This document shows, piece by piece, positions 1 through 30,301 of a DNA stretch of 30,301 nucleotides; the stretch's first letter is position 1; the number at the start of each line of letters is the position of its first letter. The translations under genes were made by a program, and so were the position numbers. Below the pieces are notes generated by a model, which worked only from the letters and a program-made list of their open reading frames with translations, was not told where the DNA came from and ran no database searches. The stretch is from a virus, in the IMG/VR virus record IMGVR_UViG_3300030060_006448, positions 1-30,301 of that record, one strand, 5' to 3'.

Positions 1-1788
1 AGTCGTTACCGTTCCATCGTTAGTGGTTTCCCATTTTTTGGAATTATCATAATAAACATCTACTTGAGCATTTTTTGTGCATTTTATGGCATGTTCTGCA
101 CCGAATTTAGTTTCTATTAAAGTTCCATTTGATAAAAGAATTAAACCTCCTGTGCCAGTATCTTCTATGTAAGAATTATCTGATTCGTGATATATAGCTA
201 AATCTTGAGAATCTCCCGCCTTTAATCGCACACCATCAGTTAGATGTATATCAGCAGTTCCACTAAATGTAACAACTCCAGCAATACCCATAGTAATGCC
301 ACTACCTACCAGTAGTTGTCCACCAGAGACATTAACACCAGAACGAGCAGTGATAATACCGAGAGAGTCTACGTTGGTTACGTCTTCATGAGTTATAGTT
401 CCTCCTACATTAACATTCCCCGAAACAGTAAGGTTTCCATCAGCAAAAGTTAAACCAGCATTATCTTGTAATTCTCCACTACTACCAGCAAGAACTACAC
501 GACCAGAAGTTAAGTCTGAAACAGCAGCAGTAGCAAGTGTCGCACTATCAGCAGACAATGTGTCAATATTAGCAGTGCCATCAATATATAAGTCTTTCCA
601 CTCCAATCCAGACGCACCTAAGTCTCTTGCATTGTCCGTACTAGGAACTAAGTCGCTATCAAATCTACCTGTTGCAGTGATAGTATCTCCAGTAGCATCA
701 CCGAGGTTTACATCACCATTAAAATTGGATGCTCCAGTAAAGGTTGATACACCACTAACAGTAATAGTTTCAGTTCTTACATTAACAGTTTCACCAATAC
801 CAGTTAATTGTGAACCATCTCCTTTAAAAGTAGTAGCAGTTACAGTTCCAGAAACATTAACATCAGTAGCAGAAACTAATACAGCAGTGGCAACACCACT
901 AACAGACAATTCATTGGTAGTTGTAACACCAGTAATTATCGTTCCGAACTTAGTCGTCTCGAATTTTTTCGCATTATCATAGTAGAGATCTGCTTGTGCA
1001 TTAGACGTAAAGACTGCATAATTCTCATCATTAGCATCTCTAAGAGTTAATCCACTAGCATCAATAAAAACTCCACCCGTACCCGTGTCTTTTATAAAAC
1101 TGTTGCTTCCGTCATGAAATATGCTTAAATCTTCTCCATTACCAAAAATTACTTTATTTCCATCCTTAAAGAATACTGTTGAACCAAATCCTACAGTAGC
1201 AGATGTACCTACTAAAACATCACCACTAAAAGTAGATATACCAGAAACAGCTAAACTTGCTGTATCAGTATATACAGTTAAACCAATACCAGTTAAATTA
1301 GAACCATCTCCATAAAATTCTGTCGCAGTAATAATACCAATACCTTTTGCTGTTGTTCCAGAAACTAAAATATTATTAGCATGAATACCACTAGCAGTCA
1401 TAGTCACAGCAGATCCTATCGTAGCTGCAGAACCTACAAAATCTCCATCAAATACAGGTGCGTATAATGTCTCATTAACATATAAATTGCCACTAAGAAC
1501 TTGAGTAGATGCTGTAGAAACAATGGCATCTGAAACATTAAATGAGTCAAATACTTGAAACTCTAGAATATCTGACGCTGAAGTTGATTCAACTAATTTA
1601 ACAATAGAACCATCTTGCGCCGCAAAATCCCTTCCATCAGCTAATCTAACACCATTTCTAAATACACCTATTTCATTTATTCTATACCCACCAGTTACAG
1701 TAAAATTGGTTTGTCCTTCTGTTGCAGCAACACTAATATTCTTTGTCGCAATATTAGGTGTTAATGATATCGGTCTTCCTATTGCCAT
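1..1788 (-). CDS. Long tail-fibre-like protein, C-terminus beyond the left edge
   Basis: An open frame of 596 codons runs from an ATG at 1788 to the window edge without a stop, so the C-terminal part is missing. After a short N-terminus (MAIGRPISL...) the protein is a string of beta-rich repeats. GDGSxLTGI motifs lie near 1290-1318 and 805-830, and many short 'VSG..T..' strands occur. There are two copies of a larger module (DLxIxHxxxNSxIxDTGTGG followed by K[KF][WF]ETT), near 945-1150 and 16-225. These repeats are familiar from tail fibres and peripheral structural proteins of marine T4-like phages. An exact TATAAATA box lies 21 bases upstream of the start, supporting it as a separately transcribed late gene. 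The likely role is host-surface contact at the tail; the receptor and any C-terminal tip or chaperone domain cannot be seen. The structural-fibre call is firm; the exact fibre type is not. Confidence 0.8.
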   Translation of the reverse strand, partial: MAIGRPISLTPNIATKNISVAATEGQTNFTVTGGYRINEIGVFRNGVRLADGRDFAAQDGSIVKLVESTSASDILEFQVFDSFNVSDAIVSTASTQVLSGNLYVNETLYAPVFDGDFVGSAATIGSAVTMTASGIHANNILVSGTTAKGIGIITATEFYGDGSNLTGIGLTVYTDTASLAVSGISTFSGDVLVGTSATVGFGSTVFFKDGNKVIFGNGEDLSIFHDGSNSFIKDTGTGGVFIDASGLTLRDANDENYAVFTSNAQADLYYDNAKKFETTKFGTIITGVTTTNELSVSGVATAVLVSATDVNVSGTVTATTFKGDGSQLTGIGETVNVRTETITVSGVSTFTGASNFNGDVNLGDATGDTITATGRFDSDLVPSTDNARDLGASGLEWKDLYIDGTANIDTLSADSATLATAAVSDLTSGRVVLAGSSGELQDNAGLTFADGNLTVSGNVNVGGTITHEDVTNVDSLGIITARSGVNVSGGQLLVGSGITMGIAGVVTFSGTADIHLTDGVRLKAGDSQDLAIYHESDNSYIEDTGTGGLILLSNGTLIETKFGAEHAIKCTKNAQVDVYYDNSKKWETTNDGTVTT

Positions 1789-1809
1789 CTGAATACTACG
1801 GTTTTTACT

Positions 1810-1817
1810 TATTTATA
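1810..1817 (-). promoter_or_regulatory. Late promoter box TATAAATA for the left-edge fibre gene
   Basis: The minus strand reads TATAAATA, identical to the T4 late-promoter consensus recognised by gp55-type sigma. It ends 21 bases before the fibre ATG at 1788. The TAA inside the box (1815-1813) is also the stop codon of the preceding gene. Confidence 0.7.
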
Positions 1818-3537
1818 TTGAAGAAGCTGCTGGAAATACAGGTTCATTGTCTGAGGCAGTTTCAGTTGCCTCTATAGTTATAAAGGCAGTGTCATCATTA
1901 CCACCTTGTCTAGTACCAGTGCTTAAAGTAGTACTTGTAAGAAGAGTTATCTCTCCATTAGAATACCCTGATCCACCACCTCCACCACTAAAATCATCTA
2001 TGGAACCTTTACCACCATAAGCACCTGCTCCTCCACCTCCATAATTTGGAGTGGATATACTATTTCCACCATTTTCTCTATATCCAAATCCTGCTTTATA
2101 TCCTCTATCTAATTCTGCACTACCAATAATTATATCACCATCATAAGTACGAGCCTGCACTTTTCCTAAATCTTGGCAAGGAGAAAATCCTTGTTGAGCA
2201 TAATACTCACCCACGGTGCATTTAGAAAGGAATCCACCAAAATTATTACTTGTGCTAAAATTTATACTTTGATTATTAGCACTAGAGGTAGATCTAGCAT
2301 AAGATCCTACTGTTCCTAATGTTCCAGTTGGCACTTGTTGACCACCAATACCAGTTCCACTAGATTCTCCAGCAAGATCAACACCACCACCATCACCACC
2401 TCTTCCAGCATCTCCTGCTCCTGCTCCACCACCACACACAGCGATTACATTTCCTTTACGATATAGTACAGCAGAACCTCCACCACCAGGACTACCTCCC
2501 TGTGGTGCAAGATTGGCAGATTGTGGAACACCTAACTTAATAGTATATTCTGTATTTTTAATAAGAGTAATCTTAAATACTGATATTCCCCCTTCTCCTC
2601 TACGATATGGACCTGTCGTATTACCTCTAGACCCACCCATAGTAATCTTCACTTCAATATCTTTTTCAGAGGGATAGAACGTAATAGATCTTGTGGCAGC
2701 AGAGGTATCAGCACGAAAAGAAAGTGACCCATCTGGTAAAATTTGAGATCCTGTAGAATTTAATGTAGTAGAATTTTCACTAAAACACTCATAATTAATA
2801 ATATTCCTTGGTGCAAAAGCTTCAAAATCAACAACATTTGTATAAACAGGAGATGGATCAGCTAGAGGATGTGTTATTTTACATCTTATTGTTGTTATAC
2901 CTATAGTCGATGTAGAAATACCAAGTTGTGTGGTAGCAGATCCAACTATTGTTGTAGCATCAGTTAAATCATTACCATCTTGTTGCCACTTATAACTAAG
3001 ATCTAAAACACCACCATCACTATCCGTAGCATGTACGGAAAATGTCTCAGTTATACCTGTAGCTACAGAACCATCTGAGGGTTGAGATGCTATTGTTATA
3101 GTTGGAAATACAGTAACTAACCCCACTCTAGATTTAAGAGGTTCATTAGGTGCATTTCCAGTTTTAAAACCACCCAAACTAGTAGAAGCAAGTCCAACTA
3201 TAGATTTGGGATCATAATCTGCTTCCAAATAATATTCTGCTTCATGTTCAGCAGAATATGAAACATTTGTTAATGTAAGAGTTGATGATTGCGATCCACT
3301 AATATATGTTCCATCAGTGACTGAACCAACACCAGACTTATACCATTGATAAGTAATTGCCCCTGCATTAACAACAGAGTTAGCAGTATCACCAATAGTA
3401 GTAAATCCTGCAGTAGCAACCCCAGTAAGAACCACTGTTCCTGTTGTGCTAGTTGCTACTCCGACAGGTTGTTCTGAAAATACAAGATTAGGTCCATTTA
3501 GGTCTAATCCAGTTTGAACTGATCGAAACAATGACAT
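1813..3537 (-). CDS. Ig-like and glycine-rich putative tail adhesin
   Basis: This is a 574-residue protein with two apparent Ig-like beta domains. One spans about residues 20-140, with the tryptophan-strand motif YQWYKSG and a later 'Y.L.A' strand. The other spans about residues 145-235, with YKWQQDG. A linker follows, and then from about residue 305 a long glycine-rich domain with runs such as GGSPGGGGSAV, CGGGAGAG and GGGGGSGY. Ig-like domains are common accessory surface-binding modules on phage virions. The glycine-rich part resembles two things from memory: the ALK-type glycine-rich domain and the polyglycine adhesin tips of some T-even-like phages. By inference it is a receptor-contacting tip or fibre protein. 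It sits 5 bases downstream of the 1974-residue protein and is followed at once by another fibre gene. No clear Shine-Dalgarno precedes its ATG, so translational coupling is likely. It could instead be a decorative baseplate protein. Confidence 0.65.
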   Translation of the reverse strand: MSLFRSVQTGLDLNGPNLVFSEQPVGVATSTTGTVVLTGVATAGFTTIGDTANSVVNAGAITYQWYKSGVGSVTDGTYISGSQSSTLTLTNVSYSAEHEAEYYLEADYDPKSIVGLASTSLGGFKTGNAPNEPLKSRVGLVTVFPTITIASQPSDGSVATGITETFSVHATDSDGGVLDLSYKWQQDGNDLTDATTIVGSATTQLGISTSTIGITTIRCKITHPLADPSPVYTNVVDFEAFAPRNIINYECFSENSTTLNSTGSQILPDGSLSFRADTSAATRSITFYPSEKDIEVKITMGGSRGNTTGPYRRGEGGISVFKITLIKNTEYTIKLGVPQSANLAPQGGSPGGGGSAVLYRKGNVIAVCGGGAGAGDAGRGGDGGGVDLAGESSGTGIGGQQVPTGTLGTVGSYARSTSSANNQSINFSTSNNFGGFLSKCTVGEYYAQQGFSPCQDLGKVQARTYDGDIIIGSAELDRGYKAGFGYRENGGNSISTPNYGGGGAGAYGGKGSIDDFSGGGGGSGYSNGEITLLTSTTLSTGTRQGGNDDTAFITIEATETASDNEPVFPAASSI

Positions 3538-3542
3538 TTATT

Positions 3543-6500
3543 TTATTGGAAATTTTGACCTGTAATTACACCAAAGATGCCCTGATTAGCTAAATCATTT
3601 CCATCAAAAATCTTAAAGGAATAGATATCAGTCCTAGACGCAGTTGTTGTAACCTCTGGCACAACACCACCTGGCCAGTAAACACTAACAACACTACCAT
3701 CACCATCATAGAATGTATTAATACCAACCCCATAACCACCTGTACTATCTTGACTTAACTTTAAAGTAAAGGATGTTGCTGAAGTTGTATCAGCATTATA
3801 AAGTCGAATACCAGTGATACTTTCAGTCACCGTACATATAAAGGTATTTGCTTCATTAAGATAAACCTTAAGTATATTAGAAGCAGAAGCTACTGTACTT
3901 ATTCCTTCAGAATAACTCTTAAATCTAGCATGAGCATCAACATCCAACTCTGCCCGTGGTGTAAAGGTTCCTATACCTACACCAAGTGTAGTTGTTGCTA
4001 ATATAGTTGAACCAGATCCAATCTTAATATTGGTAGCAGTTGCAACACCAACTGTAAGATTTCCACTAGTGACATCTAAATCTGATGTTGTTAAAATGCC
4101 AGTAATATTAGCATTTTTAGCAATTAACTCATCTTTAAAGAAACCAGAACCATTTACATATAACGTAGTATTAGAAGCTCCAACAGCACCAACCTCTGCG
4201 GTGTATCTTGGATTTGTGGTTCCAATACCTACAAAGTTTAAGTAAGTGTTGTAAGTAATAGATGAAGCACCTGAGACTGTATTTGTCCAACCTGCAGCAC
4301 TTACGTTAAGATCAGTTAGAGCACTACCATCACCCTTAAATGCATTAGCAGTAACTGTACCTGACACATTAACATCTACAAACGTAGAAACACCAGATAC
4401 GTTTAAATTACCAGCACCATCTAAGGCAAATAATGTAGATCCAGCACCAACTTGTAGTATATTAGTTCCTGGAGTTGTAGTTGCGATACCTACCTGATCA
4501 AAATTATATACATCACCTTCTTTATTCAAACTTACATTACCAAAACGTCTCCAATCATTTTCTGAGGTATAAACCCAACCAGCATATCCACCTTGATCTG
4601 GATTAGCAAAGTAAGTAACATCTCCTGGATTTCCTGCAAGAGTAGGAGTTCCTAATCCAACAGTATATTTTCTAGAAACTGTGGTATCACCCTGTAAATA
4701 TACTGAATTAGATTCCAATCCTTTATCAGAGTTAACCGTTAGTTTATTATTAACAATAACAGGACCATTAAACTCAGATGAAACCTTGTTATCATCACCA
4801 CCATCAACCTTAATTGAACGTGCAAATGTTCCTTCGGTGACCTGAGTTACGTTTAGATCAGGAAGATTTGCAATGTCCTCTCCAGTTACAGTCTGGATAG
4901 GAGTATCAACAATCTCTTCCTTTCCTGTAATAGTACTTACTTTCTTATTACCAGAATATGCAATACCCTTATCATTCATTCCAGTGTAGAAGTTTACACC
5001 ACCATCTTGCTTAGTTGACTGTGCTAATCTTTCTTGTACAGGACTAATATCACGATTTTGTTTTTCAGGTAATGCAGTAGAATAATTACCTGGACCATAT
5101 CCAACATATTCAAATGTATGCCCAGAAGCACGAATAATTGAGTGCCTTCTTAATTCAACTGGATCAATCTTAACTGTTCTAACTACAGAGTTAATTACAT
5201 GACTTGATGCTTTAGATCCTAATACACCACGGAATACACTAACAGTGGAATCACCATCAGAAACTGTGGTTTTAACCCTCATCATCTCATCACCGACCAT
5301 CAAATAATCACCGATATTAACATCTAAATTACCTACACTAAGATTTTCTAAAGAAACCGTACCTGTAGTAGAATTTGATATTGCAGCAGCAAGAGTGGTG
5401 GTAATTCCAGCATATGTTGGAACCATTCTACCAGTAAGATTTTCATCTTCTTGAGTAATTGAACCACTATTAGCAGAGAATCCTTCACGATATGCATAAA
5501 TTGTTCCTGATGCAGTTGGGTTGGTTGTACCAGTTCCCATGTTGACTGCAAAGGAAGTTAAACTAATATTCTTAGTGACTGCAAACTTACCAACATATTG
5601 TGCTTGAGCAGCACCAACAAACTCTACTCTTTCATCCACTGATAATCCATGATTACCAGAACTGGTTATTGTTGCAATACCAGAATTAAAATCATAACTT
5701 ATAGTGCTAACAGGAATAGATTCTCCTGTTTGATACATATAAGAATCTGCAGTTAATGTATAACCCACACCAACAGGAATATCTCCCGAAGAATTAATAC
5801 CAACTGTTGCAAATCCAGAAACTGTAGAAGAAGATTCTACTGTAATACTAGTAGCAGCACCTGTAGGAACATCTGTAATTCTATAAAGTTGATTGTATCC
5901 AGAGTATGATGCCGATGAAACACCAGAAATTCTAATTACATCTCCAACATTATCATAAACTTTAGAAACAGAAAGAACTGCTTGAACATATCCAGTGGTA
6001 GTTGCTACACCAACCACTGCCATTGTATTACCTACACCATATGCACTACCACCATTCATCAATTTAACAGCAGTAATTGTACCACTGCCATTAACAGTAA
6101 GTTTTGCAGTAGCAAATTTACCAGTTAGAGAAGATCCAATAGAAACCAATTTGGCATTGTAAATATCTCCTGCAGTTCCAGATCCATAACCAGCACCACC
6201 AGAAGAAATACCAACTTTAGTAATCCTATTTAAACCATGCTCTAAAATAGTGGTAATTGTATGAGCAGTTCCTGTATGAGAAACAATATTAGTAATACCA
6301 ATACCAATACCAGTATCACTAACATACTTGTTTAATGTTTCTCTTGTAATACTATGTTGAGGATTATCAACTACAACTTGACCAATATCATCAGGGACAG
6401 CAAAGGATTTTGTTTCAGCAGGATCAGAAACTGGAGTATCTCTATTAGTTTGAGGATAAAGTTCTTTTACTGGTTGAGAGAAATTCTCATCTGTAAAAGG

Positions 6501-9467
6501 ACTTACTGTTGGTGAGTTTGATGAGTTTGCTACTGTTAAATAGTAAATTCCATCCTGCTTACCAGAAACATATTCTTGAGCCTCCTTACTAGTATAAACC
6601 GTATAAGTATTATTATATCTTTTTCTCTTAAAGTAAGGTAAAGATGTTGTTCTAGAAGAAAGATCATTAGTAAATGTACCTGGATCTGTTGTCAATCCAA
6701 CAGTAAAACATTTAGAACTACTAATACCAACAACTTCATAATGTCTATTGAATCCAGTAGCAGCAGTTCCTGCAGTATTTTTGGAACTGGTGATATTAAC
6801 CAACTCAACTTCTGATCCTACGGATAAATCATGAGGAAGTTCAGTTGTCACATTAATAGAAGAACTACTATCCCAAGTAGCATCAGCAATAATACTAAAA
6901 TTTCTTTGCTGATTTATATTAGAAAGTGATCCACTACCAAAATAAGTTTGTACTTCTGTGTCAGTTCCACCTATTCCAGTGTTGGATTCTTGAATAATAT
7001 ATCCATCAGAGGGTGGTCTCGCAACAGTAATTCCACTAGCAGAAGGAATTACATATCTCATTCTATAAAGAGTGTCAATTGCATTTCTACTATCAGACTT
7101 TCTCTTTATAAATGTTCTGGTTGTTGCACTTCCAAGTCCAGTTGAACCAAGTCCAACTATAGTGGTGTAAATACTATTCTCTGTTGCAGCAGTAGCAACA
7201 TTTACATACCAATTACCTTGAGTGCCATCATACTGAATTGGGTGTCCTCTCTCACCAGAAACTTTATCGGATACTCTACTAATAACTTTTAAAAGACCAC
7301 CTTTATTATTAATCGCAAGAGCAGTATCATTAAGAGATTCATTTAAAGTCTTTGCAAGTTTAATATTGGTGTTAGTAGTAATTCCAGATCCGTTTGTAAT
7401 TGCATAATAAACAGTATTTGCATCAAGTCCATCAGGAACTTGTCCCGTATCACCAATAACCCTAACAGATTCTCCATTAATAAAGGAATGAGGTGCAGTA
7501 AAGGTTATAACTTTATCATATCCTCCAGCACTATTACTTCCAATACTATTAATACCAGCAGCACTTCTATCAACAGTAAATATTTTCTCAGAAGTTAATT
7601 GTGTTAAATCTTCCCCACTAGTAGCTTGATACCCGTCCATTATAATACGAGCACTATACTCAGTCACACTACCAGCATAAGAAACTAAAACATTTAATTG
7701 ATCATTTTCCTTTGCACCAAATCTATATCCTTCAAGAACATTCTCAGGTTTAACGGCTTGGTTAACTTGGTTATAAAGATAAAGAGTACCTGTAGATCCA
7801 ACACCAACTGCCTTTCCAGTCGTGTTAACATCAAGAGATTCAAATTCAATTGCACTTTCAGGTAATGGAACTATCTTCGGTGGAATGATATGTGTAATAT
7901 ATCCTACATCGTCTTGTGAATAGCAAGTATTTCTAAATCCTTTTGCTGAAAGTGCAACAGCACCAAAGTTTGAGTTGGAGTTTGTAAGTGAAATATCACC
8001 ACCAGTTTCTGTTAGAAAATGTTGTGCATAACCAATAGCAAAAACAGAAACTGCTTGAATAACAGCATCATTACTTACTTTAACGTGGAAATTTCTATAT
8101 GATGGTTTATATCTTGATAATGAATTTGTGCTTAAATTATCAACAGTTAAACTTGTATCATAATTACCTGATGGAATATCATCAGTGTTAAATTTAACAA
8201 ATGCATTATTATCTTTCTGAAGTCCAATACCAGTGAACTGAGCAACAACCATAGACTTGAATCCAGTCGCTTTCTTACCATCAGCAACCATACCACACAT
8301 ACCATAAACTGATCTTAATGAACAGTTAAAGATATAAGGTGAAGCAGATGTTACTGTATCAGAAGAAAGAGTTAAAGTAGACCCTGTAGCAGTGGGAGTC
8401 GCAGTGGTTGGGGAGTTTTGAACTTGATATTTTACTTTCGTAGAACTAGGTCTCTCAGATACGACAAACTTACCATCATATCCAGCAGCAGAAATTCCAT
8501 CAATAACAAATGGAGTATCTACATCCAATCCACTAATATCACTATCAAGAGTCACTGTGATAGTTGTGGTAGCAGTTGTTCCATCACCTGCAAAAATACT
8601 AGTAATTCCTACGGACGCACCAGTAGAACCAACAATACGATATTCATCAATTTTTGGTTGTATGTCAATAGCAGCACTTGGATAATCTGGTTCAATAGCA
8701 CGACCAGAAGATTGACCATATACAAGACCAACCTTCTCATAATACATATCAAGGTCAGTTCTATTTGTTGCATAATTAGATATAAATTCATCATTAATAC
8801 TAACATTATTAGTCCCATCAGCATATTCAAAACATGCTAATTTATGGTGAGAAAAATTAGGAACAAACTCATTTGCAGTATAATCTTTAAATACCTTACC
8901 ATTAGGATCTCCATCAAACATAGAGAACTGCCAAAGGTAGCACCCACCAGTTACTCTGAATAAACAAGATCTTTCAATATTATCATTCTCTGGATTTGGA
9001 ACATACTTAGGTCTTATCTTCGTCTTTCTTAAATCTAAACCAACAATAGAAGTACCACGAGGGAGAATCACACCACCATGAATACTGTTTAACTTATAAA
9101 GTTCATTATTTGAATTACTTAAATCAAAATTAGTTGTTAAATCAAATGGAGGTAAATTATTAGATGTAGTTCCATCTCTAAGTCTAAAATTATCTGTTCC
9201 ATCAGGAATCCAACCAGGTCTATTATCTACAACATGTTCGCCAGGATATAATAATACTGTTGTTTTACCAAATCTATCGTTATCTAATCCCTTCTGATAT
9301 GAAAATCTTGATGCTTCTACTAAAGCACGCTGAATAGTTTTAAAAGGACGTGTTAATGAGTTTCCCTGATTCTCTATACTATCTGTTGCATCCAAATCAT
9401 TTGGATTAACATAGAGAATGTTTCCTCTCGTCGATTTTAAAAAATTATCTAATCTGGAAAGACCCAT
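3543..9467 (-). CDS. Giant (1974 aa) tail-fibre/baseplate protein with beta-helix-like N-terminus
   Basis: The N-terminus (YVNPNDLDATD, then 'GNSLTRPFKTIQRAL', then a YPGEH motif) is the typical opening of a pectate-lyase-like right-handed beta-helix. Repeated strand and turn segments continue to about residue 540, including a conserved block near residues 160-187 (ERSCLFRVTGGCYLWQF) and another near 374-540. The centre, about 560-1440, is a chain of small beta modules. Near residue 1449 comes the block FEYVGYGPGNYS, which I know from large structural proteins of cyanomyoviruses. The C-terminal third carries fibre repeats (KGDGSALTDLN, VGIGTTNP). A GATAAATA late-promoter box lies about 30 bases upstream of the ATG and only a weak Shine-Dalgarno is visible. 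The protein probably extends from the baseplate periphery as a fibre or tailspike. No catalytic residues could be assigned to the beta-helix, so depolymerase activity is open. Confidence 0.75.
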   Translation of the reverse strand: MGLSRLDNFLKSTRGNILYVNPNDLDATDSIENQGNSLTRPFKTIQRALVEASRFSYQKGLDNDRFGKTTVLLYPGEHVVDNRPGWIPDGTDNFRLRDGTTSNNLPPFDLTTNFDLSNSNNELYKLNSIHGGVILPRGTSIVGLDLRKTKIRPKYVPNPENDNIERSCLFRVTGGCYLWQFSMFDGDPNGKVFKDYTANEFVPNFSHHKLACFEYADGTNNVSINDEFISNYATNRTDLDMYYEKVGLVYGQSSGRAIEPDYPSAAIDIQPKIDEYRIVGSTGASVGITSIFAGDGTTATTTITVTLDSDISGLDVDTPFVIDGISAAGYDGKFVVSERPSSTKVKYQVQNSPTTATPTATGSTLTLSSDTVTSASPYIFNCSLRSVYGMCGMVADGKKATGFKSMVVAQFTGIGLQKDNNAFVKFNTDDIPSGNYDTSLTVDNLSTNSLSRYKPSYRNFHVKVSNDAVIQAVSVFAIGYAQHFLTETGGDISLTNSNSNFGAVALSAKGFRNTCYSQDDVGYITHIIPPKIVPLPESAIEFESLDVNTTGKAVGVGSTGTLYLYNQVNQAVKPENVLEGYRFGAKENDQLNVLVSYAGSVTEYSARIIMDGYQATSGEDLTQLTSEKIFTVDRSAAGINSIGSNSAGGYDKVITFTAPHSFINGESVRVIGDTGQVPDGLDANTVYYAITNGSGITTNTNIKLAKTLNESLNDTALAINNKGGLLKVISRVSDKVSGERGHPIQYDGTQGNWYVNVATAATENSIYTTIVGLGSTGLGSATTRTFIKRKSDSRNAIDTLYRMRYVIPSASGITVARPPSDGYIIQESNTGIGGTDTEVQTYFGSGSLSNINQQRNFSIIADATWDSSSSINVTTELPHDLSVGSEVELVNITSSKNTAGTAATGFNRHYEVVGISSSKCFTVGLTTDPGTFTNDLSSRTTSLPYFKRKRYNNTYTVYTSKEAQEYVSGKQDGIYYLTVANSSNSPTVSPFTDENFSQPVKELYPQTNRDTPVSDPAETKSFAVPDDIGQVVVDNPQHSITRETLNKYVSDTGIGIGITNIVSHTGTAHTITTILEHGLNRITKVGISSGGAGYGSGTAGDIYNAKLVSIGSSLTGKFATAKLTVNGSGTITAVKLMNGGSAYGVGNTMAVVGVATTTGYVQAVLSVSKVYDNVGDVIRISGVSSASYSGYNQLYRITDVPTGAATSITVESSSTVSGFATVGINSSGDIPVGVGYTLTADSYMYQTGESIPVSTISYDFNSGIATITSSGNHGLSVDERVEFVGAAQAQYVGKFAVTKNISLTSFAVNMGTGTTNPTASGTIYAYREGFSANSGSITQEDENLTGRMVPTYAGITTTLAAAISNSTTGTVSLENLSVGNLDVNIGDYLMVGDEMMRVKTTVSDGDSTVSVFRGVLGSKASSHVINSVVRTVKIDPVELRRHSIIRASGHTFEYVGYGPGNYSTALPEKQNRDISPVQERLAQSTKQDGGVNFYTGMNDKGIAYSGNKKVSTITGKEEIVDTPIQTVTGEDIANLPDLNVTQVTEGTFARSIKVDGGDDNKVSSEFNGPVIVNNKLTVNSDKGLESNSVYLQGDTTVSRKYTVGLGTPTLAGNPGDVTYFANPDQGGYAGWVYTSENDWRRFGNVSLNKEGDVYNFDQVGIATTTPGTNILQVGAGSTLFALDGAGNLNVSGVSTFVDVNVSGTVTANAFKGDGSALTDLNVSAAGWTNTVSGASSITYNTYLNFVGIGTTNPRYTAEVGAVGASNTTLYVNGSGFFKDELIAKNANITGILTTSDLDVTSGNLTVGVATATNIKIGSGSTILATTTLGVGIGTFTPRAELDVDAHARFKSYSEGISTVASASNILKVYLNEANTFICTVTESITGIRLYNADTTSATSFTLKLSQDSTGGYGVGINTFYDGDGSVVSVYWPGGVVPEVTTTASRTDIYSFKIFDGNDLANQGIFGVITGQNFQ

Positions 9468-9496
9468 CTTACTCTACTATAGTTCTTGTTATGGAT

Positions 9497-9504
9497 TATT
9501 TATC
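9497..9504 (-). promoter_or_regulatory. Late promoter box GATAAATA for the giant fibre gene
   Basis: The minus strand reads GATAAATA, one base from the T4 late consensus, and ends 30 bases before the ATG at 9467. It follows directly after a possible terminator hairpin that closes the preceding gene, which suggests a transcription-unit boundary. Confidence 0.55.
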
Positions 9505-9509
9505 ATCAC

Positions 9510-9532
9510 AAAAACCCCTCTAATCAATGGGG
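9510..9532 (-). terminator. Weak intrinsic terminator overlapping a stop codon
   Basis: On the minus strand CCCC (9532-9529) can pair with GGGG (9518-9515) around a 10-base loop, followed by TTTTT (9514-9510). The stem is only four G:C pairs, so termination may be partial. The stop codon of the 91-residue gene (9522-9520) lies in the loop. Confidence 0.35.
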
Positions 9533-9795
9533 ACCAATTCAGGATTTTCTAACTCCAATTCAAATAGCATTGGATTACACTCTTCTTCCATTAAATAAGA
9601 GTATGCCCTATAAAGATCTTCTTCATTCCATCTCTTTTGCCCATTAGCAAGAGAAACTATTTCTACATCATCCTTAGCAACTTCAGGCAATTCATCAAAG
9701 GTGAAAGGGACATTCTGAATAAAATACATACAAACAATTTTTTCACCGTCAGTAGTATCATACCAACAATATTGGGTGTGTATGAGGTATTTCAT
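9520..9795 (-). CDS. Small acidic protein of unknown function (91 aa)
   Basis: I do not recognise a family. The protein begins with a beta-like stretch (MKYLIHTQYCWYDTTDG) and continues with FTFDELPEVAKDD. It then has an EEDLYRAYSYLMEE helix and ends in an acidic tail (ELELENPELVPID). There are no membrane segments or recognisable catalytic motifs. Expression signals are good: a GATAAATA box at 9818-9825 and a GGTGGAGG Shine-Dalgarno about 13 bases before the ATG. It is the last of a group of small genes between the spike and fibre genes and probably has its own late transcript. It may be a minor structural, assembly or host-interaction protein; the sequence does not decide. Confidence 0.7.
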   Translation of the reverse strand: MKYLIHTQYCWYDTTDGEKIVCMYFIQNVPFTFDELPEVAKDDVEIVSLANGQKRWNEEDLYRAYSYLMEEECNPMLFELELENPELVPID

Positions 9796-9817
9796 TGTTC
9801 TATATTTTCCTCCACCT

Positions 9818-9825
9818 TATTTATC
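9818..9825 (-). promoter_or_regulatory. Late promoter box GATAAATA for the 91-residue gene
   Basis: The minus strand reads GATAAATA and ends 23 bases before the ATG at 9795, the same geometry as other late boxes in the window. A strong GGAGG lies between box and start. Confidence 0.55.
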
Positions 9826-9827
9826 AA

Positions 9828-9908
9828 TTAATGTGGATTATAAAGTCCCAAATAGTAAACAAATAGACAAACCGTGACAATCATCGCAAGTCCAATAAAA
9901 TAAATCAT
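9828..9908 (-). CDS. Possible 26-residue membrane peptide
   Basis: An ATG at 9908, two bases after the stop of the upstream 60-residue gene, opens a 26-codon frame: MIYFIGLAMIVTVCLFVYYL followed by GLYNPH and TAA. The first 20 residues form an uninterrupted hydrophobic stretch long enough to span a membrane. The ORF fills the gap between its neighbours almost exactly, and the late box of the next gene begins just beyond its stop. No Shine-Dalgarno is evident, so translation would depend on coupling. The function is unknown. It might be a chance reading frame, but its hydrophobicity and fit argue for a real peptide. Confidence 0.4.
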   Translation of the reverse strand: MIYFIGLAMIVTVCLFVYYLGLYNPH

Positions 9909-9910
9909 AA

Positions 9911-10093
9911 TTAAATAGGGTCAACGTAGGACACGGTGTCAACAGGGGCATGTTCACGAACGTAATTTAATACGCTTATGAACTCTTCAGGAGTATCACA
10001 CTCTACAGTCTTCTTATCTCCCTCGTTAGAATAGATGTGAACAGTTCTTCTAACGGTGTCTACGACACAACGAGACAAATATTCTTCTTCCAT
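9911..10093 (-). CDS. Small conserved-looking phage protein of unknown function (60 aa)
   Basis: This 60-residue protein has an acidic start (MEEEYLSRCVVDTVRRTVHIYS), a predicted beta-turn-beta with NEGDKKTVECDT, and then a helix PEEFISVLNYVRE. The alternating strands and helix look like a compact folded domain rather than a chance frame. I have an impression of similar short proteins in marine T4-like phages but cannot name a function. It is preceded by a 37-base AT-rich gap containing TATATAAG but no clean late box, and its start has only a weak ribosome site. Two bases after its stop comes the 26-residue membrane-peptide frame. Confidence 0.6.
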   Translation of the reverse strand: MEEEYLSRCVVDTVRRTVHIYSNEGDKKTVECDTPEEFISVLNYVREHAPVDTVSYVDPI

Positions 10094-10130
10094 CCAAGCA
10101 CCAATCAGACTTATATACTATATACTAGTT

Positions 10131-10322
10131 CTAGGATAATGTCAAGGTCGTTGAACCAATACCAGAAACAGTAAAGGTTAACTTATTATCTACTACAGTA
10201 ATTTGAACTCCATTAATAGTTGCACTAATGTCTGTACTAATACCTACATTATTTTCTACAGCAGAAGCTAAAACCTCTGCACCAGTATCAGTTGAATCAT
10301 CAAGATAACTATACCATTTCAT
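10131..10322 (-). CDS. Small beta-rich protein following the spike-region genes (63 aa)
   Basis: The protein has a charged start (MKWYSYLDDSTDTGAEVLASAVE) and a C-terminal half of beta strands (ISATINGVQITVVDNKLTFTVSGIGSTTLTL). Its start overlaps the stop of the 248-residue gene in a TAATG junction. An AGGAGGA Shine-Dalgarno at 10330-10336, seven bases before the ATG, supports this start and lies inside the upstream gene. Co-translation with the 248-residue protein suggests a minor virion component or partner of it. I do not recognise the family. Confidence 0.65.
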   Translation of the reverse strand: MKWYSYLDDSTDTGAEVLASAVENNVGISTDISATINGVQITVVDNKLTFTVSGIGSTTLTLS

Positions 10323-11068
10323 TACAATGTCCTCCTATCATAGTGGTATCCAGCAATAGAATATTGATCATTTTTTCCTGGATAATCTTCTGGTGTCTGT
10401 CCATAATATTCTGGAGTTAATGCTTCACCATCAGCACGAGCACCAAATACATGAAAGAAAGCATGAATAGGTATCCCACCTTTAGATTGTAAATGAATTT
10501 GAGTTGGTTCTACCCTCTTAACAATGAGATCTTGATGTGCTCCTATTGGTGTTAAACTCACAGTAATTGTTGTATGATCTACCAGATCTTTCCAATAATC
10601 AGGAAGCTGTATTACATTCTTGTTTATTACTTTTCCACGATAATATACTCCACCTTCTGGACCTTCTAAACAAACATATCTCAATCGATAATTATCTTTA
10701 GTTGGGTGTTTAATATCAAATCCTTTCCATCCCTGAACATTGATAGAACTACCAGACCATGCACATGCTTGTCCAGTACATGCTAATAGATTACTAGTAT
10801 GAAGATTCCCATTATTAATAGTCTGATGTCCATCTACTGTTAAAGAATTAAATACCCCTTGAGGACAGTCTTTATCATCATTCTTCAAAGAGGTAATCAT
10901 CACAGTAGCATCTGCTTCTGAAAAAGTCAAAGGATCACCCAATACCACTGGACCTTCAACGTGCATAGATCCATTTATCTTTTCATCACCTTGCTTAATA
11001 GCAGGTGGAATACCAGTTCCTACTTGAAGTTGACCTCCAATATTTAAATCATCCAAATTAGTAGACAT
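10322..11068 (-). CDS. Beta-rich tail/baseplate structural protein (248 aa)
   Basis: The N-terminus (LNIGGQLQVGTG, then repeated short strands such as GSMHVEGPVVLGDP) has the spacing of trimeric fibre or spike repeats. From about residue 115 a globular domain follows: KGFDIKHPTKDNYRLRYVCLEGPEGGVYYRG, split here as KGFDIKHPTKDNYRLR and YVCLEGPEGGVYYRG, then VIQLPDYWKDLVD and a series of strands (TITVSLTPIGAHQDLIV). I have seen this HP(T)-LR-CLEGPE pattern in structural proteins of marine T4-like phages but cannot assign a specific T4 counterpart. A perfect AGGAGGA at 11076-11082 lies seven bases before the ATG. It follows the EF-hand spike candidate by 12 bases and is coupled to the 63-residue gene, so it probably belongs to the spike/baseplate assembly group. 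Confidence 0.65.
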   Translation of the reverse strand: MSTNLDDLNIGGQLQVGTGIPPAIKQGDEKINGSMHVEGPVVLGDPLTFSEADATVMITSLKNDDKDCPQGVFNSLTVDGHQTINNGNLHTSNLLACTGQACAWSGSSINVQGWKGFDIKHPTKDNYRLRYVCLEGPEGGVYYRGKVINKNVIQLPDYWKDLVDHTTITVSLTPIGAHQDLIVKRVEPTQIHLQSKGGIPIHAFFHVFGARADGEALTPEYYGQTPEDYPGKNDQYSIAGYHYDRRTL

Positions 11069-11080
11069 TTTCTATTCCTC

Positions 11081-11782
11081 CTAAACTACGTTGTTCTCTT
11101 CTAAAAACCTTTGACCACCCACTTTAGAATCTTTAACTTTAACTGCATCAGTGACTCCACGAATAATAGAGGAGTAAATTTTCATACAACTATTAGCAGC
11201 AACCCACATTATACCAGTGGTGGTAATTTTAGTCAATGACTTAGAATCTAAAATAATTTTTTTAGTTTCATGAATAGTAAAAGTTTCGGTGGCAGTACAT
11301 TTAATATGCCCTTTAGAACCACCTTCACCAACAGCAACCAATTCAATATCAGTTCCCTGCAATCTAATTTTTCCATTTAGAGCAGTAATACAAATATTAC
11401 CATTAATTGCATTTAAAATTAAAGTATCATCTGCTTCCTCATTATCTTCACCTGCCATAACCTGAAAATTACCAGGACTAGTAGATGAAGTCCAATTTTT
11501 TCTTTGACCATCAACATCTAAAGAAAATTGGTGTCTTCCATCAGTACCCTCCAACATGGCTCCAGAAGTCACATCACCTTTTTTATGGATGTGTCCAAAT
11601 CTAAGAGTTCCTTTATCTGTACCATATCTTATGGCAGTAAAATTCTGTTTGGCTGTGACTGAAGAAGGTGGTCCTTCCCTTCCACCAAAATCAGCTGCCT
11701 CTTGTGCAGAAATTACACCATCAAGATTAGTATCCTGAACTTTAGGAATTCTATTTAAATTTTCATTACTAGCTGTAGGCAT
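11081..11782 (-). CDS. EF-hand and beta-repeat protein, candidate central-spike component
   Basis: Residues 17-28 form a complete EF-hand calcium loop (DTNLDGVISAQE: D1, N3, D5, G6, I8, S9, E12). Residues about 45-100 are polar beta segments. From about residue 118 the sequence becomes a regular series of strands (GNICITALNGKIRLQG, then TDIELVA, then GHIKCTATETFTIHE, then KKIILDSKS), resembling the C-terminal beta-helical needle of T4 gp5 and VgrG-type spikes. It ends with KVGGQRFLEENNVV. The gp5-like hub in this window has no such needle, so this gene may supply it, possibly stabilised by Ca2+. It starts five bases after the stop of the 1912-residue gene without its own Shine-Dalgarno, so coupling is likely. 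The spike role is inference; the EF-hand loop is directly visible. Confidence 0.6.
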   Translation of the reverse strand: MPTASNENLNRIPKVQDTNLDGVISAQEAADFGGREGPPSSVTAKQNFTAIRYGTDKGTLRFGHIHKKGDVTSGAMLEGTDGRHQFSLDVDGQRKNWTSSTSPGNFQVMAGEDNEEADDTLILNAINGNICITALNGKIRLQGTDIELVAVGEGGSKGHIKCTATETFTIHETKKIILDSKSLTKITTTGIMWVAANSCMKIYSSIIRGVTDAVKVKDSKVGGQRFLEENNVV

Positions 11783-11787
11783 TTTAA

Positions 11788-14700
11788 TTAAGTAAGATTA
11801 TCGGGGGTTCCAGGAATATTAAGTCGAGGATCATTACTATTAATGTCCGTACCCTGTCTCTGAATTGCAGATGGAGGTGTGGTGACTTCAGCATCGATGC
11901 TCTCCTGTAGAGTATCATATATCTGAACCTTTTGACCTGGTGTGTCATAGTATCCAGCAAAACGAACACCATCTTCATAGAAGACAGCACCGTAATAAGG
12001 TTTACCATCATAAAAACCAGTCTGTTTCAACCCAACCAAATCAGTAACTTGAATTAACTTGGTAGCATCAGAAATGATGGGATCTCTCACCGTTTTAAGT
12101 TTAGGCACTCCCACAAACCCTATACCAGTTGGTACTTTTTTTGTATTTGGTTTTGTTCTAACCCTAACTCTAGGCCATCCTTTAAATCCAGTCATTTTTT
12201 CGTCTGGAAGAATTGGAACTTTTTCTATTTCACCAAAAGGACCAAATTCTGGTTCATAACAAATTTCTTCACCTGTTTCAGTATTTTGCACACATACTAA
12301 ATCTCCTGGTCCATAGTTAATTCCAGGATTTCCTGTTGGACCATCTGTAGTAATATCAGTACATTCTATTATGACTGGATAAGATGGGGGATCACCACCA
12401 CCTCCAGGAGGAGGGGGAGTCTTAAAACTATTTCCAGGATCATCAATAATAACATCAGTAACAATTCCTACACCATTTATCTTTTTAGGACAAGGAGGTG
12501 GAATAAGAGCAGCAGATATACCTATTGGGTTAATTTTCCAAGATTTACCCAAAGATTCACCATTCTTATCTTTAATTGCTACATCTACTGGATATGTTAT
12601 TTTTACAGCGGCAACAGTTGGATTTTGATTAAATGGAAGTCCTAAAGGGATATTACTCAAAGTCAATTGAACATCATGTTTTCCTTTAGTGACATTAACT
12701 TTAGTGCGACTGATACCTTCCGTAACTGCTGCTCTAGCAATAACTTGTGTTGACTCAATTTTTACTAATAAAACATCATCCGCTAAAGCAGCTATATCAT
12801 ACGTAGCATCTTCAGGAAAATCAACATCTCTCCATGTCATTACCCACTCTTTTCCATTAAAATTGGCAATATAATCTTCATCAGTTGTCCAAGTGGGAGT
12901 AATAGTAGGACCAAGATCTGAGTTAGTATAAGTTGATATTGGTGGTCCTTCATAAGTAACACCGTCTTTTGCTGATCCATCTACAAGACCTCTACCATAT
13001 TCTATTGTAGTTTTAGTTTTACTGGGAACTCTAAACTTACAAGTTCTTCCCTGCATATCATAAAATTCACCCTCAGTAGCAGAACATATAATATCTGCCC
13101 AATCATTATCAGTCCAATCCTCCATTTGAACAACACCCTTCCCCTTATTTCTCAACTGAATATTAGAATTATTATTACTATCAGGAGCACCTATCTCAAC
13201 AGTATGCGTCTCACTACCACTCCTACCAGATTGTGTCCACGTTGTGGTTCCTATCTTAATTCTTTGTACCGCAACTCCAAAAGTTCTAGGTCTATCATTC
13301 CAAGATAATGTGAACTTAACACTTCCACTTCCTATTAAATTCCTACCATCAGTAGAAAACTTAACATCTCCACTATCAATAGTAAAGGAAGCATTTGCAT
13401 CATTACCATCACCATCTTTTAATGCAAGTCTCTTTCCATTATTAGTAACATTAATAGGATTATTTGAAGCATTTAATCCAGTAAATTCAATTCCCGATGG
13501 TAGGGCAACACGACCAGAAGTACTACTAGTAAATCGTACCTCATAAACTTTTTCAGTTTCTATAGCAAATGTATGAGTAACTCGTATATCCTTTCCCGCT
13601 CCATATTCTTTAGATTCAGAGAATAAAGGAGCATTGAGTAAACTACCATCAAACAAAGTAATTGAATTGGCATAAAGAGATGCAGAAGATATATTAAATG
13701 TAACATCTTGAGTTGTGGGACCATCAACAGTAATTTCTGTTTTTGTTTGTTTATTAGCCCAATCAGCAGTACTCCAAATTTTCTTATCAACACTAGTCAT
13801 TTCATATTGTGCGTCATTCTCAACTTCTACTTCAATTTGATGAACTCCTTTCTCTAATAAAATTTTTACCATATCAGGAGTTGTTGCTAACTTAACAGAC
13901 TGTAAATTTTTATCAGCATTAGGTCCAAGAACTTCCTCACTATCAATTAAAATTCTACCAACATTATCAACTGTTCCTTTTAATCCATAAAATCCTCTAA
14001 AAGGAATATCAACTTTCCACGCAGCAGCATATTTACCACCAGAACCATCTGTTCCCTTAGTAGATAAAGGAGGAAGGGGAGATATTGCATATCTATTTGA
14101 AAATTTACTCCATCCATCAACTCTCACTGGCCACCATGATGATGTATTATCAACAACATATTCACTAGAATTTACATCCATTCTAGTGTTCCAAAGGGGA
14201 TTATTAGGACACCTACCCTCTTGTAATAGAGGGGGTTCAGTGGGAAGAGGAGCAAGAGGAGCATCAATTGTCATTGCAATTCCCAGTGGATTATCTAACC
14301 AAGATTTTTGAGAAATAACCGTTATCTCATCTGAAACAAATGCTGCTTTAATATTAACAGCAAGCAACATTGGATTTCCAGAAGATATTGTTGCACCTGG
14401 TCTCTGTTCAAGAATTGCCTTTAATGTATAAGAACCTTTTTTGAAATATGTAATCTCCACAGATTTACCTGTGCTTACACCTTCTATTTTAACTCCTTCT
14501 TTTTTTAGAATAATATCACTTTCTCCCCGTTTACTAAAAACAAGTTCTACATTATCATCAACCATTATTTCTACAGCATAATTTCCAGCTTCTGGGAATG
14601 TAATATTATTCCAAATAATATCATGAAAACCAGCAAAATCATCAGTAGCTGCATGAGGATAATCAGGATACCCCATCACTGTTTCAGGAATCTGTTTAAT

Positions 14701-17526
14701 TGTTTGTATAGGATTAACAGCAGTTATTTTTAAAAGTCCATTCTGATCATACCCACTAGTAATATCATCATCAAATCCAAGTGTTGTAGAATCAATTTGT
14801 ATTTGACCCGATCTACTACTTCCACCAATAGTTTTTACCAAATATTTTTTACCACCAGTAAATTCTCCAAATCCAGTTTCATTGGCAAATCTTCTATTAA
14901 CATCTCTTTTTAAGACTATATCATCAGCATCTGTTTTTATTTTAATTTCACTTAATGCCAAAGAAGATATTCCTGGTCTATCATCAATATCCATCCTAAA
15001 ATTAACTTTTGCCCTTCCATCACCAATTACTTTAATATAGGTATCACCATTTTCTACTACAAATTTTACAGTAGGAGTAATCGAAGGGATGACAACCTCT
15101 TCTCTAATAATATCCTTTCCTATTTTATCAGGAGGAATAGGATTAAATGGAGTCACACCATATTTTTGAGAAAAATTAGCATCTACACCAGCATCAGGAT
15201 TAGTTTTCCATAAAGTTCTATCCGCTCTTGCTATCCAATCTAATGTATTAAAAATATTATCTATATTACTTGTATTTTCACTTATAACATCAGGTCTAGT
15301 GAGTATATATTTACATCTATCACCAGATATACCATAAAATTTTCCTTTAGAAACAGCACATGAAAGATCATCCCAAGACTCATCAGTCCAATCTTCCATT
15401 ACTAAAACTTTTTCACCTTTAGTTTTCAACTGAATATTAGAGTTATTATTAACTGTATTAGGTGGATATATCCAAACATCCTCGGTTACACTTCCATCTT
15501 GTCTATTTGTTCTAGTCCAAGTTTTATCGGCAATTGAAAATGAATCAAGAGAAACTCCACCAGTTCTTGGATTATCAGACCATCTTAAAGTAATAGTTGC
15601 CTTAACTCTCTTTCCAGAAACTTTAAGTCCTCTACCATCATCAGTAAATATAACTGAACCACCATCAGTTTTATCTATTGTAATTATAGCATTTGTGTCA
15701 CGACCACTACGATCTATTAAATCAATACGTTTTCCATTATTATTAACATTAATAGGGTTATTTCTTGGGTTTAAATTCTTATAAACAACAGGAATATTAC
15801 TGCTCTTTTGTGTTTGATTATTACTCCTAACTTTTACATCATAAACTCTACCATATTCAACTGTTTTTGTAATCGTTTCTACAATATCTTTTCCCTCTCC
15901 ATATTCTTTAGATTCATCAATACCAAGATCTGGAATTTCAAAACCATTAGCATAAAGAGAAGCAGTTTTTATATTAAAAGTAACGTCATCAGAAACACCA
16001 CCACCAATATCATCAATAGCTGTTTGTATTTTCTTCGTTTCCATTCTCACAATATTTTCCAAATTCGCAGTAATTTTGTGAACACCAGGTTTTGTTATAG
16101 TATGTTTAATACTAACTGGTGGTGATAATACATTACCTGCAGCACCACCTGACCCCAATTTAAATACTGCCTCTCCATTAGAATTTTTTAGTGGTTCTCC
16201 ATCAATAAAAACATATGCTCTATTGTCGCATTGAATGTTAAAGATATAATCTCCCACCCAAGGAAAATTTTCCTCCCATTCAAATGTATAAGTTTTTCCT
16301 GCATTATCAGTTGCTATGGCATTTGACATAGGAATAGGAGATATTGCATTCTTATTCATAAAATTCTCTTTATCATACTCATAATATTGTCCAAAAAGAT
16401 AAGTCACATCTGGCATAACAGGTATACATTCACCTTCACATACCCTCTTCCACTCAGGTTGAAGTTTCATCCCCTCCTCAATCTGAGTAAGACTCTGACC
16501 ACTAGATTGTAGATTTTTCCAATACGCAAGACCCTCTGGTTCACCTCTTCTTCCAAATAATTTTATATAAAGATTATCAATCGGATCATTTGTTCCTGGA
16601 TTTGCACCCCATGCCCAATGATATACATCATAGGTTGTTCTTGATGTAAAATCAGGACCAACAACCTTTATAGGTGTTTTATTTCTTGATGACCACCACC
16701 CAATAATAGTATCATTTTCAATTCTTGTTCCATCACCCAAAGAAAGAAGATAAGATTGATATTCATCAATTCTTTGTGCTACAGGATCTTTTGATTTATT
16801 CAAATATACAAAAGGATCCCATTTACCTAAAATTTTTCCATCAGAACCAAATCTTTGTCCATATGATACATTTTCCAAAGTTGGAATGCATGAATTTAAA
16901 TCATACTCCTCAAAATCATCCTCACCATCAAATTCTACTATAAGAAAATCAGTAGAAGCCGTGCTTGTTTTAATTATTGAACGAGCAACAACTCCTGCCC
17001 CTGAACCAGTGTCATCATGTATATCAACAATTGGAGCATATTGATATCCAAATCCACCATGAATAACATCAACATCTAAAATAGCTCCATCAATACCAAT
17101 AACAGGATTAGCCTGAACTCCAACTCCACCACCACCATAAAAATTAACTTTAGTCTTATCTACAACTGTAGGAACATTATCTGATTGTGTACTTCCTCCT
17201 GCAGGAGGAATATTTGAACTTAAAAAATCATCAACACTTTGACTAGTATCACCATCTGGATTCAATCCCACAATTCCACTACATTTATCAAAAGCAGAAT
17301 TTTTTTCTGGGAGCATCATGTCAGGAGTTAATTTATTAACTTCATTGATGTTCAAATATTTTACAAAATCCCTATTTCTAAAAATAAATTGAGTTCCAGG
17401 ATTAAGCTGGGCATACTTATTAGCTTCATGAATACCAATACCATCCACAAATCCTCTATCAGTTGATATATAACCAACTGTAATATTACATCTAGACGAA
17501 TTTCCAAACAGATCGAAAGTTGCCAT
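11788..17526 (-). CDS. Giant (1912 aa) modular baseplate/tail protein with DUF4214-like and PA14-like modules
   Basis: In order, an N-terminal region has a glycine-rich turn (GGGGVGVQANP) near residue 130. A DUF4214-like helical module lies at about 312-365 (IDNLYIKLFGRRGEPEGLAY). Then come two related super-units, about 387-1095 and 1140-1677. Each contains PA14-like beta modules, a roughly 230-residue beta module with NPINVxNNGKR and EDWTDxxW motifs, and a closing SWxxNPxGI plus proline-rich segment. The C-terminus (about 1680-1912) includes a PPPPGGGG linker. Its last 120 residues (YDGKPYYGAVFYEDGVRFAG, then TPPSAIQRQGTDIN) are of a type I recognise from marine T4-like phage structural proteins. 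PA14 folds often bind carbohydrate, so a glycan-binding peripheral baseplate role is plausible but unproven. An AATAAATA late box lies 21 bases upstream. It sits between the gp5-like hub and the spike candidate. Confidence 0.75.
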   Translation of the reverse strand: MATFDLFGNSSRCNITVGYISTDRGFVDGIGIHEANKYAQLNPGTQFIFRNRDFVKYLNINEVNKLTPDMMLPEKNSAFDKCSGIVGLNPDGDTSQSVDDFLSSNIPPAGGSTQSDNVPTVVDKTKVNFYGGGGVGVQANPVIGIDGAILDVDVIHGGFGYQYAPIVDIHDDTGSGAGVVARSIIKTSTASTDFLIVEFDGEDDFEEYDLNSCIPTLENVSYGQRFGSDGKILGKWDPFVYLNKSKDPVAQRIDEYQSYLLSLGDGTRIENDTIIGWWSSRNKTPIKVVGPDFTSRTTYDVYHWAWGANPGTNDPIDNLYIKLFGRRGEPEGLAYWKNLQSSGQSLTQIEEGMKLQPEWKRVCEGECIPVMPDVTYLFGQYYEYDKENFMNKNAISPIPMSNAIATDNAGKTYTFEWEENFPWVGDYIFNIQCDNRAYVFIDGEPLKNSNGEAVFKLGSGGAAGNVLSPPVSIKHTITKPGVHKITANLENIVRMETKKIQTAIDDIGGGVSDDVTFNIKTASLYANGFEIPDLGIDESKEYGEGKDIVETITKTVEYGRVYDVKVRSNNQTQKSSNIPVVYKNLNPRNNPINVNNNGKRIDLIDRSGRDTNAIITIDKTDGGSVIFTDDGRGLKVSGKRVKATITLRWSDNPRTGGVSLDSFSIADKTWTRTNRQDGSVTEDVWIYPPNTVNNNSNIQLKTKGEKVLVMEDWTDESWDDLSCAVSKGKFYGISGDRCKYILTRPDVISENTSNIDNIFNTLDWIARADRTLWKTNPDAGVDANFSQKYGVTPFNPIPPDKIGKDIIREEVVIPSITPTVKFVVENGDTYIKVIGDGRAKVNFRMDIDDRPGISSLALSEIKIKTDADDIVLKRDVNRRFANETGFGEFTGGKKYLVKTIGGSSRSGQIQIDSTTLGFDDDITSGYDQNGLLKITAVNPIQTIKQIPETVMGYPDYPHAATDDFAGFHDIIWNNITFPEAGNYAVEIMVDDNVELVFSKRGESDIILKKEGVKIEGVSTGKSVEITYFKKGSYTLKAILEQRPGATISSGNPMLLAVNIKAAFVSDEITVISQKSWLDNPLGIAMTIDAPLAPLPTEPPLLQEGRCPNNPLWNTRMDVNSSEYVVDNTSSWWPVRVDGWSKFSNRYAISPLPPLSTKGTDGSGGKYAAAWKVDIPFRGFYGLKGTVDNVGRILIDSEEVLGPNADKNLQSVKLATTPDMVKILLEKGVHQIEVEVENDAQYEMTSVDKKIWSTADWANKQTKTEITVDGPTTQDVTFNISSASLYANSITLFDGSLLNAPLFSESKEYGAGKDIRVTHTFAIETEKVYEVRFTSSTSGRVALPSGIEFTGLNASNNPINVTNNGKRLALKDGDGNDANASFTIDSGDVKFSTDGRNLIGSGSVKFTLSWNDRPRTFGVAVQRIKIGTTTWTQSGRSGSETHTVEIGAPDSNNNSNIQLRNKGKGVVQMEDWTDNDWADIICSATEGEFYDMQGRTCKFRVPSKTKTTIEYGRGLVDGSAKDGVTYEGPPISTYTNSDLGPTITPTWTTDEDYIANFNGKEWVMTWRDVDFPEDATYDIAALADDVLLVKIESTQVIARAAVTEGISRTKVNVTKGKHDVQLTLSNIPLGLPFNQNPTVAAVKITYPVDVAIKDKNGESLGKSWKINPIGISAALIPPPCPKKINGVGIVTDVIIDDPGNSFKTPPPPGGGGDPPSYPVIIECTDITTDGPTGNPGINYGPGDLVCVQNTETGEEICYEPEFGPFGEIEKVPILPDEKMTGFKGWPRVRVRTKPNTKKVPTGIGFVGVPKLKTVRDPIISDATKLIQVTDLVGLKQTGFYDGKPYYGAVFYEDGVRFAGYYDTPGQKVQIYDTLQESIDAEVTTPPSAIQRQGTDINSNDPRLNIPGTPDNLT
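12495..14110 (-). repeat. Internal super-unit 2 of the 1912-residue protein
   Basis: It encodes roughly residues 1140-1677. It contains a PA14-like module (AISPLPP start), a 230-residue beta module (QDVTFNISSASLYAN to RTCKFRV), a second PA14-like module and SWKINPIGI. It is protein-level homologous to the unit at 14240-16365, with no obvious long nucleotide identity, so the duplication is old. Confidence 0.65.
14240..16365 (-). repeat. Internal super-unit 1 of the 1912-residue protein
   Basis: It encodes roughly residues 387-1095. The order matches unit 2: AISPIP-containing PA14-like module, beta module (DDVTFNIKTASLYAN to DRCKYIL), second PA14-like module and SWLDNPLGI. This copy also holds about 180 additional residues (near 770-950) that echo the NPRTGGVSLDSFSI core strand as DRPGISSLALSEIKI. 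Confidence 0.65.
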
Positions 17527-17547
17527 ATCCTGATTCTTTATAAAAAG

Positions 17548-17555
17548 TATTTATT
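17548..17555 (-). promoter_or_regulatory. Late promoter box AATAAATA for the 1912-residue gene
   Basis: The minus strand reads AATAAATA, one base from TATAAATA, and ends 21 bases before the ATG at 17526. Its first two bases are the last two of the preceding gene's TAA stop (17556-17554). Confidence 0.5.
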
Positions 17556-19365
17556 AGGTTGTGGTTGAATCATCAAAAAATACATCCAAAGTCGCTGCCG
17601 TTGGTTCAGCAAATTGTTCAACAACTTTAGGAATAATTTCATCCCTTACCTTATTAGTGGCAGCTGTTATTGCGTCAAAACTTGGTAACTGATCTTGTGC
17701 AGAAGATGCTCCTCCACTACAAAAAGTATAATAGTCAGAAACAGCTGGATTAGGAGGAAGTTCAAAAGGAAAAACATTCATTTTTATATTTTCAAAATTC
17801 AAAGCTGATGTCATATTACCTTTCATGTCCTTCATTGCAGAAAACACACTGGTAATACTTCCACTAACACCAGCAAGATCACTCATACAATCAGTTACAA
17901 AAGAATCCATATTGTCAAGAATATTTTGATTAGTTTCATTTATTTTACCTTTACTAGCTGATAAAACAGTAGCTATAACATCTTCTGAATTACAAATAGG
18001 AACTTTAGGGATAGCTTTTGGTTTTCCACTACTACTACCTGTTCCTGTACTAGCTATTTGCTGTGCTTTTGCTATTAAACCCTCTGGACCATCCAAATTC
18101 AACATCTTAGTAATTATTCCCTCCATTAAACCTCCCATACCTCCTGTTATATCATTAAAACTAGATAACATATTTTGAGTCATCCCATCTTTCAAATCAG
18201 CCATCTGCCATCTTTTACATGAGGGTATCGCAGAGACAGCATTAGTCATTTCTTTATTTAAAGATTTTTGACTATATTCCATCACCTTATCCATTATAAT
18301 TTTCATATATTTAGATTGACTTTTAGAATTATTACTAATAACCTTCTTCAAATTCTTAACTCCCCTAGTCATTGAAACTGCATCAGTATAACTTGATAAT
18401 GCATTTAAAGCTTTATCAATATCCTGAACCATATTATCCATATCAGTTTGCATTGCCCTATTACAAGACTCAACAATATTATCTGGTTTTAATAAAACTC
18501 TCTTCTTACAAAATATTTCATCTAATTTAATAGTAGCAGCAGTTTGTCCATGAACCCCTTCACCTTCCCAAGTAGCTCCTGGTTGAACAGGTGATCTTGA
18601 AGAATTTGCTTCCGATGTTCTAGCTGTCACTCCTGATGCAACCCTATCTCTTATTAACTGTTGTTGTTCTGATAAAGAAAAATTAGTATTTGTAGATAGG
18701 ATAAGATTTATTTCTTCTCTAGCACTTGCAATATCAGCTAATTGATTTTTTGTTAATGGTAAATTGGATGGAAGTCCATATATGTTCAAACTCACTCCTG
18801 GTGCAGGAGTAGCGGATTCTTGTGCCTGTTCTTCAGTTTTTGGTTTTTCTACTCCTTTATCACCATCATTAGGAATAGCTTCAGTTAATCCAGCATGATC
18901 TATTTGTCCTTTAGCATATCCACTAACTCCAACAGTACCTCCACTATCATTAGTTACTTCACTATCACCGATAGTCGTTTTTAAAGGAGTCTGGGTATTA
19001 TTTCCCAAAACTCCCATAATGACAGGTTGCTGTCCTTCTATTGCCCCATCCATGAAGAATCCAAAGACAATATTACCTTGTCTAAGCATTGGGGTTTGAC
19101 CCGATCCTTGAAGATAAGCTCCTGCAGTAATGGGATACATTACATTTGCCCAAGGCAAATTTTTAGATTCAATAGATCCTTCACCCCAATCATGAAGACC
19201 GAAAATCCTTACCTTATACCGATATCCCCAACCTCTTATACTTTTCTTGCTTTTAAATTTTCCAGCATTGATATTATCGCGCCAAAAAGAATCATCAGCA
19301 ATTTGACCAATCCACCAATTAAACGCTTGTCCTGCAAATTGAGGATCTAAAAGAGGTTCATTCAT
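17554..19365 (-). CDS. 5: gp5-like baseplate hub protein without a visible lysozyme domain
   Basis: The N-terminal ~125 residues match the OB-fold domain of T4 gp5: YRYKVRIFGLHDWGE, then KNLPWANVMYPITAGAYLQG, then a loop ending VIMGVLGNN. In T4 this domain binds the gp27 trimer and links tail tube to spike. After it T4 gp5 has a lysozyme domain and a beta-helical needle. Here the 603 residues continue as a Gln/Ser-rich linker and then a largely helical region (about 250-520) with scattered cysteines. The protein ends in a proline-containing block (FPFELPPNPAVSDYYTF) that I associate with marine T4-like gp5 proteins. I see no T4-lysozyme active-site pattern and no needle repeats. The start overlaps the stop of the His-rich gene in a TAATG junction. 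The hub assignment is good; how the cell wall is breached is unexplained. Confidence 0.8.
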   Translation of the reverse strand: MNEPLLDPQFAGQAFNWWIGQIADDSFWRDNINAGKFKSKKSIRGWGYRYKVRIFGLHDWGEGSIESKNLPWANVMYPITAGAYLQGSGQTPMLRQGNIVFGFFMDGAIEGQQPVIMGVLGNNTQTPLKTTIGDSEVTNDSGGTVGVSGYAKGQIDHAGLTEAIPNDGDKGVEKPKTEEQAQESATPAPGVSLNIYGLPSNLPLTKNQLADIASAREEINLILSTNTNFSLSEQQQLIRDRVASGVTARTSEANSSRSPVQPGATWEGEGVHGQTAATIKLDEIFCKKRVLLKPDNIVESCNRAMQTDMDNMVQDIDKALNALSSYTDAVSMTRGVKNLKKVISNNSKSQSKYMKIIMDKVMEYSQKSLNKEMTNAVSAIPSCKRWQMADLKDGMTQNMLSSFNDITGGMGGLMEGIITKMLNLDGPEGLIAKAQQIASTGTGSSSGKPKAIPKVPICNSEDVIATVLSASKGKINETNQNILDNMDSFVTDCMSDLAGVSGSITSVFSAMKDMKGNMTSALNFENIKMNVFPFELPPNPAVSDYYTFCSGGASSAQDQLPSFDAITAATNKVRDEIIPKVVEQFAEPTAATLDVFFDDSTTT

Positions 19366-19634
19366 TAGTCGTCATATACTCTACACTCTAATGAGTCTGG
19401 ATGATTATCACAATAAACTTCTAAGTGTTGATCCTCATGTCTCGTATGCCAATCATTGATCTTACCATCATTCTTATTCACTTCATCTTCTGAGTGAGCA
19501 TGGAAGGCATCATTATGCATTTCCAAATCCTTTTCAGAATATTCTATCATGCCATGATTGACATGCTCCTTATGATCCTTTGGATCAATATAAACCTCAT
19601 GTTCGAGGTCGTGTTTAGGAATTTCAGTTGTCAT
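19365..19634 (-). CDS. His- and acid-rich small protein between hub genes (89 aa)
   Basis: Twelve of 89 residues are histidine and roughly a third are Asp or Glu (for example HDLEHEVYIDPKDHKEHVNH). Two cysteines flank a C-terminal DNHPDSLE segment. There is no membrane segment or known fold. The composition suggests metal binding or a charged assembly factor, which is inference only. It has an excellent setting: an exact TATAAATA box 20 bases upstream, an AGGAG Shine-Dalgarno, and a TAATG overlap with the gp5-like gene, so the two are co-translated. That makes a role in hub folding or assembly, or presence in the virion beside gp5, more likely than an unrelated function. Confidence 0.7.
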   Translation of the reverse strand: MTTEIPKHDLEHEVYIDPKDHKEHVNHGMIEYSEKDLEMHNDAFHAHSEDEVNKNDGKINDWHTRHEDQHLEVYCDNHPDSLECRVYDD

Positions 19635-19654
19635 AAGAGATCTCCTACTGAGAA

Positions 19655-19662
19655 TATTTATA
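19655..19662 (-). promoter_or_regulatory. Late promoter box TATAAATA for the His-rich gene and gp5-like hub
   Basis: The minus strand reads TATAAATA exactly, ending 20 bases before the ATG at 19634. It begins two bases after the stop of the probable gp27-like gene. Confidence 0.7.
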
Positions 19663-19664
19663 GG

Positions 19665-21101
19665 TTAAGAAGGGGTTCCTACTCTACCAAACGAATCTCT
19701 AATCAAATTTAATTTAGTGTAAGTTTCTTTGGCAGTAATATAATGGCATAAATCTGATATAAGATAAAGACCACTATCTTCATTATTTACCTCATCTGCA
19801 CATGATTTATTTTCAGTTTCTCCAGTTTCGGGAAGATCTATAAAAACAGTATCACCTGCATGAAGAGAAAAATCTCCAGGTATAGTTACAACTACTTCAG
19901 AAGCAAATAGTTGATTATATCTCATATTTGCTTGATTAGAGATGTCTTTATAATCATAACTTGATAACTTAGATTTATCAAGCTGTTCACCAATTTCCCC
20001 AATATTAATTTGTCCTGTAGCAGCAAGTTGAAAAATAGATTTAGTATAACCTTTACCCCCCAATTCATCATTATTACTTAATACAGGTAATCTTTCACCA
20101 GCCAATTTTAAAGACTCTTCTTTAATCTTTTCCAGTCCTTCAGCACTCATCATATCACTAATAGGAACATCATAATTCGTATCCCAAGGATTGAAAGAAA
20201 ATAATCTTGTAGAATAAGTTCCTGCAGCCAATTTCTGTTGAACATTAATTTTATTATTCATTTCCAATGTTAATGCCTTTACATCATATCCAGCAGGAAG
20301 ACCTTTATCAGTGCTGTCAGGTGTTTCATTATAAAGAATGGATATTTTTTGTTTACCTGACAATAATGTATCAATAGATTTAAATTTATATCCATCCGAA
20401 GTTTCCCAAAAGAAATAACCAGCAGTAACTCCTAACTTCTGATTTTCTTCGGATATAGCTTTTTTAGATAATTTGTTTATAGTATAAAAAGGTTTTTTAT
20501 TATTAGCAGTGTATGAGAAAGTAGTGGGTGTTTTGGTTTTTTCCAGATCTTCAATATCTCTATCAGTTTTAAGATTATCTTTTAAAATGGTTTTTACCAT
20601 CTCTTCTATAGGACCTTCTAAACATGTCTTTACTCTTTCCTCATCATTAGCAATAAATTCGGGAGATGCCAAATCTAACATATATGTTTTATTTGAAGTT
20701 TCCGAATCTGTTGGAATATTCACTATTGAATTCATAATTAAATTATTATCATTTCTTATATTAAAATCTATAGTATTTTTATGATTATCAGTAAATTTTA
20801 AATTTACCTTTTCTTTTCCAATAATAGGAAGACCTTCAACAGCACTTACTTTCTTTTTTCTTTTTCCATGTCCTTGTCCTCTCTTTTGTGTTGATAGTGT
20901 ATTACCAGCATCAGTAAAAGTAACTGTAGCTCTTACACTATCAGCCAACAAACTCTCCCAATATAAAACACGAACTGTACCACCTATCACACTCACGCTT
21001 CTAGTTTTATCTTCTTGAGAAACAATATCCACTTTTTCAAGAAAAGCTGGAGAACTTTCTCTTGTGGTTTTTCCTCTTTCTTTGTTTCCTTGTCCTGCCA
21101 T
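19665..21101 (-). CDS. 27: Probable gp27-like baseplate hub protein
   Basis: This 478-residue soluble protein is rich in beta strands, with an opening VRVLYWESLLADSVRATVTF typical of hub proteins that form a tube-like ring. The C-terminal domain (VVVTIPGDFSLHAGDTVFID, then GLYLISDLCHYI and a final LNLIRDSFGR) matches the pattern of gp27/gpD-type hubs: a strand pair with 'GD.V.ID.P', then 'YLI..I.H.I'. T4 gp27 has 391 residues; the extra length lies in a charged central part (about 75-200), with a lysine-rich stretch near residue 85. Position supports the call, two genes before the gp5-like OB protein that would sit on it. An AGAGGAAAT ribosome site and a near-late box (GTTAAATA) precede it. 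The gp27 name is inference from fold-like motifs and order. Confidence 0.6.
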   Translation of the reverse strand: MAGQGNKERGKTTRESSPAFLEKVDIVSQEDKTRSVSVIGGTVRVLYWESLLADSVRATVTFTDAGNTLSTQKRGQGHGKRKKKVSAVEGLPIIGKEKVNLKFTDNHKNTIDFNIRNDNNLIMNSIVNIPTDSETSNKTYMLDLASPEFIANDEERVKTCLEGPIEEMVKTILKDNLKTDRDIEDLEKTKTPTTFSYTANNKKPFYTINKLSKKAISEENQKLGVTAGYFFWETSDGYKFKSIDTLLSGKQKISILYNETPDSTDKGLPAGYDVKALTLEMNNKINVQQKLAAGTYSTRLFSFNPWDTNYDVPISDMMSAEGLEKIKEESLKLAGERLPVLSNNDELGGKGYTKSIFQLAATGQINIGEIGEQLDKSKLSSYDYKDISNQANMRYNQLFASEVVVTIPGDFSLHAGDTVFIDLPETGETENKSCADEVNNEDSGLYLISDLCHYITAKETYTKLNLIRDSFGRVGTPS

Positions 21102-21120
21102 AGTTATTTCCTCTTACTTA

Positions 21121-21128
21121 TATTTAAC
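21121..21128 (-). promoter_or_regulatory. Possible degenerate late box GTTAAATA before the gp27-like gene
   Basis: The minus strand reads GTTAAATA, departing from NATAAATA at the second base. It ends 20 bases before the ATG at 21101, the usual distance here. Its internal TAA (21126-21124) is the stop codon of the preceding gene. Confidence 0.35.
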
Positions 21129-23334
21129 CACCAGCGTATGCAGCTAGATTCATCTCAGATGTAGCAGATGATCCAGTATCAATTGTTGAAACTGCTGTGT
21201 CATTATTACCACCACTTACATTTGAATTTGCACCTCCATCATTAGACATAATAATAGTAGTGCCATTATTAGACTCTTCATAAGAAGCAAAGTTTGCAAC
21301 AGATCCTGACCTATCGTTGGATGCTCCCGAAACCAATTCAGAACTATTTTGATTATTATTGCTAGTAGTAGAATTATTAATATCACTTACATTAGTTTCT
21401 TCACCAGCACCTTTTATCATATGATCCAACAATCCAGAAGGATCTCTTATAAGTGGTCTAGGTGTAAGTCCCAAATTCTCAGCAATAGGATCTTGTATTT
21501 CTGCCAACTCTGGGAACTTATGGAGTATACCACTAATCATTTTTGCAACTATAGCTTCAGCTATTCCTGCACCCACAATACCACCCATAAATGATAATGG
21601 ACTTGGAACACCACCTGTTATAGCAGTTCCTATAGCAGAACCAGCAGCAAATCCCAAGGTTCCTGCAGTTGCTTTAAGAATTGCATTGACAGGAGACTCA
21701 CCAAAAGCAGCATAATCCACAATAGCAAAAATAGCATCAAGTGCAATATCTACAGGACCTAATCCATCAGCAAGACCTTTATTTTTTCTAACAACATCAA
21801 CAATTGGCATCATTTTCTTACCAATTTTATCAAAATTCTTAGAAACAAATCCCAATGCTTTTTTGGGTTTTAAATTCTCTAAAAGTTTTTTTACAGCAGG
21901 ATTACCATCAACAACTTTATCTAAATTCTTTCTAACCATATTAGTAATATTTTCCAACATTTTTGAAGGACTCAACTTATCCAATTGTTTCCCTAATGTT
22001 GCTCCAATTTCATCAAATTTATTTTTCCAACTACCTAATTTTTCACCTATTATTGGTCCTATTTTTTTAGCAATATCATCATATTGTGTTTTTACTTTTT
22101 CAGGAATTTCTTGAATATATTTTAGAGTGCTCCCTCCAAAATTTTTTAATCCTTGGTAAGCGCCAGAAACAATTTCTGATCCTCGCTTTAAAACATTACT
22201 ACCAATCTCACCCAACTTCCTAAATGGAGCACCTAAATCAGGTAGAAAAGCATCAATATTCCTCCCAACCTGTTTCCAATCTACATTTTTTGCTCTGTTT
22301 AGTAGACCCTCACCTCTTTTAGTAATATTTCCAAAAATCTTTCCAATATCAATATTTCGTGCAGCTGAGTCACCAGTAATATTAGGTTTACGACGAAATA
22401 TATCTGTAATTTTTTGAAGTGGTCCTTCAGTGACTCCAGTAATATTAGGTTTACGACGAAATATATCTGTAATTTTTTGGAGTGGTCCTTCAGTGACTCC
22501 AGTAATATTAGGTCTATTACGAAATGGATTAATATTCCTTACAAATTCTCTTGCCTTACTCAAAGGACCTTCACTGAGTTGACGACCAAGACTAGTAGTT
22601 CTTCTATTGTTTATCCTATTAAATCTACTATTAGGTAAATCAATATTTCTAATTCTCCCTCTCCCTCTAGGTCTCCCACCACCATCTCCTCCTGCATTAC
22701 CAAATGCCAGAGCAGCTAAGGCAACCATCCCAATAAGATTAAAAACTTTGTTTAAAGTTCCTGCAATACCATCAAAAATTTGTACTCCTTTTCTACCAAA
22801 TACATTTCCTATAAAATTTCTAGTAGCATCATAGGCTCGATACCCCCAATCAATAAAAGTTGCCAATCCATTCAAGATTTTACCGACAAAATCAATAAGC
22901 CAATCAGCAACTTTAGCAATGACTTTAAGAACTTTTAATACCGCAGGTAAATTATCTAATAATCGAACGGCAAGCCATCCAATTAAAATAGTTTTAAGAA
23001 AATTCTTTACACCATCTAAAAAACTTAATTTAGGAACTTTAATCTTGTTTGGAGTGTCCTTCTCCTGATCATCTTGTTTTGGTTTTTCTACATCCTGTTC
23101 TTTCTGTGATCTTTGTTCCTGTTCTATATCTTGTTTTTCTTGCGTTCGTTTTACTTTTTCAAAAGCCAAAGTTCCCTTCAAAAGTTTATCAATTTGTACT
23201 ACTTTACTTTTAATAGTATAAAGAGAACTCTCTTCGGGTTTTGATATTTTAGTTAATTCTTCTTTAGGACGCACAGCAAGTGACCCACCCTTTTCATTCT
23301 TTCCTAAAAATTTATTTTTATCTATGACTGCCAT
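21124..23334 (-). CDS. Large hub-associated tail protein with hydrophobic segments (736 aa)
   Basis: Order of parts: a basic N-terminus, a charged coiled-coil-like stretch (about 60-100, rich in Glu, Gln and Lys), and a long hydrophobic/amphipathic region (about 105-235, including KTILIGWLAVRLLDNLPAVL). A repeat block (about 254-320) contains three EGPL...NITG units. A helical centre is followed by a glycine/alanine-rich hydrophobic segment near 580-640 (AGTLGFAAGSAIGTAITGG) and a low-complexity Ser/Asn/Gly tail. It overlaps the preceding 777-residue gene by a TAATG junction and shares that protein's plan: charged coil then hydrophobic region. Position between gp51-like and gp27-like genes suggests a counterpart of T4 gp28/gp29 hub or tape-measure proteins. 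Sequence identity to them is not apparent to me, so the role is inferred. Confidence 0.65.
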   Translation of the reverse strand: MAVIDKNKFLGKNEKGGSLAVRPKEELTKISKPEESSLYTIKSKVVQIDKLLKGTLAFEKVKRTQEKQDIEQEQRSQKEQDVEKPKQDDQEKDTPNKIKVPKLSFLDGVKNFLKTILIGWLAVRLLDNLPAVLKVLKVIAKVADWLIDFVGKILNGLATFIDWGYRAYDATRNFIGNVFGRKGVQIFDGIAGTLNKVFNLIGMVALAALAFGNAGGDGGGRPRGRGRIRNIDLPNSRFNRINNRRTTSLGRQLSEGPLSKAREFVRNINPFRNRPNITGVTEGPLQKITDIFRRKPNITGVTEGPLQKITDIFRRKPNITGDSAARNIDIGKIFGNITKRGEGLLNRAKNVDWKQVGRNIDAFLPDLGAPFRKLGEIGSNVLKRGSEIVSGAYQGLKNFGGSTLKYIQEIPEKVKTQYDDIAKKIGPIIGEKLGSWKNKFDEIGATLGKQLDKLSPSKMLENITNMVRKNLDKVVDGNPAVKKLLENLKPKKALGFVSKNFDKIGKKMMPIVDVVRKNKGLADGLGPVDIALDAIFAIVDYAAFGESPVNAILKATAGTLGFAAGSAIGTAITGGVPSPLSFMGGIVGAGIAEAIVAKMISGILHKFPELAEIQDPIAENLGLTPRPLIRDPSGLLDHMIKGAGEETNVSDINNSTTSNNNQNSSELVSGASNDRSGSVANFASYEESNNGTTIIMSNDGGANSNVSGGNNDTAVSTIDTGSSATSEMNLAAYAGG
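22373..22498 (-). repeat. Tandem 63-bp repeat, two near-identical copies
   Basis: Copies at 22373-22435 and 22436-22498 differ at one base that I can see (A at 22417 against G at 22480). The repeat continues partially to about 22513. Each copy encodes 21 residues around EGPLQKITDIFRRKPNITG. A more diverged protein-level copy lies just upstream (EGPLSKAREFV...RPNITG). The length is a multiple of three, so copy-number changes keep the frame. Confidence 0.9.
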
Positions 23335-25667
23335 TATAAACTAATCCCTAAGACTTGTATTTTTGCAGCAGATCTCATAGCTTTAGGATCAAAATCTGGC
23401 ACTTCCTTAGACGAAACTGTTTGAATCTCTGCTTTTTGCATATCAGAATCAAGTTGTCCACCTTCTTTTTGATAATCCAGAAGAACATTATTTTTAGAAA
23501 CAGGATTTAAATCCATATCCTTTTTAGCTACTGGAGTGAAACCAGCACTATTAACCATACTATCAACATTACTACTTATTGGTCCCAATATACCCGTGTT
23601 ACTACTCTTATTAGTTTCTGACCCAGAAACATTTGCAGCAGCACCAGTAGTCCATCCCATTTTTTTATTAACATAATCTTTGGTTGACATTGCCAACTCT
23701 TCATCAGCACCACCACCAGTACCAGATACATTCCATTTAGTCCCTTTCGTTTGATATTTTTGTTTTCCAAGTCCAAATAAACCTCTAGGCATTTTCTCTG
23801 TCCATTTTATACTTCCAAAACGCATACCACCAGCAACAATATCCTCTATCTTAACACCAGCCTTAATCGCATCTTCATATGAATTGATTGATCCTGCTTC
23901 TACTATAGGTTGTACTAGTCCCCCTTCATTATATCTACCCATTGTTGGTCTATTTGTTCCACCACCAGCAGCATTCATGGCAGCAAGAGTATTAGCACCA
24001 TACTTCTGAACTGCTCCTTTAGACATGACAAACTCACCAGCAGTTAATCTTGCAGGAACTTGGTCTATCCCACCAGGACCAGATACAAAACCACCAGTAA
24101 CCATGTTCTGCCTATTTGCTTGCCTTGCTAATTGGTCAGCAGTAAAAGCACCAGACTTTGCTGCAGGACTTGTAGTATCTTGTTGAGCAGCCATCAATAA
24201 TCTATATGCTGCAGTACCTGGAATATCCTTATTAATATCAAATGCCACATCTCCTTTGAAGTTAGGATTATCTAATGTCTGTCTTCTAATATCCGTCATC
24301 ATAGCAAGAATTGCCCCTTGAGCTTCAGGTATCTGTTGCATGGATGGATTAGACTCAAGACTTGCTACTGAACTATTAAAAGCCTCTTCACTCATATTAG
24401 CAATAAACTCACCAAAATTGGGCATCCTCCCATCTCTATCCATCTTTAATTTTATACCCTGAAAAGCCTCAGGATTTTCATCTACCATCGCATTTTGATC
24501 TTGTACAAACTTCTTCATATGAGGACTAAGTACATCTACCAATAACTCTCTATGTTTAGGATTATCATAATCAAAATCAGCAGGGAGTCCAAAATCTGCA
24601 GGAGTAGGAGCTTGTTGAACTAAAGCACCATCTTTAAATCCTTGAATTAATCCACCACCATTATAATTTCTAATAAATTGATTATAATTATTAACCAATC
24701 CACCACCATTAAATTGACCCTCAAATTGCATAGTATCAAGATCAGCAGCAGTATCATCACCTACATCGTCACCACCAGACATTGCATTTCCCATAAGCAT
24801 TCCTCCACCAAGTAGAAGTGTTGATGACAAAAGTTTTCCTTTTATTCCACCACCAGGAATCATATTGAGAAGTCTACCTGCCTTCATTTTTGCTAAACCC
24901 GCTACGAGTTTAGGAATTATCGTTGTGATAAGACTAACCGCAAATTTACTTATCATCACGGTTAGTCTCACAGCCATTCGACCAAAGGCATTACCAAACA
25001 ACAAATATGCTGTTAATAACACTGGCCACCAATCTTTAACAAATCTAAGAATACTCTGAAGTTTCTTTTGATTTTGTGGATCACTGATCCAATTCATCAA
25101 TTTAAATAATATCCTACCAAAAAAGACAGTCTTTAAAAAATCAAAAACTCTATTCCATGCACTTTTAAATGGTTTGAGTAATTTTGTCGCTGTTTTCTTT
25201 ATTCCATCAAATTTTTTAGCCTCTAATTTGTTCTCTTTAGATTTTCTTCTTTTCTTTTCTTCTTGTCTTTGCTTAAATTTATCAAAATTCTCATCTTGTT
25301 TATAATCTTCTTTTAAAGTATCAACAATAGAATTTACACCAGTTGCAATTTGTTGTAATGAACCACCAATATCTCCTGTAGAACCATTAGGAGGAGATTT
25401 TTTTTGAGTTATTGCATCTGTTTTATTTTCATTTTTACCTAAAAACTTTGATATATTTATTGTCTTTCTTCTTAACTTAAGTTCTTTTTTTACTTCCTTC
25501 TGCAAAATTTCTATATAATCTCTATTATATTCCCCACCCAATGTTTCATCTTCGGAAAAATCATTTACAGCGATATTTAACGCCTTATGGTATGGTGTAT
25601 TATCATCCAGATAACCATACTCTACAAGGATGTCTAATGGTTCAGTAAGTTTTATAGAACTAGGCAT
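23334..25667 (-). CDS. Large tail protein with tape-measure-type motif (777 aa)
   Basis: The N-terminal third is charged, with a coiled-coil-like KFKQRQEEKKRRKSKENKLE near residue 140. Then comes a hydrophobic region (about 185-300: FLKTVFFGRILFKLMNW, WWPVLLTAYLLFGNAFG, LLSSTLLLGGGMLMG). The centre includes NNYNQFIRNYNGGG glycine-asparagine repeats. Near 522-567 it carries GGFVSGPGGIDQVPARL-TAGEFVMSKGAV, the 'D.VPA.LT.GEFV' motif that recurs in phage tape-measure proteins. T4 gp29 (590 residues) is hub protein and tape measure, so this is a good candidate for that role, perhaps inserting hydrophobic parts into the host membrane. It overlaps the gp51-like gene by eight bases and the next gene by TAATG. 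No catalytic domain is visible. Confidence 0.65.
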   Translation of the reverse strand: MPSSIKLTEPLDILVEYGYLDDNTPYHKALNIAVNDFSEDETLGGEYNRDYIEILQKEVKKELKLRRKTINISKFLGKNENKTDAITQKKSPPNGSTGDIGGSLQQIATGVNSIVDTLKEDYKQDENFDKFKQRQEEKKRRKSKENKLEAKKFDGIKKTATKLLKPFKSAWNRVFDFLKTVFFGRILFKLMNWISDPQNQKKLQSILRFVKDWWPVLLTAYLLFGNAFGRMAVRLTVMISKFAVSLITTIIPKLVAGLAKMKAGRLLNMIPGGGIKGKLLSSTLLLGGGMLMGNAMSGGDDVGDDTAADLDTMQFEGQFNGGGLVNNYNQFIRNYNGGGLIQGFKDGALVQQAPTPADFGLPADFDYDNPKHRELLVDVLSPHMKKFVQDQNAMVDENPEAFQGIKLKMDRDGRMPNFGEFIANMSEEAFNSSVASLESNPSMQQIPEAQGAILAMMTDIRRQTLDNPNFKGDVAFDINKDIPGTAAYRLLMAAQQDTTSPAAKSGAFTADQLARQANRQNMVTGGFVSGPGGIDQVPARLTAGEFVMSKGAVQKYGANTLAAMNAAGGGTNRPTMGRYNEGGLVQPIVEAGSINSYEDAIKAGVKIEDIVAGGMRFGSIKWTEKMPRGLFGLGKQKYQTKGTKWNVSGTGGGADEELAMSTKDYVNKKMGWTTGAAANVSGSETNKSSNTGILGPISSNVDSMVNSAGFTPVAKKDMDLNPVSKNNVLLDYQKEGGQLDSDMQKAEIQTVSSKEVPDFDPKAMRSAAKIQVLGISL

Positions 25668-25830
25668 TCGCTTGCTGCTGTTGCTTTAATTTTTCTTCCT
25701 CAAGATGTTGTTGGAGAAGACCCACATAGATGTCTCGTTCCCAAGGCATCATATTTTCAATCTCTGTTAAGCTATATTTATGGTACTGCATCAAGGCAAA
25801 ATTAAGTTTAAAGTATTCCTCCAAACTCAT
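25660..25830 (-). CDS. 51: gp51-like baseplate hub assembly protein (very short)
   Basis: The frame starts at an ATG (25830) and encodes 56 residues: MSLEEYFKLNFALMQYHKYS, LTEIENMMPWERDIYVGLLQ, QHLEEEKLKQQQQANA. It lies between gp26 and the large tape-measure-like gene, its end overlapping the next ATG by eight bases. The MPWER.IY...L..HL pattern is the one I associate with short gp51/hub-assembly proteins of marine T4-like phages, where the gene follows gp26. T4 gp51 has about 249 residues, so this would be a minimal form. The protein is mostly helical and acts in hub assembly, probably without remaining in the virion. No clear Shine-Dalgarno is present; coupling to gp26, whose stop is 11 bases away, is likely. 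Confidence 0.7.
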   Translation of the reverse strand: MSLEEYFKLNFALMQYHKYSLTEIENMMPWERDIYVGLLQQHLEEEKLKQQQQANA

Positions 25831-25841
25831 ATGCAGTAGGG

Positions 25842-26561
25842 CTATGCGAAAAAACTTGATAATCCCTCAAGCACTACCTCACTTTCAACCTTTGTTTTAG
25901 GATTTTTTACATTTATAGTATGAGATAATTTTGGCATAGTATCAAAGAATTGTTCAATATCTTTGAACTGAGTAGAATTCATTGATTCAAGAAATTCTCT
26001 CATCTCTTTTTTAGTACAATCAGCCGCCACCCAAACTTCATCTTCAGTATAAACTTTATCAATACAAGATGCAATCAAATCAAAAGATTGCTCCATTGCA
26101 TTTTTATCATCAAAATCAAAGTTATTTTTAATAAATTCATCAAGAGATGGATATTTTAATTCCATCATAATATTAGAATCAATTTTTATTTTATTTGTAT
26201 GACCTTCAGTTTTTTGAATCTGAATATCATCCAACTCAATTGTCATGGGAACTATAGTTTTCTCATCATCTGGGCATGTAATATTAACTTCAAGTGTTTC
26301 TCCCACAGACTTACCACGAATATTAAGAAACAAATACTCAATATCAAAAGTAGGAAGTTTCTCTACTCTAATTCCTTTAGTAAGAATACAATTCTTAAGA
26401 ACTGCTTTAATAGAATTAGTAATTTGTTTATTATCTTCACTTTCTAAAGCAATTACAAGAACCTTTTCTTCTTTAACGAGAAATGGTCTATAATTGATAG
26501 ATGCACCTGTCGAAGGTAACTCCAACTCATAGGTGGGAGTGGCAATTTTTGGTAAAGGCAT
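25842..26561 (-). CDS. 26: Baseplate hub subunit gp26-like
   Basis: This 239-residue protein opens with MPLPKIATPTYELELPSTG and has LRFRPFLVKEEK-type strands (here INYRPFLVKEEKVLVIALES). FDIEYLFLNIRGKSVGE and a CPDDEK segment follow. T4 gp26 has 208 residues and shares this plan, and gp26 in marine T4-like phages is the first gene of the hub cluster, as here. In T4 gp26 takes part in hub assembly. An exact TATAAATA box lies 23 bases upstream, with an AGGAC ribosome site five bases before the ATG. It therefore heads a transcript running through the gp51-like and two large hub-associated genes. Cysteines in CPDDE could bind metal, but I see no full site. Confidence 0.85.
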   Translation of the reverse strand: MPLPKIATPTYELELPSTGASINYRPFLVKEEKVLVIALESEDNKQITNSIKAVLKNCILTKGIRVEKLPTFDIEYLFLNIRGKSVGETLEVNITCPDDEKTIVPMTIELDDIQIQKTEGHTNKIKIDSNIMMELKYPSLDEFIKNNFDFDDKNAMEQSFDLIASCIDKVYTEDEVWVAADCTKKEMREFLESMNSTQFKDIEQFFDTMPKLSHTINVKNPKTKVESEVVLEGLSSFFA

Positions 26562-26583
26562 AATGTCCTAATAACAAGTCATA

Positions 26584-26591
26584 TATTTATA
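26584..26591 (-). promoter_or_regulatory. Late promoter box TATAAATA for the gp26 operon
   Basis: The minus strand reads TATAAATA exactly, ending 23 bases before the gp26 ATG at 26561. It lies in the short AT-rich gap after the stop of the tail-tube-fold gene. Confidence 0.75.
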
Positions 26592-26603
26592 TATAAGGGT
26601 TTT

Positions 26604-27296
26604 TTAAGCTATATCATCAAATCCTATACCAAAAATATTACTATTAATTTCAGATTGTTGTGTTGGTGTAGATGGATATGCTAATATTTTATGAAGATCT
26701 CTAACTACATATCGTATATAACTCAACGATACTGTACATTTTAATAATGATGAAGACTCATAAGATACAGGCATTGAACCTATAGAAAGAGGAAAAGCTC
26801 TTATAAATTCATATGCTAAAGTATTTCCCATATCCTTTTCAAATTTACGAACTATTAGTCCTTGATCTACAATATAAGTATCAGGATACCTCATCCTATA
26901 ATCATAATTTGGATTTTGTAATGCATCATCATTCTCCTCAGATGCAATATTTCTTCCATTAGTAATAAATGAAATCCATTCTTCAAAAAATCTAATTGGT
27001 TGATATAATCCAGCATCAACATAAAAAGTCAAATCAAGTCTATCATCAAATATTCTTCTATGAACATGTTTCTCAGTCACTCCTGTACGATCATTAAATA
27101 TATCCATTGTCGCTAAATTAGATCCAGGAAGAGATGCTTCCGAACACATCAATTGAATCTTATCTTGCTTACCAACTCCCTTCCATTTATCAAAAAGACT
27201 ATCAGAAGGCACTGGAATTTCAACTTCAAAATGAGAAGTGGTTGATGGCCTTAATAAATTAGCCTTAATGTCAGATACTTTTACTGTCCTTGGCAT
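26604..27296 (-). CDS. Tail-tube-fold baseplate protein, possible gp54 counterpart
   Basis: The 230-residue protein has the signature of the gp19/gp54 tail-tube fold. A strand FEVEIPVP is followed by DKIQLMCSEASLPGSNLATM, then RRIFDDRLDLTFYVDAGLYQ with an FFEEWISFI helix. The end is SYESSSLLKCTVSLSYIRYV. Tail-tube monomers usually lie beside the sheath gene, which is not here. Instead the neighbours are gp26 and, divergently, gp4, gp48 and gp53. In T4, gp54 has this fold, sits on gp48 and initiates tube polymerisation; it has about 320 residues. I therefore infer a gp54-like initiator or another baseplate tube ring. The gene is the start of the minus-strand block and its upstream region is shared with the gp4 promoter. 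Confidence 0.65.
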   Translation of the reverse strand: MPRTVKVSDIKANLLRPSTTSHFEVEIPVPSDSLFDKWKGVGKQDKIQLMCSEASLPGSNLATMDIFNDRTGVTEKHVHRRIFDDRLDLTFYVDAGLYQPIRFFEEWISFITNGRNIASEENDDALQNPNYDYRMRYPDTYIVDQGLIVRKFEKDMGNTLAYEFIRAFPLSIGSMPVSYESSSLLKCTVSLSYIRYVVRDLHKILAYPSTPTQQSEINSNIFGIGFDDIA

Positions 27297-27297
27297 T

Positions 27298-27305
27298 TAT
27301 AAATA
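27298..27305 (+). promoter_or_regulatory. Late promoter box TATAAATA for the gp4-gp53 block
   Basis: TATAAATA is exact on the plus strand and ends 32 bases before the gp4-like ATG at 27338. It lies in the 41-base divergent region, immediately beside the start codon of the oppositely oriented tail-tube-fold gene. Confidence 0.7.
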
Positions 27306-27337
27306 CTATTTGACCTTATATATTATGTATAAGAGAA

Positions 27338-27778
27338 ATGGCAGAAAGTATTAAGAGTATATTTAAACCGAAGAAACCAAAAAAATATAAAGGTGATATA
27401 ACTAACATCATTTGTCGTAGTTCTTGGGAAAGACGATTTTGTAATTATTGTGATCAAAATGAAAATATTACAGAATGGGGAAGTGAAGAATTTTGGATAC
27501 CTTACCGTGCTCCTGATGGTAGAGTCCGTAGATACTTTCCAGATTTTATTATTAAAGTAAAAGAAAATACTGGGAACTTAAAAACATATGTTATTGAGGT
27601 AAAACCACTTAAACAAACCAAAGAACCTAAAAAAAGAAAAAGAGTGACAAAATCCTATCTCTACGAATGTCAGACATATGCTGTAAATCAAGCAAAATGG
27701 AAAGCAGCAGATGAATGGTGTAAAGACCGAAAAATTGAATTTAAGATTATAACCGAAAGAGAACTAGGTATAAGATAA
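27338..27778 (+). CDS. 4: Head completion protein gp4-like, PD-(D/E)XK nuclease fold
   Basis: The length, 146 residues, is close to T4 gp4 (about 150). The sequence shows a complete restriction-endonuclease/TnsA-type pattern: SSWERRF with E31, RRYFPDFII with D69, and VIEVKPLK with E87 and K89. In T4, gp4 (with gp50/65) is needed to complete DNA-filled heads before tail joining, and homologues are often annotated as head completion nucleases. A strongly basic stretch (KEPKKRKRVTK, about 95-105) would suit DNA contact. It is the first gene of the plus-strand block, has a TATAAATA box upstream and an AAGAGA ribosome site, and overlaps the next gene in a TAATG junction. Confidence 0.85.
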   Translation: MAESIKSIFKPKKPKKYKGDITNIICRSSWERRFCNYCDQNENITEWGSEEFWIPYRAPDGRVRRYFPDFIIKVKENTGNLKTYVIEVKPLKQTKEPKKRKRVTKSYLYECQTYAVNQAKWKAADEWCKDRKIEFKIITERELGIR

Positions 27779-28176
27779 TGACAGATTCATTCGGATTTGG
27801 AAATGCTGCAGAAATGGAGGAAGACAATCGTGTCAAGGAAAATTTGAGTGACTTGAATAATAGAACTAATGATCCAGAAGAAATGATGATGGAAATTATG
27901 GAGGCATTAAATGATACTGTGACTCCTATTCCTGAAGTAGGAAAATTCTATACATTTGTCTATAATGCAAAAACCCCTAATATTACATATGACCAACATC
28001 CATTAATTGCTTGCACTGACTTGCAATCTTGGGGATTTAAGGGATTAAACTTTCATTGGAGACAATCTCGAAATTATACATGGGAAGAACTAGCAGGACA
28101 ACTCTATATTGTGCAAAATAATGAGCTTGATGACCTTCTCGCAATACCTTATGGTAAATTCATCCTAAATAACTAA
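27778..28176 (+). CDS. Unidentified protein between gp4 and gp48 (132 aa)
   Basis: The first 50 residues are acidic and helical (DPEEMMMEIMEALND). From about residue 55 a compact beta domain follows: PEVGKFYTFVYNAKTPN, then YDQHPLIACTDLQSWGFKGLNFHW, split as YDQHPLIACTD and GFKGLNFHW. It ends LAIPYGKFILNN. A 'P.G..YTF.Y..KT...YD..PL......GF.GLN.H' pattern is one I remember from other phage proteins of unknown role, so this may belong to that group. It overlaps gp4 (TAATG) and precedes gp48 by 14 bases, so it is expressed with virion genes and may act in head-tail joining or DNA-end handling. Function is not shown by the sequence. Confidence 0.7.
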   Translation: MTDSFGFGNAAEMEEDNRVKENLSDLNNRTNDPEEMMMEIMEALNDTVTPIPEVGKFYTFVYNAKTPNITYDQHPLIACTDLQSWGFKGLNFHWRQSRNYTWEELAGQLYIVQNNELDDLLAIPYGKFILNN

Positions 28177-28190
28177 AAGTTGTATATTCA

Positions 28191-29495
28191 ATGACCACTA
28201 AGACAGGATACTATGGATCTGATGCAGTAGATAATAGATTCAAAGATCCAAAAACTAAAGAAGCATATTTTACTCTTGTTAATAAGGAAACAGGGGAAAT
28301 AGAATTATATAATGAAGAATTTGGTGCAGATAAAAGAGTGGGTACTTTGGGTTCTGATGGAAAATGGGAATATAACAAAAATTGGTGGGGTGGGGCAAAT
28401 AAGAATGATAAAGCATTTGCAGAACAAATACTAAAAGACGGAAGATTAAAAGAACAAGCAGCAACTTCAATTAAAAATGATTTAGTTAAGAATGAAGGAT
28501 TAAATAGTTTTGAAGCAGCAAATAAAGCAAACGAATTGCTAAAGACTAATAAAGGAGTAGATAGTGGAAGTTTTTCAAGTAACTCATCAATTTCAAATCC
28601 AGCTGGCGGAAGTGATCCTAGTCCAGGAACAAGAGAGGAGGGATTTCCTACTGGTTTAGTATATCCAGAAACACTAAGAGAAAGCGACAATGGACAAGAT
28701 TTTCTCAAATTTGATATGTTAAAATATGCACCAAGAGGTCTTAGTGATCAAGGTAGTGATAGACTTGCAGTTGGAGATAGAGAAGGTATTGATAAAAGAA
28801 TTATAGGAACTGTAATTCTTCCAATTCCAGGTGGAATTACTAATGATACCGCTGTTAACTGGGGATCAGATTCAATGACTCCTTTACAATTAGCACTATC
28901 AAGTATAGCACTAGATACTATTGAAAAAGGGTTCGCAGCAGGTGTAGATGAAGCTGCTAATCAAGCAAGAAAAGCAAGCAGAACAAAAGATGTAAAAAAA
29001 GCATTAGGTGCTACAATTGCAGGAATGGCATCTGGTGCTGGTAGATTACTAACCAGAGAAACTGGTAATGTTATGAATCCAAATATGGAATTATTATTTG
29101 GTGGTCCTAATCTCAGAAATTTTAGTTTTCAATTTAAATTATCACCAAGAAATGATGAAGAAGCAAAAATCATAATTAGGATTATTAGATTTTTTAAACA
29201 AGGGATGGCTCCAATTAGAACAAAATCTAGACTATTTTTAAAATCTCCTCACACATTCTCATTATCCTATAGAAACTCTTCAGGAGAACAACATAAGTAC
29301 TTAAATAAATTTAAAGAATGTGCTCTACAGTCATTAGGTCTTAATTATACACCAGAAGGAAACTATGCGACATATGAGGATGGTGTGATGACTTCTTATC
29401 TAATGACAATGACTTATGCAGAACTTGATCCTGTATTTAATGATGACTATGGTAATAAAGATGAATTTGGTGCAGATCCATCAATAGGTTTCTAA
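28191..29495 (+). CDS. 48: Baseplate tail-tube cap gp48-like
   Basis: The C-terminal 150 residues are diagnostic: LLFGGPNLRNFSFQFKLSPR, then NDEEAKIIIRIIRFFKQGMA, then FLKSPHTFSLSYRN and YTPEGNYATYEDGVMTSYLM, closing with TMTYAELDPVF. This is the tail-tube-like domain of gp48, which caps the baseplate hub and serves as the platform on which the tube grows. With 434 residues it is longer than T4 gp48 (about 364). The extra part is the N-terminal ~190 residues, with LVNKETGEIELYNEEFGAD and a Ser/Gly/Pro-rich linker near 125-150. A helical segment about 230-290 is rich in Ala and Lys. It lies one base before gp53. No Shine-Dalgarno is evident at the ATG. Confidence 0.85.
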   Translation: MTTKTGYYGSDAVDNRFKDPKTKEAYFTLVNKETGEIELYNEEFGADKRVGTLGSDGKWEYNKNWWGGANKNDKAFAEQILKDGRLKEQAATSIKNDLVKNEGLNSFEAANKANELLKTNKGVDSGSFSSNSSISNPAGGSDPSPGTREEGFPTGLVYPETLRESDNGQDFLKFDMLKYAPRGLSDQGSDRLAVGDREGIDKRIIGTVILPIPGGITNDTAVNWGSDSMTPLQLALSSIALDTIEKGFAAGVDEAANQARKASRTKDVKKALGATIAGMASGAGRLLTRETGNVMNPNMELLFGGPNLRNFSFQFKLSPRNDEEAKIIIRIIRFFKQGMAPIRTKSRLFLKSPHTFSLSYRNSSGEQHKYLNKFKECALQSLGLNYTPEGNYATYEDGVMTSYLMTMTYAELDPVFNDDYGNKDEFGADPSIGF

Positions 29496-29496
29496 A

Positions 29497-30168
29497 ATGT
29501 CAAGTTATTTTAATTTAATCCCAAACTTTGAATATGTTAGCAGACTTCCTGATGCTAAGATTTCTGATTATGTCACAGTAAAAAATCTTTTTAAAAGAGT
29601 TTTTCTTAGAGAAGATATTTTTCAAAATCTCACCTATTTCACAAAATATTCTATAAAAGGTGACGATAGGCCAGATAATGTTGCTGCTAAAGTATATGAA
29701 GATTCCTCTTTAGATTGGTTAGTACTATTAGCAAATAATATTGTTAATATTCCAAATGAATGGCCACTACATCAAGAGGATTTTGATAGATATCTTCTAG
29801 ATAAGTATGATGATGACTATGATAAAATATATAACGGAATTCATCATTATGAGACTGTTGAAGTAAAAGATAGTAATGATGTCGTTATTGTACGTGAAGG
29901 ATTAGAAGTAAGTTCCGATTTTTCAATAACTTACTATGATTATTTTCTTAGTGGATTAACAACTGCAAACGATATTACCAGACCAGTCACAAATTACGAA
30001 TATGAAGAAAAAGTAGAAAATAAGAAAAGAAATATTTTTATCCTAAAACAAGAATATCTAAGTGTTGTATTAGATGATATAAGTCAAATTTCATCATATA
30101 AAAAAGGTTCTACTGAATACATCAATAGAACCTTAAAGAGGGCAGAAAATATTAGATTGTATCAATAA
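29497..30168 (+). CDS. 53: Baseplate wedge protein gp53-like
   Basis: The N-terminal part is typical of gp53: SYFNLIPNFEYVSR, then DYVTVKNLFKRVFLRED, then YTFKYSIKGDDRPDNVA-type sequence (here FTKYSIKGDDRPDNVAAKVY) and YEDSSLDWLVLLANNIVNIP, followed by EWPLHQEDFDRYL. T4 gp53 (196 residues) joins the wedges to the hub, closing the baseplate ring; this protein has 223 residues. The C-terminal half is charged and helical, ending LKRAENIRLYQ. It is the last plus-strand gene, beginning one base after the gp48 stop, and runs into a convergent gene from the right. Confidence 0.9.
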   Translation: MSSYFNLIPNFEYVSRLPDAKISDYVTVKNLFKRVFLREDIFQNLTYFTKYSIKGDDRPDNVAAKVYEDSSLDWLVLLANNIVNIPNEWPLHQEDFDRYLLDKYDDDYDKIYNGIHHYETVEVKDSNDVVIVREGLEVSSDFSITYYDYFLSGLTTANDITRPVTNYEYEEKVENKKRNIFILKQEYLSVVLDDISQISSYKKGSTEYINRTLKRAENIRLYQ

Positions 30169-30207
30169 AAAATCTAATAGGGCAAAAAAATACCAGAGTT
30201 TTTTTTC

Positions 30208-30231
30208 CGACTTTTTTGGAATAAAAAGTCG
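30208..30231. terminator. Hairpin between convergent genes
   Basis: CGACTTTTT (30208-30216) and AAAAAGTCG (30223-30231) form a perfect nine-pair stem with a six-base loop, in the 75-base gap between the convergent gp53 gene and the right-edge gene. Neither side has a clean terminal U-run directly after the stem (A-rich or GA-rich instead), so it could be a weak bidirectional terminator or an RNA-end stabiliser. Confidence 0.45.
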
Positions 30232-30243
30232 AATTTCCCTCAG

Positions 30244-30301
30244 CTATTCTTCCGCTAACTTCTGGAAGTATGATAGTGCATCATCCTCATCTGAACTAGC
30301 A
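30244..30301 (-). CDS. C-terminal end of a gene entering from the right
   Basis: On the minus strand an open frame from the window edge encodes ASSDEDDALSYFQKLAEE followed by TAG (30246-30244). Eighteen codons are too few to identify the protein. The acidic, helical end is like those of several phage structural proteins. Its convergent orientation to gp53 and the hairpin between the two stops support it as the true 3' end of a gene. Confidence 0.5.
   Translation of the reverse strand, partial: ASSDEDDALSYFQKLAEE

Follow-up and report, generated by a model that had tools for sequence, protein, structure and literature searches.

A baseplate-hub cluster of a T4-like cyanophage with a lysozyme-less gp5 and a spike probably divided among three genes

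The baseplate-hub cluster and its gp5-like protein

The window analysed here is the whole of the IMG/VR record IMGVR_UViG_3300030060_006448, a stretch of 30,301 bases in which a T4-like cyanophage encodes tail and baseplate proteins. Its plus strand carries gp4, a gp2-like gene, gp48 and gp53, and its minus strand reads, in order, a tail-tube-like gene, gp26, p777, p736, a gp27-like gene, a CP12-like gene, a gp5-like gene, p1912, a putative needle gene, p248 and fibre genes (Table 1). Among public records, Marine virus AG-345-E15 comes nearest, with a gp5 identity of 64.7%. The order is strongly conserved among IMG/VR loci with a labelled next gene: p1912 comes after gp5 in 69 of 69, and the needle gene after p1912 in 38 of 39, the single exception (L066) having two successive p1912 frames. 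The gp27-like protein matched neither T4 gp27 nor a solved hub protein, by HHalign or by PDB profile searches with the family and with the single sequence. The gene after the needle, p248, is frequently present in relatives as two tandem copies. Before alignment, sets of near-identical homologues were thinned; the window rows in the alignments and in both structure models start at residue 2, so that numbering there runs one below that of the full protein.

Table 1. Features of the cluster in window coordinates
Feature	Position	Strand	Basis or remark
gp26-like baseplate hub gene, cluster start	25842..26561	-	Pfam T4_baseplate, E 5e-75
p777, tape-measure-like	23334..25667	-	homologues with wall enzymes; none recognised here
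p736, tape-measure-like	21124..23334	-	homologues with wall enzymes; none recognised here
p736 cassette site (muramidase/hydrolase in relatives)	21442..21486	-	about 14 residues here
gp27-like hub/tail protein, 478 aa	19665..21101	-	named from position and PHROG 350 only
gp5-like hub protein, 603 aa	17554..19365	-	phrog_33098, E 3e-169
OB domain of gp5-like protein, residues about 1-125	18991..19365	-	Pfam Gp5_OB, HHalign, PDB profile
Helical region of gp5-like protein, residues about 177-571	17653..18837	-	AlphaFold2; place of T4 lysozyme
p1912, 1,912 aa, PA14-like modules, putative middle spike piece	11788..17526	-	homology to unsplit gp5
p1912 N-terminal part, residues about 1-250	16777..17526	-	profile matches in C-terminal half of unsplit gp5
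p1912 variable middle with PA14-like repeats	12577..16374 (limits approximate)	-	PA14 matches
p1912 C-terminal part, residues about 1640-1911	11794..12609	-	profile matches at end of unsplit gp5
Separate putative needle gene, 233 aa	11081..11782	-	AlphaFold2 monomer, weak spike matches
p248, conserved gene after needle	10322..11068	-	phrog_17490

The gp5-like protein is the T4 gp5 OB domain followed by a helical remainder, with neither lysozyme nor needle, much as the initial annotation had read it from the sequence. Pfam Gp5_OB matches residues 65-127 (E 9.7e-5; 23.1 bits, slightly below the curated cut-off of 25) and is found at E<=0.05 in all 46 gp5 homologues. In HHalign the family profile scores 93.9% against T4 gp5 residues 5-101 and at most 2.5% against 15 other T4 proteins tried, and a PDB profile search matches the OB region to T4 gp5 26-89 (E 4e-4). 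AlphaFold2 places helices over about residues 177-520, mostly at pLDDT 70-89, in a model of low overall confidence (mean pLDDT 60); beyond about residue 200 this model has no strands save two 2-residue bridges, and the chain thus holds no beta-helical needle. Pfam finds no lysozyme in the protein, and PF00959 (GH24 lysozyme) was not found anywhere in the window, in a search that recovers the lysozyme of T4 gp5 (residues about 183-310, E 1e-14) as a positive control. A PDB fold search of the model gave no significant match and no lysozyme in the best 50 matches listed, phmmer with the central 303 residues returned a single chance-level match, and no wall enzyme stands among the best 25 of the 62 families matched in the 46 gp5 homologues. 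Neither outcome that would have spoken against the first reading was obtained: no lysozyme or peptidase fold came up within residues 130-600, and no result told against a trimeric beta-helix in the 233-residue protein, which was modelled as a monomer.

Other T4-like cyanophages examined share this absence of a recognised lysozyme. None of the wall-enzyme families searched for matched inside the gp5 of the 16 named cyanophages examined, nor did a search by family match an enzyme in any gp5 frame of the named cyanophages and 31 IMG/VR records. In S-RIM2, ACG-2014d and Stenotrophomonas phage Mendera, where one chain comprises OB domain, helices and a needle-like C-terminus, PF00959 was likewise not found. 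The idea that lysozyme is one of the functions split off from gp5 in this phage is rejected, since cyanophages with gp5 in one gene also lack it. The label 'tail lysozyme' on cyanophage gp5, judged from these searches, looks wrong.

Wall enzymes on relatives' copies of the two neighbouring proteins

Wall enzymes are found instead on homologues of p736 and p777. Among 42 p736 homologues scanned with Pfam, PF18013 (Phage_lysozyme2) occurs in 9, Hydrolase_2 in 6, M23 in 2, and SLT_3, SLT and Glucosaminidase in one each; the 33 p777 homologues scanned gave PF18013, GH24 and Hydrolase_2 (2 each) and GH19, VanY and CHAP (1 each). Of 14 p736 cassettes belonging to two families, the alignment gave a position for 13, in two cases by way of a row that shares the start, and every one of the 13 lies at the same site. 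This site measures 82 residues or more in 25 of 33 other homologues, as against 14 in the window and 0-4 in its four nearest relatives. Eight of the 16 named cyanophages carry a Pfam enzyme in p736 or p777 (P-HM2, DSL-LC02, ACG-2014f, S-RIM2, S-TIM4, ACG-2014d, Syn1 and S-SCSM1); in P-HM2 the p736 site is empty, but p777 has VanY. Across IMG/VR, six families place an enzyme in one of the two proteins in 19 of 31 records, some below the curated cut-off. A search for SLT (PF01464) over 40 records gave nothing, though one p736 homologue matched SLT by Pfam.

Sequence reading and a motif scan further revealed a metallopeptidase-like signature, H-x6-D...H-x-H, in p736 of S-SM2 and Bellamy, by means of a motif known from LAS peptidases. 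It occurs in 21 of 54 p736 homologues against 0.21 expected from shuffles and in 2 of 40 p777 homologues against 0.04, in counts that include near-copies and several matches with a poor first half, and it adds three IMG/VR records to the 19. The label 'transglycosylase domain-containing' on S-SM2 p736 was not reproduced by Pfam; the metallopeptidase-like signature was found there instead. P-TIM68 and S-SSM7 have neither a Pfam enzyme nor the signature in p736/p777, and searches with five families gave no p736/p777 match in ACG-2014j, ACG-2014e, S-CAM7 and SynMITS9220M01.

S-SCSM1 may offer a view of such proteins in a virion. Its 'lysozyme' gene is a homologue of the window's p777 (E 2e-14) and carries a glucosaminidase, and the neighbouring gene, at the p736 position, has a VanY domain; the record labels both as virion proteins. 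In its published virion proteome, as far as the accessible text goes, an endo-beta-N-acetylglucosaminidase (ORF213) and a D-Ala-D-Ala carboxypeptidase (ORF214) are listed, and the authors note that the two enzymes may be carried in the virion or be carry-over in the preparation (PMC9602691). According to the available text on S-CREM2, whose tail measures 418 nm, the central-spike genes are directly preceded by those of two 'endolysins' (about 1,565 and 1,456 aa), for which 73 and 71 unique peptides were detected (PMC10665884). Placed by position, these would be the equivalents of p777 and p736, and a tape-measure role would suit proteins of such length in a phage whose tail is long. For the window's own proteins, p777 matches a tape measure protein in the PDB, 8zdo, along a single motif (E 4e-6), and PHROG 3547 (E 9e-7), and p736 weakly matches PHROG 5448 (E 0.07) and no PDB profile; T4 gp29 was not detected for either, and HHalign against 16 T4 proteins gave nothing.

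The suggestion in the initial annotation that an enzyme might be hidden in one of the large proteins is borne out for the homologues in relatives, not for the window's copies. Pfam, NCBIfam and PDB profiles of close relatives recognise no cassette in the window's p736 and p777 and no wall enzyme in its p1912, no wall enzyme was recognised in its gp5, and the signature is present in 0 of 16 window proteins. The four nearest relatives (AG-345-E15, L009, L010 and L011) likewise have no recognised cassette in p736/p777. With no cassette recognised, three ways through the wall come into question: mechanical force, an enzyme whose gene lies beyond the window, or a domain that escapes the libraries. 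It is possible, if on balance rather doubtful, that a virion wall enzyme is encoded elsewhere in the genome, beyond the 30.3-kb record: complete relatives measure 150-230 kb, which leaves room for one, and S-SM2, Bellamy, DSL-LC02, S-CAM7 and others do encode small proteins with wall-enzyme domains far from the cluster. However, most of these are short frames (140-250 aa) that look rather like lysis enzymes, and the enzymes found within the tail cluster of examined relatives sit in p736/p777. Unlikely, in our judgement, is an unrecognised wall enzyme within the window's p777, p736 or p1912. A candidate place is p777 segment 587-680, about 95 residues that among the compared loci are common only to L010, L011 and L012 and that fall in the region where relatives carry enzymes; moreover, Pfam missed the signature in p736 of S-SM2 and Bellamy, so that profile searches do miss such domains. 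Against this stand the empty profile and motif searches of the window itself, and L006, of the same clade, lacks the p777 segment.

Putative needle, middle piece and the probable division of the spike

The protein encoded at 11081-11782, which the initial annotation had read as needle-like, can be read with good support as the putative spike needle. The AlphaFold2 monomer has five strands at residues 50-100 and then an extended stretch; residues 121-200 are almost without internal pairing at block means of pLDDT 79-90. An unpaired yet confident stretch is what would be expected of a chain that pairs only with two partner chains. The outline resembles that of the T4 needle domain, in which, according to the accessible text, an intertwined part comes after four initial antiparallel strands (PMC4576200). 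All three PDB profile matches at E<=1 are spikes of contractile systems (two VgrG and All3320), weak at E 0.04-0.18. The best structural match is VgrG 8gra (Z 6.4 over 144 residues, in a range that may be chance), and Foldseek found no match at E<=0.001. Autocorrelation gives p 0.001 at lag 8 over residues 160-205 and p 0.0015 at lag 2 over 118-170, with p 0.09 at lag 8 for the whole stretch 115-205; given the 48 tests made, the period-8 signal is only supportive. The reading stops short of proof because the model is of a single chain and because HHalign of the needle profile against 16 T4 proteins and the C-terminal part of T4 gp5 gave nothing.

The piece between gp5 and needle, p1912, was missed in the initial annotation, which suggested that gp5 functions are split over separate genes; hub and needle do lie in separate genes and no lysozyme is present, but this third piece of 1,912 aa has to be added. 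A profile of its first 300 residues matches the gp5 of P-TIM68, S-SCSM1, S-SSM7, ACG-2014f, S-CAM7 and DSL-LC02 (E 1e-15 to 3e-9), with weak gp5 matches also in ACG-2014j and ACG-2014e, and a profile of its last 272 residues matches the gp5 of P-TIM68 (E 3e-24), S-SCSM1 (3e-31), S-SSM7 (1e-11) and DSL-LC02 (4e-8). Since the two ends match the C-terminal half of unsplit gp5, gp5 is here spread over three genes, and p1912 would be the missing middle of the split spike, an assembly proposed from homology. Its variable middle has PA14-like modules: PA14 matches occur in every one of 30 p1912 homologues, and 6qdi (a PA14 protein, E 9e-7) and 6qe7 (RsgI3, E 3e-4) lead the PDB profile matches.

The spike is encoded by one gene in S-RIM2, ACG-2014d and Mendera, by two in P-TIM68, S-SCSM1, S-SSM7, Syn1 and others, and by three in the window's group. 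SynMITS9220M01 shows the same three-way split, with a gp5 of 556 aa, a middle gene of 405 aa in which the N and C parts of p1912 adjoin with no PA14 between, and a needle of 181 aa. The three-gene split is not named in the annotation of S-SM2 or Bellamy. In a gp27 tree of 39 rows, rooted by midpoint only, all three-gene phages fall together in a starred group of 27 rows (98/97), as would fit a single split event, and the window forms a starred clade (100/100) with AG-345-E15, L009, L010 and L011. The enzyme-free label on this tree covers eight rows, by Pfam and motif, the remaining rows not all having been tested alike; L032, L036, L041, L062, L079, L080, ACG-2014j, S-CAM7 and SynMITS9220M01 were left out of the labelling. 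The PA14 and other lectin-type modules of p1912 homologues, the esterase on one of them and their size of up to 2,873 aa might suggest that p1912 is a separate adhesin, outside the spike, whose gene came to lie between those of gp5 and needle. This is improbable, given that both of its ends find their counterparts in the C-terminal half of unsplit gp5 (the N part clearly in six phages, the C part in four) and that in SynMITS9220M01 the two ends by themselves make up one gene.

A proposed divided spike and its relation to known systems

We consider it likely that these genes form the baseplate-hub operon of a T4-like cyanophage whose gp5 spike is made of three chains and in whose relatives the wall is cut by enzymes on tape-measure-like proteins. 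The gp5-like protein, with its OB domain and helices, would act as the adaptor on a gp27-like ring; p1912, as the former C-terminal half of gp5 enlarged by modules of the PA14 carbohydrate-binding type, would form the middle of the spike; and the 233-aa protein would be its trimeric beta-helical needle. Contraction of the sheath could then drive the three-part spike through the outer membrane, where the PA14 modules perhaps grip surface glycans. In relatives, exchangeable enzyme cassettes on the two tape-measure-like proteins, which would sit in the tail tube and be released with the DNA, may cut the wall. The window phage and its four nearest relatives, with no cassette recognised, may get through it by mechanical force, with an enzyme from elsewhere in the genome, or with a domain unknown to the libraries. 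It seems quite unlikely that this clade breaches a Gram-negative wall with no virion wall enzyme at all, by a three-chain spike of mechanical action that grips glycans through PA14, while sister clades swap cassettes at a fixed site on the tape-measure proteins.

T4-like myoviruses are described as ubiquitous and their genes as among the most abundant in ocean systems (PMC3037559). Cyanophage gp5 is routinely labelled 'tail lysozyme', although no lysozyme turned up in any of those examined here, and the wall enzymes sit in neighbouring proteins often called 'hypothetical'. The natural series, with the spike in one, two or three genes and the enzyme present or absent, provides a means of asking whether a wall enzyme is needed for T4-like infection. 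Our literature search, with subscription papers mostly outside it, found no paper describing a three-gene spike or a lysozyme-less cyanophage gp5. The word 'lysozyme' is absent from the accessible text of a 2010 comparison of 26 T4-like genomes, which does place a PA14 gene among the Synechococcus-phage genes that cluster in hot spots, one of them near gp5 (PMC3037559).

The closest parallels lie among the cyanophages themselves. S-SM2 and Bellamy have the gene order of the window, with gp5, p1912 and needle separate; their p736 has the H-x6-D...H-x-H signature, whereas that of the window does not. S-SCSM1 shares a gp5 with OB domain and helices, a separate needle gene and homologues of p777 and p736, and differs in that gp5 and the p1912 ends form one chain and that glucosaminidase and VanY occupy the p777 and p736 positions. 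Further afield, wall enzymes on tape measure proteins (PMC1796659) and an enzyme-free baseplate (PMC11948020) are already known, as far as the accessible texts report. The baseplate of Clostridioides phage phiCD508 has no recognised wall-cutting enzyme in the tail-tip proteins described in the accessible text (PMC11948020); unlike the needle proposed here, that of phiCD508 has no beta-helix, and its host has an S-layer. In Anabaena phage A-1(L), according to the available description, enzymes lie off the spike in the hub protein gp15 (PMC10966104), a likeness in cyanobacterial host and in placement away from the spike, and a difference in that the hub carries them. For jumbo phage CBB, the accessible account notes a gp5-like protein that contains an OB domain and differs in the order of its domains (PMC5259590). 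The tape measure protein of mycobacteriophage TM4 has a peptidoglycan-hydrolase motif that, in the available text, is useful, not essential, for infection (PMC1796659). TM4 thus resembles the relatives of the window phage in having a wall-cutting domain on a tape-measure protein; TM4 is a siphovirus, whereas here the tails are contractile and T4-like, two such proteins occur, and many families are found at one site, with none recognised in the window. T4 itself holds in one gp5 chain the OB domain (1-129), the lysozyme (174-339) and the beta-helix (389-575), in the accessible description (PMC4576200). Compared with that protein (PDB 1k28), the window shares the OB domain on the hub, the position in the baseplate cluster and a needle assigned to the spike, and departs from it in having three genes for one chain, a helical region in place of the lysozyme, and PA14 in the middle piece.

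Tape-measure-like proteins

Within p777, a tape-measure-like protein, lies a segment of ~95 residues that is common to L010, L011 and L012 only among the loci compared, and that occupies the region where enzymes sit in relatives. A metallopeptidase-like signature was seen at the C-terminal end region of 21 of the 54 homologues of p736, the other tape-measure-like protein, a count that includes near-copies and several matches with a poor first half. For this signature Pfam reports no match in the p736 of the cyanophages S-SM2 and Bellamy.

Coordinates of features
Feature	Position	Strand	Remark
p777 segment	residues about 587-680 of gene 23334-25667	-	
p736 homologues with C-terminal signature	L002:4983-7520, L003:4241-6637, others		H-x6-D...H-x-H
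gp5-like proteins with additional glycine-rich stretch	L008:11813-14731, L079:9986-12739, L080:9986-12760		
p248	10322-11068	-	3' of probable needle gene
CP12-like gene	19365-19634	-	Pfam PF02672, E 5.6e-8

Probable hub and spike proteins, and p248

The three gp5-like (hub) proteins with the additional glycine-rich stretch are related (917-972 aa), that stretch preceding the C-terminal part. Single homologues of p1912, the proposed middle piece of the spike, carry domains of esterase (BD-FAE), chitin-binding and fucose-lectin type. Many relatives have two related p248 genes in tandem downstream of the probable needle gene.

A gene resembling the Calvin-cycle regulator CP12 beside gp5

The CP12-like gene of the window is flanked by the gp27-like and gp5-like genes and overlaps the start of gp5, and a CP12 gene immediately precedes gp5 in 59 IMG/VR loci. 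The proximity of CP12 to gp5 is an earlier observation, made in PMC3037559.
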